A stretch of 64,000 bases of DNA, from positions 1,579,501-1,643,500 of the forward strand of contig NZ_UHIO01000001.1 of NCBI RefSeq assembly GCF_900460315.1, in the 5' to 3' direction. Below, piece by piece: positions 1 to 64,000 of the stretch (position 1 is the stretch's first letter; every line of letters begins with the position of its first letter). The stretch comes from Veillonella criceti. Its GTDB lineage: Bacteria > Bacillota > Negativicutes > Veillonellales > Veillonellaceae. The translations under genes and the position numbers were made by a program. The notes under the pieces were generated by a model. It did no database searches and was not told the origin of the DNA. It was given only the letters and a program-made list of their open reading frames with translations.

Positions 1-1
1 A

Positions 2-211
2 TGGACTAGTGGTGGCGCTTTTCCTGATGATGTGCGCACCTTTGATTTAATTATTCATTGTGGTGCTTGTATGTTGACTCGTCGTGAAGTTTTGCGCCGT
101 TTGGACGTTTCACAGGAACAAGGTGTTCCTATTGTAAATTATGGCGTGCTAATTGCGTCATTACATGGTATACTAGACCGTGCACTCAGTCCGTTTGTGG
201 CTGAATTATAA
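2..211 (+). CDS. hydF: HydF, [FeFe]-hydrogenase maturation GTPase (C-terminal fragment)
   Basis: Only the last 69 codons lie in the window; the gene starts upstream of base 1. HydF is the scaffold GTPase that carries the 2Fe subcluster to apo-[FeFe]-hydrogenase. The fragment contains an HCGAC segment, matching the family's C-terminal HCxxC cluster-binding motif, then a VPIVNYGVLIA stretch and a short terminal helix as in HydF tails. This implies the organism makes an [FeFe]-hydrogenase, consistent with an anaerobe. The GTPase and dimerisation domains cannot be seen, so the call rests on the tail alone. Confidence 0.8.
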   Translation, partial: WTSGGAFPDDVRTFDLIIHCGACMLTRREVLRRLDVSQEQGVPIVNYGVLIASLHGILDRALSPFVAEL

Positions 212-259
212 GAGTGTAAATTCATTATATCCGTATAATTTAAAATAGAAAGGCAAATC

Positions 260-781
260 ATGCTAGAAAATATGCAACTTTGGATCGTCATTGGGGGCGG
301 TTTATTACTTATTGTATTATTTCTCTATTGCCTCGTATTGCAGAGTAAAATAAATTCGCTTAATAAACGATATGAATATTTTATGCGCGGTGAAAACGGC
401 AGTAGCTTAGAACGAAAATTATCCGTAGAAGTGAAAGAATTACGGGATGCAGCAGAGTCTATTGAAAACTTATTTCAACAACAACAAGCTATTCAGACGA
501 CGCAGCATAATACGTTTCAAAAAATTGGCTTTGTTAAATACAATGCCTTTGAAAATATTGGGAATGACTTGTCTTTTTCCGTTACTTTATTAGATGGTAA
601 TAATAATGGGATTTGTATTTCCAGTGTATATGGTCGTAGTGAATCTCGAATTTTTAGTAAACCAATTGTGAAAGGGAAAAGTTTGGCGAGTCTTTCACAA
701 GAAGAAATGGAAAGTTTACAAGAAGCACTAGGCAGTAAAAGTAATGAAGAAGCTTTAATTAGTGCATCTGTGGTAAAATAA
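260..781 (+). CDS. DUF4446 family membrane-anchored protein
   Basis: A 173-residue protein with one N-terminal membrane segment (about residues 7-27), then a charged coiled-coil-like stretch (about 30-75) and a small globular C-terminal domain containing FVKYNAFENIGNDLSFSVTL, typical of the DUF4446 family. Function is unknown. Family members are short single-pass proteins of Firmicutes, often near chromosome-partitioning or cell-envelope genes. Here it follows hydF by 48 bases with an AAGG Shine-Dalgarno and precedes a membrane-anchored M23 peptidase, so a cell-surface role is a weak inference. Length is typical and no damage is seen. Confidence 0.75.
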   Translation: MLENMQLWIVIGGGLLLIVLFLYCLVLQSKINSLNKRYEYFMRGENGSSLERKLSVEVKELRDAAESIENLFQQQQAIQTTQHNTFQKIGFVKYNAFENIGNDLSFSVTLLDGNNNGICISSVYGRSESRIFSKPIVKGKSLASLSQEEMESLQEALGSKSNEEALISASVVK

Positions 782-896
782 TAAGATAGGGTATTTATTA
801 GATTATGATGTAAGGTTTGATGAGAAATAGTTTAATATATACTGTATGGTTAATTGTTAGTTAGATAGTAGTTGTAAGATAGGATGTGGTGACAGT

Positions 897-1868
897 ATGA
901 AAATACCAGACTTTCTGGCACAACAAGTGCAAAGTCAGGGAGATTCGTACACGTTGCAAATGACTAAAAAACAATTGCGTTTAGTTGTGGGCATTATTGT
1001 TGCTATTATAGTGGTGACCCTTATTTTTGGTATTTGGGGCATTACACGACAAGCAGAAGTTATGCAACTTAGACAACAAACACAATTACAAACAGAACAA
1101 TTAAAGTTATTGCAGCAAAAGACAGAAATTTTAGACAAAAAAATGGAATCGCTTGATCAATTGGATAAAGAGATTCGTCAGATGGTAAAAGGTTCTGAAA
1201 GTGGAACTATACCACAAGGTGGTGGCGAAGCACAGACACCAACAGCCAATACGGATAAAGAGGAGCCTGGCGGTGTTAATAAGGCGCAAACCAATGCTAG
1301 CGCGACGTCAGTTACAAGTTTGTCAGCTAAATTATCAAGACTCGATAGACTAGCTCAACAGCGTATGGCTTCGTTTTATATGTTACGTAATATTTTACGT
1401 GACGGTGCAGGGCAAAATATTCGTGATTTACAGTCTGTTGCCTTTGCTTCTAATAATCCAGGTTCATCTACGACAATGCCATCCATTTGGCCAACAAAAG
1501 GGGTAATTACTTCTAATTTTGGTGGCCGTGTGGATCCTGTATATGGTGGCTCTGCCAGTCATGAAGGGTTAGATATTGCCAATGATTATGGTACGCCAAT
1601 TATAGCGACCGCGGCTGGTACGGTTACGTTTGCTGGTAGCACCAGTGGTGGTTATGGCAATTTAGTTGAAATTGATCATGGTAATGGCTTTGTCACGCGG
1701 TATGGACATACATCTGTCGTATTAGTTCATGAAGGTATGCAAGTAAAACAAGGTGACACAGTTGCTCTTATGGGAAGTACTGGTAAGAGTACGGGGAGTC
1801 ACTTACATTACGAAGTTAATATTAATGGTGTAGCTGTAGATCCTATGCTATTCTTACCAATTCAATAA
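897..1868 (+). CDS. Membrane-anchored M23 family metallopeptidase (murein endopeptidase)
   Basis: Predicted to cleave peptide cross-links in peptidoglycan at the periplasmic face. Residues about 27-50 form one transmembrane helix. Residues 52-90 are a Gln/Lys-rich coiled coil, followed by a low-complexity Gly/Thr/Asn linker and a C-terminal LytM/peptidase M23 domain (about 195-323). The zinc-site motifs are intact: H222 and D226 in HEGLDIAND and the HLHYEV motif with H302 and H304, so it should be an active enzyme rather than a degenerate activator. A clear terminator follows. Coiled coil plus M23 is the usual architecture of division- or growth-associated endopeptidases. Confidence 0.9.
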   Translation: MKIPDFLAQQVQSQGDSYTLQMTKKQLRLVVGIIVAIIVVTLIFGIWGITRQAEVMQLRQQTQLQTEQLKLLQQKTEILDKKMESLDQLDKEIRQMVKGSESGTIPQGGGEAQTPTANTDKEEPGGVNKAQTNASATSVTSLSAKLSRLDRLAQQRMASFYMLRNILRDGAGQNIRDLQSVAFASNNPGSSTTMPSIWPTKGVITSNFGGRVDPVYGGSASHEGLDIANDYGTPIIATAAGTVTFAGSTSGGYGNLVEIDHGNGFVTRYGHTSVVLVHEGMQVKQGDTVALMGSTGKSTGSHLHYEVNINGVAVDPMLFLPIQ

Positions 1869-1929
1869 AATAGATATAGAATAGAGATATAGCTATTTAG
1901 GGATTTTATGATTTAAATCAGTCTCATTT

Positions 1930-1976
1930 AATGCTGGTGTCATGTGAAATGGACATGACGCCAGCATTATTTTTTT
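1930..1976 (+). terminator. Intrinsic terminator after the M23 peptidase
   Basis: A long, nearly perfect stem (AATGCTGG...CCAGCATT, continued inward by TGTCATGT/ACATGACG) is followed by a run of T residues. It ends the upstream transcript before the corrinoid adenosyltransferase gene. Confidence 0.9.
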
Positions 1977-2056
1977 GAAATATACACTTTTTATATAACG
2001 AGAAACAAACAGATGTGGTAAAATAATACTATAGCATGATGTAAAGGAGGTCTATG

Positions 2057-2635
2057 ATGAATACGTATGTGCAAGTCTATACGGGTGATGGTAAAGGTAA
2101 AACGACAGCAGCCATGGGTCTTGCTATTCGCGCTTTAGGTGCTGGCAAAAAAGTATTATTTTTACAATTTATGAAATCTAAAGTATATAGTGAGCATAAT
2201 ATTTTACCAACCTTGCCAAATATGACCTTAGAAACAGTGGGTAAGCCATTTTTTATTATCCAAGAAGGGGTAAAATCAAAAGAAGAATTAGCGCGTTGGG
2301 GTGACGAAGTTGTTGTGTTCCCCGTAGGTAAACCACCAGCTGATTATGTAGCCTTAATTGCTAAAGGGATGGAGCGGGCTAAGGCCGCCGTTGCTTCTGG
2401 TGAGTATGATTTAGTCGTTCTGGACGAATATGTAATGGCCTTATTCTTTGGCTTAATTACACGCGAAGAAACAGAAGCATTATTAGCACATCGTTCGGCC
2501 AATACAGAAGTTGTATTTACCGGTCGTGGGGCCCCCGATTGGTTAATCGAACAAGCTGATTTAGTTACTTCTATGGATGAAGTAAAACATTATTACCAAC
2601 AAGGTGTATTAGCACGATTAGGTATTGAAAACTAA
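2057..2635 (+). CDS. cobO: Cob(I)yrinic acid a,c-diamide adenosyltransferase (CobA/BtuR type)
   Basis: Transfers the 5-prime-deoxyadenosyl group of ATP to cobalt in corrinoids, giving adenosylcobalamin precursors. The N-terminal P-loop GDGKGKTTAAMGLA is the family's unusual ATP site, and DLVVLDE about residue 120 matches the conserved Walker-B-like strand. About 192 residues is the usual length. AAAGGAGG lies 6 bases before the second of two adjacent ATGs, so I chose 2057; 2054 is possible. No cobalamin riboswitch is visible upstream. Adenosylcobalamin would serve B12 enzymes such as methylmalonyl-CoA mutase, but no such gene is in the window. Confidence 0.93.
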   Translation: MNTYVQVYTGDGKGKTTAAMGLAIRALGAGKKVLFLQFMKSKVYSEHNILPTLPNMTLETVGKPFFIIQEGVKSKEELARWGDEVVVFPVGKPPADYVALIAKGMERAKAAVASGEYDLVVLDEYVMALFFGLITREETEALLAHRSANTEVVFTGRGAPDWLIEQADLVTSMDEVKHYYQQGVLARLGIEN

Positions 2636-2766
2636 AAATATAATTAATTTTGATAAAATAAAGGATTTTCTTATTGTTATGGAGAATACTTAGAAGAATG
2701 CCTTTTTGAGGACTCAAAAGGTTAGCGGATATATAGAAAACCGCAAGAATTATATTAGGAGGGTAG

Positions 2767-3759
2767 GTGTTGCCTGTGACCGGATTAGCCATAGTGCTAC
2801 TGGTTATTTTTATTCTGATACTTGTTGCTATCTTTAATCCTATCAGCTATGCTGTGGAAGTGGTAACTCGCAAACCGTATAAATTCCGCTTTTATATTCA
2901 GTGGTGGGGAAAGATATTCCGCATACACTTCGTATATGAACAGGGAAAACCGTTTTTTAAAGAAGTATACATTTTACGGAAAGCTAAATTGGGTGCCGTA
3001 CGAGATTATGAAGATTGGCTATCTCGTCGTGTAGCAGAAGAAACGGAAGATCCTGAAGAATCTAAAGTATATGAAGAGGAATTAGAGCCTTATCGAACAC
3101 CAGTAGAAGAAAAGCCTATGGAAACGGTAAAAGTGGTGAAACAAGTTCGTTTTGATGCGGAAGGAAATCCGATTGAACGAATTGAAGAAACCATGGAAAA
3201 ACCAATAGAATCTACTTTTGGTAGTGGCACAACCAAAGAGGCCACTAATGGTTCTGATACAGCGAAAGACACTGATACTACTGATACTGAAACGGCAACT
3301 AAGACAGAAGCAAAAGCTAAAAAAGAAGAAGACCCTCATAAACGTTGGTGGTTAAAACATGTAACGAATGGTGCTTTATATGAAAAGCTATTATTGGTAA
3401 CAAAGCGTTGCTATAACCATTCAAAACCAAGATATTGCCATATTGAAGGTCAATTTGGTACGGGTGATCCTTATAAAATGGGATTAACAGCAGCTGCCTT
3501 ATATTCTATTTGGCCTGAAAAAATGACCCATGTAGAGTTAAGTTATGTAGAACCTATTTGTAAAGGTAGTTTTGAAATTCGTGGACACATTAGTCCTGGT
3601 GTACTTGCTTGGTATGGTACATTATTTGCTGTTTCAAAACCAGTTAGAGCCTTGCTAGTTGATGCTGTAAAAGCCGGTTTACGTTATCGTAAAGCTCAAA
3701 AAGCGAAGAAACAGGCAGAGGTTAATAGTGAATCTAAAGATAATACTATGGTAGCATAG
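2767..3759 (+). CDS. DUF2953 domain protein (YtfI-like)
   Basis: A 330-residue protein with a hydrophobic N-terminal helix (about 4-26), then a domain with WWGKIFRIHF, an acidic Thr/Glu/Lys-rich linker (about 90-195) and a C-terminal conserved part with FGTGDPYKMGLTAAALY, the hallmark stretch of DUF2953. Function is unknown. In Bacillus the DUF2953 gene ytfI sits directly before ytfJ (GerW), and the same pair occurs here, which supports the assignment. The start is GTG (2767) or TTG (2770) just after AGGAGG; no ATG is available. The low-complexity acidic linker is longer than usual and may be lineage-specific. Confidence 0.75.
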   Translation: MLPVTGLAIVLLVIFILILVAIFNPISYAVEVVTRKPYKFRFYIQWWGKIFRIHFVYEQGKPFFKEVYILRKAKLGAVRDYEDWLSRRVAEETEDPEESKVYEEELEPYRTPVEEKPMETVKVVKQVRFDAEGNPIERIEETMEKPIESTFGSGTTKEATNGSDTAKDTDTTDTETATKTEAKAKKEEDPHKRWWLKHVTNGALYEKLLLVTKRCYNHSKPRYCHIEGQFGTGDPYKMGLTAAALYSIWPEKMTHVELSYVEPICKGSFEIRGHISPGVLAWYGTLFAVSKPVRALLVDAVKAGLRYRKAQKAKKQAEVNSESKDNTMVA

Positions 3760-3824
3760 TATTTAGAATAGAATGACATTGGAATTAATGAGTGTGAAGT
3801 ACACAGGCACTAAGGAGGATACTC

Positions 3825-4199
3825 ATGGAAAATAAATGCACGTTTATTAAGGATAATTTAGAACCTATTTTTGAAAAATTTAAAGATATGATTAAAGTGG
3901 AAACAGTTGTTGGTGAAGCCATTCAGATTGGCGATGCAACACTCGTTCCTTTTGTAGATGTTACTATGGGTTTTGGTAGCGGTGGCGCTGGTAAAGCTGA
4001 TTGTGGTGGCGCTGGCGGTGGTGCTAAATTAGAACCAACGGCGATTCTTGTTATTAAGGGCGAACGTGTTGAATTATTTAACATTAAAGGTTCTGCTAAG
4101 TATAGTGGCTTTGATCGTCTTATTGGTATGGTTCCTGAAGTTATCTCCAAGTTAAAGAAAGATAAATATATTTACATCAATGAAAATGATGCGAAATAA
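3825..4199 (+). CDS. GerW/YtfJ family protein
   Basis: A 124-residue protein with the GerW family pattern: a VVGEAIQIGDATLVPFVDVTMGFG core, a Gly-rich turn (about residues 44-65) and the C-terminal PTAILVIKGERVELFNI segment. In Bacillus, YtfJ is needed for spore germination, but homologs are widespread in non-sporulating Firmicutes, where the function is unknown. It follows the DUF2953 gene by 65 bases with an AAGGAGG ribosome site and is probably cotranscribed. I do not read it as evidence of sporulation, because no other sporulation gene is visible. Confidence 0.85.
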   Translation: MENKCTFIKDNLEPIFEKFKDMIKVETVVGEAIQIGDATLVPFVDVTMGFGSGGAGKADCGGAGGGAKLEPTAILVIKGERVELFNIKGSAKYSGFDRLIGMVPEVISKLKKDKYIYINENDAK

Positions 4200-4408
4200 G
4201 AAATAATCGTTATATTTGACTTAAATAGTCTAAAATTAGTAACTTCATGTGAGATTCATTATCAATAGGTAAGATGTATACATAGACAAAATAAATGTCA
4301 TAGAAAAGAGAATTTGTTTTGTCATGTATTGTAGTTTACTCACATTTTTGTTACTATAAAGGATATAGAGTAATGTAAGCTCTAGATTTGTAAGGAGGTC
4401 TTTGGGAC

Positions 4409-4858
4409 ATGAATTTTAAAAAGAATCTTGCTGCTTTAGCAGTTATTGGAACAATTGGTTTAGGTGCAGCTAGCGCTGCTAACGTTGGTGTAGTTAACAT
4501 GAGTCAGGTTATGCAATCCTATCCTGGTTATGGTGCTATCCAAATGCAAGCTCAGAAAGTTCAACAGGAATATGCGCCTAAACTTCAGAAATTAGAAACT
4601 GAAATTAATGGCATTAAAGATGAAAAAGCTAAACAGGAAGCTATTGATAAAAAATATGCACCAGTAGCTCAAAAATTCAACGAAGAAATGAATAAAATCT
4701 TCGCTCCTGTAGATAGCAAAATCCAAGAAAAATTGGATCAAGTACGTGCTCAGAAAAACTTACCGTTCATCGTAGCTAACCCTACTGTAATCGTAAGCAT
4801 TGAGCCAAACTCTACTGCTGAAAACGTTACTGATGATGTAATTGCATTGTTAAAATAA
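4409..4858 (+). CDS. OmpH/Skp family periplasmic chaperone
   Basis: A 149-residue exported protein. Residues 1-23 form a signal peptide ending ASA before AN, followed by the OmpH start VGVVNMSQVMQSYPG, a long Lys/Glu/Gln-rich coiled coil (about 40-115) and a short C-terminal strand region. Skp/OmpH proteins hold unfolded outer-membrane proteins in the periplasm. Its presence points to a diderm envelope. Codon use is shifted to C-ending codons compared with neighbours, and the ribosome site is strong (AAGGAGG), suggesting high expression. It stands alone, flanked by its own terminators. Confidence 0.88.
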   Translation: MNFKKNLAALAVIGTIGLGAASAANVGVVNMSQVMQSYPGYGAIQMQAQKVQQEYAPKLQKLETEINGIKDEKAKQEAIDKKYAPVAQKFNEEMNKIFAPVDSKIQEKLDQVRAQKNLPFIVANPTVIVSIEPNSTAENVTDDVIALLK

Positions 4859-4882
4859 TAACAGTTAATTAAACGCAGTATA

Positions 4883-4949
4883 GGGGCTATCAATATTGAT
4901 AGCCCCCTATTTAAAAAGGCGAGTCAAGGATAATCTTGGCTCGCCTTTT
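4883..4949. terminator. Two back-to-back terminators between ompH-like gene and cupin
   Basis: The first hairpin (GGGGCTATCAA/TTGATAGCCCC, 4883-4906) is perfect but is followed by only a weak T-rich tail. The second (AAGGCGAG-CAAG/CTTG-CTCGCCTT, 4914-4949) has T residues on both strands and can terminate both the OmpH transcript and the oppositely oriented cupin transcript. Confidence 0.85.
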
Positions 4950-5011
4950 GGGTTATATAGTTATAGGTTATATAGCTATATTTGGGGTATTTTTGCTCTA
5001 TACCTTTATTT

Positions 5012-5299
5012 TTATTCTGGTTTATTAATTAAGGTAACAACAAATTCGCTATCGTCCACTAAGGTAGCTTGAATAAAATTATCACCATTAAATTGAAGTA
5101 CAGTCCCTGGTGTTAAGATATGGTGCTCTTCTTGGTTAAGCTGTACATCGACTTTGCCTTTTACGACTGTAAATACAACATTTGCTTCAGGGTGGTTATG
5201 GTTTTCTACTTTTTCCCCAGCTTTGCCACCTTTTTTGACAACGATAAAGTTAGGACCTTGGAATAATAGACCAAGCTCTTTTTTTTCAGTACCTATCAT
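5012..5299 (-). CDS. Small cupin-domain protein
   Basis: A 95-residue single-domain cupin. The first cupin motif is visible around GEKVENHNHPEANVVFTVVKG (metal-binding His-His with Glu), and the second motif around PGTVLQFNGDNFIQA is degenerate. Such small cupins bind a metal or small ligand; the substrate is unknown. GGAGGTTAACC directly before the ATG at 5299 fixes the start, and an upstream in-frame ATG at 5356 lacks a ribosome site. It lies downstream of the sulfite/nitrite reductase-like gene and its partner on the same strand, possibly as an independent transcript with a hairpin leader. Confidence 0.8.
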   Translation of the reverse strand: MIGTEKKELGLLFQGPNFIVVKKGGKAGEKVENHNHPEANVVFTVVKGKVDVQLNQEEHHILTPGTVLQFNGDNFIQATLVDDSEFVVTLINKPE

Positions 5300-5330
5300 G
5301 GTTAACCTCCTTTGATACATTGTTAGAAAT

Positions 5331-5408
5331 CTTGCCGACAGTACGTTGCGTTTCACACCATAAGGGAAAGGTAGTTAGTGAGAAAGCAATGGAACACCTG
5401 CCGGCAAG
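5331..5408 (-). promoter_or_regulatory. Hairpin in the cupin leader
   Basis: Arms CTTGCCGACAG (5331-5341) and CTGCCGGCAAG (5398-5408) pair over 11 positions with one G-U pair or mismatch, depending on the strand read, enclosing about 56 bases. On the minus strand the structure ends about 30 bases before the cupin start. It could be a 5-prime stabilising stem or a regulatory leader; no known riboswitch is recognised. Confidence 0.35.
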
Positions 5409-5455
5409 GGATATATAATTATTAGCTTATAGAGTGACTTTAAAATAGAGGGGGT

Positions 5456-6118
5456 TTAAGCATGTACAATTTTGTACTGAGGAAACTCCCCATCAATAAG
5501 TTCAACAGCAAATTTAAAATGAGGGTCCGCAGCGCTAATAAACCCTTGGAACCAAGCTTGGTAAGCGGCCATCATAAAGGTTTGATCTACACCTGCTTTA
5601 GCCCAGTTTGCTTTTTGATTAGCATGACTACCTTCCCATACAAATTCAGTATCTGTATCAGCTAATACCGTATCACCACCATCGCAAGGCATACCATTTA
5701 AATAATAATTTTGCATGATTTGATAAATTTCTTGAGGGCGATGCTCACCCTGAGCAAGCTCATCAGCAGCTACTTTACCACAAGCGGCACCTTGGGTTAC
5801 AAAAGCGGTTAAAATAGCTTCTTCCACTTCGGTGCCCGCACAATCTAATAAATCTTTAATAAAGTTAGCTTCACGTACTGTAGCAATTTCAATTTGATTT
5901 TGTAACCAGCCGTGAATATTATTATGGTCAATAATCATCTGTAGATTACGATCGGCAGGGATTGGCTTGCCATATAAATCAAGAGCTACAAAGTGCAATT
6001 CATCGGCTAAATCACCAACGGCTTTTTGAGCTTCTTCATAGACTAATTGTTCGCGCTCAATAACCAGGCGGATTTTTTTATATAACCAAAAATGGATGTG
6101 ACCTAATACTGCTGACAT
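5456..6118 (-). CDS. Conserved hypothetical protein paired with the sulfite/nitrite reductase-like gene
   Basis: A 220-residue soluble protein that I do not recognise. It looks mostly helical, with no signal peptide or membrane segment. Cysteines occur in LLDCAGTE, QGAACGK and GMPCDGGD, so metal or cofactor binding is possible but not shown. The start at 6118 has AAAGGAG seven bases upstream; that ribosome site is formed by the last codons of the preceding reductase gene, whose stop lies two bases away. This tight spacing implies translational coupling and a shared task, perhaps as an accessory subunit. Confidence 0.7.
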   Translation of the reverse strand: MSAVLGHIHFWLYKKIRLVIEREQLVYEEAQKAVGDLADELHFVALDLYGKPIPADRNLQMIIDHNNIHGWLQNQIEIATVREANFIKDLLDCAGTEVEEAILTAFVTQGAACGKVAADELAQGEHRPQEIYQIMQNYYLNGMPCDGGDTVLADTDTEFVWEGSHANQKANWAKAGVDQTFMMAAYQAWFQGFISAADPHFKFAVELIDGEFPQYKIVHA

Positions 6119-6120
6119 AT

Positions 6121-7107
6121 TTATGCTCCTTTGCGAATTTTTTCTAAACGAGTTACTAATTCATTTACATCAAAACCATGGATAGCGGCAGCTTGCGATA
6201 ATGGTTCGGAGGTAGCTGATGGACAGCCAAGACAGCCCATACCAATTTCTTGTAGGGCAGGAATGGTATTTGGATAGACTTCAATAATTTCACGAATGAT
6301 TGAATTTTCAGTAATAGGGTCACCTAGATTTAAGCCTTGTGTGCCATTAGCCCCTAGGCCAGGTAGATTTACAAGTGGTTCGTTAGCATTTGGATTAGCG
6401 GCAGTAGCGCTAATATTCACTGGTGTTGCGCTAGGTTCAGCCACCGTTTCAATATCACCTAATACGGCTTCTTTAAAAGCATCAAGACCAATGCGGTCAA
6501 TGAAGGCACCAATGCGTTCAATATGAGCATTTTCTTTATAGAAAGTAATCATGCGATCGACTAAGGCGAGTACTTCTTTTTCTGTAGCTACTTCAGCAAT
6601 TAAATCACCAAAGCGAGGATGAGCGCCAGCACTGCCACCAGCGTATACTTGCCAGCCATTGGCTGTACCGATGACCCCGATATCTTTAGTAATTGATTCA
6701 GAACAAGAATTAGGGCAACCTGATACGCCCATTTTCATTTTAGAAGGCATTTCTTGCGATACATACAATTTATCGAGTTTCATGCCAAGGCTTACGCTAT
6801 CTTGCTTTGCACGTTTACAGAAGGTGGTGCCAGGGCAAATTTTTACGCTGCGCACACGGTTGGATGTAGTGTAAGCCGGCGCCATACCTAACATATCCCA
6901 AGCTTTGTCTACATCTTCTTGTTTTAAATTGGTAATCATGATGCGTTGACCGCCCGTGATTTTAAGTGTTGCTTTGAATGTATTGGCTACATCAATAAAT
7001 TTTTGAAGCATTGCTGGTTGTACGAAACCACCAGGAATGCGGGGTGTAATAGCGTAACGGCGTTGTCCGTTACGAATGCGTTGTAAGTTACCTGCTACTT
7101 GAGCCAT
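6121..7107 (-). CDS. Siroheme [4Fe-4S] sulfite/nitrite reductase-like protein with C-terminal DUF1858
   Basis: About 328 residues. The N-terminal half is a nitrite/sulfite reductase ferredoxin-like half-domain. The middle carries the siroheme/[4Fe-4S] cysteines CPGTTFC (C91, C97) and GCPNSC (C131, C135), the Cx5C...Cx3C signature. The C-terminal 60 residues (from about 269) match DUF1858, including GMGCLGCPS with a CxxC. It is half the length of two-repeat assimilatory enzymes and resembles the small reductases of anaerobes; whether sulfite, nitrite or another substrate is reduced is unknown. Two ATGs (7113, 7107) follow GGAAAGGA; 7107 has the better spacing. An in-frame ATG at 7134 has no ribosome site. 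Confidence 0.82.
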   Translation of the reverse strand: MAQVAGNLQRIRNGQRRYAITPRIPGGFVQPAMLQKFIDVANTFKATLKITGGQRIMITNLKQEDVDKAWDMLGMAPAYTTSNRVRSVKICPGTTFCKRAKQDSVSLGMKLDKLYVSQEMPSKMKMGVSGCPNSCSESITKDIGVIGTANGWQVYAGGSAGAHPRFGDLIAEVATEKEVLALVDRMITFYKENAHIERIGAFIDRIGLDAFKEAVLGDIETVAEPSATPVNISATAANPNANEPLVNLPGLGANGTQGLNLGDPITENSIIREIIEVYPNTIPALQEIGMGCLGCPSATSEPLSQAAAIHGFDVNELVTRLEKIRKGA

Positions 7108-7171
7108 ATTCATCGTCCTTTCCCTTGACGGCACTTCTTTACGAGTGCGTTACTTCTACGTATAATTAAAG

Positions 7172-7205
7172 AGTAGTGACTCGCACAACTTTGTGAGTCA
7201 CCACT
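7172..7205. repeat. Inverted repeat in the reductase 5-prime leader
   Basis: AGTAGTGACTC and GAGTCACCACT form long complementary arms around a short loop. It lies just downstream of the predicted transcription start of the minus-strand reductase gene. It may be an mRNA hairpin or a second protein-binding site. Confidence 0.45.
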
Positions 7206-7214
7206 TCGTGTTTA

Positions 7215-7265
7215 CATGTTCATTATAGGCTATGTGACATGATTTGTATGTAGCCAGTGCTACAT
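7215..7265 (-). promoter_or_regulatory. Reductase promoter with CRP/FNR-spaced operator
   Basis: Reading the minus strand, a perfect TATAAT lies at 7227-7222, putting +1 near 7215. A perfect 18-base palindrome ATGTAGC-cagt-GCTACAT spans 7248-7265; its centre is 41.5 bases upstream of that +1, the standard class II activator position. TGTAG-N6-CTACA has the half-site spacing of CRP/FNR-family sites (TGTGA-N6-TCACA) with a different half-site. The -35 is weak, as expected for an activated promoter. The regulator is not in the window. Confidence 0.6.
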
Positions 7266-7420
7266 TTTTATTTTTTTAGATATATTTTTAAAATGATTCG
7301 TAATTGCAGTTTAGTCATATATGTTTGATAAACTCAGGAACGTCCATACTTAGCTAGTAAAGACGTATGGGGCGTTGATATATGATTAACTGGCAGCTAG
7401 TGATATATATTGAGGCAATC

Positions 7421-8599
7421 ATGAAGCAATTATATGAAAAAGTTCTTACAGGGCGTTTTGTGACAAGACCTAATCGGTTTGTAGTCCATTTGGCCATGGA
7501 TCACTTAGACGGTGAGGTCGTGGCGGCTCATCTACCAAATCCTGGGCGTATGTGGGAACTTTTATATCCTAATGTAAAATTTTATGTAGTTCATCACCCA
7601 AAGGCTGGTGCTAAAACACAGTATCGAGTGATTGGCATTGAGCGTGATGGCGTTCCTATTATGTTAGATACAAATTACAGTAATGATGTGGCGGAGTATC
7701 TAATTAGTACGAAACAGATCCCTGGTTGGGAACAGTGGGGCGTCGTGCGCCGTGAATATACGGTCGGGCAAAGTCGCTTTGATCTCCTTTTAACTAACGA
7801 TAAGGGAGCCTCTTTTTTACTTGAAGTTAAATCTTGTACGCTTTTTAGTCGTCATGGCGCTATGTTTCCTGATGCCATTACGGAACGAGGGCGGAAACAT
7901 TTATTACATTTGCAACACTTGCAATCGGAAGGCTATCATACGGGGGTGTTATTTCTTGTACAATGGGAATATGCTCAGTGGTTTTTGCCTGATTATCATA
8001 CGGATTTAGCCTTTGCTCAGACATTTGCTGAAGTGGCTGGCGATTTGGACTGGAAGGCGATAGCCCTTCGTTGGACTGCTGAGTTTACAATGCCGACAGT
8101 GATTCGTGAGTGCTATTATGAGAAGGCTTTGGTAGAGCAGGAAGGTCAGGATCGAGGCGATTACTTAGTTGTGCTACAATTGCCTGAAACGAGGGAGTTA
8201 GATATTGGCAGTAAAGGGCCTATGCATTTTGAAGCGGGATATTACACCTATGTAGGTTCGGCGAAAGCAAATTTATCAAAACGATTAGAACGGCATAAAC
8301 GAAAACGTAAAAAATTACATTGGCATTTAGATTATTTCCGTTCTCATTGTGACATCATTGCTACGGTGCCAATTCGTAGTAGTGCTGATTTAGAATGTGA
8401 GTTAGCAAAGGCTATGAAACAGCTTGATACTTGGGAAGTAAAGGGCTTTGGTTGCAGTGATTGTGACTGTACGAGCCACCTCTTTGGTACAAGCTATAAT
8501 CCGATTCATAATAAAGACTTTATGGATATGGTAGAAGATTTTCGTATGAATCGACTTGATGCACGGTTTGAAATTCGTGAAGGTTTCATTGAACCATGA
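7421..8599 (+). CDS. sfsA: SfsA nuclease-like protein fused to a GIY-YIG/DUF123 domain
   Basis: A 392-residue two-domain protein. Residues about 1-235 match SfsA (sugar fermentation stimulation protein), with the N-terminal RFVTRPNRFVV strand, HLPNPGRMWELL and the nuclease-like segment FLLEVKSCTLF. Residues about 245-370 match DUF123, a GIY-YIG-like domain: GDYLVVLQL, GYYTYVGSA, KLHWHLDYF and GFGCSDCDCTSHLF. SfsA is normally a single domain of about 230 residues and its molecular role is poorly defined; the fusion suggests a DNA- or RNA-processing role. GAGG seven bases before 7421 supports this start over the ATG at 7382. The junction is continuous and in frame. Confidence 0.88.
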   Translation: MKQLYEKVLTGRFVTRPNRFVVHLAMDHLDGEVVAAHLPNPGRMWELLYPNVKFYVVHHPKAGAKTQYRVIGIERDGVPIMLDTNYSNDVAEYLISTKQIPGWEQWGVVRREYTVGQSRFDLLLTNDKGASFLLEVKSCTLFSRHGAMFPDAITERGRKHLLHLQHLQSEGYHTGVLFLVQWEYAQWFLPDYHTDLAFAQTFAEVAGDLDWKAIALRWTAEFTMPTVIRECYYEKALVEQEGQDRGDYLVVLQLPETRELDIGSKGPMHFEAGYYTYVGSAKANLSKRLERHKRKRKKLHWHLDYFRSHCDIIATVPIRSSADLECELAKAMKQLDTWEVKGFGCSDCDCTSHLFGTSYNPIHNKDFMDMVEDFRMNRLDARFEIREGFIEP

Positions 8600-8654
8600 A
8601 TTAAAGTGTGTATTTTTCAGGTAAAGCCTTAAGAAGTAGCATTATACCGCTAAA

Positions 8655-8665
8655 AATGCTATAAT
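8655..8665 (+). promoter_or_regulatory. Extended -10 promoter for gyrA
   Basis: TGcTATAAT gives a perfect extended -10 about 69 bases before the gyrA GTG. No good -35 is visible at the usual distance. Confidence 0.5.
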
Positions 8666-8733
8666 ATAAGTTGCTAATAAAATAAATTAATAGATTATAC
8701 TTACGATTAGTTATTATTAAATGAGGTGAGACT

Positions 8734-11211
8734 GTGGAGGAAACGACCTGGAGTCATGGGAAAATTGAGCCTATCCAGATTGATAAAGAAATGAAGAGCT
8801 CCTATATCGATTATGCTATGAGTGTAATCGTTATGCGTGCCTTGCCGGATGTTCGTGATGGTCTTAAACCAGTGCATCGTCGCATTTTGTATGCTATGCA
8901 TGAAACAGGCATGGCCCCAAATAAGCCCTATAAGAAATCGGCCCGTATCGTCGGGGACGTACTAGGTAAATATCATCCTCATGGGGATAGTTCAGTATAT
9001 GATGCAACTGTGCGCTTAGCACAAGATTTTAATACGCGCTACCTCTTGGTAGATGGTCATGGTAACTTTGGTTCTATTGATGGTGACTCAGCAGCAGCTA
9101 TGCGTTACACTGAAGTTCGTATGGCTCGTATTACCACAGAAATGTTGGCAGATATTGACAAAGATACCGTTGATTTCATGCCAAACTATGATGAGTCCTT
9201 ACAAGAACCGACGGTGTTACCAGCAAAGATTCCTAATTTATTGATTAATGGTTCCGCTGGTATTGCCGTAGGGATGGCTACGAATATTCCACCGCATAAC
9301 TTAAATGAAGTAGCAGATGGCTTAATTATGCTTATTGATAATCCGGATGCTGATGTAGCGGATTTAATGACGGCGATTAAAGGGCCTGATTTCCCAACGG
9401 GGGCTTTGATTCTTGGTCGTGAAGGCATTAAAAAGGCCTATACGACAGGTCGTGGTAGCATTAAGATGCGTGCCCGTGCTACCATTGAAGAAATGAATAA
9501 AGGGAAGCACCGTATCGTTGTCACAGAGATTCCATATCAGGTTAACAAAGCGCGGGTTATTGAAAATATTGCGGAATTAAGCCGTGATAAAGTCATTGAT
9601 GGCATTACAGCGCTTCGCGATGAAAGTGACCGTCGTGGGTTACGCATTGTAGTAGAACTACGTGCTGATGTACAACCAGATATCGTGCTTAATAAATTAT
9701 ATAAACATACGCAATTGCAAGATACCTTTGGCGTTATTATGTTAGCTTTGGTAGATGGTCATCCAAAAGTGTTGACACTCAAAGAAGTGTTGACTCATTA
9801 TTTGAATCATCGGTTAGGTGTTATTGTACGCCGTACGCAATTCGAATTAGCTAAAGCTGAAGCCCGTGCTCATATTTTAGAAGGGTTACTCATTGCTCTT
9901 GACCATATTGATGAAGTTATCGCCACAATTCGTGCTTCTGAAACAGATGATATTGCGAAAAAGGCGTTAATTGAAAAATTTGGTTTATCTGAAAAACAAG
10001 CTGTTGCTATTTTGGATATGCGTTTACGCCGTTTAACTGGCTTAGAACGTGAAAAAATCGAAGACGAATATAAACAACTTGAAATTCTTATTGCTGACTT
10101 GAAAGCGATTTTAGCGAGTGAAGACCGTCAACGTGGCATCATCAAAGATGAATTGACGGAAATGAAGCAAAAATACGGTGATGAACGTCGCAGTGAAATT
10201 ACGATTGATACGTCAGAACTTGATGTAGAAGATTTAATTGCTGACGAAGAAATGGTAATTACCTTAACGCGCCAAGGTTACATTAAACGCATGAATGCTA
10301 ATGTATATCGCAACCAGCATAAAGGTGGCGTTGGTGTAGTTGGTATGAAGACTAAAGAAGATGATTATGTCGTACAGATTTCTCATGTACGGACTCATAA
10401 TACGCTTTTATTCTTCACAACAGCTGGTCGGGCCTATCGCTTGAAAGGCTATGAAGTGCCAGAAGCATCGAGTCGTAATTCACGAGGTACTGCCATTATT
10501 AATGTGTTACCACTTAATGTAGGGGAAGCGGTGACGACGATGATTGATATGGAAACGGTAAATCATGACTTGAATCTGTTCTTAGTGACGAAACAAGGCG
10601 TGGTGAAACGTACGTCCATTGAAGAATATCGCAATATTCGTCGTAGTGGCCTCAATGCGATTTCCTTAGGTGAAGAAGATCGTTTAATTGCCGTTTGCTT
10701 AACGACCGGTGGTCAAGACATTCTCTTAGGAACTCGCAAAGGTATGGCGATTCGTTTCAATGAAGAAGATGCACGTCTTATGAAACGTTCGGCACAAGGT
10801 GTTCGTGGTATTAAGCTCAACGCTGGTGACGAAGTAGTCGGTGCTGGTGTTATTACGGAGTCTGGTGAAGCTTGTCAAGTATTTACTATCAGTGAAGAAG
10901 GGTTTGGTAAACGCAATAGTGAAGATGCCTATAGCCTTCAAAAACGTGGTGGTAAAGGAACGAAAAACTTCCGTATTACCGATAAGACAGGTGATGTAGT
11001 TGCCGTTGAAATTGTAACGGATAATGATGAAGTAATGTTAATTTCAGAACAAGGCAAGATTATTCGCTTTGATATGAAAGACATTGCGATTAAGAAAGGC
11101 AAAGCGATTTCTGGTGTGAAGACACAAAGTCTTGATGCTGGTGATAAAGTCGCCTCGGTTGCGATTATCGCTAAGGAAGAACTAGAAAACGAAGAAAATA
11201 GTTTATTCTAA
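8734..11211 (+). CDS. gyrA: DNA gyrase subunit A
   Basis: The 825-residue A subunit of type II topoisomerase, which cuts and rejoins DNA while GyrB hydrolyses ATP to introduce negative supercoils. The active-site tyrosine is Y125 in RYTEVRM. The C-terminal beta-pinwheel carries QKRGGKG (residues 736-742), the GyrA box that separates gyrase from ParC. The quinolone pocket reads [10 protein letters not shown], with S86 and D90 at the positions of E. coli S83 and D87, so the common resistance substitutions are absent. The start is GTG preceded by a GAGGTGAG ribosome site. It appears monocistronic, with gyrB elsewhere. Confidence 0.97.
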
Positions 11212-11253
11212 TAAACTAGGGGTGTACTCATATTAATGGTGCCCCAATATAAG

Positions 11254-11313
11254 AAAGGCTATAACCAAATGCAGGGTTACTATCCAGCATCTAAGTTATA
11301 GCCTTTTTGTTAT
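11254..11313 (+). terminator. Terminator after gyrA
   Basis: AAGGCTATAAC and GTTATAGCCTT form an 11-bp stem around a long loop, followed by TTTTTG. Its 3-prime end overlaps the stop codon of the converging LysE-family gene. Confidence 0.75.
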
Positions 11314-11891
11314 AACATACTATATACACATTCGAGTAAGGTTAATGCAAGCAGTATATTAATTAAGCGAAAATGACGAGTATAAATTCGCTGCAATGCT
11401 AATCCGGCAGCAATCCAAGAACCTGTAGCAATACAACCCATGGACGCAATGAAGATATTAGCTGCTATAAGCCAAAATAATTCGGTTGTGACAGGTACTA
11501 TATAGCCTGTAAGGGCTGTAATACCGAAGATATAGATTTTTACATTGACAAATTGTAGTAGAAATCCTTTTAAAAATGAGGCAGATTGCGTGTCTGTCGT
11601 TGTTTGTGGCTTGCTCGTGGCAATCATAAAAGCGAGCCATAAAATATAGAGAATGCCTATATATTTTATGATGGTTAGTAGGTTTGGAAAGTGGCTACCC
11701 AAAAAGAAGACGAAGAGACCACAAATAATTTGGACAATGAAATACCCTGCAAAGATTCCAAAAAATAGGGGCTTGCCTTTTAACCAGCCATATACATTGG
11801 TCGTATTAAGGGCTAAAATATTACCTGGGCCAGGTGTAAACGCATTAATCATACAATATAAGATAAAATTACCAATCACATATGTTGACAT
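11310..11891 (-). CDS. LysE/RhtB family amino-acid exporter
   Basis: A 193-residue membrane protein with about six hydrophobic helices and the family's N-terminal signature NAFTPGPGNILAL (compare TPGPx), followed by a GxxxG-like helix. LysE/RhtB proteins export amino acids or related metabolites by proton antiport; the substrate cannot be read from the sequence. A LysR regulator encoded 279 bases upstream on the same strand is the likely controller, as is common for this family. The ribosome site GGAGG lies before the ATG at 11891. Length and helix pattern are normal. Confidence 0.85.
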   Translation of the reverse strand: MSTYVIGNFILYCMINAFTPGPGNILALNTTNVYGWLKGKPLFFGIFAGYFIVQIICGLFVFFLGSHFPNLLTIIKYIGILYILWLAFMIATSKPQTTTDTQSASFLKGFLLQFVNVKIYIFGITALTGYIVPVTTELFWLIAANIFIASMGCIATGSWIAAGLALQRIYTRHFRLINILLALTLLECVYSML

Positions 11892-11948
11892 GATACCCTC
11901 CTAATTAATGTAAAGTGTGCGAGTGAATTGCATGTAAAATTTAGAATT

Positions 11949-11997
11949 AGTACTTAGTAGTTAGTAGTTAATAGTTAGCACTTAGTACTTAGCACTT
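11949..11997. repeat. Degenerate heptanucleotide tandem repeat (AGTNNTT), 7 copies
   Basis: Seven consecutive 7-base units read AGTACTT, AGTAGTT, AGTAGTT, AATAGTT, AGCACTT, AGTACTT, AGCACTT. It lies between the LysE-family gene and its LysR neighbour and is related to the perfect AGTGATT array at 45851-45892. Confidence 0.8.
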
Positions 11998-12170
11998 TTT
12001 AAACACGCGATTGTTAAATATTATATTAGTTAAGAGAATATCATAAAATAGATTTTAATAGGTAATACATTAAAAATGAGGCTAAACATAGTTTTAAACT
12101 ATGGATAGCCTCTAGTACATCTTCATAAGATATAGTATGTTTCATAACCCTATATTTTAAATAGGGCCGC

Positions 12171-13073
12171 TTATAATGTTTCGTATTGTTTTAAGGCTTC
12201 TACATAGTAAGTCGCTAGGGGTGATAGTTTTTGATTGGCTAATTGAATATAGCCAATTGTCATGGTTTCTTCAACAGCTAACGGAATGGCTATTAGGGCA
12301 TCACCTTGTAAATAACTAGGCATAATACCACTGGAAATTGTATAGCCATCTAGGCCTATTAATAAATTGACTACAGAGGCACGATCACTAACGCGAACAA
12401 TTTTATCGTTTGGTAAGGTACTGAGAATTTCTTCAGCATAATATTCTGATTCATAGGCTCCTTGGAGAAAATTAAGGCGCGCATAGGGTTTTAGATCTTC
12501 TAGGGTTACGAATTCTTTATGGGCGAGTGGATGATGGCGTCGTAAAAACACATGAGGTTTAGTAGTGAATAAAGGGGTAAAGGTTAGTTGGCGTTGCGTA
12601 ATCTCTTTACGAAGTACCGTCTCATTATTAGCACTCAAATATAGAATGCCTAAGTCACTGAAGCGATTTTTTACATCTTCTAATATTTGATAGGTTCTCG
12701 TTTCATTTAAAATAAATTCAAAACGATCATCACCAAATTGTTTAACCATATCTACAAAGGCATTGGCCGTAAAGGTATAATGTTGTGTAGATACAGAGAA
12801 GCGAATTTTTTCAGGTTGATTATTAATAAATTTATCTTCTAGTAAGTCCATTTGTTGACAGACAGAGCGGGCATAGCCAATAAATTGTTGACCAAATTGG
12901 GTAAGGACAACACCACTATGTTGCCGGATGAATAAAGTTTCTTGGAGTGTTTTTTCAATTTCGTGCAGTGCATTTGATAGACTCGGTTGCGAGATATATA
13001 AACGCCGAGCTGCTTCTGTAATTGAGGCTGTTTCTGCAATCATAAGAATATATTTTAATTGTTGTAATGTCAT
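12171..13073 (-). CDS. LysR family transcriptional regulator
   Basis: A 300-residue regulator. The N-terminal winged helix-turn-helix (about 1-60) reads LQQLKYILMIAETASITEAARRLYISQPSLSNALHEIE in outline, the classic LysR start, followed by the linker helix and a periplasmic-binding-protein-like effector domain (about 90-295). The effector is unknown. LysR proteins usually control a neighbouring gene; the LysE-family exporter downstream on the same strand is the obvious candidate. A 278-base gap separates its start from the divergent DUF2156 gene. Confidence 0.92.
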   Translation of the reverse strand: MTLQQLKYILMIAETASITEAARRLYISQPSLSNALHEIEKTLQETLFIRQHSGVVLTQFGQQFIGYARSVCQQMDLLEDKFINNQPEKIRFSVSTQHYTFTANAFVDMVKQFGDDRFEFILNETRTYQILEDVKNRFSDLGILYLSANNETVLRKEITQRQLTFTPLFTTKPHVFLRRHHPLAHKEFVTLEDLKPYARLNFLQGAYESEYYAEEILSTLPNDKIVRVSDRASVVNLLIGLDGYTISSGIMPSYLQGDALIAIPLAVEETMTIGYIQLANQKLSPLATYYVEALKQYETL

Positions 13074-13254
13074 AATAGCTCCTTAAATCATAGGCAGATT
13101 GGGTAATGGCACTAGGTGTTAATACTGTATTTTATACGCTAGTAATCAATAATAGTGAATTTATTTATAATATGATAGTACCAAAGAATTCTCTTTTGCA
13201 CAATTTTATGGTACAATACATATATATAGAATGAGATATATAGATATAGTTTGT

Positions 13255-13282
13255 TTTACAAAGTAGTATTATGTAGTATAAT
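13255..13282 (+). promoter_or_regulatory. Promoter for the DUF2156 gene
   Basis: TTTACA (13255-13260), a 16-base spacer and a perfect TATAAT (13277-13282), about 70 bases before the proposed ATT start. Confidence 0.65.
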
Positions 13283-13351
13283 AAAAGAGTTCGCCCTTAT
13301 AAGGGGAGGCTTGGGAAATTTGAATATATAGTATTGTAGGAGGCGAGTCCT

Positions 13352-14260
13352 ATTTTAGAATTTAAACGTTTTGAATTAAAAGATAAACCAGTAATTGATG
13401 ATTATTTTGCAGAACATCATTATGAAGCTTCGGATTGTTGCTTCACAACTTTATTTATGTGGCAGGATGCTTATGGCATTCAGTGGGCAGAGGAAGATGG
13501 CGTACTCTTTATTAAAGGGGGCGGCAAGCGTGAACCATTTATGCTACCACCTTTTGCCGGTAAAGATGCTAAATTTGTAGATGGCCTTGAAATGGCTAAA
13601 GAGTGGTTTAAGGTTAATAATTTGCCATTCCGTTTAAAAGGGGTTAATCCTATTATGATGGAACGGATGAATACCTTATGCCCTGATTGTTATGAATTTA
13701 CACCGGACAGAGATAATTTTGAATATATTTATAAGACTCAGGATTTGATTTCCTTGTCTGGTAAAAAGTTACGTCAGAAGAAAAATCATTTGAATCAGTT
13801 CCGCATGCAATATACCAATTATGAATATATGCCGTTGACGGATGATATTTTTGCTGATTGTATTGCTACGGCAGAGTCTTGGGTGGAAACTCATCATGAA
13901 GAAGGCATTGAAGACGAATTAGAAGCTATTAAACTGTTATTCCAGCATTGGGATGAATTAGGTCTTGTAGGTGGTGCGATTAAATTGTTTGGTCGTATTG
14001 AAGCCTTTACCATTGGGCAGATGCTCAATGACCGTATGGCTTTAATTCATATTGAAAAGGCAAACCCTACGATTCGTGGGCTTTATCAGGCCATTAATAA
14101 TGAATTTATTCGTCATGAATTTGCAGAAACAGAATTTGTAAATCGTGAAGAAGATATGGGCTTACCAGGTCTTCGCAAAGCGAAAGAATCGTATAATCCA
14201 GATCATTTTGCAGAAAAATATGATGCAGTGTATGCTGACCAATGTCCCGTTGAGGCATAA
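13352..14260 (+). CDS. DUF2156 family protein, apparent ATT start codon
   Basis: A 302-residue protein of the DUF2156 family (GNAT-like fold related to the C-terminal domain of lysyl-phosphatidylglycerol synthase); the exact reaction is unknown. The reading frame opens after an in-frame TAG and holds no ATG, GTG or TTG before codon 36 (13457). AGGAGG (13338-13343) lies exactly 8 bases before an ATT at 13352, and the residues that follow, LEFKRFELKDK, resemble the usual N-terminus of this family (M-[LI]-EFK). I therefore call ATT as the start; beginning at 13457 would lose 35 conserved residues. A terminator follows the gene. Confidence 0.78.
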   Translation: MLEFKRFELKDKPVIDDYFAEHHYEASDCCFTTLFMWQDAYGIQWAEEDGVLFIKGGGKREPFMLPPFAGKDAKFVDGLEMAKEWFKVNNLPFRLKGVNPIMMERMNTLCPDCYEFTPDRDNFEYIYKTQDLISLSGKKLRQKKNHLNQFRMQYTNYEYMPLTDDIFADCIATAESWVETHHEEGIEDELEAIKLLFQHWDELGLVGGAIKLFGRIEAFTIGQMLNDRMALIHIEKANPTIRGLYQAINNEFIRHEFAETEFVNREEDMGLPGLRKAKESYNPDHFAEKYDAVYADQCPVEA

Positions 14261-14265
14261 AGGCT

Positions 14266-14294
14266 AGAGGAGTCCGAGGGGACTCCTCTTTTTG
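14266..14294 (+). terminator. Terminator after the DUF2156 gene
   Basis: AGAGGAGTCC, a GAG loop and GGACTCCTCT, followed by TTTTT. Confidence 0.9.
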
Positions 14295-14344
14295 CATATA
14301 TGTTTTTGTATATTGTAAATATAAAAGTTAGTATGAGGTGACGT

Positions 14345-15565
14345 ATGGAATTTAGAATAGCAACTGCGCAGGATACAGAGGCGGTTAAAAATTTGTGGGC
14401 CTACTGCTTTGAAACAGCGGACGACCCATTTTTTCAATATTATTTTTCAAAAGCATATGAGCCAGAACATACAATGGTAGGTTATGAGGGCGATTTATTA
14501 GCCAGTATGGTTCATTTGCGCCAATACACCTTAGCTGTGCGTGGTGCTCAGTTACCAGTGAGTTATATGGTAGGTGTAGCTACTGATCCTGTGGCTCGTC
14601 GAGGTGGTATTGGGGGCCAGCTTTTGTTATCTTCTTTAGAAGAATTAAAACAGAGAGGCCAAGGACTGACGATTCTTATGCCATCAAAAGCTGCTTTTTA
14701 TCAGCAATATGGCTGGGAATTATATGCGCACCAATGGGTGCAAACTTTGCCTTTAGAAGAACTACGACCTTTGACGGATAAGACGTTGCATTTTGGTTTA
14801 GTGCATTCAGACGATGAGTGGTCAAAGCTTGCACCGGTATATGAGACCTATACGAAAGGGGTATCTGGGTATGCTATCCGTGGTGAAAAAGAATGGCGCC
14901 GTTTGTTAGGCAGCTTTTTTGCAGAAGGCGTACGTGTAGCTTATGTAGCTGATGAAGCTGGGCATATTGAAGGCTATGCGGTGTATCGCTTAGGGGCTGA
15001 AGAGATTCCCGTTACGGAGTTTGTGTATACCTCTCGTCGAGCTCAGAAAGGTCTTCTTAATTATTTGTATAATCATCGTTCGCAAGGGAGTTCCATTCGT
15101 TGGAATGAAGGAATGCAAGATGAATCATATATTTTCCATCCTAATGGCAAAACAGGCCATACGACTATGCCTTACATGATGAGTCGTATTGTGGATGTAG
15201 TGACGGCTATGGCTAGTGTACCAGCCCATATTGATGGCCATTGGTCACGCATTTCAGCTGTTTCAGAAGGAGGCACGTATACATTCATATTAGGCGTGAA
15301 GGATTCGTTAGCTTCTTGGAATGAGGGAACCTATGAGGTGACAGTTCAGCACCAAGGTACTGTACAGGCGAAGAAGGTAGCGGATGTTGTAAATAATGAT
15401 GTTGATGTAGTGATGGCAGTGGGCGCTTTAAGTTTAATTCTTATGGGCCGCATGACAGCTAGTGAATTAGCCTTTGAAGGAAAAGTGAGTGGTAACGACA
15501 CTGTATTGGCTATGTTAGATCGAATATATCCAAAGCAAAAAACATATATTAATGAATGGTGGTAA
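14345..15565 (+). CDS. Eis-like GNAT family N-acetyltransferase
   Basis: 406 residues with the three-part Eis layout. The N-terminal GNAT domain (about 1-140) has the acetyl-CoA loop VATDPVARRGGIGGQLL (R/Q-x-x-G-x-G/A type). A second GNAT-like domain (about 150-285) follows, then a sterol-carrier-protein-like C-terminal domain (about 290-406). Eis proteins acetylate amines on aminoglycosides or proteins in Mycobacterium; Firmicute homologs of this length are mostly uncharacterised. The ribosome site GAGGTGACGT precedes the ATG. It follows a terminator, so it probably has its own promoter. Confidence 0.85.
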   Translation: MEFRIATAQDTEAVKNLWAYCFETADDPFFQYYFSKAYEPEHTMVGYEGDLLASMVHLRQYTLAVRGAQLPVSYMVGVATDPVARRGGIGGQLLLSSLEELKQRGQGLTILMPSKAAFYQQYGWELYAHQWVQTLPLEELRPLTDKTLHFGLVHSDDEWSKLAPVYETYTKGVSGYAIRGEKEWRRLLGSFFAEGVRVAYVADEAGHIEGYAVYRLGAEEIPVTEFVYTSRRAQKGLLNYLYNHRSQGSSIRWNEGMQDESYIFHPNGKTGHTTMPYMMSRIVDVVTAMASVPAHIDGHWSRISAVSEGGTYTFILGVKDSLASWNEGTYEVTVQHQGTVQAKKVADVVNNDVDVVMAVGALSLILMGRMTASELAFEGKVSGNDTVLAMLDRIYPKQKTYINEWW

Positions 15566-15698
15566 TGTAGACGTATTCGCTAGTGGTATGATACCCCTTA
15601 AAATGTCCACTGTGTTGCCGAATTGAAAACCTTAGCGTTCATAAAGACGTGTTATAATGGACGTATGATTTAATACATTAAAAAGCATGGAGGACCAA

Positions 15699-16928
15699 AT
15701 GAAAGATTTATATTGTATGTTAGAGAGAGAGGTACTACCTGCTTTTGGTTGTACAGAACCGATTGCTTTGGCGTTTGCAGCGGCTAAAGCAGTAGAGGTT
15801 TTGGGGACATTTCCAACGAGTTTACATGCTGATTGTAGTGGCAATATTATTAAGAATGCTAAAAGTGTGACCATTCCTAATGCAGAGGGGCGCACTGGGT
15901 TTTATTATAGTTTGATTCTAGGGGCTATCGTAGGTGATGCGTCTAAAGAATTAGAAGTGCTAGAAGGCTTAACCAGTGCTGATGTAGCAAGGGCTGATGA
16001 TTTATTTAATAGCAATTTCTGTACCGTTTCATTAGCAGAAGGCGTTGCTAATTTATATATTCAGGTAAGGGCTAGCACAGAAGAACATGAAGTCATAGTG
16101 ACGGTACAGCAGAAGCATACGAATATTACTCATATTGAAAAAGATGGGGTTGTATTATTAGACATTCCTATGGAGCAAGTGCTGGCTGATGAGTTACAAA
16201 TGACTTTTGATGATTGCTACGAATTCGCAGAAGAAGCGGATTTGAATCGGTTGAAAGAACTATTGAGTCGTCAATTTTCATATAATATGGCGATTGCCGA
16301 AGAAGGTATGAAAAATGCATATGGTTCAAATATTGGTAAATTAATCATTGAAGAATCAGCATCTATTGCAGATAAAGCACGGGCCTATGCGGCTGCTGGC
16401 TCAGATGCGCGTATGGGTGGTTGTAGCATGCCAGTGATGATAAACTGTGGCAGTGGTAATCAAGGTATCACTTTGTCTGTGCCTATTTTGGTATATGCTG
16501 AAGAATATAATGTGTCTGAAGAACGTCGATATCGTGCGTTAGCATTGGCTAATGTATTGGCTCTTTATATTAAACATGATATTGGGCGTTTGAGTGCTTA
16601 TTGTGGTGTAGTAAGTGCGGCCTCTGCAACAGCAGCGGGCATTGCTTATATGCTAGAAGAATCAAAGGACGTTGTTTGGGAAACGTTATCCAATGCGCTA
16701 GTAGGGACGTCGGGTGTTGTGTGTGATGGTGCTAAAGCATCTTGTGCTATGAAGATTGGCATGTCCTTAGGTAATGCGTTATTATCCTATCGTCAGGCGA
16801 AAACAAATAATAGTTTCAAAAATGGCGATGGTATTGTAAAGGGTTCTATTGATGAAACAGTGCATACGGTAGGGCGTATTGCTCGTGATGGGATGCGTGA
16901 AACGGACATTGTTATTTGTGGCAAGTAG
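15699..16928 (+). CDS. L-cysteine desulfidase / serine-dehydratase-alpha-like protein (CyuA/UPF0597 family)
   Basis: A 409-residue protein of the UPF0597 family, whose studied members (CyuA/YhaM type) degrade L-cysteine to pyruvate, sulfide and ammonia with an Fe-S cluster. Visible family landmarks are FGCTEPIALA (C18), DCSGNIIKNAK, MGGCSMPVMINCGSGNQG, CDGAKASCAMKIG and the C-terminal GRIARDGM. GGAGGACCAA places the start at 15699; an ATG at 15687 lies inside that ribosome site. A TATAAT lies at 15653-15658. It may balance the cysteine synthesis genes at 40.9-42.5 kb, but that link is inference. Confidence 0.87.
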   Translation: MKDLYCMLEREVLPAFGCTEPIALAFAAAKAVEVLGTFPTSLHADCSGNIIKNAKSVTIPNAEGRTGFYYSLILGAIVGDASKELEVLEGLTSADVARADDLFNSNFCTVSLAEGVANLYIQVRASTEEHEVIVTVQQKHTNITHIEKDGVVLLDIPMEQVLADELQMTFDDCYEFAEEADLNRLKELLSRQFSYNMAIAEEGMKNAYGSNIGKLIIEESASIADKARAYAAAGSDARMGGCSMPVMINCGSGNQGITLSVPILVYAEEYNVSEERRYRALALANVLALYIKHDIGRLSAYCGVVSAASATAAGIAYMLEESKDVVWETLSNALVGTSGVVCDGAKASCAMKIGMSLGNALLSYRQAKTNNSFKNGDGIVKGSIDETVHTVGRIARDGMRETDIVICGK

Positions 16929-16961
16929 AGTATTAAGTATTTGGTGGAGAGGATGAGAGTT

Positions 16962-17720
16962 ATGAGCAAAACAGTATTTATTACAGGTGCTACCTCTGGG
17001 ATTGGGCGAGCTACAGCAGAAGCCTTTGCTAAAGCAGGGTACAACTTATTGTTGTGTGCTCGTCGTTTAGATGTGTTAGATAATCTAAAAGCTGAGTTTG
17101 AACCAGAATTTAAAATCAAGGTCACTACGTTTGCCCTAGATGTGACAGATCGTCAGGCGGTTAGTACCATAGTACCTAAGCAGATTGAAGCGGTGGGAGG
17201 CGTAGATATTCTCGTGAATAATGCAGGGCTTGCTCAAGGGTTAGATTCTTTTGAAACGAGCTCTATTGATGATATGGAAACCATGATTGATACCAATGTA
17301 AAAGGGTTGCTCTACGTATCACGCACAGTATTGCCATTTATGATTGAAAAAAATCAAGGACATATTATTAATTTAGGGTCAACAGCGGGTATTTATGCCT
17401 ATGCTAAAGGCGCTGTATATTGTGCGACTAAGGCGGCGGTTAAGACACTAAGCGATGGTATCCGTATTGATACGATTGAAACGGATATTAAAGTAACGAC
17501 GATTCAACCAGGGATTGTAGAAACGCCATTTAGCGAAGTTCGTTTTCATGGAGACAAAGATAAGGCGGCTGCGGTATATGCTGGCGTAGAAGCTTTGCAG
17601 GCTGAAGATATTGCTGAAATTATTGTATTTGCTGCTACACAGCCAAAACGTGTACAGATTTCAGATATTACGATTATGGCCAATCAGCAAGCTACAGGCT
17701 TTATGATTGCGAAGAAGTAA
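16962..17720 (+). CDS. Short-chain dehydrogenase/reductase (YdfG-like)
   Basis: A 252-residue classical SDR. The NAD(P) motif TGATSGIG occupies about residues 7-14, the NNAG motif is near residue 88 and the catalytic Ser...YxxxK set is present as GSTAGIYAYAKGAVYCATKAA. Arginines after the second strand (CARR) suggest NADP preference. Closest in pattern to YdfG-type 3-hydroxy acid dehydrogenases that oxidise serine-like acids; the substrate is not certain. It follows the cysteine desulfidase-like gene by 33 bases and probably shares its transcript, since a terminator stands only after this gene. Earlier start codons (16941, 16953) have poor ribosome-site spacing. Confidence 0.88.
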   Translation: MSKTVFITGATSGIGRATAEAFAKAGYNLLLCARRLDVLDNLKAEFEPEFKIKVTTFALDVTDRQAVSTIVPKQIEAVGGVDILVNNAGLAQGLDSFETSSIDDMETMIDTNVKGLLYVSRTVLPFMIEKNQGHIINLGSTAGIYAYAKGAVYCATKAAVKTLSDGIRIDTIETDIKVTTIQPGIVETPFSEVRFHGDKDKAAAVYAGVEALQAEDIAEIIVFAATQPKRVQISDITIMANQQATGFMIAKK

Positions 17721-17735
17721 GCTAATTTTATGTAT

Positions 17736-17780
17736 AGACGCCTACTAGACCCTAAATTTGGTATAGTTGGCGTCTTTTTA
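17736..17780 (+). terminator. Terminator after the SDR gene
   Basis: AGACGCC and GGCGTCT with additional inner pairs around a long loop, followed by TTTTTATA. It ends only 17 bases before the DUF805 start, so that gene either receives read-through or has a promoter inside this region. Confidence 0.75.
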
Positions 17781-17796
17781 TAAGGAGGCTGTAGCT

Positions 17797-18186
17797 ATGA
17801 GTTCATTGTCGATTGTAGAGAACTTTAAGATGTGTATGACTAAAAAATACATGACTTTTCAAGGTAGGGCTAGTCGTGGTGAATATTGGAAGTTCGTTTT
17901 AGTACAATTTATTATTATGTTAATTGTAGGTATTGTGGTCTGGGTGTTTACTTTTGATGAAGATACGATTGATACGATTAGTACAATTGCCGCATTGCCA
18001 TTTTTATTACCGTCTTTGGCAGTTCAAACACGACGTTTGCACGATCTAGGTCGCAGTGCATGGTGGTTATTACTTCATTTAGTGCCATATGCAGGATCCT
18101 TTGTATTATTTATTTTCTCTATTATGAAAGGTAAACCAGAGACTAATGAATATGGGCCTGTGCCAGATTATTCTAATTATTTTTAA
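17797..18186 (+). CDS. DUF805 family membrane protein
   Basis: A 129-residue integral membrane protein with three or four hydrophobic helices and the DUF805 signature: an N-terminal amphipathic GRASRGEYWKF segment followed by RRLHDLGRSAWW. Function is unknown; the family is widespread, and some members are linked to cell envelope or stress. AAGGAGG eight bases before 17797 fixes the start; an upstream in-frame ATG at 17767 overlaps the terminator stem and is unlikely. Confidence 0.85.
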   Translation: MSSLSIVENFKMCMTKKYMTFQGRASRGEYWKFVLVQFIIMLIVGIVVWVFTFDEDTIDTISTIAALPFLLPSLAVQTRRLHDLGRSAWWLLLHLVPYAGSFVLFIFSIMKGKPETNEYGPVPDYSNYF

Positions 18187-18220
18187 ATATTCTGAAAAAT
18201 ATGGAAATTAAAAAAATCTC

Positions 18221-18497
18221 TTGACAAAGTATATGTGTTTATGAGAGAATAACACACATCAAATGAAATAAGCGATGAACAGGTATAAAGAGCTATTGAG
18301 TTGCTTACAGAGAGTTGCCGGTTGGTGCGAGGCAATAGAACAAATAGTATCGAAACTCCCCTGTGAGCTTTGTGGTTGAATATTAGTAAGCCATGACGGT
18401 AGTTCCGTTATAACTACAAGAGAACCAACTAGGGTGGTACCGTGTTATAGTTTATGATGCCCCTGGAACACAGTAATGTGATTCCAGGGGCTTTTTT
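18221..18497 (+). promoter_or_regulatory. Leucine-specific T-box leader of the leu operon
   Basis: The promoter has TTGACA (18221-18226) and a weak -10 near 18245. The leader contains a Stem I with GGTTGGTGCGAGGC, a specifier loop with CTC (Leu) at 18356-18358, the conserved T-box element AGGGTGGTACCGTG (18431-18444) and a terminator (CCCCTGGAA...TTCCAGGGG plus T run, 18459-18497). Uncharged tRNA-Leu would pair with CTC and the T-box bulge, block the terminator and permit leuA transcription. The specifier frame matches the Cys and Trp T-boxes in this window: specifier, three bases, then a TGNGAG-like segment. Confidence 0.93.
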
Positions 18498-18565
18498 GAT
18501 ACTTTCATTTTTTATTTTATGATGACTTTGTATCAATCGTATCAGCTATATGTATCAACTTATGA

Positions 18566-18611
18566 CGCCCCTGGACGTGCAGTTAGTCTGTGCATCCAGG
18601 GGTATTTTTTA
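18566..18611 (+). terminator. Second, near-duplicate terminator after the leucine T-box
   Basis: CCCCTGGA (18568-18575) pairs with TCCAGGGG (18595-18602) and is followed by a T-rich tail. Stem and flank (TATGAYGCCCCTGGA) almost repeat the T-box terminator 100 bases upstream. No second T-box element accompanies it. Confidence 0.75.
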
Positions 18612-18686
18612 TTGAGTGAGAAGAGAGATTGGTGCTATGAAGGAGAGAGCATAGCACCTGCATTGAGAAAGATGAGAGGTAATTTT

Positions 18687-20246
18687 ATGAGCCAAGTACA
18701 AAAAGCAACTAATCAGCAAGATGTGAACCGGGTGTATTTCTTTGATACTACCTTGCGGGATGGGGAGCAAAGTCCTGGCGTATCTTTGCAGACCCCTGAA
18801 AAAATTGAAATTGCACAAAATTTAGTAAGACTAGGTGTTGATGTTATTGAAGCAGGCTTTCCAGCAGCTTCACCAGGGGATTTTGAAGCGGTAAAAACTA
18901 TTGCTGAAAACGTAAAAGGAGTTATCATTTGTGGTTTAGCAAGAGCTAATAAGGCAGATATTGAGCGGACGGCAGAAGCTTTACAAGGAGCGGAACGAAG
19001 TCGTCTCCATGTATTTATTGCCACCAGTGATATTCATTTGGAATATAAATTGAAGAAAACGCGTGAAGAAGTTCTTGCTATTGTGAAAGAATGTTTGGCT
19101 TTGGCTAAAGGGAAATTTGATGAAATCGAATTTTCAGCGGAAGATGCTTCGAGGACGGATTTGGAATATTTGTGTGAAGTCTTTTCAGTAGCTATTGCTG
19201 GCGGTGCTACCATACTTAATGTACCGGATACAGTCGGTTATATGACCCCTGATGAATTTGCTTATAAGATTCGTTATATTAAAGAACATGTGCAAGATAT
19301 AGATAAGGCCATTATTAGTGTCCATTGCCATGACGACTTGGGGATGGCCAATGCTAATACGTTGGCAGCGATTCAAGCTGGGGCTCGTCAAGTAGAAGGA
19401 ACGATTAATGGACTTGGTGAACGAGCGGGTAATGTAGGGATTGAAGAAGTGACGATGGCACTTAAAACAAGGCAAGATGTGTATGGAGTAACTACAGCTA
19501 TTGATACGAAGCAATTTACTCGTGTAAGTAAATTAGTGAGTAAGTTAACGGGCATGGCGGTACCACCAAATAAAGCGATTGTAGGTCGCAATGCTTTTGC
19601 TCATGAGTCTGGAATTCATCAACATGGTATGCTAAATAATCCCACGACCTACGAAATCATGACACCAGAAAGTGTAGGTGCTGAAAAAACAAGTATCGTT
19701 CTTGGTAAACATTCGGGTTGTCATGCCTTTGAAAGTCATTTAGAAACAATGGGCTTCCATTTTACCGCTGAAAAAGTAAATGATTTATTTGTAAAATTTA
19801 AAGCGCTAGCGGATCGGAAGAAAGAGATTTTTGATGAAGATATTTTGGCTCTTGTTATTGATAATATTGACCATGTAAAAGCCATTGAACTCGTGCATCA
19901 TCATTATAAATCTAATGAACGTGGTTATGCTTATGCAGATGTACGGCTTAAAACACCACAAGGTATCCGCGAAGATGCGGCCGTTGGTGATGGTTCGGTT
20001 GATGCCTCACTTAAAGCAGCACAGCGTGTTATTGGCTTACCGATTGAGCTTAAGGATTATCAGGTACGCTCCGTCACAGCCGGCCAAGATGCACTAGGTG
20101 AAGTGCAGGTAACGATTGAATATAAAGGGCGTCAATATAATGGGCGTGGTGTAAGCACGGACGTAATTTCATCCAGTGTATTAGCCTATATTAATGCTGT
20201 TAACTATGTATATTTAACTGAAGAAATTGAAAAAGAATTTGAATAG
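18687..20246 (+). CDS. leuA: 2-isopropylmalate synthase
   Basis: 519 residues. Condenses acetyl-CoA with 2-oxoisovalerate, the first committed step of leucine synthesis. The N-terminal TIM barrel begins FFDTTLRDGEQSPGVSL, with the metal ligands in HCHDDLGMA (about residues 212-220) and GIHQHG near the barrel end. The C-terminal LeuA allosteric domain (about 385-519) implies leucine feedback inhibition. ATG 18687 follows GAGAGG; the frame stays open further upstream through the leader terminator, but those starts would be untranslatable in a terminated leader. First gene of leuACDB. Confidence 0.95.
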   Translation: MSQVQKATNQQDVNRVYFFDTTLRDGEQSPGVSLQTPEKIEIAQNLVRLGVDVIEAGFPAASPGDFEAVKTIAENVKGVIICGLARANKADIERTAEALQGAERSRLHVFIATSDIHLEYKLKKTREEVLAIVKECLALAKGKFDEIEFSAEDASRTDLEYLCEVFSVAIAGGATILNVPDTVGYMTPDEFAYKIRYIKEHVQDIDKAIISVHCHDDLGMANANTLAAIQAGARQVEGTINGLGERAGNVGIEEVTMALKTRQDVYGVTTAIDTKQFTRVSKLVSKLTGMAVPPNKAIVGRNAFAHESGIHQHGMLNNPTTYEIMTPESVGAEKTSIVLGKHSGCHAFESHLETMGFHFTAEKVNDLFVKFKALADRKKEIFDEDILALVIDNIDHVKAIELVHHHYKSNERGYAYADVRLKTPQGIREDAAVGDGSVDASLKAAQRVIGLPIELKDYQVRSVTAGQDALGEVQVTIEYKGRQYNGRGVSTDVISSSVLAYINAVNYVYLTEEIEKEFE

Positions 20247-20315
20247 TCAGTGTAGTAGAAAGTATTAAATGGATTAATAGAAATAGTGAGAATTGAGAAT
20301 AAGGAGGCATTCGTT

Positions 20316-21575
20316 ATGGGGATGACGATGACAGAGAAGAACATGGCTCGCCATGCAGGGGTGGCTACGGTAAGAGCCGGTGAGATTATAGAATGTAAAG
20401 TAGATGCCGTATTGATGAACGATATTACTTTTCCACCAGCCTTAAAAGAGTTTAGAAAAATTGGTAAACCTGTATTTGATCGAGCGAAAATTTATTTGGT
20501 GCCCGATCATTTCACACCGAATAAAGATATTAAATCGGCTGAACAAGCGAAGATAATGCGTGATTTTGTCCGGCAAGAACAAATTACTCATTATTTTGAA
20601 GTAGGCCGTATGGGGATTGAACATGTGTTATTGCCAGAACAAGGCTTAGTAGCACCAGGGGATATGATTATCGGTGCCGATTCTCATACGTGTACCTATG
20701 GAGCACTCGGTGCCTTTGCTACGGGGGTAGGTTCCACTGATGCAGGGGTTGCTATGGCAATGGGACAGACTTGGTTTAAAGTGCCAGAAGCGATTAAAGT
20801 GGAACTTACGGGTATGCCGAATCGTTGGGTAACCGGTAAGGATATTGTGCTTGAACTGATTGGTCAAATTGGCGTAGATGGAGCGCGGTATAAAGCGATT
20901 GAATTCTGTGGTGATGGTATTGCTCATTTAACCATGGCTGATCGTTTGACGATTTGTAATATGGCGATCGAAGCAGGTGGTAAATGTGGCGTGTTCCCTT
21001 ATGATGAGGTGACTAAGGCGTATGTAACTGGTCGTGTGAAACGTGAATATACACCTGTGGTAGCTGATGAAGATGCGGTATATAGTGAAACGGTAGTCAT
21101 CGATTTAGCGACGTTGAAGCCAGTCGTGGCTTTCCCTCATTTGCCGTCTAATACGCATTATATTACGGACATTGCTAAGGATATTACCATTGACCAAGTG
21201 GTGATTGGTTCTTGTACCAACGGGCGCTATGAAGATTTAGAAGCGGCTGCCTCTATTTTTAAAGATAGAAAAGTAGCGGACTTTGTTCGTTGCATTGTAG
21301 TGCCAGGTAGCCAAGCTGTATATGATCAAGCTATTAAAGCAGGCTTGATAGATATTTTTATTGATGCGGGTTGTGCGGTGAGTACGCCTACCTGTGGGCC
21401 TTGTTTAGGTGGTTACATGGGGATTATGGCAGCTGGTGAACGGACTGTTTCCACCACAAATCGTAATTTTAGAGGGCGCATGGGCCATGTAGATAGTGAA
21501 GTGTATTTAGCTAGTCCGTATGTGGCGGCGGCCAGTGCTGTACTTGGACGCATTGCAGGACCAGAGGAGGTATAA
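20316..21575 (+). CDS. leuC: 3-isopropylmalate dehydratase large subunit
   Basis: 419 residues, the length of the short LeuC/HACN class. Isomerises 2- to 3-isopropylmalate together with LeuD. The aconitase-type [4Fe-4S] cysteines are visible in [11 protein letters not shown] and in [14 protein letters not shown] (CxxC), and the substrate-side [13 protein letters not shown] motif is intact. AAGGAGG before 20316 sets the start. leuD begins two bases after the stop, so the subunits are translationally coupled and made in equal amounts. Confidence 0.95.
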
Positions 21576-21576
21576 T

Positions 21577-22065
21577 ATGGATTTTCAAGGTAAAATTTGG
21601 CGTTATGGCGACAATGTAGATACAGATGTAATTATTCCTGCTCGGTATTTAGCTATTGCTGATATGGCAGAACTTGCGACACATGCCATGGAAGATATTG
21701 ACACGACCTTTGCAGCTAAGGTACAGCCTGGTGACTTGATGGTGGCTGGTAAGAATTTTGGTTGTGGTTCCTCTCGTGAACATGCGCCAGCGGTTATTAA
21801 AGCTAGTGGTGTGCCTTGTATTATTGCCCATAGTTTTGCACGGATATTTTTCCGCAATGCGATTAATATTGGGTTACCAGTGATTGAAATTGGTGATGCC
21901 GTTGAAAAAATACAAGTGAATCATGAAATTGGCATCGATATGAGTACTGGTGAGGTACATAATATAACGACTGGTGAAACCTATCAGGGGACAGCCTTGC
22001 CACCCTTTGTGCAGGCCATTGCTAAAGCAGGCGGGCTGGTAAATTTTGCTAAACAACGAGGTTAA
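21577..22065 (+). CDS. leuD: 3-isopropylmalate dehydratase small subunit
   Basis: 162 residues, the swivel-domain partner of LeuC. It starts FQGKIWRYGDNVDTDVIIPARYL and carries the substrate-recognition loop GKNFGCGSSREHAP, both family hallmarks. The ribosome site GAGGAGG lies inside the end of leuC. The length fits the archaeal-type small LeuD found with 419-residue LeuC proteins. A small inverted repeat sits in the 81-base gap before leuB. Confidence 0.95.
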   Translation: MDFQGKIWRYGDNVDTDVIIPARYLAIADMAELATHAMEDIDTTFAAKVQPGDLMVAGKNFGCGSSREHAPAVIKASGVPCIIAHSFARIFFRNAINIGLPVIEIGDAVEKIQVNHEIGIDMSTGEVHNITTGETYQGTALPPFVQAIAKAGGLVNFAKQRG

Positions 22066-22097
22066 GAGGCTTTGTAGTCATTAAAAGTGAAATATGA

Positions 22098-22123
22098 ATT
22101 ACCTATTTTGAGAGGTAGGTAAT
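22098..22123 (+). repeat. Short hairpin between leuD and leuB
   Basis: ATTACCTA and TAGGTAAT form a perfect 8-bp stem with a 10-base loop and no T run. It could be an mRNA processing or stability element in the leu operon. Confidence 0.4.
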
Positions 22124-22146
22124 ATATAGAGAAAGAGAGTTAGAAC

Positions 22147-23220
22147 ATGAGTATAGAGAAAACGGTAGTAGCCATTAATGGGGATGGCATAGGTCGTGAA
22201 ATTGTAGAGGCAGCACGTCGTGTGGTAGATAAAGCGGTAGTTAAAGATAATATCGTTATTTGTTGGGCTGAGCATAAGGCAGGTGGTGAAGCCATTGATG
22301 CGTATGGAAAGCCGCTACCACAAAGTACGATTGATGCCTGTAAAAAAGCGGAGGCAGTTCTCCTTGGTGCCGTAGGCGGGCCTAAATGGGATTCTGTTGC
22401 GCCAGCGATTCGCCCTGAAAAAGCAATTTTAGGACTTCGTAAGGAGTTAGGCTTATTTTGTAATTTACGTCCGGTTCGTATTTTTAAAGCCTTGCAAGAG
22501 TATTCGCCGCTAAAGCCAGAATTGGTACAGGATGTAGATTTTGTCATTGTTCGTGAACTTACAGGTGGTATTTATTTTGGTGAACGGTCAGAAGCGAGCG
22601 GTGAAGGCCCTAATGAAAAAGCTTGGGATAAGGAAACATATCATCGTTATGAAATTGAACGAATTATAGACATCGCCATTGATACAGCGAAGAAACGTAA
22701 AGGCAAAGTAACGAGCGTAGATAAAGCCAATGTACTAGCTTCATCACGCTTATGGCGCACTGTGGCACAAGAAAAAGCCACTGCCAATTCGGCAGTGACT
22801 TTTGATTACTTATATGTAGATAATACAGCCATGCAATTAGTTGTTAACCCCGGTCAATTTGATGTAATTGTAACGACGAATTTATTTGGTGACATTCTAA
22901 GTGACGAAGGGGCCGTTGTTTCAGGCTCTCTTGGTCTATTACCGTCTGCCTCCATTGGTACTGGTACAGCCTTGTATGAACCAATTCATGGCTCAGCGCC
23001 TGATATTGCTGGCAAGGGCATCGCCAACCCATTGGGGACAATATTGTCAGCGGCTATGATGTGTCGTTATTCCTTGGGCGCTTCTAAGGCAGCCGACGCT
23101 ATTGAAGCAGCCGTGGAAGCGGCCTTGACTGCTGGCTATCGTACAGGCGATATTTACAAGGATGGCATGAAACGAGTGAATACAGAAGGCATGACGGAAG
23201 CCGTGTTACAATATATCTAA
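22147..23220 (+). CDS. leuB: 3-isopropylmalate dehydrogenase
   Basis: 357 residues. Oxidatively decarboxylates 3-isopropylmalate with NAD, the third leucine step. It shows the beta-decarboxylating dehydrogenase pattern: N-terminal NGDGIGREIV, the substrate arginine region ELTGGIYFGER, TSVDKANVLASSRLWR with the catalytic Lys, and the C-terminal NLFGDILSDEGAVVSGSLGLLPSAS with metal-binding Asp residues. Last gene of leuACDB; its stop is only 7 bases from the stop of convergent panB, and no clear terminator separates them. Confidence 0.95.
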   Translation: MSIEKTVVAINGDGIGREIVEAARRVVDKAVVKDNIVICWAEHKAGGEAIDAYGKPLPQSTIDACKKAEAVLLGAVGGPKWDSVAPAIRPEKAILGLRKELGLFCNLRPVRIFKALQEYSPLKPELVQDVDFVIVRELTGGIYFGERSEASGEGPNEKAWDKETYHRYEIERIIDIAIDTAKKRKGKVTSVDKANVLASSRLWRTVAQEKATANSAVTFDYLYVDNTAMQLVVNPGQFDVIVTTNLFGDILSDEGAVVSGSLGLLPSASIGTGTALYEPIHGSAPDIAGKGIANPLGTILSAAMMCRYSLGASKAADAIEAAVEAALTAGYRTGDIYKDGMKRVNTEGMTEAVLQYI

Positions 23221-23227
23221 TAACGAT

Positions 23228-24172
23228 TTAATAGAGCTTTTCTAACACAGAATCATCGATTTTAAAGGTGTGTTCTGGAGCAGGAAAGCTTCTTTCTTTT
23301 ACGTCTTTAATGTAGTCTTTGACAGCATTGACGGTAATGTCATGAAGATTGGCGTATTGTTTTACAAATTTTGGGGTGAAACCAGTGCTAATCCCCAGTA
23401 AATCGTTGCACACTAATACTTGACCATCACAGCCATTACCAGCGCCAATTCCAATGGTTGCCATGGTTATTAGTTCATCGGTCACCTTTTTAGCAAGGGC
23501 CGCCGGTACGCATTCTAGGACACAGGCAAAGGCACCTGCTGCTTCAAGGGCTTTGGCATCGGCCAGTAGTTGTTGTGCTGCCGCTACTTCTTTACCTTGT
23601 ACTTTAAAACCACCTAATTGATTGACTGATTGTGGTGTTAAACCAATATGGGCCACTACAGGAATTCCAGCTGTTGTTAATTTATGGACTAATTCGCAGA
23701 CTTCTTGACCGCCTTCGAGTTTTACAGCGGTGCAGCCCGTTTCTTTTAGTAAGCGACCGGCATTATATAGGCCATCGGTTAGACTCGCTTGATAACTCAT
23801 AAAGGGCATATCCGCTACGACTAGGGCCGTGCTGTTACCGCGTACAACGGCTTTTGTATGATGAATCATTTCCTCCATGGTTACAGGAATCGTTGATTGG
23901 TAACCGAGGATTACATTGCCAAGCGAATCGCCTACAAGTATCATGTCAATACCTGCTTCGTTAACATTACGGGCCATGGCGACATCATAGGCTGTAATCA
24001 TAGTAATAGGTTCACCTTTTTGTTTCATATCTTTAATAGTTGTAATAGTAACTGGTTTCTTCGGTGTCGTAGTAGTAGCTGTATTAGTTACTGCATTAGT
24101 TGTTGTATTAGTCGCTGTACTAGTTGCTTCATTAGTCGCTGCATTAGTTGCTGTATTTGTTGTAGTATTCAT
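23228..24172 (-). CDS. panB: 3-methyl-2-oxobutanoate hydroxymethyltransferase, with Thr/Asn repeat tail
   Basis: 314 residues. Adds a hydroxymethyl group from methylene-THF to 2-oxoisovalerate, giving ketopantoate for pantothenate. The catalytic body starts at about residue 39 (TITTIKDMKQKGEPITMITAYD) and has the Mg-binding LVGDSLGNV and the KLEGG active-site Lys. Residues 1-37 are an extra low-complexity tail of Ala/Thr/Asn, encoded by imperfect 12-base repeats. AAAGGAG seven bases before 24172 shows the tail is translated. It competes with LeuA for 2-oxoisovalerate. Second gene after the DUF2520 gene. Confidence 0.95.
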   Translation of the reverse strand: MNTTTNTATNAATNEATSTATNTTTNAVTNTATTTTPKKPVTITTIKDMKQKGEPITMITAYDVAMARNVNEAGIDMILVGDSLGNVILGYQSTIPVTMEEMIHHTKAVVRGNSTALVVADMPFMSYQASLTDGLYNAGRLLKETGCTAVKLEGGQEVCELVHKLTTAGIPVVAHIGLTPQSVNQLGGFKVQGKEVAAAQQLLADAKALEAAGAFACVLECVPAALAKKVTDELITMATIGIGAGNGCDGQVLVCNDLLGISTGFTPKFVKQYANLHDITVNAVKDYIKDVKERSFPAPEHTFKIDDSVLEKLY

Positions 24173-24293
24173 GGTAAGACTCCTTTTGGGATGTTTTCCG
24201 TTTTAAAAAGTAAAAATAATTAATAGACGTTATTTGAGGCAATACAATCAGGCGATTTTAAAGACTCTTTAATAGCTCCTTGATACTGTTAAT

Positions 24294-25151
24294 CTATTCC
24301 TTAGTTAGTAATTCACGTAATTCCTTGGCTTGTGCCATAGAAATAGTGCCATTTTGTAAGGCTAACTGTGTAGTTAAGCGACCTAAACTGCAATAGCTAG
24401 GAAGGTATTCAGAGGGTAAGGTTGCCAGATGCTGTTTTATGGTTGCTACATCACCTCGTGCAATAGGGCCTGTTAGGACTGTTCGTGGTTCTGTAGTGTG
24501 GCTTACATTTTGAACTGTACCCTGAAATAAAGGTAATAAGGCTTGCCAGGCAGCGTTAGATGGTAACCAATGGCTGATTAATTGTTGAGCAAGTGCTTGC
24601 AAGGTTACGGTATAATTGGAACAGATACAGGCTGCTGCATGATAGATAGCTCGTTCTTCTGGTGGCACATGAAAGGCCTGTCCTCCTAGTCTAGTTACAA
24701 TAGACTGTGCTATAGAAAGGGCCGTGCTATCACCATCGATGGCCATGTACACTCCGCTTAAAGGCGTGTGGGTATGTGCAAAGGTTTGTAGTGGATGCAG
24801 ACTGCCAGTGGCAGCGCCTAATTTGGTTAGGGGTTCCAATGGTTCTAGGCCTAAACTACCACTGCAATGCAAGAAAGTTTTGCCAGTTAAGGTTAAGCTC
24901 GGTTGATTTAGGGCCGTTAAGTTTGAGGTTACGGCTGTTGCTACCGCACCAATTAATCGATCTGGTACCGTCAGAAAAATAACATCACTTTGCTGTAGTA
25001 ACTCGACTTGCGTGTAGGGCGGTGTTTGAAATTGTTGCGCCAATTGGGTTGTTGTTTTAGGAGAAGACCCTATAATCCCTACGATGTCGTTGGCGAGGGC
25101 GGAGGCTAAGCTTTGCCCTACTTTGCCACCACCGATAATACCGATTTTCAT
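24294..25151 (-). CDS. Rossmann-like dehydrogenase with DUF2520
   Basis: 285 residues. The N-terminal Rossmann domain begins MKIGIIGGGKVGQSLA (GxGxxG) and continues to VIFLTVPDRLIG. The C-terminal half is DUF2520 (about 140-285), with SLHPLQTFA and the conserved helical EERAIYHAAACICSNY. The fold resembles ketopantoate reductase and pyrroline-carboxylate reductase families. Given panB immediately downstream, a pantothenate-related reductase role is plausible but not established. The ribosome site AAAGGAG lies 12 bases from this ATG and 4 from an overlapping three-codon reading frame (25148-25159). Confidence 0.82.
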   Translation of the reverse strand: MKIGIIGGGKVGQSLASALANDIVGIIGSSPKTTTQLAQQFQTPPYTQVELLQQSDVIFLTVPDRLIGAVATAVTSNLTALNQPSLTLTGKTFLHCSGSLGLEPLEPLTKLGAATGSLHPLQTFAHTHTPLSGVYMAIDGDSTALSIAQSIVTRLGGQAFHVPPEERAIYHAAACICSNYTVTLQALAQQLISHWLPSNAAWQALLPLFQGTVQNVSHTTEPRTVLTGPIARGDVATIKQHLATLPSEYLPSYCSLGRLTTQLALQNGTISMAQAKELRELLTKE

Positions 25152-25185
25152 AGTTTCATAGAACTCCTTTCTGGAGACTTGGCGC

Positions 25186-25446
25186 AAAAAAGGCGCACTT
25201 CGACCACGAAATGCGCCTAAATATCCTATGTTGCGTCTCGTCCCGGTCTTATAGATCCAAGCGAATATGACAATGTACTGTTATTTCATGGACGGCAACT
25301 AAGCCTAGCGATAGGTTTGCTCTAGCAGTGATGAATTGATATGGTTCGTTGCAGATACCATTCAACAGACTGACGAGCCAAGAAAATGCCTAAGTCCTGA
25401 AATGATAGTATATGTCCATAGTAGTATAGGGGGTGGGGGTTGTCAA
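25186..25446 (-). promoter_or_regulatory. Unassigned leader with promoter and terminator upstream of DUF2520-panB
   Basis: On the minus strand, TTGACA (25446-25441), a 17-base spacer and TACTAT (25423-25418) predict +1 near 25411. The roughly 225-base leader ends in a strong terminator (GGCGCAtTTCG/CGAAgTGCGCC plus six T, 25217-25186) only 35 bases before the gene. This promoter-leader-terminator-gene layout is that of a riboswitch or attenuator. I cannot match it to the T-box, TPP, SAM, FMN, lysine or cobalamin consensus. A pan-motif RNA is possible because that class precedes pantothenate genes, but I cannot confirm it. Confidence 0.6.
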
Positions 25447-25459
25447 CTGCATATTAGTT

Positions 25460-25487
25460 AAAAGGTGTATTTAGTTGCTGACACCTT
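25460..25487. terminator. Inverted repeat between divergent leaders
   Basis: AAAGGTGT and ACACCTTT form a perfect 8-bp stem with a 12-base loop between the divergent DUF2520 and ECF promoters. It has short T-rich flanks and is possibly a bidirectional transcription block. Confidence 0.4.
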
Positions 25488-25508
25488 TATTTTACTGAAA
25501 AATTTATA

Positions 25509-25824
25509 TTGACTTCTCTTTCCTACCTGTGTATAATTGAGAAAAACATAAAGATATCGTCGACGAACAGGAAGAGTAATTATAAAAGTTCGGCTACAGC
25601 GAGTCGGGAATGGTGGGAGCCTGATGCAAGAATTTATAATGAATGGACCTGGGAGACGTGGCCCGAACTTTGGTAGGCGCCACCGGTCATCTCCGACCGT
25701 TAACAAAGGAGCGCGTATCGCCTGTGGGTAGGCCGTACGTAGTGAGCCGGGTCTTTATGACCAATTGGGGTGGCACCGCGGATAACCTTCGTCCCTAGAT
25801 TTTTGGGATTGGAAGGTTTTTTTT
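25509..25824 (+). promoter_or_regulatory. Tryptophan-specific T-box leader of the ECF transporter operon
   Basis: The promoter TTGACT (25509-25514), 17 bases, TATAAT (25532-25537) is near consensus. The leader has a Stem I with GGAATGGTGGGAGCC, a specifier TGG (Trp) at 25644-25646 followed by ACC-TGGGAG, the T-box TTGGGGTGGCACCGCGG (25765-25781) and a terminator AACCTTC...GAAGGTT with a T run (25784-25824). Uncharged tRNA-Trp should switch the operon on. This predicts that the transporter imports tryptophan or a precursor. Confidence 0.92.
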
Positions 25825-25850
25825 ATACCCATTTTTAGGAGGAAAGAAGT

Positions 25851-27314
25851 ATGGAGCGAATTCAAGATGTTTCAAAATTAGTATATACACATGTGCAAGG
25901 CGGTCAGTTTCGTTGGGTTACTGTGAGCACCTTAATGTTGGCCCTTGGCACTATTTTACACTTAGTAAGTCCCAGTGTAGCGGGGATTACGCCAAACTGG
26001 ATGATTGCCACTTATTGTGTAGCTATTCATTTGACACGGCCTAATTATCGTCAGTCCTTAGGGATTGGTTTAGTGGCAGCGCTTATCAATTTGATGACTT
26101 CTAAGTCGGCCTTTCCTTATGCCAACTTATTAAGTGAACCAGCCGGGGCATTGACTTGTGCTTTTGTAGTACATATATTTAGCAAAGTAAAATTAGGTAG
26201 TCATATGGTTCCACCTGTTGTATCAGGCTTTTTCAGTACCTTAGTATCTGGTGCGATTTTTGTAACGATTTTATTTTATGTATTAGCATTACCGCTTGAT
26301 GTATATCTTAAAGGGATGTGGCCGTTAGTTCTAATCATATCTCTTTGTAATGCCGTTGTTACCCCTTTACTTTATGTACCAGCACAACGTTTATTTGCTC
26401 GTCGTGGCTATTTACCAAATGCTGATGAGGTTATTTCGAGTGATCATAGTCAATATGAATTAGTACCTGCCACAGATGCTAAAATTTCCATTGAACATTT
26501 CTCATATTATTATGGTAGTCAAACAAAACCAGCCATTAAAGATGTGAATTTAGTGGTTAATGATGGTGATTTCTTAGTTATTACAGGGCCGGCTGGTTGT
26601 GGTAAATCCACTTTATGTATGGCTATGATTGGGGCGGTGCCTAAATTCTACGGTGGTCGTATGGAAGGTATGGTGTATGTTAACGGCAAGGCTACAACGC
26701 AAGCGGAAATTTCAGAATTGGCCACTGAAATTGGTGTTGTATTAGCTGATTATGATACACAACTTGTAACGATGACAGTAGCCGAAGAAGTGGCCTTTGC
26801 CATGGAAAACCGAGGCTATACACCAGAACAGATTAAAGAACGCAGTGCCATTGTGTTTAAGCAAGTGGGCCTTGAAGGAAAAGAAGATCGTAAGATTACA
26901 AGCCTTTCTGGGGGACAACGTCAACGTTTAGCCATTGCTTCTGTATTGGCTACGAATCCTTCTATTTTAGTGTTAGATGAACCGACCAGTTCGCTCGATC
27001 CAGAAGGGACGGAAGAACTATATCGCTTAGTTGGTTCTTTAAATAAGGAATATGGTATTACGGTAGTTGTAATTGACCATGATTTACATGCTGTATTACC
27101 ATATGCCAATCGGATGGCGCTTATGGTGGATGGTGAACTTCGCTGTGATGATGTGCCTGAAAAAACATTGCGCTATATGTACATCAATGATATTTATGTA
27201 GATGCATTACCTTCCATCTTTACAACCTATATGCGGTTAGAAGCGGCCGGTTACCAATTTGAAGCGCCATGGCTTAGCGTTGAGGCTGCAAAAACTGGTT
27301 TGAAGGTATCCTAA
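25851..27314 (+). CDS. ECF transporter: TrpP-like S component fused to an ATPase (EcfA)
   Basis: A 487-residue fusion. Residues about 15-185 are hydrophobic with five or six helices, an N-terminal stretch like ECF substrate-binding (S) components (LMLALGTILHLVSPSVAGITPNWM in outline). Residues about 200-440 are an ABC ATPase with Walker A GPAGCGKST (near 246), signature LSGGQRQRLA (near 352), Walker B LVLDEPTSSLDPE and an H-loop DHD. S component and ATPase are normally separate proteins. The Trp T-box and the S-component pattern together suggest tryptophan uptake. Followed after 10 bases by a second ATPase and EcfT. Start ATG has AGGAGG. Confidence 0.88.
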   Translation: MERIQDVSKLVYTHVQGGQFRWVTVSTLMLALGTILHLVSPSVAGITPNWMIATYCVAIHLTRPNYRQSLGIGLVAALINLMTSKSAFPYANLLSEPAGALTCAFVVHIFSKVKLGSHMVPPVVSGFFSTLVSGAIFVTILFYVLALPLDVYLKGMWPLVLIISLCNAVVTPLLYVPAQRLFARRGYLPNADEVISSDHSQYELVPATDAKISIEHFSYYYGSQTKPAIKDVNLVVNDGDFLVITGPAGCGKSTLCMAMIGAVPKFYGGRMEGMVYVNGKATTQAEISELATEIGVVLADYDTQLVTMTVAEEVAFAMENRGYTPEQIKERSAIVFKQVGLEGKEDRKITSLSGGQRQRLAIASVLATNPSILVLDEPTSSLDPEGTEELYRLVGSLNKEYGITVVVIDHDLHAVLPYANRMALMVDGELRCDDVPEKTLRYMYINDIYVDALPSIFTTYMRLEAAGYQFEAPWLSVEAAKTGLKVS

Positions 27315-27324
27315 GGAGGCTATT

Positions 27325-28134
27325 ATGCTAGAAGTTAAAGGCTTGCGCTTTGGGTATGTCCTAGGGCAAGATATTATAGATAATGTAGATTTTACAATTG
27401 GTGAAGGGGAATTTATTGCTGTCGGTGGTCGTAATGGTTGTGGTAAAACAACGGTGACTCGTTTGTTGATGGGACTTGAAAAGCCACGCGGCGGTAAGAT
27501 GTTCTATGATGGGGAAGATATTACTAACTTATCACCGGCTGATCGTGGTCGTTTTATTGGCTATGTATTTCAACAGCCAGATCGGCAGATGTTCCGCCCT
27601 ACGGTAGCTGAAGAAGTAGGCTTTGGGCCTGAACAATTAGGTTATACCAAAGCAGAGGTAGCCGATATTACATCTAAAGCATTGGCGGCTACAGGGATTA
27701 GTCATTTGCGTGATGCTTATCCGCCAACGCTTCGCCGAGGAGAAAAACAACGAGTGGCTATTGCATCGGCCTTGGCTATGAAGTCTAAGATTTTAATTTT
27801 AGATGAACCGACCAGTGGTCAAGACGGCAAAGAAACTCGTGAATTATTAGAATTATTGGAAACATTGCGAGCTACAGGGCTTACGATTTTGTTAGTGACT
27901 CATGATATGGAAATTATGGCCGCTCATTGTACACGGGCTATTATTATTGGCTATGGTACCAAAGCGTTTGATGGTACACCCGAAGAATTATTTACAGCCC
28001 GCGATGATTTATTTGATTTGGGTCTTACCAAGCCACCGTGTGTGGCACTAGCAGAAACGGTATCTGGTCTTGGGTATTGTAAGTCTATGGAAGAATTTGA
28101 AGCTAAAATGCTAGCCCGTAAGGGTCGCAGTTAG
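27325..28134 (+). CDS. ECF transporter second ATPase (EcfA2-like) with degenerate signature
   Basis: 269 residues. ABC ATPase with Walker A GGRNGCGKTT, a Q-loop in FQQPDRQMF, Walker B LILDEPTSGQD and switch histidine in VTHDME. The ABC signature reads LRRGEKQR (near residue 136) instead of LSGGQ, so one composite ATP site of the A1/A2 pair should be impaired, as in asymmetric ABC transporters. The Q-helix QQPDRQ that contacts EcfT is present. Lies between the S-ATPase fusion and EcfT with 10-base gaps; together they form a complete dedicated ECF transporter. Confidence 0.92.
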   Translation: MLEVKGLRFGYVLGQDIIDNVDFTIGEGEFIAVGGRNGCGKTTVTRLLMGLEKPRGGKMFYDGEDITNLSPADRGRFIGYVFQQPDRQMFRPTVAEEVGFGPEQLGYTKAEVADITSKALAATGISHLRDAYPPTLRRGEKQRVAIASALAMKSKILILDEPTSGQDGKETRELLELLETLRATGLTILLVTHDMEIMAAHCTRAIIIGYGTKAFDGTPEELFTARDDLFDLGLTKPPCVALAETVSGLGYCKSMEEFEAKMLARKGRS

Positions 28135-28144
28135 GAGGAACCTC

Positions 28145-28825
28145 ATGAAACGATTAGTACCTTTTACCAAAATATTGATGACTATTGCGTTTTCCGTGTG
28201 GGCTGTTCTCTTCCAAACCCCTTACGAATTAACGTTACTATTAGCGTTAGAGCTCATTATTTTATTAGCAACCGGTCTCTTGAGTAAACAGTTAAAAGCC
28301 GTATTAGTATTGGCCACTTTTGCCGTGTTTTTGGCTGTGGTGCAATACATTGGGGGTGGCACTTTGGAATCAGCCTACGTAACTGGTTTGCGCATGCTTT
28401 GTATGACTATGGTCTTTATTATGCTCTTGGCGACTACTAAATTGCAGGATTTAACAGCGGCGCTAGTTACACAATGTAAAATTCCCTACGAATATGCGTT
28501 TATGTTCACCGCAGCCCTTCGTTTTGTACCTGATTTTATTGCCGAAAGTAAAGCGGTACAAGAAGCACAGGCCTGTCGTGGCCTTGCCTTAGAAGGTAAT
28601 ATTTTTAAACGATTTGCGTCTTATGGTTCGGTTATTCAACCGCTATTGTTGAAGTCTTTAGGTCGTTCTGAAACGATGGCTTTATCGTTGGAACTACGTG
28701 GTTTTGGTAATAAAAATCACAGTTTTGTAGCCACAGTAGGGATGCGTAGTTTAGATTATGCTGTAGTAGCTGTATTGGCTCTTGTAACGGTAGCCATTAT
28801 TTTGTATGTACGTGGCGCAATTTAA
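28145..28825 (+). CDS. ECF transporter transmembrane scaffold (EcfT)
   Basis: 226 residues, an integral membrane protein with about five helices. The coupling helices carry the two Ala-Arg-Gly-like motifs that touch the ATPases: QACRGLAL (about residue 141) and LELRGFG (about 182). EcfT links the S component to the ATPase pair. The dedicated gene set implies a group I (not shared) ECF transporter. GGAGG before the ATG; no terminator is obvious downstream. Confidence 0.9.
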   Translation: MKRLVPFTKILMTIAFSVWAVLFQTPYELTLLLALELIILLATGLLSKQLKAVLVLATFAVFLAVVQYIGGGTLESAYVTGLRMLCMTMVFIMLLATTKLQDLTAALVTQCKIPYEYAFMFTAALRFVPDFIAESKAVQEAQACRGLALEGNIFKRFASYGSVIQPLLLKSLGRSETMALSLELRGFGNKNHSFVATVGMRSLDYAVVAVLALVTVAIILYVRGAI

Positions 28826-28958
28826 GATATTGTTGTAAACTATAGATAAGTATTAATTCTGGATTGTTTCTGTTAGCAGTGAGAAATCACGGGTATTTTC
28901 AGTGTTAGGTACTAGTTAGATACTAGTGTTTTGGGTTATTAGTTACTAGTAGGTGTCT

Positions 28959-29822
28959 ATGAGTAAACAATATTCAATCGTAGGTCATAACCAGTATGAA
29001 GGACAATTGGTAGATGGCCATTTGCACACAGAACTATGTCCTCATGGGACAGGGGAAAAAGTCGCCCTTTTAATTGAAAAAGCCATTGACTTAGGGTTTT
29101 ACAAGCTATGTTTAACAGAACATGCGCCTTTACCTAGTGGCTTTGTGCGCCGTTATAAAGGTGACAAAGAGGCCTATGACACAGCGGCTATTCGCACAGA
29201 TCAAGTGGAACCATATTTAGCATTAGGAACAGAATTACAAAAGGAATATGGCCAATATATTAATCTATCGGTAGGCTTTGAAGTTGATTATTTGCCGGGG
29301 TTTGAAGAATCTACGCGAGAGTTCCTTACTTTGGTAGGGCCTTATACGGGTGATAATCTACTATCGGTTCATTTTATGTTAGGTGTTGACGATGGTTTTT
29401 GGTGTGTTGATTATAGCGAAGCGGAATTTCAGCGTGGCTTTGGTCCATGGTTAACTAAGCAAGATGTATTGTATCGGCGCTATTTTCAATCAGTATTAGA
29501 AGGGGTACAAACAGATTTTGGGCCTCATACGCCTGTGCGAATTGGGCATTTAGATTTGATTAAGAAATATCAGCATCATTTTAATTTTAAATCGTCCTAT
29601 GATAAAGCGACGCAACAAGTGATTCGCGAGATTTTACAGACTTTGAGATTTCAGAATCGCACTCTTGATTACAATATAGCAGGTCTATATAAGTCGAATT
29701 GTCGTGAAATGTATCCGAGTTCTTTTATTCAAGGTATGGCCTATGCTATAGGAGTACCGTATATGATAGGCTCTGATTCTCACGGTGTTAGTGCTTTTGA
29801 AAACGCATGGACTCCAGAATAA
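28959..29822 (+). CDS. hisJ: PHP-domain histidinol-phosphatase (HisJ/HisK type)
   Basis: 287 residues. The PHP metal-dependent phosphatase motifs are intact: VDGHLHTELCPHG, CLTEHAPLP, a GFEVDYLPG strand, VHFM, and GHLDLIKKYQ near residue 190, with SDSHG at the C-terminal end. It would dephosphorylate histidinol phosphate, the step missing from the hisZGDBHAFIEC cluster starting 300 bases downstream, where the product genes otherwise complete the pathway. It has its own terminator, so it is not in the same transcript. Start ATG 28959 follows a weak AGG; GTG 28953 is an alternative. Confidence 0.88.
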   Translation: MSKQYSIVGHNQYEGQLVDGHLHTELCPHGTGEKVALLIEKAIDLGFYKLCLTEHAPLPSGFVRRYKGDKEAYDTAAIRTDQVEPYLALGTELQKEYGQYINLSVGFEVDYLPGFEESTREFLTLVGPYTGDNLLSVHFMLGVDDGFWCVDYSEAEFQRGFGPWLTKQDVLYRRYFQSVLEGVQTDFGPHTPVRIGHLDLIKKYQHHFNFKSSYDKATQQVIREILQTLRFQNRTLDYNIAGLYKSNCREMYPSSFIQGMAYAIGVPYMIGSDSHGVSAFENAWTPE

Positions 29823-29868
29823 GTATAGGTTGTAATTGATAAGACTATATAAAAAGAAATAAGTAAAA

Positions 29869-29939
29869 ACATCCTTTGGGTATGATAGTGATGATTCAAT
29901 ATGAATTCAATGGCTACCATTTCTAAAGGATGTTTTTTT
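29869..29939 (+). terminator. Terminator after hisJ
   Basis: ACATCCTTT and AAAGGATGT close a long, branched stem with a further GAATTC-containing inverted repeat inside, followed by seven T. Confidence 0.75.
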
Positions 29940-29980
29940 ATAGATGAGATTAATGCATAGAATATATGCACAATCATATA

Positions 29981-30009
29981 TTGACGAAGTAATGGATACG
30001 GTGTATTAT
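29981..30009 (+). promoter_or_regulatory. his operon promoter
   Basis: TTGACG (29981-29986), a 17-base spacer and TATTAT (30004-30009). The roughly 100-base leader shows no T-box, no His-rich leader peptide and no terminator. Confidence 0.7.
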
Positions 30010-30117
30010 AGCTTTAATGCTTTAGCAAGATAAAGAGATGAAGAATTAGATTTGATAATTTACAGGGAATCAATAAGAGCGTGATTTGAGAAATAGGAGA
30101 TAGTGAGGGCTAGACAT

Positions 30118-31275
30118 ATGAAACAGAAACGATTGCCTCAAGGATTTCGAGATGAGTTTGGTGAAGAAGCACAGAAAAAAGCACTTCTAAGCAATTTAAT
30201 GTCGAAATGTTTTTATAAGCGAGGCTATACCAAAATTATAACACCCTTAATTGAATATAAAAATGTGTTTGATGATTATGATTTAGCGATTCAGCAGAAA
30301 CTCTATGAATTAGTAGATAATTCACAAGATCGTTTAGTGGTGCGACCTGATTTAACGCTACCAATTGCTCGATTCTTAGCGAATATACAGGTGAGTTTAC
30401 CTAAGAAATTTTATTATATTGGTGATGTACTGGCTATGAATCAAGCTCATCGTGGTTGGGCTAATCAGGTGACACAAGCAGGTATTGAATTAGTAGGCTA
30501 TGAGTCGAATCGGGCTGAATTAGAATGTTTGCTGGTGATTAATCAAGTTAATCGTTTGTTGCTTAATAATCAATTGTATTTAGAGTTAAGTGATGCTCGG
30601 TTTGCACCTACTATTGTAGATGCATTGGGGCTAACAGTGGCTGAAGAAGAAGTTTTGTTTGAAGCTTTATTTAATAAAAACGTACCACAATATGAACGAA
30701 TTATTGAGGGGTACGCAGAAAATGCTTTATATCCTTTATTAGTTGTATGGCCACGATTATTTGGCTCTGTTGAAGAAGTTCAGCAAGAATTAAATCAAGT
30801 CATTTTGCCAATGGCAGCACAACGTATTGTCAATGGATTGATGGAATTGGCAAAAACAGTGCAATATATGTCGAATCAACAAGTGCGGTTAGATTTAAGT
30901 AGCCGTCCACCTCAACCTTATTATACAGGGCTTACCTTTAGGGGGTATGTAGATGAAGTGGCGAGCTATATTGTAAGCGGTGGTCGCTATGACCAGTTGT
31001 TAGCGAATTTTCAAAAAGAACCAACATGTGCTGTTGGTATGGCGTTTGATTTAGATGTATTAAGTGATGTGGCGCAGATGGAAGTGCCTAAGGCAAAACC
31101 TATATTGGTATATTATGAAAAAGAGGCGTGGGCCAAAGCAACCGCTTATTTAGTGAACCATCCAGCTTATAGTTTAGTGCTGGCAGATACGTTGGAAGAG
31201 GCTAGAGAACAAGCTATACGAGAAAATGCCGTTTTATATGTGGTAAGTCAAGAAGGAGTGAGTGAAGATGCTTAG
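30118..31275 (+). CDS. hisZ: ATP phosphoribosyltransferase regulatory subunit
   Basis: 385 residues. A catalytically dead histidyl-tRNA-synthetase paralog that complexes with short HisG and confers histidine feedback. It has the class II synthetase core (LPQGFRDEFGEEAQKK, then motif 2-like VVRPDLTLPIARF and GGRYDQLLANF) but lacks the anticodon-binding domain. Its presence is explained by the 207-residue HisG next door, which belongs to the short form that requires HisZ. The end of hisZ overlaps hisG by 8 bases. Start ATG 30118; the in-frame start at 30103 has no ribosome site. Confidence 0.93.
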   Translation: MKQKRLPQGFRDEFGEEAQKKALLSNLMSKCFYKRGYTKIITPLIEYKNVFDDYDLAIQQKLYELVDNSQDRLVVRPDLTLPIARFLANIQVSLPKKFYYIGDVLAMNQAHRGWANQVTQAGIELVGYESNRAELECLLVINQVNRLLLNNQLYLELSDARFAPTIVDALGLTVAEEEVLFEALFNKNVPQYERIIEGYAENALYPLLVVWPRLFGSVEEVQQELNQVILPMAAQRIVNGLMELAKTVQYMSNQQVRLDLSSRPPQPYYTGLTFRGYVDEVASYIVSGGRYDQLLANFQKEPTCAVGMAFDLDVLSDVAQMEVPKAKPILVYYEKEAWAKATAYLVNHPAYSLVLADTLEEAREQAIRENAVLYVVSQEGVSEDA

Positions 31276-31891
31276 CATAGCGTTAACGAAAGGTCGTGTA
31301 GAGGAACAAGTCATACCCCTTCTTGAAACTTGTGGGATTGATTGTGAACCCTTGCGCAATAAAAAACGTAAATTGGTCATTCCATTAGGTGATAGTTTAG
31401 AAGTGATTTTAGTAAAAGGTGGCGACGTATTAACGTACCTTAATCATGGAGTCGTTGACATTGGGATTGTAGGTAGCGATATTTTAGAAGAACAGCAAAA
31501 CACGAGTTATGAATTATTGGATTTACAAACGGGGCGTTGCCAATTTATTTTAGCTTCATTAGCTGGTTATGATTTAAATGAACCACGACGACATACGATA
31601 GGAACTAAATACCCTAATATTACCAAAGCATACTTTGCCAGTCGTGGTAAAGATGTAGAGATTATAAAGATTGAAGGATCGGTTGAGTTGGCGCCATTGA
31701 TTGGGTTAGCTGATGCGATTGTAGATATTACAGAAACGGGCACTACATTGCGAGAAAATAATTTACAGGTGTTTGATTGGTTGATGCCGATTTCTACACG
31801 GTTAGTGGCCAATCCATTAGCATTAAAGCAAAAACGTAGTGAAATTTTTAGTTTAGTGGATCGCTTGAAGACGATGAGGAGAACATTATGA
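31268..31891 (+). CDS. hisG: ATP phosphoribosyltransferase catalytic subunit (short form)
   Basis: 207 residues. Joins ATP and PRPP in the first step of histidine synthesis. The PRPP-binding segment DAIVDITETGTTLRENNL is intact and the N-terminus IALTKGRVEEQ is typical. It lacks the C-terminal regulatory domain of long HisG, consistent with the HisZ partner upstream. AAGGAG nine bases before 31268 supports this ATG over a GTG at 31262. Its TGA overlaps the hisD ATG (ATGA), so translation is coupled. Confidence 0.95.
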   Translation: MLSIALTKGRVEEQVIPLLETCGIDCEPLRNKKRKLVIPLGDSLEVILVKGGDVLTYLNHGVVDIGIVGSDILEEQQNTSYELLDLQTGRCQFILASLAGYDLNEPRRHTIGTKYPNITKAYFASRGKDVEIIKIEGSVELAPLIGLADAIVDITETGTTLRENNLQVFDWLMPISTRLVANPLALKQKRSEIFSLVDRLKTMRRTL

Positions 31892-33219
31892 AAATATATA
31901 GAGAACCGTTAGCGACTATGCTTGACTTAGTCAATAAATATACAGCACAAACCGTTGATATAGACATTGAACAACAAGTTCGCACGATTATTGAAACGGT
32001 AATGGCTGAAGGGGATGAGGCACTTCGTAAGTATAGTCATCAATTTGATGGGGTAGCTGTAGAGGCGTTAGAGGTATCGAAGGCTGAAATAGAGGACGCC
32101 TATAATCAATTACCAGCAGAGTTATTAAAAGCCCTAGAAGTGGCTAAGGCAAATATAGAGGCGTTTCATAAACGGGAAATTGATCAGAGCTTTATTGATT
32201 TAGATACGACGGGGATATTGCGTGGTCAAAAAGTAACCCCTCTTAAACGTGTCGGTATTTATGTACCTGGTGGTACGGCGGCTTATCCATCAACGATTTT
32301 AATGTGTGCCTTACCAGCTAAAATTGCAGGCGTTAAAGAAGTTATTATGGTGACGCCTCCACAAAAAGAGGGTATTGCGCCTATCGTGCTAGGGGCGGCT
32401 AAATTGGCGGGCGTTGATGCGGTATACCAAGTAGGTGGGGCACAAGCGGTGGCAGCACTTGCCTATGGTACAGAGTCCATTCCTAAAGTGGATAAAATTG
32501 TGGGCCCTGGTAACATTTATGTAGCTACGGCGAAGCGCCAAGTGTTTGGGCAAGTTTCTATTGATATGATTGCAGGGCCTTCGGAAATTGGAATTTTAGC
32601 TGATGAAACGGCGAATCCTGTTCATATTGCTGCTGATTTACTATCACAAGCAGAGCATGATAAACGGGCGCGTTCTATTTTAATAACCAATAGTGAAGTA
32701 TTGGCGAATGCAGTAGCTACAGAAGTAGAACGTCAACTTAATGAGTTACCGCGTAAGGAGATTGCAAAGGTGGCAATTGAAGAGCGAAGTTTTATCGCTA
32801 TTATTGACTCTATTGAAGATATGTTTACGTTAATGAATGAAGTGGCACCAGAACATTTAGAGATTCAACTAACCAATGCTGTGGAATATATGAGTTTAGT
32901 AGAAAATGCAGGGTCTGTATTTTTAGGACCTTATACGGCTGAACCGGTAGGGGATTATATGGGGGGCCCTAACCATGTATTGCCGACCAGTGGTACGGCG
33001 CGTTTTTCTTCGCCATTAGGGGTATACGACTTTGTGAAACGCACTTCTTTTATGCAATTCTCCAAAGCTCGTTTACAAGAGTTGGCGCCTCATATTGCAG
33101 TATTAGCCCGGACAGAAGGATTAGAAGGACATGCTCGGTCCATTGAGATTCGTTTTGATGAAAAAGCTGATCAGTTTACATTTGATAATGAGGAAGTGAA
33201 TGGTTTGTATGGACACTAA
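31888..33219 (+). CDS. hisD: Histidinol dehydrogenase
   Basis: 443 residues. Catalyses the last two steps, histidinol to histidine, with NAD and zinc. Family motifs include [42 protein letters not shown] and the catalytic EVAPEHLEI. Full length with no missing residues seen. It overlaps hisG by 4 bases and hisB by 20 bases, showing a tightly packed operon. Confidence 0.96.
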
Positions 33220-33883
33220 GAATAGAGTGTTAACGTTAGGGGCTACTAAAGAAGGCATTACCTCGGATAGTTCTTTACTACAGGCTAAAGGCCGTTGTGG
33301 TAAGGTGACACGGGTAACGGGAGAAACGAATATTACCGTTAGTTTGTCATTAGATGCACAGACGGGTGTCATGGTTGATACGGGTATTGGTTTCCTTGAT
33401 CACATGCTAAGCTTATTGGCTAAGCATGGCCGTTTTGGTTTAACCGTGGACGCTAAAGGCGATACTTATATTGATGCGCATCATACGGTTGAAGATGTAG
33501 CTCTGGCCCTAGGTCAGGCTTTAACACAAGCGTTAGGTGCTAAAGAACAAATTGAACGGTATGGTCAGGCTTGGGCACCTATGGATGAAGCCTTGACTCA
33601 AGTGGTTATAGATTTAAGTGGTCGGCCGTATTTAGTGTATAAGGCGGAGCTTACCACACCTGTACTTGGTGGAAATTTTGAAACCGAATTGGTAGAAGAC
33701 TTCTTTCAAGCTTTGGCAATGAATGGTTTAATGAATCTTCATGTTCGCAATGAATATGGTCGTAATACGCATCACATCATTGAAAGCATGTTTAAGGCTA
33801 CAGGCCGTGCTTTGCGACAAGCTGTCACCATTAATACTGAGATTGAAGGCATTAATTCTACCAAAGGAAGTTTGACTGTTTAA
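33200..33883 (+). CDS. hisB: Imidazoleglycerol-phosphate dehydratase
   Basis: 227 residues. Dehydrates imidazole glycerol phosphate to the acetol. The manganese-binding repeats are clear: [30 protein letters not shown], and the C-terminal [17 protein letters not shown]. It is about 30 residues longer at the N-terminus than the usual form (which begins near [15 protein letters not shown]). GAGG six bases before the ATG at 33200 supports the extension, which begins inside the end of hisD. There is no fused phosphatase domain, so a separate HisJ is needed. Confidence 0.95.
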
Positions 33884-33958
33884 GAAAAGAATTAAAAAAG
33901 AGTTTCAATAAAAGAATTAAAAACGAATGATTAAAAAGAGAAAGAATAAGGATGAAAT

Positions 33959-34570
33959 ATGATTGCAATCGTTGATTATGATGCAGGTAATACATTTAAT
34001 GTGCAAAAAGCCTTTGCTTATTTGGGGATTCCTACTGTATTAACAGCCGATAGAGATAAAATTCTAGGCGCTGCTGGTGTAGTGGTACCAGGGGTAGGTG
34101 CCTTTAAACAAGCTATGGAAACTTTGTCGGCCCGTGGCTTAGTTTCTGTGTTACAGGACGTAGCGAACCAAGAAAAACCCTTATTAGGTATTTGTTTAGG
34201 CATGCAGATTCTATTTGAGTCATCTACTGAATATGGTAAGACTGCTGGGTTAGGGCTTATACCTGGCACCGTAGAGCCTCTTCCAGCTGATTTAGGCCTT
34301 TTGGTCCCTCATACCGGTTGGAATCAAAATCAGGTATATAAGAAACAGAGTCCATTTGCATTAGTTAATGAAGAATATACGTATTTTGTTCATTCGTATT
34401 ATGCTTGTTGTGATGCACAATATATAACGGCCGTTGCAGAGTATGGTGTGAAAGTGCCTGCTATTGTAGAGCGCGGTTCTGTGTATGGCATGCAGTTTCA
34501 CCCTGAAAAAAGTGCGGCTGTAGGCCTTCGCCTGTTGAATCAGTTTGGCGTTTTGTGTGGAGCCGTATAA
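33959..34570 (+). CDS. hisH: Imidazole glycerol phosphate synthase, glutamine amidotransferase subunit
   Basis: 203 residues. Supplies ammonia from glutamine to HisF. A class I amidotransferase: the nucleophile Cys is in LLGICLGMQILF, and the His-Glu pair in MQFHPEKS near residue 180. The N-terminal IVDYDAGNTFNVQKAF differs slightly from the common DYGxGNL. AAGGATGAAAT precedes the start. A 75-base A-rich gap after hisB contains no signal I can name. Confidence 0.95.
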   Translation: MIAIVDYDAGNTFNVQKAFAYLGIPTVLTADRDKILGAAGVVVPGVGAFKQAMETLSARGLVSVLQDVANQEKPLLGICLGMQILFESSTEYGKTAGLGLIPGTVEPLPADLGLLVPHTGWNQNQVYKKQSPFALVNEEYTYFVHSYYACCDAQYITAVAEYGVKVPAIVERGSVYGMQFHPEKSAAVGLRLLNQFGVLCGAV

Positions 34571-34617
34571 GGACTAATTAATAGCTTTAGTATGTGACAT
34601 AATTCTTAGGAGGTTTT

Positions 34618-35343
34618 ATGATATTTCCTGCCATTGATATACAAAATAAACGAAGTGTGCGTCTTTTTAAAGGCGATTTTAACCAAGAAATCGTGATTAA
34701 TCCCGACCCGGTGGCACAAGCGAGTACTTATGAAACTGCCGGGATTAAAGCGCTTCATGTGGTTGACTTAGATGGGGCTAAAGCAGGGAAACCTGTAAAT
34801 TATGATAGCATTGTAGGGATACGCCAGGTCTTTCGTGGTGTCATTGAAGTGGGGGGCGGTATTCGTGATGAGGCGACTATTAAAGCATATTTAGAAGCAG
34901 GGGTTAATCGTGTTATTTTAGGTTCTGTAGCGTTAAAACAGGCTGAATTTACGAAACGGATGTTAGCTACTTACGGGGCTGAACGTATTGTGATTGGTGT
35001 TGATGGTCTTGAAGGGAACGTAGCGACGGAAGGTTGGCTAGAGCAGTCGGAAGTGACTATGGCGACATTGATTCGTGAAATGGTGATGGCTGGGGCCCAA
35101 TATTTTATTGTTACCGATATTAGCCGTGATGGGACTATGTCAGGTGCTAATGAAATTTTGCTTAGTCAGTTGCAGGCCCAGTTTCCAGAGGCTACTATTA
35201 TTGCGTCTGGCGGTATCCGCCATAGAGAGGATATTGTGAGTCTTCGTAAAAAAGGAATTACTCATTGCATTGTGGGCAAGGCACTTTATGAAGGGCCCTT
35301 AACCTTGGCCGATGTGGTAGCGTTAGAGGAGGAGCTATGTTAG
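34618..35343 (+). CDS. hisA: ProFAR isomerase
   Basis: 241 residues. A TIM-barrel enzyme converting ProFAR to PRFAR. It shows the half-barrel phosphate loops [11 protein letters not shown] and [12 protein letters not shown] and the catalytic Asp region [18 protein letters not shown] in outline, all as in HisA. The end overlaps hisF by 7 bases, with hisF's ribosome site GAGGAGGAG inside hisA. Confidence 0.95.
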
Positions 35344-36095
35344 CTAAACGAATTATTCCTTGTTTGGATGTGGACAATGGGCGCGTAAAAAAGGGTGTTA
35401 ATTTTGTAAATCTAGTAGATGTAGGGGACCCTGTTGCCATTGCTGCTTCCTATGAAACGCAAGGGGCTGATGAACAAGTCTTTTTAGATATTACAGCGAC
35501 GACAGAAGGGCGAGGCACCTTTAGTGATGTTATATCCGCTATTTCTGAAAAAGTATTTATGCCACTCACGGTAGGTGGCGGGATTCGAAGTGTTGAGGAT
35601 ATGCAGCGGTTATTGCAAGCAGGGGCTGATAAGATTTCATTGAATTCAGCGGCGTTAGCTAATCCAGAGCTTATTCGGGCTGGGGCAGAAAAATTTGGCA
35701 ATCAGTGTATGGTAGTGGCCATTGATGTAAAGCAGGATCCTCATACTGGTGTGCGGTACGCCTATACACATGGGGGGCGTAAGAAAACAGATTGGTTAGC
35801 TTATGAATGGGCCCAAGAGGCTGTACGCCTAGGGGCTGGTGAATTACTAGTAACTAGCATGGATAAAGATGGGACTAAATCTGGTTTTGATATTGATTTA
35901 TATGAGCAGTTGTGTGAATTAGTACAAGTGCCGATTATTGCCTCTGGTGGCGCGGGAACGGTGGAACATTTTGTAGAGGTGTTTCAGGCAACCAATGTGA
36001 CAGGTGCTTTAGCAGCGTCTATTTTTCACTTTGGTGAAGTAACAATTGAAGACGTAAAAAAAGCCTTACGGGCTCATAATATTCCCGTTCGATAA
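35337..36095 (+). CDS. hisF: Imidazole glycerol phosphate synthase, cyclase subunit
   Basis: 252 residues. A TIM barrel that uses HisH-derived ammonia to make imidazole glycerol phosphate and AICAR. Hallmarks are the N-terminal [19 protein letters not shown] with the catalytic Asp, [12 protein letters not shown] and [16 protein letters not shown] links this pathway to purine synthesis, whose purB and purA lie at 56-59 kb. Overlaps hisA; hisI follows after 13 bases. Confidence 0.96.
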
Positions 36096-36108
36096 AGGAG
36101 GCACTAAT

Positions 36109-36444
36109 ATGGATTTAGTACAGCGTGTACAGCCTGATTTTGTAAAAGGGCAAGGTTTATTACCTACTGTTGTAGTTGATGCGAATACGAAAGACGTACT
36201 TATGGTAGCGTGGATGAATGAGGAAAGCTATAAACGGACATTAGCAACCAAAGAAACGTGGTTCTGGTCGCGTTCACGGCAAGAATTATGGCATAAGGGT
36301 GGTACGAGTGGTCACACACAGCAGGTGGTACGAGCTACGCTTGATTGTGATGGTGATACATTACTGTTAGAAGTTATTCCTAAAGGCCCTGCTTGTCATA
36401 CAGGGGCGAGCAGTTGCTTTTTTAATGAAATAGAGTTGTTATAA
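36109..36444 (+). CDS. hisI: Phosphoribosyl-AMP cyclohydrolase
   Basis: 111 residues. Opens the purine ring of PR-AMP, the third histidine step. Zinc and magnesium residues are visible in RATLDCDGDTLLLEV and GPACHTGASSCF. It is a stand-alone HisI; the pyrophosphohydrolase that is fused to it in many bacteria is the separate hisE gene 39 bases downstream. Confidence 0.95.
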   Translation: MDLVQRVQPDFVKGQGLLPTVVVDANTKDVLMVAWMNEESYKRTLATKETWFWSRSRQELWHKGGTSGHTQQVVRATLDCDGDTLLLEVIPKGPACHTGASSCFFNEIELL

Positions 36445-36483
36445 TTTAGTTCACATGTATTGCGGTTTATATGAGGAGAACAC

Positions 36484-36807
36484 ATGACACAAGCATTAAT
36501 TGAATTATATAAGGTGATTCAAGACCGTAAAGACAGTCCCAAAGAAGGATCGTATACAAATTATTTATTTACCAAAGGCCTTGATAAAATTTTGAAAAAG
36601 GTGGGGGAAGAAGCCACTGAAGTAGTGATTGCCGCTAAGAATGAAGATTCGGCTGAGTTAGTCTATGAAACGGCTGATTTACTCTATCATGTATGGGTGT
36701 TACTAGTTGAAAAAGGGATTCCCTATGAAGCAATTACTGAAGAATTAGCACGGCGCGAAGGACTGATTAGCAAGACTACAGAACGTCCTGAAATTAAGAA
36801 TTTATAA
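36484..36807 (+). CDS. hisE: Phosphoribosyl-ATP pyrophosphohydrolase
   Basis: 107 residues. Removes pyrophosphate from PR-ATP, the second histidine step. All-alpha MazG-like fold with the metal motif [15 protein letters not shown] and later [14 protein letters not shown] complete single-domain protein, placed between hisI and hisC. GAGGAG precedes the start. Confidence 0.95.
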
Positions 36808-36851
36808 AGATATCTATGTAGGGGCTTTGTTAGCACTAGAAAGGACTCCTT

Positions 36852-37943
36852 ATGAAAGAGAGTATTCAACAATTAAAACCATATATTCCAGAGGAACCGA
36901 TTAGTCGTTTAAAAGAACGACTCGGCTTAACACATTTGGTTCGATTATCAGCTAATGAAAATCCGTATGGCACTTCGCCAAAGGTAAAAAAAGCGGTTAT
37001 GGAATATGTTGAGGCTCATGATAGTAGTCAATACCCTGATGGTTATTCCACTTCTTTGCGTAAGGCGATTGCTGACTTTATAAAAGTGCCAGATGAATCG
37101 TTAGTGATTGGTGTAGGACTTGATGAGGTAATTACGTTATTAAGTCGTGCTTTTTTAACAGCAGGAGACTCTATTGTTATTAGTACACCTACTTTTTCAG
37201 AATATGCCCTAAATGGGCAACTAGAAGGAGCTAAGATTAAGGGTGTTCCTTGTAATGCTATGACAGGGGCTACGGATTTAGACGGGATGGTAGCGGCCAT
37301 TGATGAAACAACAAAATTAGTATGGCTCTGCAATCCTAATAATCCGACCGGTACGTATGTAAGTGTTGAAGCTATTCGCGCGTTTATGAAACGAGTACCT
37401 AGGGATATCCTCGTACTCATTGATGAGGCGTATATTGAGTTTGTTACATCGTGTGATAGAACAAGTGCGCTTCCTTTACTGGCAGAATTTAGTAATATAG
37501 GCATTATGAGAACCTTTTCTAAAGCCTATGGGTTAGCGAATTACCGTGTAGGCTATTTAGTAATAGGCGATGATTGGGTGAACTATGTACAAACTATTCG
37601 CTTGCCTTATAATTTAAATAGCCTTTCACAAGTGGCGGCTCAGGTTGCTTTAGAAGATCAAGAATTTATTCGCTATGTAGTAACGGCTAATGCTGTGGCT
37701 CGTGATAGTTGGGAAGTTTGTCTTAATCAATGGGGGCTTCATTATTATAAAAGTGAAGCAAATTTTTTATTTGTAGAATTTAATTCACCGGAAGAAGCTA
37801 AGGCTGTTGCGGATATATGGTTGAGGGCTGGTTATCAGGTGCGTGTGGGATTAGCCCCTCATTGGCTTCGCATTACTATAGGCCAAGCGAAAGATTGTGA
37901 ACGAATGCAACAAATCTTGGGCGATTATTTAAACGGGCGATAA
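36852..37943 (+). CDS. hisC: Histidinol-phosphate aminotransferase
   Basis: 363 residues. PLP-dependent class I/II aminotransferase converting imidazole acetol phosphate to histidinol phosphate. The substrate-side ANENPYGTSPKV, WLCNPNNPTGTYV, IDEAYIEF with PLP-contacting Asp and Tyr, and the PLP lysine in RTFSKAYGLANYRVGY are all present. Last gene of hisZGDBHAFIEC; with HisJ upstream the whole histidine pathway is encoded in 9 kb. Confidence 0.94.
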   Translation: MKESIQQLKPYIPEEPISRLKERLGLTHLVRLSANENPYGTSPKVKKAVMEYVEAHDSSQYPDGYSTSLRKAIADFIKVPDESLVIGVGLDEVITLLSRAFLTAGDSIVISTPTFSEYALNGQLEGAKIKGVPCNAMTGATDLDGMVAAIDETTKLVWLCNPNNPTGTYVSVEAIRAFMKRVPRDILVLIDEAYIEFVTSCDRTSALPLLAEFSNIGIMRTFSKAYGLANYRVGYLVIGDDWVNYVQTIRLPYNLNSLSQVAAQVALEDQEFIRYVVTANAVARDSWEVCLNQWGLHYYKSEANFLFVEFNSPEEAKAVADIWLRAGYQVRVGLAPHWLRITIGQAKDCERMQQILGDYLNGR

Positions 37944-38033
37944 AAGCGGAGTCATTTGTTAGTGCTACAGTAGTAGTTAATTTTTAACCATGAGACTTGC
38001 GTTATATGATATGATAATAAGAGAGTTATGGAT

Positions 38034-38064
38034 AAGGGCAATCAATAGGATTGGCCCTTATTTT
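38034..38064 (+). terminator. Hairpin terminator before queC
   Basis: AAGGGC-AATC and GATT-GCCCTT with a short loop and TTTT. It may end the his operon or, since a GATAAT-like -10 lies just upstream, act as a short attenuator for queC. No preQ1 riboswitch consensus is seen. Confidence 0.6.
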
Positions 38065-38095
38065 GAGTGTATATATCAATAGAAAGGATGTCTTT

Positions 38096-38788
38096 ATGAA
38101 AGCGATTGTTTTATCTAGTGGTGGCGTTGATTCTACGACCTGTTTAGCGTTAGCTGTTGATCAGTTAGGCAGAGAGAATGTGGCGGCAGTGTCAATTTTT
38201 TATGGACAAAAACATGATAAAGAATTACAATGCGCTCGTAAGATAGCCGATTACTATGAAGTACCACATTATGAACTTGATTTGTCGCAGATTTTAAAAT
38301 ATTCTAATTGTTCGTTACTACAAGGGTCTACGGAAGATATTATTCATAAGAGTTATGCAGAGCAAATTGAGGAACAAGGGGAAGGGATGGTAAATACATA
38401 TGTGCCGTTCCGCAATGGTTTAATGTTATCGGCTGTGGCTAGTCTAGGTATGAGTGTATTCCCTGATGATACGGTGCAGATTTATTTAGGCGCTCATGCG
38501 GATGATGCGGCTGGCAACGCGTATGCAGATTGTAGCGAAGCATTTGTTAATACTATGGCAAAAGCGATTTCTTTAGGAACCTATGACAAAGTGCAAGTAG
38601 TGGCGCCATTTGCTACTAACAATAAAGCACAATTGGTTAAAGTAGGATTAGATCTTAACGTACCATATGAATTGACTTGGAGTTGCTATGAAGGTGGCGA
38701 TGTACCTTGTGGTACTTGTGGTACTTGTATTGATCGCATTAAAGCCTTTGAATTGAATGGCGCAGTCGATCCTTTGTTAGAAGGCTAA
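38096..38788 (+). CDS. queC: 7-cyano-7-deazaguanine synthase
   Basis: 230 residues. Converts carboxydeazaguanine to preQ0 using ATP and ammonia in queuosine synthesis. The PP-loop SSGGVDSTTCLALA is at residues 7-20, and the zinc cysteines form the C-terminal set SCYEGGDVPCGTCGTC. Length and motifs are normal. AAAGGATG precedes ATG 38096; an upstream in-frame start at 38051 lies in the terminator. Other que genes are not in the window. Cotranscription with the SGNH hydrolase 21 bases downstream is likely. Confidence 0.95.
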   Translation: MKAIVLSSGGVDSTTCLALAVDQLGRENVAAVSIFYGQKHDKELQCARKIADYYEVPHYELDLSQILKYSNCSLLQGSTEDIIHKSYAEQIEEQGEGMVNTYVPFRNGLMLSAVASLGMSVFPDDTVQIYLGAHADDAAGNAYADCSEAFVNTMAKAISLGTYDKVQVVAPFATNNKAQLVKVGLDLNVPYELTWSCYEGGDVPCGTCGTCIDRIKAFELNGAVDPLLEG

Positions 38789-38809
38789 GAGTTATGAGGT
38801 AGGTGGCCT

Positions 38810-39361
38810 ATGAACGTATTATGTATTGGTGATAGTTTAACTCGTGGTTATGATGTACCCTATGGACAAGGTTGGGTAGAGTTGTTGCAGGCTCAGTTAG
38901 GGGCATCGATTAAAATTGTGAATGCTGGTGTCGATGGGGCTACGTTGCAAGCTATTTTTAACAATGTAGACCGCGCCTTAGATGAACAAACATATGATAT
39001 CGTTTGTATTATGGGGGGAACGAATGATATTTTACATGGTCGCTTAGCTGAGGATTGCTATTTTAATATGTTGCGGTCTGTGAAACGCATTCAAAAGGTG
39101 GGCGCTGAAGTAGTGATTGGGTTAGCGCCGCAAATTGATTGTGACCCGGATGGGGATGATGCTGTATTAGTAAGTTACAATCATTTGTTAAAGATGTACT
39201 GCCAGGATCATGGGCTTACATATATAGATTTTTATGCGACGATTGCTGAAGCGGATCAACGAGGTGAGATTTTATATGCTGGCGATGTACATCCGAATGA
39301 ATTAGGGTATCGCTATATGTATGAAACGGCGTTAGACGTGTTAAGGCCCAAGCTGAAATAA
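38810..39361 (+). CDS. SGNH/GDSL-family hydrolase
   Basis: 183 residues, cytoplasmic (no signal peptide). The four SGNH blocks are visible: GDSLTRGYD (Ser about residue 8), a Gly in NAGVDGAT, GGTND (Asn) and DVHPNELGY with the Asp-x-x-His pair. Such enzymes are esterases, lysophospholipases or deacetylases; the substrate cannot be inferred. It follows queC closely but has no known role in queuosine synthesis. Confidence 0.9.
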   Translation: MNVLCIGDSLTRGYDVPYGQGWVELLQAQLGASIKIVNAGVDGATLQAIFNNVDRALDEQTYDIVCIMGGTNDILHGRLAEDCYFNMLRSVKRIQKVGAEVVIGLAPQIDCDPDGDDAVLVSYNHLLKMYCQDHGLTYIDFYATIAEADQRGEILYAGDVHPNELGYRYMYETALDVLRPKLK

Positions 39362-39510
39362 TTACGAACTTTTTGTAAAGACATTAAAAGAAGGCTTTGT
39401 TTGGCCATTTAATGGGATTTAAGTCTTTGTAAATTGAAAAAAATAAATTAAATCGAAAAAAATAAATTTTATGTATTGAACTTTTTAGATTTACATGTTA
39501 TAATGGGTTC

Positions 39511-39701
39511 ATAACAAGGGAACAGTAACTAAAAGTTATTCAGAACTGGCGTTACAGCTCTAAGTAATTCTTTATCCCGGAAGTGCTTATGAGTGAGTCC
39601 ACTTGTTAAACCTCTAAATACCTATACCTAATCGTGAGTACAGATATGTACGAACAACTTGCCGTTGCCTCCTCCCTAAGGGCAACGGCACTTTTCTTTT
39701 T
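39511..39701 (+). ncRNA. Candidate independently transcribed small RNA (about 190 nt)
   Basis: TTGAAC (39476-39481), 17 bases and an extended -10 TGtTATAAT (39499-39504) predict +1 near 39511. The transcript would end at a strong terminator GCCGTTGCC/GGCAACGGC with a T-rich tail (39661-39701). In between are several small hairpins (AGTAACT/AGTTATT, AGA-CTG/CAG-TCT, AAGTG/CACTT, GTAC/GTAC) and no credible reading frame. No gene follows on this strand for 1.2 kb, so a riboswitch is unlikely. Class unknown; 6S RNA is a possibility I could not confirm. Confidence 0.6.
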
Positions 39702-40103
39702 ATTATTCAATACATAGAAGAGATTACTAATGAAATTGTATAGGAAGTCAAGAATAGTATGAGTTTTAGTAATATATGTGTATTGATAGCTGAACTCTTA
39801 TGTGACGATCAATGAAGGGGGAGTTTATTTTAATAATTCATCTAAAATTAACATAATAAAAAGTGTTGAAAAATCAAGGGTTTTGACATTTTTAGGACGT
39901 TTTAGTCCCTTTTTAATTACACGAAATGATGAATTATAGACTTTGTGAGGAAATAGAGCCTATTCGGTAGTTGAAAGGTAATTGAGAATGTATGTCGTAA
40001 TATTGTTAAAAATACAAGATTTTTGACGTTTATTATGCAGAATTGATACGGCTATTTATGTTGAAAATTCATTTTATATATTCCTTATACACAAAAGGTT
40101 TGC
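39702..40103. other. AT-rich gene-free stretch
   Basis: About 400 AT-rich bases between the two candidate RNAs. I found no reading frame with a ribosome site, no convincing repeat and no promoter-terminator pair beyond a small GGAC/GTCC hairpin with T residues near 39895-39917. Confidence 0.6.
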
Positions 40104-40115
40104 TATAATTAATAT

Positions 40116-40425
40116 AGATTTCAAGGCTATCATTTTTAGTATTAGACCAGCACGAATAGGAGATAGGTAAGACTATTACGGAGAGTGTAATACAGCATAC
40201 AAAGTATGTTATAGGATAGCATGTAGTGAGGCTTTGGCCTGTGAAGAGCCAATAGATAAGGGACTCTATTGACCGGTAATTACAGGCCCTGTAGTCTTAC
40301 TTACTTTCTTTATGTATGTTAAAAGGATACATAAAGATATATTTACTAATGATTGGTTATACCGAGCAAAATTTATATATGTATAACAGGAAAGCAGTCT
40401 ATGAAAATAGACTGTTCTTTCTTAA
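40116..40425 (+). ncRNA. Candidate structured RNA with 9-bp closing stem
   Basis: An extended -10 TGcTATAAT (40104-40109) predicts +1 near 40116. GTAAGACTA (40167-40175) is the exact complement of TAGTCTTAC (40292-40300). Inside, GGCCTGT (40237-40243) matches ACAGGCC (40282-40288) and encloses an AATAG/CTATT hairpin, while CATAC/GTATG forms a separate arm. The result is a closed multibranch fold. Two hairpins with T-rich flanks follow: CTTTATGTAT/ATACATAAAG (40308-40337) and CAGTCTAT/ATAGACTG (to about 40425). No reading frame. It does not match any RNA class I can name. Confidence 0.55.
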
Positions 40426-40523
40426 ATAGACGATTTATGGTACACTATACGGGACGGTCAACGTAAAATTAATGACGATTTTTAGTTAATATGACAATAA
40501 AATCAAAAAGTTACATTTCACAG

Positions 40524-40882
40524 TTGACACTTTTAATTCATAGTGTTATAGTAGGCATATGATTTGAATAGGAATCATAGTGAGGAAGAGAAAAGTACAT
40601 ATATTGATTTGTGTGCAGCGAGCCCGGATGGTGAAAGCGGGTCATAAAAGATATATGGAAGTGCATCTCGGAGCTATAAGGGCAAAGCTAATATTAGGGG
40701 AGTCCTTTTCGGGTGTCGCCCGTTACAGCGAATCTGTATACAGTTGAATGATGAGAGGGAAACCTCTGGAGAACATTATTTAGCCTGTACAGTAGAGGTT
40801 TGGTTGTGCGCACGATCAAATGAAACAAGGTGGAACCGCGATATATCGCCCTTGGTCACAAAGTGACCAAGGGCTTTTTTTT
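40524..40882 (+). promoter_or_regulatory. Cysteine-specific T-box leader of cysK-cysE
   Basis: The promoter TTGACA (40524-40529), 17 bases, TATAGT (40547-40552) is strong. Stem I contains CCCGGATGGTGAAAGCGGG. The specifier codon is TGC (Cys) at 40662-40664, followed by ATC-TCGGAG. The T-box element AAGGTGGAACCGCG is at 40827-40840, and the terminator CCCTTGGTCAC/GTGACCAAGGG with eight T follows (40848-40882). Uncharged tRNA-Cys should relieve termination and turn on cysteine synthesis. Confidence 0.93.
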
Positions 40883-40917
40883 ATTAGAGAAGAGAGATAC
40901 TCTAACTGAAAGGAACG

Positions 40918-41847
40918 ATGATTAATATGAGTATAAAACCTGTAAATGACACATTACAATTAATTGGCAATACCCCTGTATATCAGATTGGGGATTCTAA
41001 TGTATTTGTAAAATTAGAAAAATACAATGCTGGTGGTAGCGTTAAAGACCGTGCTGTATATGGTATGTTGCGTGATACACAGGCAAAAGGTTTGATTAAA
41101 CCAGATACAATTTTAGTAGAAGCCACTTCTGGCAACACAGGAATCGCTCTTGCTATGTTAGGTGCTGTATTGGGGATTAAAGTAGTAATCTTGATGCCTG
41201 AAAGCATGAGTAAAGAACGTCGTGAATTAGTAAAAGCCTATGGCGCTCAACTTATTTTGACACCTAAAGCAACAGGTATGAAAGGGGCATTGGCAAAAGC
41301 ACAAGAAATTTTAGATGCCAACCCAAGTGCCGTAACCTTAGGACAGTTTGTTAACCCAGCTAATCCTGGTATTCACTATGAAACAACGGCTACTGAAATT
41401 ATTGAACAAGTACCTAATGTAGGTATTGTAGTGGCTGGTGTTGGTACAGGCGGTACTTTCACAGGGGTAGCGCGTAAATTAAAAGAACATAATGCGAATG
41501 TGAAAGCTGTTGCTGTTGAACCCGCTGGATCCCCAATGATTTCTGAAGGTAAAGGTGGCGCACATAAAATTCAAGGTATTGGCGCTGGTTTCATTCCAGA
41601 AAACTTTGATCAAGCGCTTATGGATGAAGTTGTGACGGTAACCGATGATGATGCTATCGCTCAAGTGCAGACATTTATGCGTGAAAGTGGAATTAGCATT
41701 GGTATTTCTGCTGGCGCAGCCATTAAAGCGGCTAAAGATTTAGCAGCTAAAAATCCAGGTGTACCAGTAGTAGCGATTGCTCCAGATGGAGTTGAAAAAT
41801 ACTTATCCATGTTAGAATTTGATGATGTAGAACATGTAAAAGCGTAA
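40918..41847 (+). CDS. cysK: Cysteine synthase A (O-acetylserine sulfhydrylase)
   Basis: 309 residues. Makes cysteine from O-acetylserine and sulfide with PLP. The PLP lysine is in GGSVKDRA, the substrate loop is EATSGNTGIALA, the phosphate-binding Gly loop is GVGTGGTFTG and the C-terminal ISAGAA is typical. ATG 40918 is only three bases from AAAGGA, so ATG 40927 (MSIKPVND) may be the real start. The T-box leader explains its control by cysteine supply. cysE follows. Confidence 0.96.
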   Translation: MINMSIKPVNDTLQLIGNTPVYQIGDSNVFVKLEKYNAGGSVKDRAVYGMLRDTQAKGLIKPDTILVEATSGNTGIALAMLGAVLGIKVVILMPESMSKERRELVKAYGAQLILTPKATGMKGALAKAQEILDANPSAVTLGQFVNPANPGIHYETTATEIIEQVPNVGIVVAGVGTGGTFTGVARKLKEHNANVKAVAVEPAGSPMISEGKGGAHKIQGIGAGFIPENFDQALMDEVVTVTDDDAIAQVQTFMRESGISIGISAGAAIKAAKDLAAKNPGVPVVAIAPDGVEKYLSMLEFDDVEHVKA

Positions 41848-41928
41848 GTATAGGTCTGAAAAGAGAGAGTAAGGCATACGATTATGTATAGTTTTAGGGG
41901 CTAGGGGCTTTACTAGCTAGGAGGATAT

Positions 41929-42564
41929 ATGAAAGAAGTTTGGCAATCAATTCGCTATAATATTAAGCGTGTAATGGAGTCAGATCCGGCAGCTACATCG
42001 GTGTTGATGGTGTTGTGGACCTATCCTCATATTACGGCCTTATTTTGGCATTTCTTTGCTCATCGTCTGTATAAGCGAGGTTATAAATTACTAGCGCGAC
42101 GGATTGCTTTGCATTCTCGCCATGTTACAGGCATTGAAATACATCCAGGAGCACAGATTGGTAAAGGCTTATTTATTGATCATGGTATGGGTGTTGTAAT
42201 TGGTGAAACCGCTATTGTAGGGGATAATGTAACTTTGTTTCATGGTGTAACTCTTGGCGGTATGAGCTCTAAGCGAGTGAAACGACATCCTACAGTGGGC
42301 AATGATGTGCTGATTGGTGCAGGGACTAAAGTGTTAGGTGACATTATGGTCGGCAGTGGTAGTCGTATTGGGTGTAATCTTGTCATTAAACGAGATGTAC
42401 CTGAGAATGTGGTTATTTATGAAACGGAACCTGAAAATATTGTAGTTCGTAAAGTACGTTCAACAATTCATTTGGTAGACGGTCATACGCGTAAGCATAT
42501 GCCACGTCATAAAGTAGCCTTCACACCAAAAAATATGACGGATGACATGGCTTGGTTTATTTAA
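41929..42564 (+). CDS. cysE: Serine O-acetyltransferase
   Basis: 211 residues. Acetylates serine to O-acetylserine, the substrate of CysK. The N-terminal helical region is followed by a left-handed beta-helix of hexapeptide repeats (about 65-170: GIEIHPGAQIGKGLFIDHGMGVVIGE in outline), with the catalytic His in IDHG and HGVTLGG. It is shorter at the N-terminus than enteric CysE, as in Firmicutes. The C-terminal tail beyond the repeats is about 35 residues. Same transcript as cysK; a terminator follows. Confidence 0.94.
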   Translation: MKEVWQSIRYNIKRVMESDPAATSVLMVLWTYPHITALFWHFFAHRLYKRGYKLLARRIALHSRHVTGIEIHPGAQIGKGLFIDHGMGVVIGETAIVGDNVTLFHGVTLGGMSSKRVKRHPTVGNDVLIGAGTKVLGDIMVGSGSRIGCNLVIKRDVPENVVIYETEPENIVVRKVRSTIHLVDGHTRKHMPRHKVAFTPKNMTDDMAWFI

Positions 42565-42725
42565 GCAAATATATTTTATGTTATTATGTGGATGTGACAA
42601 TCTAAATTTAATGACAATCAAGATATGAAATCGTTTTATTTTGGGTGAAATCTCCTCAGTATTAACGGGGGTTAGTGCTGGGGAATTGATAAAAAAGAGA
42701 AGAGAACAATAGAATAGATATAGAG

Positions 42726-42770
42726 AACTGCAACTTTGCATGCTTGGCAAAATTGCAGTTTTTATTTTAT
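42726..42770 (+). terminator. Terminator after cysE
   Basis: AACTGCAA-TTTGC and GCAA-TTGCAGTT, followed by TTTTATTTTAT. Confidence 0.85.
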
Positions 42771-42789
42771 ATGCTTTGATTGAGTATAA

Positions 42790-42850
42790 AAAGAGACCAT
42801 GATTCAAATAAGATGAATTTATCTTTATCATTTGAATCATAGTCTCTTTA
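42790..42850. terminator. Bidirectional terminator between cysE and aroQ
   Basis: AAGAGAC-ATGATTCAAAT and ATTTGAATCAT-GTCTCTT form an almost perfect 18-bp stem. It has a T tract on the minus strand and a weaker one on the plus strand. It ends the minus-strand aro operon and backs up the cys terminator. Confidence 0.88.
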
Positions 42851-42868
42851 ATTTTGTTGTATTACATT

Positions 42869-43306
42869 TTATTTTTTTCTATAAGTATTTACTAGATAAT
42901 CAATCGCTTGACAATAGCCAGCCACGCCTTGGCCCATAATAACTTTCTCCGCATATTCACTTACATAGGAATAATGACGGAACGTTTCACGCTCTTTAGG
43001 ATTGGAGATATGAACTTCAACTGTAGGGAGATGTACTGCTTTCAAGGCATCTAAAATAGCTATCGATGTATGACTGTAAGCGGCAGGATTGATAATGATG
43101 GCATCAATGTCAAAACGAGCGGCTTGAATGCGATCTACCAGACTTCCTTCGTGGTTGCTTTGATATAAGCTGACCGAAATATCTAGAGATTCTGCATATT
43201 CTCTAAGTTGATGAACTAAATCTTCGTAGGTTTCAGAGCCATAAATATCAGGTTCGCGTAAGCCTAATAGATTAATATTTGGCCCATTAAGAATTAAAAT
43301 GTGCAT
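42869..43306 (-). CDS. aroQ: 3-dehydroquinate dehydratase, type II
   Basis: 145 residues. Third step of the shikimate pathway. Type II motifs: LNGPNINLLGLREPDIYG with the catalytic Tyr, QSNHEGSLVDRI, INPAAYSHTS and VEVHISNPKERE. Full length. It is the last gene of the aro cluster and overlaps the aroEK gene by 20 bases, so it is translated from within that gene's end. Confidence 0.96.
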   Translation of the reverse strand: MHILILNGPNINLLGLREPDIYGSETYEDLVHQLREYAESLDISVSLYQSNHEGSLVDRIQAARFDIDAIIINPAAYSHTSIAILDALKAVHLPTVEVHISNPKERETFRHYSYVSEYAEKVIMGQGVAGYCQAIDYLVNTYRKK

Positions 43307-44546
43307 GATATTCCTCCTCTATATAATTGGCCCCTTCGTCGGGGGTAGTAAAATTGACACAAACCTGTGAAAACGCCGTATAGAGTGGTTGGCGAATTGT
43401 ATAGAGTGTTTCTAATCGTTGTAAGCCACCTTGTGAAAGGGGACGATTGTCTGTAGCTAATGCAGTTAAGGGGCGTTGAAGCCAATAGATACGGCCATTT
43501 TGACGAAGACTGGCATAGTTTTCAGGTCGTGTAACTACACCGCCGCCAGTGGCGATAATAGCACCGGTGGTTTTACACAGTTCTTGGAGTAGCACCGTTT
43601 CTTTTTCGCGGAAGTCGGCTTCCCCATGAGTAGCAATATATTCACCTGGATGACAATATCGTTTTTCGAATTCGTCATCACAATCGATGAGAGGGCGTTT
43701 GAAACGATTTGCTAACGCTTCGCCAACTGTGGTTTTACCAACACCAGGCATGCCAATAAGGATTATATTTTCTTGTTCTTGGCGCAGTTGGGTAATAATG
43801 CGTTCAGCCTCTTCTTTGGTAAAGGTTTTCTTTTGAAATAAAGTCGCGGCAGCTACAGCTTGTCCAACGAGCATGGGAAGACCATCGCTATAAGGGATGC
43901 CTTTTTGCTCTGCTTCGATAAGGAGGGCTGTGCGATAAGGATTGTATATTACATCAACGACACCCGTGAGATTGGTGAAATCAGCTAATGAAATGAGTTG
44001 ATTCGGGCAGTTTGGGTACATACCTACCGGTGTCGTGTTAATGATAACTTCGGTGTCATGCGCATGCTGGGGTGCTTCTTCATAAAATGGAGCCGTTTTA
44101 CGAGATAGATGAATAATTTCACGGGCCCCTAAATCTTCTAAGGCAATATGAACTGTGTGAGAGGTGGCGCCATCGCCAAGAACAAGCACTTTTTTACCTG
44201 TAATAGTAATATTGGCTCGTTGTAACATGAAGATGAATCCATCATAGTCCGTATTATGGCCATACCAACTATTATCGGCTTGACGAACCATTGTATTTAC
44301 ACAGCCAATGCGTTTAGCTGCATCGGATAGGCTCTGACAAGCGCTCATTACCGTTTGTTTATACGGAATGGTTACGTTGAGACCCTTTAAATCAGGCTGT
44401 GCTAGAAATTGTGCTAATTCATGAGGCGCTCGTTCAAAGAGCGCATAGGCTGGATTACCAAGGGCCTTATGAATGGCAGGCGAATAGCTGTGCCCCAAAG
44501 TCTTACCAAGCAGACCATAGGGACTGAGTACAGGCGTTTGACTCAT
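43287..44546 (-). CDS. aroE-aroK: Fused shikimate dehydrogenase-shikimate kinase
   Basis: 419 residues combining two consecutive pathway enzymes. Residues 1-255 are AroE: GHSYSPAIHKAL, NVTIPYK with catalytic K63, NTD (97-99) and an NADP loop GDGATS (124-129). Residues 258-419 are AroK: Walker A GMPGVGKT (265-272), DCDDEFE (Asp290-291), FREKE with R313, and ATGGGVV (334-336 Gly). All key residues are present, so both activities are expected. The fusion would turn dehydroshikimate into shikimate 3-phosphate on one chain. Neighbours aroC and aroQ are closely spaced. Confidence 0.95.
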   Translation of the reverse strand: MSQTPVLSPYGLLGKTLGHSYSPAIHKALGNPAYALFERAPHELAQFLAQPDLKGLNVTIPYKQTVMSACQSLSDAAKRIGCVNTMVRQADNSWYGHNTDYDGFIFMLQRANITITGKKVLVLGDGATSHTVHIALEDLGAREIIHLSRKTAPFYEEAPQHAHDTEVIINTTPVGMYPNCPNQLISLADFTNLTGVVDVIYNPYRTALLIEAEQKGIPYSDGLPMLVGQAVAAATLFQKKTFTKEEAERIITQLRQEQENIILIGMPGVGKTTVGEALANRFKRPLIDCDDEFEKRYCHPGEYIATHGEADFREKETVLLQELCKTTGAIIATGGGVVTRPENYASLRQNGRIYWLQRPLTALATDNRPLSQGGLQRLETLYTIRQPLYTAFSQVCVNFTTPDEGANYIEEEYHAHFNS

Positions 44547-44567
44547 AGTTAGTTCCTTTCTATAGGG

Positions 44568-45662
44568 TTAGTTAAATTGTATATTATGATCAAGTAAAAA
44601 ATCTAATAAAACTAAGGCAGTGACCGCTTCAACAACAGGAACAGCGCGTACAGCGATACAAGGGTCGTGGCGTCCTTTGATTTGTAATTCTACATTTTTT
44701 TGCTGTTCATAACTGAAACTTGGCTGTACGGCAGCAATAGAGGCGGTAGGTTTCATACCGACTTGGAGAACTAATGGCATGCCATTAGTAATACCACCTT
44801 GAATGCCGCCGCTATTATTATTTAAGGTGCGGACAGTGCCATTTTCTAATAGGAAGGGGTCATTTTGTTCTGCACCGGTACTGAGACAACCTTCAAAGCC
44901 ACTACCAAAAGCAACGCCTTTTACTCCAGGGATACCAAATAGCGCCGTGGTTAAGCGATTTTCAATGCCGTCAAAATTTGGGTTGCCAAGTCCGGCAGGA
45001 AGTCCGGTGGCAAACACTTCGATAATCCCACCGGTGGAATTACCAGTTTGGCGTAATTCATCGATGTAGGTAATAGCACGGAGTCGTTCTTGTGGTGAAA
45101 CCATAGCCACTGTTTCAAAGCCTGCTTTTTGTAAGTCGGCCATAGCTGGTTCCGTGAAACTGATACTTTTATCCTTAACGGCCCCAATTTGACGCAGATG
45201 AGCGGCGATTTCAATACCACGGGCTTTTAAGATTTGTAGGGCTATGCCACCAGCACAGCAAAGTGGTGCTGTTAAGCGACCTGAAAAGTGGCCGCCGCCA
45301 CGCATATCTACCGCATCACCATAGCGTACTCGAGCGGTGTAATCAGCGTGAGATGGTCGTGGTACATCTCGAAGATTATTATAATCCTTTGAATGTTGAT
45401 TTGTGTTTTCGATATAAAAAGAAAGTGGTGAACCACTGAGTTGTCCATTAACCAGGCCTGCTAAGAAGTGTGGTTGATCGGCTTCTTTGCGTTGTGTCGT
45501 TACTAAGCTTTGTCCTGGCGCACGACGTTTCATAAAGCGTAGTAGCGCTGTCTCATCAATGGTGAAACCACAAGGCAACCCATCTACGACAGCACCAATA
45601 GTCGTGCCATGAGAAGCGCCAAACACAGAGATTTTGAGATTTTTACCAAAACTAGAGCTCAT
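44568..45662 (-). CDS. aroC: Chorismate synthase
   Basis: 364 residues. Converts EPSP to chorismate with reduced FMN. Family signatures: GASHGTTIGAVVDG, RRAPGQSLVTTQRKE, the RPSHADYTARVRYG region, GRLTAPLCCAGG and the C-terminal KGRHDPCIAVRAVPVVEA. GGAGG before 45662 sets the start; an upstream in-frame ATG at 45695 lacks one. The 249-base gap to aroA upstream is filled with tandem repeats rather than a clear promoter. Confidence 0.95.
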   Translation of the reverse strand: MSSSFGKNLKISVFGASHGTTIGAVVDGLPCGFTIDETALLRFMKRRAPGQSLVTTQRKEADQPHFLAGLVNGQLSGSPLSFYIENTNQHSKDYNNLRDVPRPSHADYTARVRYGDAVDMRGGGHFSGRLTAPLCCAGGIALQILKARGIEIAAHLRQIGAVKDKSISFTEPAMADLQKAGFETVAMVSPQERLRAITYIDELRQTGNSTGGIIEVFATGLPAGLGNPNFDGIENRLTTALFGIPGVKGVAFGSGFEGCLSTGAEQNDPFLLENGTVRTLNNNSGGIQGGITNGMPLVLQVGMKPTASIAAVQPSFSYEQQKNVELQIKGRHDPCIAVRAVPVVEAVTALVLLDFLLDHNIQFN

Positions 45663-45747
45663 ATAGGCCTCCGAGTATGAAATGAAAATATGCAAAATGC
45701 GTAATGTATGAATAGCATAGATATAGATATGCTATATATAATCTAGT

Positions 45748-45804
45748 ATCCGTTATGTATAGTCGATATAGTCTTGCATCCGTTATGTATGGTCGATATA
45801 GTCT
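45748..45804. repeat. Two tandem copies of a 27-base repeat (period 30)
   Basis: The segment 45748-45774 recurs at 45778-45804 with a single A/G difference. Both begin ATCCGTTATGTAT and end GTCGATATAGTCT. It lies in the aroA-aroC gap. Confidence 0.85.
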
Positions 45805-45850
45805 GGTAGTTATATATAGTCTAATATCTATTAATAGTATATACTATGTT

Positions 45851-45892
45851 AGTGATTAGTGATTAGTGATTAGTGATTAGTGATTAGTGATT
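45851..45892. repeat. Perfect heptanucleotide tandem repeat, (AGTGATT)6
   Basis: Six exact copies of AGTGATT, ending 20 bases downstream of the aroA stop (minus-strand direction). A seven-base repeat is prone to slipped-strand copy-number change. It is untranslated here. Confidence 0.95.
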
Positions 45893-45911
45893 AGTAAGTA
45901 GTTAGTATCGC

Positions 45912-47420
45912 TTACAGTGTATGTTGGGCCTGGCCACCTAATTGATTCCAATGTTTAAAGAATAGGGGGTAGGATTTATTAATCGCATCACTATCTGTAA
46001 TGATAACGGGTTCTTCACTGATGAGGGCCATTAAGGTAGCCGCCATGACAAGGCGGTGATCTTTATGAGAATGAACGGCACCACCGAGTAGTTGGCCTGT
46101 GCCAGTAATATAGAGATTATCCCCTTCAACACGAGCTTGACCACCTAAGGTAGCTACGAGTTCTTCTACGGCGGCTAGTCGGTCAGATTCTTTTAAACGA
46201 AGTCGTTCACCATTCATAAACCAACTTTCCCCCTCAATACTACAAGCTAAGGCGGCTAAGACTGGTAATAGATCTGGACATTGTTCAAGATCGACTGTAA
46301 TGGGGGTATGCGCACGGCCTGTGCAGTGTAAAACAGATGGAATGGTAGCTATTGACTCGGTATGGCTAGAGGTTGTTGCTGACGTAAGATTTGCTTTCGT
46401 ATGAGTCAGCGTAGCGCTAAGCCATTCGACGCGAGTGCCAGCGGCTTTAATAATCTCTATGATTCGTTTGTCTGCCTGCGTAGAATCACCTTGAAGATTA
46501 GTAATAGTCATAGGTTGACCAGTCATAGCGGCCGCTACGAGCCAAATAGCGCTATTTGACCAATCCCCTTCGATAGGGTACTGCTCACGACCTTCATACT
46601 GTTGTTGTGTGGGGACGGTGAAGGTGTTACCATCGTCACTTATCGTAGTAGTTACACCAAAGTCAGCCATTACTTTACGCGTAAGTTCAACATAGTCACG
46701 CGATTGTAAGGGCGTAGTGCTATGAATTGTTACCGCATTGTTTGCTAGGCTGTTTTTATAAGACGTAGGAGCGATAGTTTCATCTGAATTTGCTTGTGAA
46801 GCGGTAGAGGCTACTTTTTCTGCCGGTGCCATGTTAGGTGCCGCTAATAGTAAGCCAGAGAAGAATTGACTACTCACATTCCCTACCATTTCAAACGTGC
46901 CACCAGTGAGTTGGCCTGTCATAGTAAAGGGCGGTTTAGGATTAGAAAAAGCAACACCATGAGCCTCTAATTGACTTTTGAGTGGTTCTAAAGGGCGTTC
47001 TGGCAAGCGACCAGCCGCTGTAACTTGGGTAATAGGGCTTATGGCTGAACTTACTGGTAAAAGAAGCCGTAAGGTAGTGCCTGATTCATGGGCGTTAATG
47101 GAACGAGCTTTTTCAAGCTGTGTAGAGGGCGTTTCAGAAATAGCTGTTACATTTGATGCAATTGTGGGAGACGCCAATATGGGTTGTTGCGGAATTGGCT
47201 TTATGGTCACACCCGTTGCTGTTTTAGTAATGGTAGCACCTAAACCTTGCAAGGAAGCGATGGTAGCATCAATATCTTCTGAATAATGAGCAATAATCAG
47301 GGTTGATGGGCTATGAGCCAAGGCTGCTGCAATTAGGGCTCGATGGGCATGTGCTTTGGCTGGAATAGCGGCTATGGTTCCCGTAGGAATCGCTGCTGTT
47401 ATGGTTGTGGATGTAGGCAT
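45912..47420 (-). CDS. aroA: EPSP synthase with three low-complexity insertions
   Basis: 502 residues against about 430 for the family. Joins shikimate 3-phosphate and PEP. K22 and R27 are present, but the usual Ser23 of the K-S motif is Ala (AKAHAHR). Other landmarks are SGTTLR (113-118), GNVSSQFFSGLLLA, GDWSNSAIW, CPDLLP with Asp383, GERLRLKESDR and KDHR. Extra Ala/Thr/Ser-rich segments sit near residues 77-106, 196-228 and 333-362, between conserved blocks. Two bases separate it from aroB upstream. Frame and core are intact, so activity is expected. Confidence 0.93.
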   Translation of the reverse strand: MPTSTTITAAIPTGTIAAIPAKAHAHRALIAAALAHSPSTLIIAHYSEDIDATIASLQGLGATITKTATGVTIKPIPQQPILASPTIASNVTAISETPSTQLEKARSINAHESGTTLRLLLPVSSAISPITQVTAAGRLPERPLEPLKSQLEAHGVAFSNPKPPFTMTGQLTGGTFEMVGNVSSQFFSGLLLAAPNMAPAEKVASTASQANSDETIAPTSYKNSLANNAVTIHSTTPLQSRDYVELTRKVMADFGVTTTISDDGNTFTVPTQQQYEGREQYPIEGDWSNSAIWLVAAAMTGQPMTITNLQGDSTQADKRIIEIIKAAGTRVEWLSATLTHTKANLTSATTSSHTESIATIPSVLHCTGRAHTPITVDLEQCPDLLPVLAALACSIEGESWFMNGERLRLKESDRLAAVEELVATLGGQARVEGDNLYITGTGQLLGGAVHSHKDHRLVMAATLMALISEEPVIITDSDAINKSYPLFFKHWNQLGGQAQHTL

Positions 47421-47422
47421 AA

Positions 47423-48487
47423 TTATACCTCCTTAACTACATAATGGGGTAAATCTGCATGAGGAATGGTAAGTAACTCACAGGATCCCCATTTGGTAGG
47501 TCGAATAATCGTAATGGTGTTTCCTTGGCTCTTTTTATCATGCAATGCAACGTGACAAAGGTCAGTTGCTGTAAATTCAGTATGAATGGGTAGTTTATGA
47601 TTCGTTAGTAATTGTAAAAAGGCTGTTAATTCTGTGTGGTCTATAGCCCCTTGTTGGTAGGCCGCACGCATCATAAGTGCCATGCCGATACTAACAGCCA
47701 TGCCATGTTTTATAGCGAAATGGCTTAATTGTTCAATACTGTGCCCAAAGGTATGACCGAAGTTAAGTAAAGCTCTTAGGCCAGACTCGTGTTCATCTTG
47801 GCTGACAATGTTGGCTTTTGCTTTGACACAAAGGGCAATGACCGCTTCGATATGAGGTAAATCATCTTGTTGTAAGGGGTTGGTTTGTAAATCTTGTAAT
47901 AGTTCAGGATAACCTAACATTCCATATTTGATGATTTCACCACAGCCATTGGCAAATTCTTCAGCCGGCAAAGTTTTGATTGTAGTAGGATCACAAAGCA
48001 CTAGAATTGGTTGTTTAAAAGCGCCCCATAGATTTTTACCAGCTGATAAATTCACCGCCGTTTTACCACCAACGGAAGAATCTACGGCAGCTAATAAAGA
48101 GGTAGGGATTTGTATATAGTCAATCCCTCGTAAGTAAGTCGCCGCTGCAAAGCCTGCCAGATCACCGACAACACCGCCACCTAGGGCAATTAATAAATCC
48201 TTGCGTGTTAAGGCTTTTTGCGCCATATATTCTACTAAATCGAGAAGGCGGTGCGCATTTTTTTCGGTTTCACCATGTGGAAATATATAGGTATACACGG
48301 TGTAGCCGGCCATTTCTAATTGCTCTTTGATGCGTGTTATATAGAGAGGCGCTACTTGGTCATCACTTACGATGATAGTAGGGCGAGGGCTTTTTAGTGG
48401 TTGGATATATTGAACTATATGGTGCAAAGCCTGTTCTTCGATGATAACCTTATAAGAGGTAGAGGCCTCAATGTGAATTCGTTCCAT
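47423..48487 (-). CDS. aroB: 3-dehydroquinate synthase
   Basis: 354 residues. Cyclises DAHP to 3-dehydroquinate with NAD and a divalent metal. Motifs: GGGVVGDLAGFAAATYLRGIDYIQIPTSLLAAVDSSVGGKT in outline, ALLNFGHTFGHSIE with metal-binding His, and KKSQGN. ATG 48487 follows AAAGGA; TTG 48493 is less likely. It is the first gene after the aroF terminator and probably starts the aroBAC-EK-Q transcript; a TATACT -10 lies near 48530. Confidence 0.95.
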   Translation of the reverse strand: MERIHIEASTSYKVIIEEQALHHIVQYIQPLKSPRPTIIVSDDQVAPLYITRIKEQLEMAGYTVYTYIFPHGETEKNAHRLLDLVEYMAQKALTRKDLLIALGGGVVGDLAGFAAATYLRGIDYIQIPTSLLAAVDSSVGGKTAVNLSAGKNLWGAFKQPILVLCDPTTIKTLPAEEFANGCGEIIKYGMLGYPELLQDLQTNPLQQDDLPHIEAVIALCVKAKANIVSQDEHESGLRALLNFGHTFGHSIEQLSHFAIKHGMAVSIGMALMMRAAYQQGAIDHTELTAFLQLLTNHKLPIHTEFTATDLCHVALHDKKSQGNTITIIRPTKWGSCELLTIPHADLPHYVVKEV

Positions 48488-48547
48488 TGGCAATCCTTTC
48501 TCAGATAATCGTATATTTATCTATTCTGAGTATACAATGATTGATGT

Positions 48548-48587
48548 AAAAAAGCCACGAGTTGCCAGCGTTAGGCTATCGTGGCTT
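48548..48587 (-). terminator. Terminator between aroF and aroB
   Basis: On the minus strand AAGCCACGA and TCGTGGCTT form a 9-bp stem followed by six T. It separates aroF from the rest of the aro genes. Confidence 0.85.
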
Positions 48588-48640
48588 AGGTGAAATAATC
48601 GGTATATCTGTATTTTACGTATGTAATCTATCTAAAGCTT

Positions 48641-49645
48641 TTAGTTAGCTAATACGTCACGAAGAGCAAATACCTCTTTCGTTAGGGAGGCAAATTGATC
48701 AGGGCGTAATGCCTGTGGGCCATCGCAAAGTGCTTTAGCTGGATCAATGTGAACTTCAATCATGAGCCCATCAGCGCCGCCACCAGTAGAAGCAAGGGAT
48801 AATGGACGCACCATACGACTCATGCCGGCCGCATGGCTAGGATCCATGATGATTGGTAAATGACTGAGTTCGTGAATCATCGGAATGGCTGTTACATCAA
48901 GAGTATTACGGGTTTTCGTTTCAAAGGTACGGATACCGCGTTCGCAAAGAACAATTTGCGTATTGCCTTCGCTCATGATGTATTCGGCAGCCATTAACCA
49001 TTCTTCGTAGGTAGCACTAAGGCCACGTTTCAAAAGAACCGGTTTATTCAATTTACCTACTTCTTTGAGTAGGGTAAAGTTTTGCATGTTGCGAGCGCCG
49101 ATTTGAAGCATATCTACTTCATCGAAGTATTGGAGTTGGGATGGATCCATGACTTCGGAAACGATTGGCAAGCCCGTTTCCTTCTTGGCCATGACTAAGA
49201 GTTCTAGTCCTTCTGGCCCCATACCTTGGAAAGAGTATGGGGAGGTACGAGGTTTGAAGGCGCCGCCACGAAGGATGGTAGCACCTGCTTCTTTTACGGC
49301 TTTGGCTGTGGCAATTACTTGTTCAGGTGTTTCAACGGAACAAGGCCCAGCCATGATAGCGAAGTGGCCGCCCCCAATTTTAACGCCACTTACATCAACG
49401 ATAGTATCTTCAGGATGGAATTTACGATTAGCTTTTTTGAATGGCTCTTGAATACGAGTTACTTTTTCTACAATATCAAGGGATTCAATTTGGCGTTTGT
49501 CGAGTAAAGACGTATCGCCAATTAAACCAATTAGAGAGTAATTGCTCCCTTGTACAGGATGCAAGATAATGCCTTGTGCCTCTAATTTGGCAGATAACTC
49601 TTGAATTTTCTCAGCTGTTGCATGTTCCTTCAATGTGATAATCAT
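48641..49645 (-). CDS. aroF: 3-deoxy-7-phosphoheptulonate (DAHP) synthase, type I-beta
   Basis: 334 residues. Condenses PEP with erythrose 4-phosphate, the entry step of aromatic synthesis. Residues 1-70 are the ferredoxin-like (ACT-like) regulatory domain, followed by the barrel with IMAGPCSVE, RGGAFKPRTSPYSFQG, LLKRGLSATYEEWL and DPSHAAGM. This is the I-beta class with an N-terminal allosteric domain. GAGGAGA before 49645 fixes the start. It is preceded by a Tyr/Phe leader-peptide attenuator and followed by its own terminator, so it is regulated separately from aroBAC-EK-Q. Confidence 0.96.
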   Translation of the reverse strand: MIITLKEHATAEKIQELSAKLEAQGIILHPVQGSNYSLIGLIGDTSLLDKRQIESLDIVEKVTRIQEPFKKANRKFHPEDTIVDVSGVKIGGGHFAIMAGPCSVETPEQVIATAKAVKEAGATILRGGAFKPRTSPYSFQGMGPEGLELLVMAKKETGLPIVSEVMDPSQLQYFDEVDMLQIGARNMQNFTLLKEVGKLNKPVLLKRGLSATYEEWLMAAEYIMSEGNTQIVLCERGIRTFETKTRNTLDVTAIPMIHELSHLPIIMDPSHAAGMSRMVRPLSLASTGGGADGLMIEVHIDPAKALCDGPQALRPDQFASLTKEVFALRDVLAN

Positions 49646-49746
49646 AGTAATCTCTCCTCTTTTTTCTGTAATGAATATTTGAAACACTTTTTCTTCCATA
49701 ATATTGTCCTTCTAATTGTCAAACATCATACTATTATCAAGTATAT

Positions 49747-49784
49747 AAAAAGGGAGCTACCCGCGTGCACTACGGGTAGCTCCC
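49747..49784 (-). terminator. Attenuator terminator upstream of aroF
   Basis: A perfect 12-bp stem GGGAGCTACCCG/CGGGTAGCTCCC with a 9-base loop, followed on the minus strand by five T. TACCCGTAG in its first arm can instead pair with CTACGGGTA inside the leader reading frame (plus-strand 49838-49846), a 9-bp antiterminator. Confidence 0.9.
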
Positions 49785-49814
49785 TAACTATATCAAGCCA
49801 TCAATGATACTTAA

Positions 49815-49907
49815 TCAGCGTAGCCCAAATAGTCCTTTACCCGTAGACTGGATAAAGAACCCAAAATAGAAGTATTGGCTATGTAATGTGCTGATTTGCG
49901 TACTCAT
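49815..49907 (-). CDS. Tyr/Phe-rich attenuator leader peptide of aroF
   Basis: A 30-codon frame starting at ATG 49907 with AAAGGAG nine bases upstream and ending in TGA 31 bases before the terminator stem. Residues 12-18 are Y-F-Y-F-G-F-F, six aromatic codons in seven, with one more Phe at 27; the rest is unremarkable. The product is presumably not functional. Ribosome stalling at these codons when Tyr or Phe is scarce would free or block downstream RNA pairing. The layout (promoter, peptide, terminator, biosynthetic gene) matches peptide-mediated attenuation as known for proteobacterial pheA. Confidence 0.85.
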   Translation of the reverse strand: MSTQISTLHSQYFYFGFFIQSTGKGLFGLR

Positions 49908-49932
49908 TATATTGGCTCCTTTCTAAAAGTGA

Positions 49933-49969
49933 TTGCCAACATTATAAACCTATGGTTTTTATTTGGCAA
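49933..49969 (-). promoter_or_regulatory. aroF leader promoter with flanking inverted repeat
   Basis: On the minus strand TTGCCA (49969-49964), a 17-base spacer and a perfect TATAAT (49946-49941) predict +1 near 49934, 27 bases before the leader ATG. TTGCCAA and its complement TTGGCAA form an inverted repeat, one arm over the -35 and one over +1. It could bind a repressor. Confidence 0.8.
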
Positions 49970-50011
49970 GTCTTTTTTTACAAAACATTTGCAGAATGTA
50001 TGTAAACGTTC

Positions 50012-51040
50012 TTATTCCAAGTCATCAAAATCGAAGGCCGCAGCCTTGGTATAGTTTGTAACTTTTGCTTCAAAGAAATCAGTTTTTGTGCTATTAAGGT
50101 TGGAGAAACTTTCAATCCAAGCCATTGGATTTTCTTTAATTTCAGGATATAGCGGTTTGAGACCAATGGCATCTAAGCGAAGGTTGGCTAAGTATTTAAT
50201 ATAACGTTCGATGAGAACATTATTAATACCAAGGATTTTATCATCGGTAATGTATTGCCCCCAAGCAATTTCATTTTCAGTTCCTTGGCGAAGCATATCG
50301 GTTAGTTCTGCTTCTAGTTCTGGTGTGAACAGTTCAGGGCGTTCTAGACGAAGTTCACGAATAATATTTTGGAATAACACCAAGTGCGTTACTTCATCGC
50401 GGTTGATGTATTTGAAGATTGTACTCGTCGCTGTCATTTTACCTTGACGTGCTAAGGTATAGAAGAAGCTGAAACCAGAATAGAAGTAAATGCCTTCTAA
50501 GATATAATTTGCCATAATCGTGCGAATTAAGTTGTGTTCTGACGGATCATCGCTGAAACGTTGGTAAATGTCGGCAATGAAACGATTACGAGCTAATAAA
50601 TGTTCGTCAGTACGCCATTCGTCATAAATTCGGTCACGAGTGATAGGGTTAGTTACCGTGTCCAAAATATAAGAATAACTTTGGGCATGAATTTCTTCCT
50701 GAAAGGCTTGAATATTTAGCAAAGAGGCGACTTCTGCAGCCGTTACATAACGACTTAAGTTGGGTAAATTTTCACTTTGAATGGAATCAAGGAAATTGAG
50801 GAAAGAAATAATTTTATCGAAAGCGCGGCGTTCACTATCGGTAAGGAATGGGAACTGCTTAATATCTTCGTTGAGGGAGATTTCTTCTGGAATCCAGAAG
50901 TTATTGAGCATGGTGCGATAGAGAGTCGTGGCCCAGTCATATTTGATACGGTTCCATTCACGCAAATTTGTTGTGTTACCACCAATCATGCTTTCCGTAC
51001 CACGTTCGCCGTGTTCGTTAAAAATTAATTTTTTTTCCAT
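50012..51040 (-). CDS. nrdB: Ribonucleotide reductase small subunit (class I)
   Basis: 342 residues. Carries the di-metal centre and tyrosyl radical that start ribonucleotide reduction in NrdA. Metal ligands are in FLDSIQ (Asp), QAFQEEIHAQSY (Glu and His) and later NYILEGIYFYSGF and RDEVTHLVLFQN. The Tyr four residues after the ligand His matches the radical Tyr122 of E. coli, so it is a tyrosyl-radical enzyme. ATG 51040 is chosen; GTG 51052 sits on the ribosome site. Downstream of nrdA with a hairpin in the gap. Confidence 0.93.
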   Translation of the reverse strand: MEKKLIFNEHGERGTESMIGGNTTNLREWNRIKYDWATTLYRTMLNNFWIPEEISLNEDIKQFPFLTDSERRAFDKIISFLNFLDSIQSENLPNLSRYVTAAEVASLLNIQAFQEEIHAQSYSYILDTVTNPITRDRIYDEWRTDEHLLARNRFIADIYQRFSDDPSEHNLIRTIMANYILEGIYFYSGFSFFYTLARQGKMTATSTIFKYINRDEVTHLVLFQNIIRELRLERPELFTPELEAELTDMLRQGTENEIAWGQYITDDKILGINNVLIERYIKYLANLRLDAIGLKPLYPEIKENPMAWIESFSNLNSTKTDFFEAKVTNYTKAAAFDFDDLE

Positions 51041-51071
51041 AATGGTATTCACCCTTTCTATATTCAGTGAT

Positions 51072-51092
51072 AGGCCCTCATGAAGAGGGCCT
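51072..51092. repeat. Hairpin in the nrdA-nrdB gap
   Basis: GGCCCTC, a 5-base loop and GAGGGCC, perfect stem. In the nrd transcript direction it has no T run (that lies on the opposite strand). It is likely to be an mRNA processing or stability element rather than a terminator. Confidence 0.6.
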
Positions 51093-51140
51093 TTTCTTTA
51101 GTATATCATGATTATTTCTGAAACGTCTGCTAGATTTTCA

Positions 51141-53423
51141 TCAAGAGGAACAACTTGTGCATTCATCCATTTCAAGGGATTGGTTACGAATATAATAAAT
51201 GGTTTTAACCCCTTGTTTATAGGCTTCCACATATAAGTTAAGAATCTCTTTGGCTTTCATTTGTGGCGTAATGTACAAGTTGAAAGATTGTGCTTGGTCA
51301 ATGTGACGTTGACGAGCGGCACAGGCCCGAATACTCCACTGTTGGTCGATGGTATGGGCCTCTTTGTAGAGCCAGAAGGTGGAGTTATCAAGATCTGGCG
51401 CTGTTTTAGGGGTGAAGCTACCTTTCTTTTCTTCAATGAAGAATTTTTTGAAAATAGGGTCAATGCCAGCTGTTGTGTTGGCAATATTGGAAGTGCTACC
51501 CGTTGGGGCAATGGCCATGAGATAGCCGTTGCGAAGACCATATTTAGCCACATCTTTGCGAAGTTGTTGCCAACGTTCTGAGGTGTAACCACGGCGTTCG
51601 AAGTAAGCCCCGGTTTCCCATTCAGACCCTTTAAAAGCAGGGTAAGCGCCTTTTTCTTTGGCTAGTTCCATAGAAGCTTTGATAGCGTAGTAGGCAATAT
51701 TTTCAAATAATTTGTCCGCTGCTTCGATGTGTTCTTCAGTTTCCCATTGAATTTGATGACGTACTAAGTAGTGGTGATAACCGCTGGTACCAAGGCCGAT
51801 GGCCCGGTATTTCTCACTAGTCATTTTAGCTTCGGGTACAGGGAATTGATTAATAGAAATAACATTGTCCAACATGCGAATCTGAAGGGCTACGTTTTCT
51901 TCTAATTCTTCGTCAGTAATTTTACCAAGATTAATAGAGTTTAAGTTACACGTTACCATATCACCGGTGATTGTTTTAGTGGTAATAGAACCATCAGGAT
52001 GAATCGTTTCATCAGAAAGGTTGGTGAAACCTACGTTTTGAGCGATTTCGTGGCATAAGTTAGATGCATAAATCATACCAGCATGTTTATTAGGGTTGGT
52101 ACGGTTAGCGGTGTCACGGAAGAAAATGAATGGTGTGCCTGTTTCAACAGCACTGCGCATGATTTTTTTCATCATGTCGAGGGCGCTGACCTGAATAGAA
52201 TGTAATTCGGGATTGTTTTCGCAGAGTAAGTAGTGTTCGGTGAACGCTTTTTTATCATCGTCATCATAGAAATCTTCTAAGTTAAAGCCCATTACTTGTT
52301 GCACTTCATGCGGGTCGAATAAGGTGAAGTTTTCACGAGCTAAGAGACGTTCCATGAAGATATCTGGAATGGCCACAGCTGGGAAAATGTCGTGTGCTTT
52401 ACGGCGATCATCACCATTATTGGTGCGAAGTTCTACGAATTCATAGAAGTCTTTGTGCCAAATATCAAGGGTTACGGTAGCGCCTCCCTTACGTTTCCCT
52501 AATTGGTCAACGGCAACGGCCGTATCATTGTACAAACGAATCCAAGGAATCACGCCACCGGAAGAGTTTTTGTAACCACGAATATCACTATTTAAAGCTC
52601 GTACGCGGCCCATGTAAATACCAAGGGCACCACCGTGTTTAGATACGCGGGAGAATTTGCTGTTCACATCATAAATAGACCATAAGTTATCATCTACACC
52701 TGAGATAAAGCAGCTGCTGAGTTGATGAAATGGTGTACCTGCATTGGCTAAGGTTGGTGTAGCCGTTGTCATTTTTAAAGTACTCATTAAATCGTAGAAT
52801 TTTTTGGCAAATTCTACTTTACGGTCTCCCTCGATAAGCGCTAAGTGCATAGCAATCGCCATGAAACGTTCTTGTGGCAATTCGTAGACTTCTTTATTGT
52901 AACCTTTTACGAGGTAACGATCAGCTAATAACTTAATCCCTTCGTAGTTAAATAAATAGTCGCGTTTTGGTTTAATATAGTCACCTAATTCTTCCAGTTC
53001 TTCTGGGGTATATTTGGTGAGGAAGAAATCAGCATAGCGATTCGCATCTACTAAGGTTTTAACTAAGGCTGGGAAATTGCCATAGCCAAAGGCTTTGTAT
53101 TTGCGTTGAATAGCTGCTTCTTTATATAAATCGAAAAGGAAGAGACGGGCCGCTACATATTGCCAGTCTTGGTTCATGCGATTTACCATGTTGCCAAAGC
53201 CGTCGTCTGCCTTTTGGATTACTTTTTCAATGGCTGTTTGCACGAGAATTTTTTGAATTTCTTTGGTGCTCATGCCATCAACGAATTGAAGTTTGGAGTC
53301 CATTTCAAGTTCAATAGGATCGCAACTGTCGAGGCCTAAGCAGGCAAAAGCAATCATCTTTTTGGTTTTTTCTACGGAGAGCGGTTCATAATGGCCGTCT
53401 CGTTTTTTAATCATAATAGCCAT
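51141..53423 (-). CDS. nrdA: Ribonucleotide reductase large subunit (class I)
   Basis: 760 residues. Reduces ribonucleoside diphosphates to deoxy forms. The N-terminal ATP-cone (about 5-95: KKRDGHYEPLSVEKTKK) gives allosteric activity control. The barrel holds the active-site NLCHEIAQN region, CNLNSINLGK and SGGVIPWIRLYN. The C-terminal tail ends ECTSCSS, the redox cysteine pair that is re-reduced by thioredoxin. Class I is oxygen-dependent, notable in a presumed anaerobe. First gene of nrdAB, with a 37-base palindrome at the predicted +1. Confidence 0.95.
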   Translation of the reverse strand: MAIMIKKRDGHYEPLSVEKTKKMIAFACLGLDSCDPIELEMDSKLQFVDGMSTKEIQKILVQTAIEKVIQKADDGFGNMVNRMNQDWQYVAARLFLFDLYKEAAIQRKYKAFGYGNFPALVKTLVDANRYADFFLTKYTPEELEELGDYIKPKRDYLFNYEGIKLLADRYLVKGYNKEVYELPQERFMAIAMHLALIEGDRKVEFAKKFYDLMSTLKMTTATPTLANAGTPFHQLSSCFISGVDDNLWSIYDVNSKFSRVSKHGGALGIYMGRVRALNSDIRGYKNSSGGVIPWIRLYNDTAVAVDQLGKRKGGATVTLDIWHKDFYEFVELRTNNGDDRRKAHDIFPAVAIPDIFMERLLARENFTLFDPHEVQQVMGFNLEDFYDDDDKKAFTEHYLLCENNPELHSIQVSALDMMKKIMRSAVETGTPFIFFRDTANRTNPNKHAGMIYASNLCHEIAQNVGFTNLSDETIHPDGSITTKTITGDMVTCNLNSINLGKITDEELEENVALQIRMLDNVISINQFPVPEAKMTSEKYRAIGLGTSGYHHYLVRHQIQWETEEHIEAADKLFENIAYYAIKASMELAKEKGAYPAFKGSEWETGAYFERRGYTSERWQQLRKDVAKYGLRNGYLMAIAPTGSTSNIANTTAGIDPIFKKFFIEEKKGSFTPKTAPDLDNSTFWLYKEAHTIDQQWSIRACAARQRHIDQAQSFNLYITPQMKAKEILNLYVEAYKQGVKTIYYIRNQSLEMDECTSCSS

Positions 53424-53532
53424 GAAATACGGTTCCTTCCCTTTACAAAGTGTTACATAATCAGTTTAAAAAATTTGTTTCCTCTAAATCCATTGATTAT
53501 TGTTGAGATATATTTAAAGTTTTATAAATCAA

Positions 53533-53581
53533 TATCTTGTATATGATATTACTTATCATATACAAGATACACCTCATTATA
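53533..53581 (-). promoter_or_regulatory. nrdAB promoter with 37-base palindrome at +1
   Basis: On the minus strand a perfect TATAAT (53581-53576) predicts +1 at about 53569. A perfect inverted repeat of 16-base arms, TATCTTGTATATGATA and its complement with a 5-base centre, spans 53533-53569, that is +1 to +37. It may be a repressor operator or a 5-prime-terminal mRNA hairpin. It does not clearly match the NrdR box. Confidence 0.65.
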
Positions 53582-53678
53582 CTATTTTTGGGGTTAGAAA
53601 AGATAGAGGTAAATTGAAATGTAAATTGAAAATTTTGCATATGGACATTGCGTGGACATTTATTTTCGTTTTTTTGAC

Positions 53679-53823
53679 TTGACACTTGGCTTGTTGTGGA
53701 ATGTATAGGGGTGTAAGCGGGTTTACGAAATACTGTAAGTTGCTTATGGCGTTTGCAAGCGTTCAATGAGAATATTGAGAAACTCAGAGTACATGTACTT
53801 TTTAAATATTGTGAGTTTTATTT
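53679..53823 (+). promoter_or_regulatory. Promoter and hairpin upstream of the DUF2922/DUF1659 pair
   Basis: TTGACA (53679-53684) with a weak TGTATA/GTATAG -10 about 17-18 bases later. Downstream, AAACTCA (53780-53786) and TGAGTTT (53812-53818) form a stem with a T-rich tail, containing the 12-base palindrome AGTACATGTACT. Possible leader attenuator for the small-gene pair. Apart from this and the nrd palindrome, the 465-base gap holds nothing I recognise. Confidence 0.4.
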
Positions 53824-53888
53824 TAATGAGGTAAGTATATGCTTTTTAGTTATGGATAACTAAAAAAGCGTAGATTTAGGAGGCAATT

Positions 53889-54131
53889 ATGGCAACAGGT
53901 ACTGTAAATATTTTAAAACATGAATTACAACTTGTATTTTTAGATGAAGATGGTAAAGAAACGGCTGTACGTATTGGTGTACCAAAAGCTGATGTAACGT
54001 TAAGTGCAGCAAAAGCAGTGGGTGATATGGTGTTAGCTAAGCATTTGATGAGAAGCGCCAAAGGCAAACTTTTAACAGGGTTTAAAGGGGCGTATATGGT
54101 AGAAAATACGAGTGCACCTATTACTGATTAG
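53889..54131 (+). CDS. DUF2922-like small protein
   Basis: 80 residues: LQLVFLDEDGKETAVRIGVPKADVTLSAAKAVGDMVL in outline, the two-strand plus helix pattern of DUF2922 proteins. Function unknown. In Firmicutes a DUF2922 gene is often next to a DUF1659 gene, and such a partner follows after 59 bases, which supports both calls. AGGAGG lies seven bases before the ATG. Short, soluble and probably abundant. Confidence 0.72.
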   Translation: MATGTVNILKHELQLVFLDEDGKETAVRIGVPKADVTLSAAKAVGDMVLAKHLMRSAKGKLLTGFKGAYMVENTSAPITD

Positions 54132-54190
54132 TAGTTTTAAAGTTTGTTTATAATAGAGTCAATTAAAAAGTGTATATTAGGAGGTCAATT

Positions 54191-54403
54191 ATGGCAGACG
54201 TAGCAGTCAAAGAAGTGGTAAAAATTCAGATTCGTTTAGATTTAGGGGATAAGAAAGTTAAAAATATTAGCATTGGTATCGTGAATCCAGAACTTACGAA
54301 TGATGATTTTGAAGAAGTAGGGCAAGCGGTGGCCACACTTTGTGCGTTCCCTTATAAGGATGTAGTCCGCATTGAAACAACGACAGTAGCGCCTCAGGCG
54401 TAA
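54191..54403 (+). CDS. DUF1659-like small protein
   Basis: 70 residues: KIQIRLDLGDKKVKNISIGIVNPELTNDDFEEVGQAVATL in outline. Similar in length and pattern to its upstream neighbour (strand, turn, strand, helix), so the two may be distant paralogs or partners. AGGAGG eight bases before 54191 sets the start. Function unknown. A strong terminator follows, closing a two-gene transcript. Confidence 0.7.
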   Translation: MADVAVKEVVKIQIRLDLGDKKVKNISIGIVNPELTNDDFEEVGQAVATLCAFPYKDVVRIETTTVAPQA

Positions 54404-54438
54404 GAGCGAAGAATATAATAAAATCATAGTTTAGATGT

Positions 54439-54487
54439 AAAGGCGTTGCATACTCGTTTGAAAGAAACGAGTATGCAACGCCTTTTT
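54439..54487 (+). terminator. Terminator after the DUF2922/DUF1659 pair
   Basis: A 20-bp stem, beginning AAAGGCGTTGCATACTCG with its exact complement, 5-base loop and TTTTT. One of the strongest terminators in the window. Confidence 0.95.
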
Positions 54488-54500
54488 GGGTTATTAAAAC

Positions 54501-54544
54501 TTTACAAATTAGGAGTAAATCGGTAAGATGTATCTAATTAGATA
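54501..54544 (+). promoter_or_regulatory. Promoter of the MarR gene with operator-like palindrome
   Basis: TTTACA (54501-54506), 17 bases and TAAGAT (54524-54529) predict +1 near 54536. The perfect 14-base palindrome TATCTAATTAGATA (54531-54544) straddles that +1. Its size and AT-rich symmetry fit MarR-family operators, suggesting autorepression. Confidence 0.55.
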
Positions 54545-54647
54545 TGTAAGATAGAATTAAATAATATTAATGGTATATTTTGATTATTAACAGTATTTTA
54601 GTTATCTTTTTATAATTGACTTTATGCTTTGATAAGGAGGTATTATT

Positions 54648-55070
54648 TTGACGCCAACAGAAATGAAAATTTTAATTGGATTACATCGGAATGTAAATAC
54701 ATTGGATAAAAAAACGGCTGATTTAGCGGCTGAATATGGTATCACATTTAGTCAATTTATGGTATTAGAAGCTTTATATAGTAAGGGGGATATGACTGTT
54801 GGTGAAGTGCGAGAGCGTATTTTAAGTACGGTAGGTACGATTTCATTAATAGTCAATAATTTAGTAAAACTGAATTATATTGAACGATTAGCTGATCCAA
54901 AGGATCGACGAGTGTGTATTTTACATTTGACGAAAGCTGGTTATGATATAATCAGTGAACTGGCACCTCGTAATGTGCGTGCCATTCAAGAGAGTATGTC
55001 TAAATTGGAGGCTACCGAACAAGATACATTATTAGCATTGTTAAAAAAATTAAGTGAAGATGTTAAATAA
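54648..55070 (+). CDS. MarR family transcriptional regulator
   Basis: 140 residues. Winged helix-turn-helix with dimerising terminal helices; core EYGITFSQFMVLEALYSKGDMTVGEV, then LVKLNYIERLADPKDRRVCILHLTKAGYD with the wing DPKDRR typical of MarR. The ligand is unknown. The start codon is TTG with AAGGAGG seven bases upstream; no ATG fits. A palindrome at its predicted +1 suggests autoregulation. The next gene, an exported protein, is 185 bases downstream and could be a target. Confidence 0.92.
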   Translation: MTPTEMKILIGLHRNVNTLDKKTADLAAEYGITFSQFMVLEALYSKGDMTVGEVRERILSTVGTISLIVNNLVKLNYIERLADPKDRRVCILHLTKAGYDIISELAPRNVRAIQESMSKLEATEQDTLLALLKKLSEDVK

Positions 55071-55255
55071 TATGTGTAAGTTTGCATAATGCGAGTTAGT
55101 TTATTGAAATAAAACAGTTTTGTAAAGAATGGAGCATACATATTGAGCAAAAACTGGTAAAATAATATGTAGAGATTGTAAGTAGATAAATATAGTTTTT
55201 GTCATCAGTAAATTGGATATATATATTGAGTGAAAGTAGAAGGAGGTTATGTAGT

Positions 55256-56140
55256 ATGTTTGTAAATTTGGTTCGTAAAAAATGGGTATTGGCTTTGGTG
55301 GGGTCAGCGTTTGTTTCAGGGAGCGCTATGGCAGCTACTATGCCCGCTAGTGGCTTGCAGGATGTGGTAAATTACTCGAAGAGTGAGTCGGTGTCTGCAG
55401 GCTCGGCGATAGCAGAACGCGGCGTGCCTAAACAGATGCTAGAAGCCTATTTGCCGGCTTCAACTGTGAAAACAGAAGTAACGAATAGTAGTAATTCCTT
55501 ATATCGTCAACAGGCTTTAAAAGTAGCACTACCAATGACAGATGTGACGCAATACAAGCAAATTCCAGCGTTTGATGGCTTCCCTAAGGAAATACCAAGT
55601 TTTGCTAAAGACACCCAAGTATTTTATGTGCCCCAATTTATGAAGGCCGGTGGTGAAGCACAAGTCACTTTTAAAGGGACGGCAGAGGAATTAGCACCGT
55701 ATAGAGCTGAAGCTATGAAACTTGCCATTATGCAGACAAATTTAACAGACAGCCGTTCGGTATATATTAAAATGGAACCTAATTCAGATATGCGTTATGC
55801 GCCTAGTTTACGAGAATTGTTGCCTGATTATCGGTTTAATGTGTCTAAGGAGTTAAGTAACTTAGGGCCATGGCGCGACTTTTGGAGTGACAGTATTGAT
55901 GGTAAGAAACAGGCCTTGAATGGTCAGTCTAAGACACAATTTTTTGATGAAACTACTAATAAAGAGTTACAACAAAACTTGCTAGGTTATTATTCGTATA
56001 CCTATACATCCCAGCCGTTGGGTAGTGAGTATGAATATTACATTTTTAAAGTAGGCACCACCTTTGAACATCCATATGTAACAGGCGCTGCCTTTGATAA
56101 GACGGGAACAGAGGTTATTTATTTCTATCGTCAATTGTAA
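55256..56140 (+). CDS. Exported protein of unknown function
   Basis: 294 residues. An N-terminal signal peptide (residues 1-27: basic start, hydrophobic core VLALVGSAFVSG, cleavage after SAMA) directs it to the periplasm or surface; there is no lipobox cysteine. The mature part has no domain I recognise. It contains VFYVPQFMKAGGEAQVTFKG, a DFWSDSIDGK segment and an aromatic C-terminal half rich in Tyr. No cysteines are seen in the mature region. AAGGAGG precedes ATG 55256; an in-frame ATG at 55199 is implausible. Possibly species- or family-restricted. Confidence 0.75.
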   Translation: MFVNLVRKKWVLALVGSAFVSGSAMAATMPASGLQDVVNYSKSESVSAGSAIAERGVPKQMLEAYLPASTVKTEVTNSSNSLYRQQALKVALPMTDVTQYKQIPAFDGFPKEIPSFAKDTQVFYVPQFMKAGGEAQVTFKGTAEELAPYRAEAMKLAIMQTNLTDSRSVYIKMEPNSDMRYAPSLRELLPDYRFNVSKELSNLGPWRDFWSDSIDGKKQALNGQSKTQFFDETTNKELQQNLLGYYSYTYTSQPLGSEYEYYIFKVGTTFEHPYVTGAAFDKTGTEVIYFYRQL

Positions 56141-56145
56141 AAAGT

Positions 56146-56223
56146 AAATTCGAACGTTATTTAACCATAGGTTTTTAATGTTCGGTAATTTATATTGACC
56201 CCTTATAGGTCCTATGATAGAAT
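56146..56223 (+). promoter_or_regulatory. purB promoter with two PurBox-like sites
   Basis: TTGACC (56195-56200), 17 bases and TAGAAT (56218-56223) form the promoter. Just upstream, 56177-56189 on the minus strand reads ATTACCGAACATT, an exact match to the Bacillus PurBox AWWWCCGAACWWT. At 56146-56158 on the plus strand AAATTCGAACGTT matches at 11 of 13. The two are in opposite orientation, 18 bases apart, as PurR sites usually are. PurR would repress and PRPP relieve. Confidence 0.65.
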
Positions 56224-56265
56224 GAAATAAGAATATTCAGTCATTTTCATGGAGGTTTAATACAC

Positions 56266-57558
56266 ATGATTCAACGGTATACAAGAGAAAAAATGGGCCA
56301 CATTTGGAGCGAACGTAATGAATTTGAACAAATGTTGGAAGTTGAAATTTTAGCGTGTGAAGCACAGGCCGAATTGGGAACGATTCCTAAAGAAGCGGCT
56401 AAAGTGATTCGTGAAAAAGCAAATTTTGATGTAGAACGAATTCACGAAATCGAAAAAGAAACAAATCATGATATTATTTCTTTCGTAACAGCAGTTGGCG
56501 AATATGTTGGGGAAGAAGCTAAATATATTCATCTTGGTTTAACTTCGACAGACGTAAAAGATACGGCTCTTGGCGCTATGATGAAACAGGCTTGTGACAT
56601 CATTTTAGAAGATTTACATACTTTACGTGATGTGCTTCGTCGTCGTGCCGCTGAATTCAAATATACGCCAATGGTTGGTCGTACACATGGGATTCATGGT
56701 GAACCGACTACTTTTGGGTTGAAACTTTGCCTTTGGATGGCTGAAATTGAACGTGATATTGAACGGTTAGAACATGCTAAGAAAAATGTAGCCGTTGGTA
56801 AAATGTCTGGTGCTGTTGGTACGTATTCTGTTAATGATCCATATATTGAAAAATACGTTTGTGAAAAATTGGGGTTAGAACCAGTTAAAATTGCTACACA
56901 GGTTATTCAACGTGATCGTCATGCAGAACTTTGTAGTACCTTAGCCATTATCGCTAGTACATTAGACAAAATCGCTTTAGAAATTCGTCATTTACAACGT
57001 ACTGAAGTACGTGAAGCAGAAGAATATTTCAGCCCTAAACAAAAAGGCTCTTCCGCTATGCCTCACAAACGTAATCCAATTACCTGTGAACGCATTTGTG
57101 GTTTAGCTCGTGTCGTACGAGGGAATGCTCAAGCTGCTATGGAAGATGTAGCCTTGTGGCATGAACGTGATATTTCTCATAGCTCTGTAGAGCGTGTTAT
57201 TTTACCAGATAGCACAATTACCGTAGACTACATGTTGTCCTTAACAATTAAAGTGATTGATAAATTGTTAGTATATCCAGACAATATGATGAAAAACTTG
57301 GAATTAACCGGTGGTTTAATTTTCAGTCAGCAAATTTTAACAGCCTTAGTTGATAAAGGGGCGGTTCGTGACCAAGCGTATCGTTGGGTACAACGCCATG
57401 CTATGGCTCGCTGGTTAGAAGGTAAAGACTTCAAAGCTGGTTTAAAAGGTGATGAAGACATTAAGAAATATCTAACTGATGAAGAAATCGATCATTTATT
57501 TGATCCACATCGCATGCTTCGCCATGTAGATACGATTATGGCTCGTTTTGGATTATAA
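56266..57558 (+). CDS. purB: Adenylosuccinate lyase
   Basis: 430 residues. Cleaves SAICAR in IMP synthesis and adenylosuccinate in AMP synthesis. Signature SSAMPHKRNPITCERICGLARV lies around residue 265; TSTDVKDTA and GRTHGIHGEPTTFGLK carry the catalytic His regions. Full length. It stands with its own promoter and terminator, upstream of purA, which makes adenylosuccinate; the two complete IMP to AMP. Confidence 0.96.
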   Translation: MIQRYTREKMGHIWSERNEFEQMLEVEILACEAQAELGTIPKEAAKVIREKANFDVERIHEIEKETNHDIISFVTAVGEYVGEEAKYIHLGLTSTDVKDTALGAMMKQACDIILEDLHTLRDVLRRRAAEFKYTPMVGRTHGIHGEPTTFGLKLCLWMAEIERDIERLEHAKKNVAVGKMSGAVGTYSVNDPYIEKYVCEKLGLEPVKIATQVIQRDRHAELCSTLAIIASTLDKIALEIRHLQRTEVREAEEYFSPKQKGSSAMPHKRNPITCERICGLARVVRGNAQAAMEDVALWHERDISHSSVERVILPDSTITVDYMLSLTIKVIDKLLVYPDNMMKNLELTGGLIFSQQILTALVDKGAVRDQAYRWVQRHAMARWLEGKDFKAGLKGDEDIKKYLTDEEIDHLFDPHRMLRHVDTIMARFGL

Positions 57559-57586
57559 GCACACAATAATAAAGATTATATAGTAT

Positions 57587-57621
57587 ATAAGGTCACGTCA
57601 TAATGGCGTGACCTTATTTTT
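57587..57621 (+). terminator. Terminator after purB
   Basis: ATAAGGTCACG and CGTGACCTTAT, perfect 11-bp stem, followed by TTTT. Confidence 0.92.
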
Positions 57622-57748
57622 GATAAATGCATGTGTTAAATCTCTATATCCATAACTCCCTAATGCACGCTTTTCAAAGGTATGCTATAATGAGGTGTAT
57701 GAATGCTCTGATTTAGAGCAGGCCATACCAACAACTGACACTATGTGA

Positions 57749-59059
<1,311 letters not shown>

Positions 59060-59070
59060 GCGTTAATGTA

Positions 59071-59105
59071 GAGTCGTAAAGCAGAATTGCTTTGCGACTC
59101 TTTTT
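59071..59105 (+). terminator. Terminator after purA
   Basis: GAGTCGTAAAGC and GCTTTGCGACTC with a 6-base loop and five T. Confidence 0.92.
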
Positions 59106-59238
59106 GCGTTTATCTTCTGTTAATAGACAGGTTAAGGAAGATTTATGTCTAAAAGGGGCTATTTATATTAATTTTCATTAAAATATGGTAAAATAAAATT
59201 TAGTGTAATATATAATTTGTAAAATATATATTTATTTT

Positions 59239-59318
59239 TATGAGCGTACAGTATCTAGTAGTGATTCGACGAAGTAGTCCATTCATAGTGGAAACTATGT
59301 TGACACTGCAGGCTCATA
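59239..59318 (+). promoter_or_regulatory. Structured leader element upstream of dedA
   Basis: TATGAGC (59239-59245) and GCTCATA (59312-59318) are exact complements; CAGT/ACTG extends the stem inward after a symmetric internal loop, and CATAGTggaaACTATG (59284-59299) forms an inner hairpin. It lies 50 bases before the DedA gene. The compact closed fold suggests a cis-regulatory RNA, but I do not recognise a class. Confidence 0.45.
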
Positions 59319-59368
59319 GGAATGAATAGACAATTATTTGTATGCGTTTGCAAAGGAGACTATAAAAG

Positions 59369-60004
59369 GTGGAATATTTAATTTCTTTTTTAGAAACTTA
59401 TGGCTATGCGGCCATGTTTATTGCTATGGTATTGGAAAATGCGAACATACCCATTCCCAGTGAAATTGTGCTAGGGTTTTCTGGTTATCTCATTGCACAA
59501 GGTGTTTTTGAAATGAATATGACAATGATTGTAGCTACCGCTGCAGGTGTAGTGGGCTCCATTTTGTCGTATTGGATGGGTGAACATGGTGGGCGCCCAT
59601 TGTTGAAGCGGTATGGAAAGTATATTTTCTTCAATGAGCATAAATTTGAAATGGCTGAAAAAATGTTTAATAAATATGGGGGCGCCGCTGTATTTTTTGG
59701 TCGTTTACTGCCTGGTATTCGTACCTTTATTTCTTTTCCGGCCGGCATTGCGCGTTATCCAATGGGGCGCTTTGTGATTTGGACTTTATTAGGAACGATT
59801 CCTTGGACAATTCTTCTCGTATGGCTTGGTGTTAAACTCGGTGAACATTGGCAAGATTTGATTGAATATAATCATGAATTTTTAGTTATTATGATTGCCG
59901 TTTTTGCTGTGATTGCCTTGTTCTTTGGCATTCGTTATTATCGCAATAAGAAGAAAAAAGTAGCCACTACATCTTCTGAGAAGCAAGATACTCAGAACGA
60001 TTAA
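59369..60004 (+). CDS. DedA family membrane protein
   Basis: 211 residues with four to six hydrophobic segments. DedA/VTT landmarks: the re-entrant ENANIPIPSEIVLGFSGYL, GSILSYWMGEHGGRP, FFGRLLPGIRTFISFPAGIARYP (the conserved R/GRFxPG...G motif) and a Lys-rich C-terminus. DedA proteins are lipid scramblases/flippases, implicated in undecaprenyl-phosphate recycling and proton-motive-force homeostasis. It starts at GTG with AAAGGAG upstream. Coupled (9-base gap) to an ArnT-like glycosyltransferase that would use polyprenyl-phosphate-linked sugars, so the pair may serve envelope modification. Confidence 0.92.
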   Translation: MEYLISFLETYGYAAMFIAMVLENANIPIPSEIVLGFSGYLIAQGVFEMNMTMIVATAAGVVGSILSYWMGEHGGRPLLKRYGKYIFFNEHKFEMAEKMFNKYGGAAVFFGRLLPGIRTFISFPAGIARYPMGRFVIWTLLGTIPWTILLVWLGVKLGEHWQDLIEYNHEFLVIMIAVFAVIALFFGIRYYRNKKKKVATTSSEKQDTQND

Positions 60005-60015
60005 GGAGGGATTTG

Positions 60016-61731
60016 ATGCGGCTTCATCGTTTGACCGTTATTTGCTTCCTCATTGCATTAGCTATGTATGCTATCGGCAATGGTGGTTTGCCGGTGACAG
60101 ATCCGGTAGAGTCTAATTATGCATTGACGGCAAAAGAAATGGTACTTTCTGGTGATTGGTTGTCACCACAAATTTACCACAATTACTGGTATGATAAACC
60201 AATTATGATTTATTGGCTCATTGGTTTAAGTTATAAATTATTTGGCTTTACTGATTTTGCAGCCCGATTCCCAGCAGCTTTATTTGGGGCGTTAGCAGTG
60301 GGCCTATTTTATCAAGTTGTGCGCAGTATTTCAGGGCGTCGCTTGTTATCTTTGTGGAGTGCCATGATTTTAGGCTCCTCGTTAGAGTTTTGGCTATTGG
60401 CGCGAGGTATTGTGACCGATATGGTCTTACTTTGGGCGACTATTGGCACATTTACTTATGCGTATCGTGGTTTGACGGAAGGCAAGACTCGGTATATGGT
60501 ATGGGCCTATCTGTTTGCTGGTGTAGGTGTGCTTACTAAAGGGCCGGTCGCATTGGTATTGCCGGGCATTTTATTATTGGTGTATGCGTTAGTTATGCGT
60601 TCATGGAGTATGCTTCGTTATATTTTTGCCTGGCAAGGTATTTTGGCGTTTATCCTTGTCGTTTTACCTTGGTATGGTTATATGTATTTAATACATGGCC
60701 AAGATTTTATTAATGGTTTCTTAGGACTTCACAATGTAGTTCGGGCAACTCAATCAGAACATCCAGACGTAAACTATTGGTGGTATTATTTAGCAATGTT
60801 CCCTGTAGCATCGTTACCTTGGACTGGTGCGATTATATATGGTATGTACTATGGGTGGCGTCTTAAACAGTCGTTCTATGTATTTTCTATGGTTATGGGT
60901 TGGGGCACCTTGTTGTTCTATTCGCTCATGGCTACTAAATATCCGACCTATACGTTCATTAGTTTGATTCCATTTAGTTTTTTAGGTGCTTTTGGGGTGG
61001 TTAAATTATTGCGTCCTGGAACTCCTTGTAAACGTTGGTGGATTCTTATGGGGCCAGCCTTTTTCTTGTGGATTTTGTTTGGCGTAGCCAGTTTCTTTGT
61101 GCCTTGGGGCTTTTGGTATTTGCTTTACGTCTTTATCGTAGTTGGCATTATTTTAACAGTCCTTATGTATATGAATAGAAAACGGTATATGTTGCCAGTT
61201 GTGATTGCCTTTACTACGATGGCGATTGCTGGTTTAGTAATTCATGAAGGGGTGCAGCCACTGATTGAACAACGGTCGTCGGAAGCGTATGCTCCGATTG
61301 TAGCAAACTATGAAGGCAATATTTATTTTTATGGCAATTATAGTGCTTCTTTGGTGTATTATACTGACAAGGAAATTACAAAGATTGAAGATGAGGCTAT
61401 TCCGTCGATTCGTGAACAGCGTAGTGCGGCTTGGGAAGGTAAGGATACTATGCCGACGAAGTCTGTCGATGAAGTGGTTAAGCAATTTGAGGTAACACAG
61501 TATAATGAAGAACGAATTTTACGTTCTATTACTAATAATCAAGGGCGACCAACTCGATTGCCGATGGGTGAAACGCCGACGGCTCCTATGCCGATAGATA
61601 ATCCTGTGCCATTACAAGCGATGATTATTGTTCCAGAAAAATTGCAACCGTATTTTGCAGCAACACCACTCTATCAGATGGTGCAATTGAAACAGGCGAT
61701 TAATAAAGTATTGATTTATGAAACGCCTTGA
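60016..61731 (+). CDS. GT39/ArnT-like polyprenyl-phosphate-dependent glycosyltransferase
   Basis: 571 residues, with about 11-12 transmembrane helices in residues 1-420 and a periplasmic C-terminal part. The first periplasmic loop has PVTDPVESNYALTAKEM and WYDKPIMIYWLIG, matching the acidic catalytic loop and W-x-K-P motif of ArnT/PMT family enzymes. These transfer a sugar from undecaprenyl phosphate to lipid A or protein. The substrate is uncertain: lipid A modification is one option in a diderm, protein glycosylation another. ATG 60016 follows AAGGAGG. Confidence 0.87.
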   Translation: MRLHRLTVICFLIALAMYAIGNGGLPVTDPVESNYALTAKEMVLSGDWLSPQIYHNYWYDKPIMIYWLIGLSYKLFGFTDFAARFPAALFGALAVGLFYQVVRSISGRRLLSLWSAMILGSSLEFWLLARGIVTDMVLLWATIGTFTYAYRGLTEGKTRYMVWAYLFAGVGVLTKGPVALVLPGILLLVYALVMRSWSMLRYIFAWQGILAFILVVLPWYGYMYLIHGQDFINGFLGLHNVVRATQSEHPDVNYWWYYLAMFPVASLPWTGAIIYGMYYGWRLKQSFYVFSMVMGWGTLLFYSLMATKYPTYTFISLIPFSFLGAFGVVKLLRPGTPCKRWWILMGPAFFLWILFGVASFFVPWGFWYLLYVFIVVGIILTVLMYMNRKRYMLPVVIAFTTMAIAGLVIHEGVQPLIEQRSSEAYAPIVANYEGNIYFYGNYSASLVYYTDKEITKIEDEAIPSIREQRSAAWEGKDTMPTKSVDEVVKQFEVTQYNEERILRSITNNQGRPTRLPMGETPTAPMPIDNPVPLQAMIIVPEKLQPYFAATPLYQMVQLKQAINKVLIYETP

Positions 61732-61756
61732 GTGTTAAAGTAGGAGGTCTATCATA

Positions 61757-62566
61757 GTGGATATGATTGATAAGCGGATGGTACTAGAGACTAAGGTTAA
61801 TCAGTTTATTGAACGGTTGGCTTCCTATGAAGGGTCCGATATAGTATTTAATCCTTGGCGTGACTATGAGCCTATGTTGGACATAAGTCCAGAAGCACCG
61901 GCTATTCGTCGCGACCAATTACGACAGTATTTGTTGGCTCGGTTAGACGGTTGTCCCTATGTGATTATTGCGGAGGCTATGGGGTATCAAGGTGGGCGAT
62001 TTTCAGGGATTGCCATTACTTGTGAACGAATGCTCTTAGGGTTTCATGATGACATTGAGGCAGCCATGATTCTACCCAGTGGATTAGGGCTGCGTACGAG
62101 TTTAGCGTCTAGTCCATTAATCACCAAAGCCAAAGTGCGTAAAGAAGGATTTAATGAACCAACCGATACGGTTGTGTGGTCTACCTTGTTAGATAATGAT
62201 ATAGATACATATACAGCTTTATTATGGAATATTTTTCCGTTTCATCCGCATGAAGCAGGTAATCTACTATCTAATAGGACACCAACAGACGCCGAATTAG
62301 CCGTGGGTGGCACGTTTGCTAAGGAATTATTAGTACTAAATAATTTAGCGTTGCATGGGGATGAAGCATTAGCACAGGCGTTAATGCAAGAAGCATCAGG
62401 TGAAATGCCTAATGCTAGTGTTTTCGCGGTAGGCCGTAAGTCCTATGGGGTGCTAGAGACACAACATATTTTTTCGTATCCGTTGCGTCATCCTGCTAAT
62501 GGTGGTGCTCAACAATATCGCGATCAGTTTGCTGAGATTTATTCGTTTTTACCAAATCGTAAATAA
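61757..62566 (+). CDS. Uracil-DNA glycosylase superfamily-like protein
   Basis: 269 residues. The pattern fits the UDG superfamily as found in Clostridia: YVIIAEAMGYQGGRFSGIAITCERMLLG (motif 1 with a small loop before the Gly-rich turn), LLWNIFPFHPH (NxFPxHP, compare the N-P-F segment), VFAVGRKSYGVLE and LRHPANGG with the His-Pro of the leucine/insertion loop. Uracil excision is therefore plausible but the exact specificity is not shown. It starts at GTG with AGGAGG upstream, 25 bases after the glycosyltransferase, and a strong terminator follows. Confidence 0.68.
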   Translation: MDMIDKRMVLETKVNQFIERLASYEGSDIVFNPWRDYEPMLDISPEAPAIRRDQLRQYLLARLDGCPYVIIAEAMGYQGGRFSGIAITCERMLLGFHDDIEAAMILPSGLGLRTSLASSPLITKAKVRKEGFNEPTDTVVWSTLLDNDIDTYTALLWNIFPFHPHEAGNLLSNRTPTDAELAVGGTFAKELLVLNNLALHGDEALAQALMQEASGEMPNASVFAVGRKSYGVLETQHIFSYPLRHPANGGAQQYRDQFAEIYSFLPNRK

Positions 62567-62577
62567 TAAAACAAGAT

Positions 62578-62609
62578 AAGAACCTCCAAGCTTTGCTTGG
62601 GGGTTCTTT
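62578..62609 (+). terminator. Terminator after the UDG-like gene
   Basis: AAGAACCTCCAAGC, a TTT loop and GCTTGGGGGTTCTTT (with one G-U pair), merging into T residues. Confidence 0.92.
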
Positions 62610-62639
62610 AAGTTTTTTGGTAAATATGATATACTAGAT

Positions 62640-63043
62640 TTAAGATATTCGTTCGGCTTTGGGCAATGATTTCATAGCTATGTTTATATAGAAGCTTGTG
62701 AAGCGCTATATACTTAGCCTTATAAGTGAAAGGCCCTTTAACTTTACAAGTAGCAACATGCATAGGGAGAGGTGTATCTAGCTATCGACCGTCCTTTTAT
62801 TTGTGATGCATGGATAGGCTCATATATTGACAAGTTAATAATGAACGAGTTCCCTTGGTTGCATTACTGGGATAAGACAGAATGAGGACTGGCTTGGCAG
62901 TAATAGCTTTTATAAGGGAATTTTGTTTATATGCTGACAATACATTGATAAGTCGTTATGGGTAGCGCTAGGCGCTCGCGATTTATGTAGGTACATATAG
63001 GTGAATCATATGTTAAGTAAGATTTAGGAGGAGTATTGGACTC
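62640..63043 (+). promoter_or_regulatory. Long structured leader of the RNase J gene
   Basis: About 400 bases with no reading frame. A TATACT -10 is near 62630. Long-range exact complements are TATATAG/CTATATA (62685-62691 with 62706-62712), CATGCAT/ATGCATG (62757-62763 with 62806-62812), TTCCCTT/AAGGGAA (62850-62856 with 62914-62920) and, nested in the last, GCATTACTG with CAGTAATAGC (one bulge). RNase E autoregulates through a similarly long leader in E. coli; a parallel role for RNase J is inference. Confidence 0.5.
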
Positions 63044-64000
63044 ATGTTGAAAGAATTATTTAATAAAGTAACAGGGCAAAGTAATGAACAAGTTGCTAAT
63101 GCGCCTAAGAATACAGCTACGACAGTAGCTACAATGGATACAAATGCTGTAGTTGAGGATGCAATGAAGGAAGGAAGTCCACGTCGTAATACCCGTCGTA
63201 CGACTAATCGTAATGAAACAGGTCGCAATGAAGCAACTCGTGGAGAAACGAAGCGCACAACACCACGTCGTACAACTAATGCAGCCGGTGAAGGGACTAA
63301 GACGGGCACCTCTCGTCGTAGAACAACCAATGTAGCCGCTACGAATGAAGGGGCTGCCAAACCACAACGTACGACCAACCGTAATAGCAACAATGGTAAA
63401 AATAACAATCGTTTTAACTCACGAAATGGCAATGAAGGCACTAAAAATACGCGCTATACGAACACGGCTAATAGTAGTAGTGAAGCGGTTAAAGCCAATG
63501 CTCGTCATACGGCCAATAAAAAAGATAAGCTCATGATTATTCCTTTGGGCGGTCTTGGTGAAATTGGTAAAAATATGACGGTGTTCCAATATGGCGATGA
63601 TATTATCGTATTGGATGCGGGGCTTGCTTTTCCAGAAAATGATATGCCAGGGGTAGATATTGTAATTCCTGACATGAGCTATTTAATTGAAAATAAGGAT
63701 AAAGTACGGGCGGTTGTTATTACCCATGGCCACGAAGACCATATTGGTTCTTTAGCGTACTTATTAAAAGAAATTAATGTGCCTGTATATGCCACTAATT
63801 TAGTATGTGGTTTAATTGAAGGTAAATTAAAAGAAAATAAAGTGGGTGGCGTGAAACTTAATGTGGTTAAAGCGGGTGATGAAATTCGCATTGGCACCTT
63901 TAAGGTAGGCTTTATCCAAACTAACCATTCTATTCCTGATGCTTGTGCAGTGTATTTTGAAACACCAGTGGGGATCGTTGTGCATACTGGTGACTTTAAG
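63044..64000 (+). CDS. rnj: Ribonuclease J with long basic N-terminal extension (3-prime end outside window)
   Basis: The first 319 codons; the frame runs open off the window. From residue about 162 it is RNase J: LMIIPLGGLGEIGKNM, VLDAGLAFPE, and the metallo-beta-lactamase motif HGHEDHIG, which binds two zincs for 5-prime exonuclease and endonuclease activity. Residues 1-160 are extra: a hydrophilic Arg/Thr/Asn/Gly-rich tail with repeats of RRTTN, probably disordered and RNA-binding. AGGAGGAG precedes ATG 63044. No normal start codon with a ribosome site is seen near the catalytic domain, so the extension is likely translated. Confidence 0.93.
   Translation, partial: MLKELFNKVTGQSNEQVANAPKNTATTVATMDTNAVVEDAMKEGSPRRNTRRTTNRNETGRNEATRGETKRTTPRRTTNAAGEGTKTGTSRRRTTNVAATNEGAAKPQRTTNRNSNNGKNNNRFNSRNGNEGTKNTRYTNTANSSSEAVKANARHTANKKDKLMIIPLGGLGEIGKNMTVFQYGDDIIVLDAGLAFPENDMPGVDIVIPDMSYLIENKDKVRAVVITHGHEDHIGSLAYLLKEINVPVYATNLVCGLIEGKLKENKVGGVKLNVVKAGDEIRIGTFKVGFIQTNHSIPDACAVYFETPVGIVVHTGDFK

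Follow-up and report, generated by a model that had tools for sequence, protein, structure and literature searches.

How is entry into aromatic amino acid synthesis controlled in Veillonella criceti? In the window analysed here, a 64,000-nucleotide stretch of contig NZ_UHIO01000001.1, the DAHP synthase gene aroF is preceded on the minus strand by a short open reading frame (ORF) with a run of aromatic codons and by an intrinsic terminator. Sequence comparison and predicted folds make it very likely that this leader is a ribosome-mediated transcription attenuator of aroF. Below, we describe its parts, the alternative structures that they can form, their spread among relatives and the other explanations that they might have.

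Promoter, leader peptide and terminator of aroF

The following features are given in window positions.

49941-49969 (-): sigma-70 type promoter, TTGCCA-17-TATAAT, with the -35 element at 49969-49964 and the -10 element at 49946-49941
49914-49920 (-): leader Shine-Dalgarno (SD) sequence AAAGGAG, including GAGCC at 49918-49914
49815-49907 (-): leader peptide ORF, MSTQISTLHSQYFYFGFFIQSTGKGLFGLR, SD-led, 30 codons and the stop TGA
49854-49874 (-): control codons 12-18, encoding Tyr Phe Tyr Phe Gly Phe Phe, with Trp in place of Gly in most relatives
49747-49785 (-): intrinsic terminator hairpin and T run, the stem at 49785-49751 followed by T5
48641-49645 (-): aroF, DAHP synthase with a ferredoxin-like domain (PF00793; PF18152, from residue 19; TIGR01361)
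48549-48587 (-): hairpin AAGCCACGA...TCGTGGCTT and T run 3' of aroF, read by eye, its loop being too large for the scan

The original prediction had placed four elements here. Its near-consensus promoter is borne out, with 11 of 12 consensus bases, and transcription would start close to 49934. The 30-codon leader carrying YFYFGFF at codons 12-18 was read correctly, as was the perfect 12-bp terminator with its T run: the scan assigns 14 pairs to the stem, the perfect 12 (GGGAGCTACCCG/CGGGTAGCTCCC) among them. The fourth element, a 9-base pairing between the leader frame and the first arm of the terminator, stands in that CTACGGGTA is the exact complement of TACCCGTAG, but it proves to be only one end of a longer antiterminator. 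A short SD-led ORF between promoter and terminator, with a run of end-product codons (here codons 12-18), is the layout of trp/pheA type attenuators, and an aromatic run is found in 27 of 27 family genomes.

Such an arrangement is rare by chance. An SD-led ORF of 10-65 amino acids with at least five aromatic residues in eight codons occurs in 12 of 1500 random 400-nt stretches of the 64-kb window, and aroF is the sole one among 49 long ORFs in the window to have one upstream. The leader RNA folds 6.5 standard deviations lower than dinucleotide shuffles. Across 110 leaders, the aromatic fraction of the run is 0.62 in frame versus 0.13 and 0.21 out of frame, with the run chosen in frame; when the best stretch is picked independently for each frame, the values are 7.5, 2.5 and 3.4 aromatics per 12 codons. 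TTT is the most frequent aromatic codon. Leader pN/pS is only moderately low, at ~0.4-0.7 for the majority of groups, and one closely related genus has 2.2, a pattern that RNA structure acting on the same bases would produce.

The aroF start is probably at 49645 (SD AGAGGAG) rather than at ATG 49699, since alignments with homologues outside the genus begin at residues 7-19 (at 13-19 for most close ones) and the Pfam domain begins at residue 19. An in-frame 18-codon extension, 49699-49645 (-), is found in most of the genus and is absent from other genera; it may be genuine, provide a coupled start or have no role. Downstream, the hairpin and T run are followed by a promoter-like site (48550-48523) that precedes aroB, and aroF is therefore probably monocistronic. 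This suggests a separate transcription unit for aroB, aroA, aroC and an aroE-aroK-like gene (named by eye). At 43287-44546 (-), a single ORF resembles, by eye, shikimate dehydrogenase fused to shikimate kinase.

Predicted mutually exclusive pairings in the leader RNA

Six segments of the leader RNA take part in the predicted structures.

49890-49896 (-): segment A (AATCAGC), early in the leader ORF, pairing with segment X when the ribosome is absent
49850-49860 (-): region 1 (GTTCTTTATCC), overlapping codons 16-20 and pairing with GGGTAAAGGAC at 49842-49832
49838-49846 (-): region 2 of the antiterminator (CTACGGGTA), partner of region 3
49813-49819 (-): segment X (GCTGATT), overlapping the leader stop codon
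49795-49799 (-): GGCTT, partner of GAGCC in the leader SD (49918-49914) in a long-range helix
49770-49778 (-): region 3 (TACCCGTAG), in the terminator 5' arm

The predicted structure without a ribosome (OFF) consists of the SD helix, the helix between the early ORF and the stop region, the 1:2 hairpin and the terminator. In 24 distinct family sequences, 90% of its cells are paired versus 37-51% in slid versions, and double-sided changes number 43 versus 22 in shuffles, a value reached by 0 of 500 shuffles, although relatives within the family share descent and such counts overstate independence. In the SD/GGCTT helix, 95% of cells are paired, the last pair exchanges among CG, AU, GU and UA, and GGAGCC:GGCUU in one genus corresponds to GGAGCAAC:GUUGCUU in another. 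One pair of the A/X helix changes from C-G to U-A between genera (AUCAGC:GCUGAU versus AUUAGC:GCUAAU). The pairing of region 1 with GGGTAAAGGAC is kept in 98% of cells in the 24 sequences, and the terminator is 99.3% paired, with five pairs changed on both sides.

The antiterminator, or ON structure, is paired in 93.7% of cells versus 23-42% when slid. Its covariation score is matched by 75 of 500 shuffles, and the covariation is weak on its own because the antiterminator is highly conserved. Region 2 lies inside the no-ribosome helices, which therefore cannot coexist with the antiterminator. Prediction and comparison thus give the mutually exclusive 1:2, 2:3 and 3:4 pairings of trp/pheA type attenuators.

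Codon dependence of the predicted fold

The effect of ribosome position was modelled by letting only the RNA between ribosome and polymerase pair. In this equilibrium model without kinetics, the antiterminator probability of the window leader is 0.53 with the A-site at codon 13, 0.97 at codons 14-17 and 0.63 at codon 18; it is 0.00 at codons 19-31 and 0.01 without a ribosome. Codons 7-11 are fairly permissive too (0.76-0.82), and codon 12 (Tyr) gives 0.05, so that the modelled peak fits the aromatic run well but not exactly. As in trp/pheA type attenuators, a stall at the control codons and not beyond them frees the antiterminator in the folding model.

Among 50 varied leaders, the terminator 5' arm is sequestered at 0.63 with the ribosome at the run, 0.41 without a ribosome and 0.44 with the ribosome late, versus 0.51, 0.53 and 0.40 in shuffled leaders. 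The difference between run and none is 0.22 versus -0.02 in shuffles (p ~1e-6, with related sequences treated as independent). In the window's family, duplex energies computed for region 2 against the terminator arm alone separate well, but outside it the separation is weak, apparently because the other families rely on a segment towards the end of the ORF; ribosome-dependent folding took its place. A variant that masked only the ribosome footprint and allowed pairing across it left the antiterminator in place with the ribosome at the stop codon, an outcome that disappears under the usual assumption.

These folds are consistent with the following course of events. Translation of the leader would begin shortly downstream of the promoter. 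A shortage of charged Phe-tRNA or Tyr-tRNA would stall the ribosome at codons 13-18, where it would cover region 1; region 2 would then pair with region 3 in the terminator 5' arm, extended by further pairs, and polymerase would enter aroF. If the control codons were read normally, the ribosome would move over region 2 to the stop codon, the 2:3 pairing would be blocked and the terminator would form. With no ribosome loaded, region 2 would be held by the 1:2 hairpin and the long-range helix (joining the early ORF to the stop region and the SD to GGCUU), again leaving the terminator to form.

Amino acids probably read by the control codons

The original prediction described a Tyr/Phe run. The YFYFGFF codons are present, but most family relatives add Trp, which was lost here by a TGG to GGG change, as it was in locus L031. 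GGG replaces the relatives' TGG at leader codon 16 or its equivalent in loci L010 and L031, which belong to two different genera, and removes Trp from the sensor. Because Trp stands in the run of most relatives, the ancestral sensor probably read all three aromatics (Phe, Tyr and Trp). The run is worded YFYFWFF, YFYWFF, TFFWFF, YFFWYYFF, VYAYFNF or AYAYFWYF elsewhere in the family, and its aromatic character persists. The window leader would sense Phe and perhaps Tyr, given that the Corynebacterium glutamicum aroF leader (Phe-Tyr-Phe) is reported to respond to Phe, not Tyr (PMC11802643).

Distribution of the leader in Negativicutes and Clostridia

A close aroF is present in 27 of 28 family genomes, and each of these 27 carries the leader with its terminator, the antiterminator pairing and a promoter of the type TTG-16..18-TAtAaT lying 59-65 nt 5' of the leader ATG. 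The alignment of relatives proposed with the original prediction was made: the aromatic codons and the pairing are conserved and the rest of the peptide drifts, a comparison that supports the attenuator interpretation. What does not hold is the view of the leader as a local oddity, as it is universal at aroF in the family, and leader-peptide attenuators are known in Firmicutes.

A profile of the leader peptide found 25 of the 27 at E < 1e-13, each the sole strong match in its genome and at the aroF locus. The divergent leader of one genome (G002) was matched weakly (E 0.016) and that of another (G007) was missed, though present on inspection of the locus. The profile found no match in the family genome without a close aroF (G014), and an extra weak match (E 0.01-0.04) occurs in two family genomes. 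In the two other aroF-bearing families of the order, 23 of 23 aroF loci examined have an aromatic leader; in another genome with aroF (G044), the leader profile had no match and the stretch examined contained no leader ORF.

Across the class Negativicutes, the leader is present at 34 of 60 sampled aroF loci. An Rfam scan of 20 loci placed T-boxes before aroF at six (L085, L105, L106, L112, L115 and L119), all without the leader. Scanning 84,980 species with the class-type core pattern returned 44 matches, 36 of them leaders by inspection: 13 from Negativicutes and 23 from Clostridia or unplaced Bacillota bins. Among these 23 are Clostridium magnum, C. drakei, C. cadaveris, C. luticellarii, Anoxynatronum, Tindallia, Niameybacter, Cellulosilyticum and Sporanaerobium. 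The gene 3' of these leaders, judged by eye from N-terminal sequence, is mostly aroF and otherwise aroK, aroQ, pheA or chorismate mutase. The element is patchy outside Negativicutes, given that an even sample of 398 Bacillota genomes yielded 13 matches at E <= 0.001.

Several loci show variations on this arrangement. Clostridium magnum has two copies, before aroF and before aroK (L125 and L135). At L172 (G053:C1, ~880.7 kb), the aroF leader has a second aromatic leader ~2 kb further upstream, which precedes an ACT-domain-like gene. At L180 (G048:C1:17700-20700), in a genome without a close aroF, a leader of the same type precedes a tyrA-like gene, and the fragment also carries an aroA-like gene.

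In the class-type leaders, the codons that specify S-W-G-Y-F-(Y)-F-S-A-G-Y contain the 1:2 hairpin. Its ten pairs are 90.7% paired versus 87.0 +/- 0.5 in shuffles (0 of 1000) in 59 sequences, with 13 double-sided changes versus 4.6 (1 of 1000). Slid versions are 26-45% paired, and some slides equal or exceed its double-sided changes. In the middle of the hairpin (pair 6/-9), a G-G mismatch occurs in 42 of 59 and A-U in 9. The peptide varies (W-G, Q-S, R-G, L-G, Y-S) and the pairing is kept, which points to selection on RNA pairing and codon content rather than on a fixed peptide. The class-type peptide profile did not detect the window leader; position and layout make a common origin of the two peptide types likely, although the profile does not link them.

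The databases searched hold no entry for this set. Rfam has no leader family at gathering score for the window leader, and no T-box (RF00230) appears there, even among matches up to E 10 for the leader stretch. A sub-threshold, full-length match to STnc150 at 49747-49985 (-), with 25 bits versus 60 and E 0.002, is probably chance, and the sub-threshold Rfam matches at the leader were set aside as such. Pfam and NCBIfam gave no leader peptide match up to E 1 for four leaders. The literature searched, which mostly excluded subscription papers, contained no paper on this aroF leader. We regard the leader as a large, widespread, unlisted set of a known kind, as peptide attenuators have been described in Firmicutes and at aroF of Corynebacterium glutamicum, and one has been proposed at aroF of Acholeplasma. 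Elsewhere in the window, the original prediction counted three other amino-acid leaders, all T-boxes. This roughly holds: there are three T-boxes, one of which precedes an ECF-type transporter (gene names read from translations).

18266-18467 (+): T-box before a leuA-type operon
25554-25799 (+): T-box before the ECF-type transporter
40574-40856 (+): T-box before a cysK-like gene

An Rfam pan motif just above gathering score lies at 25234-25364 (-), upstream of a cluster that resembles panB together with a neighbour (by eye).

Alternative explanations and significance

The same RNA switch could be driven by an arrest peptide, in which an aromatic-rich nascent chain stalls the ribosome in response to a free aromatic amino acid or another effector. 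From Clostridium to Megasphaera, the core F-S-W-G-Y-F-Y-F-S-A-G-Y-F shows striking conservation, as such a mechanism would have it, but the codons for these conserved residues form the arms of the 1:2 hairpin, and where the residues change (W-G to Q-S, R-G, L-G or Y-S) the pairing stays. Phe, Tyr and Trp also interchange within the run, and in the window's family an equivalent layout comes with another peptide, all of which makes an arrest peptide very improbable. Were this core an arrest peptide, three-aromatic codon reading and nascent-chain sensing would meet in one widespread Bacillota regulator, a prospect to which we give very little credence.

Long-range structure and covariation would also suit a ligand-binding riboswitch or a protein-bound antiterminator with an incidental ORF, and other riboswitch candidates have been reported in Veillonellales (PMC8632094). 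Against this reading, which we consider very improbable, stand the absence of Rfam matches at gathering scores, the presence of an SD, start, frame and aromatic run in every leader, hairpin sequences that change completely between families, and a predicted fold that depends on codon position. It is hardly credible that the terminator is constitutive or partial, behind a chance U-rich ORF and without regulation. U-rich tracts do encode Phe cheaply, in keeping with the prevalence of TTT, but the run is rich in TAY and TGG besides TTY, aromatic density is limited to the SD-led frame, and a background below 1% per 400 nt contrasts with 27 of 27 and 23 of 23 loci.

If ribosome-mediated attenuation is correct, this classical mechanism sets the aromatic entry step in relatives within Veillonellaceae, in Megasphaera, Phascolarctobacterium and several Sporomusaceae, and in many Clostridia, bacteria in which one would normally expect T-boxes. 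This large set, absent from Rfam, Pfam and NCBIfam, has enough variety for tests of how one peptide reads two or three amino acids and of how T-boxes and peptide attenuators substitute for each other at a single gene.

Comparison with known systems

The leaders of E. coli trp and pheA share with the window leader the 1:2, 2:3, 3:4 logic and control codons over region 1, and differ in gene, peptide and RNA sequence. In E. coli trpL, the leader ribosome site is sequestered, as it is predicted to be here. T-boxes likewise act by RNA antitermination that senses tRNA charging, and they precede aroF at other Negativicutes loci, but they bind tRNA directly, whereas the window has a translated peptide instead.

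The C. glutamicum aroR-aroF attenuator (Neshat et al. 2014, cited in PMC11802643; leader noted in PMC4046766) is a leader with Phe-Tyr-Phe before a DAHP synthase gene in which ribosome stalling raises transcription. Compared by description, it differs in belonging to Actinobacteria, in its run of three aromatics and in its reported response to Phe but not Tyr (PMC11802643). The uORFC-13-1 motif of Acholeplasma (PMC8632094) has an upstream ORF with one or more Phe codons directly before a terminator and aroF, and attenuation was proposed for it; by description it differs in comprising 24 sequences from Acholeplasma and environmental samples only. A distant relationship between it and the window leader is possible. 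Leader-peptide attenuators have also been reported for his genes of Firmicutes (PMC9413887, PMC2965389) and for ilv-leu of Staphylococcus aureus (PMC5794164). These systems serve other amino acids and other genes, and like the window leader they combine a translated leader, a terminator and an antiterminator in Gram-positive bacteria.
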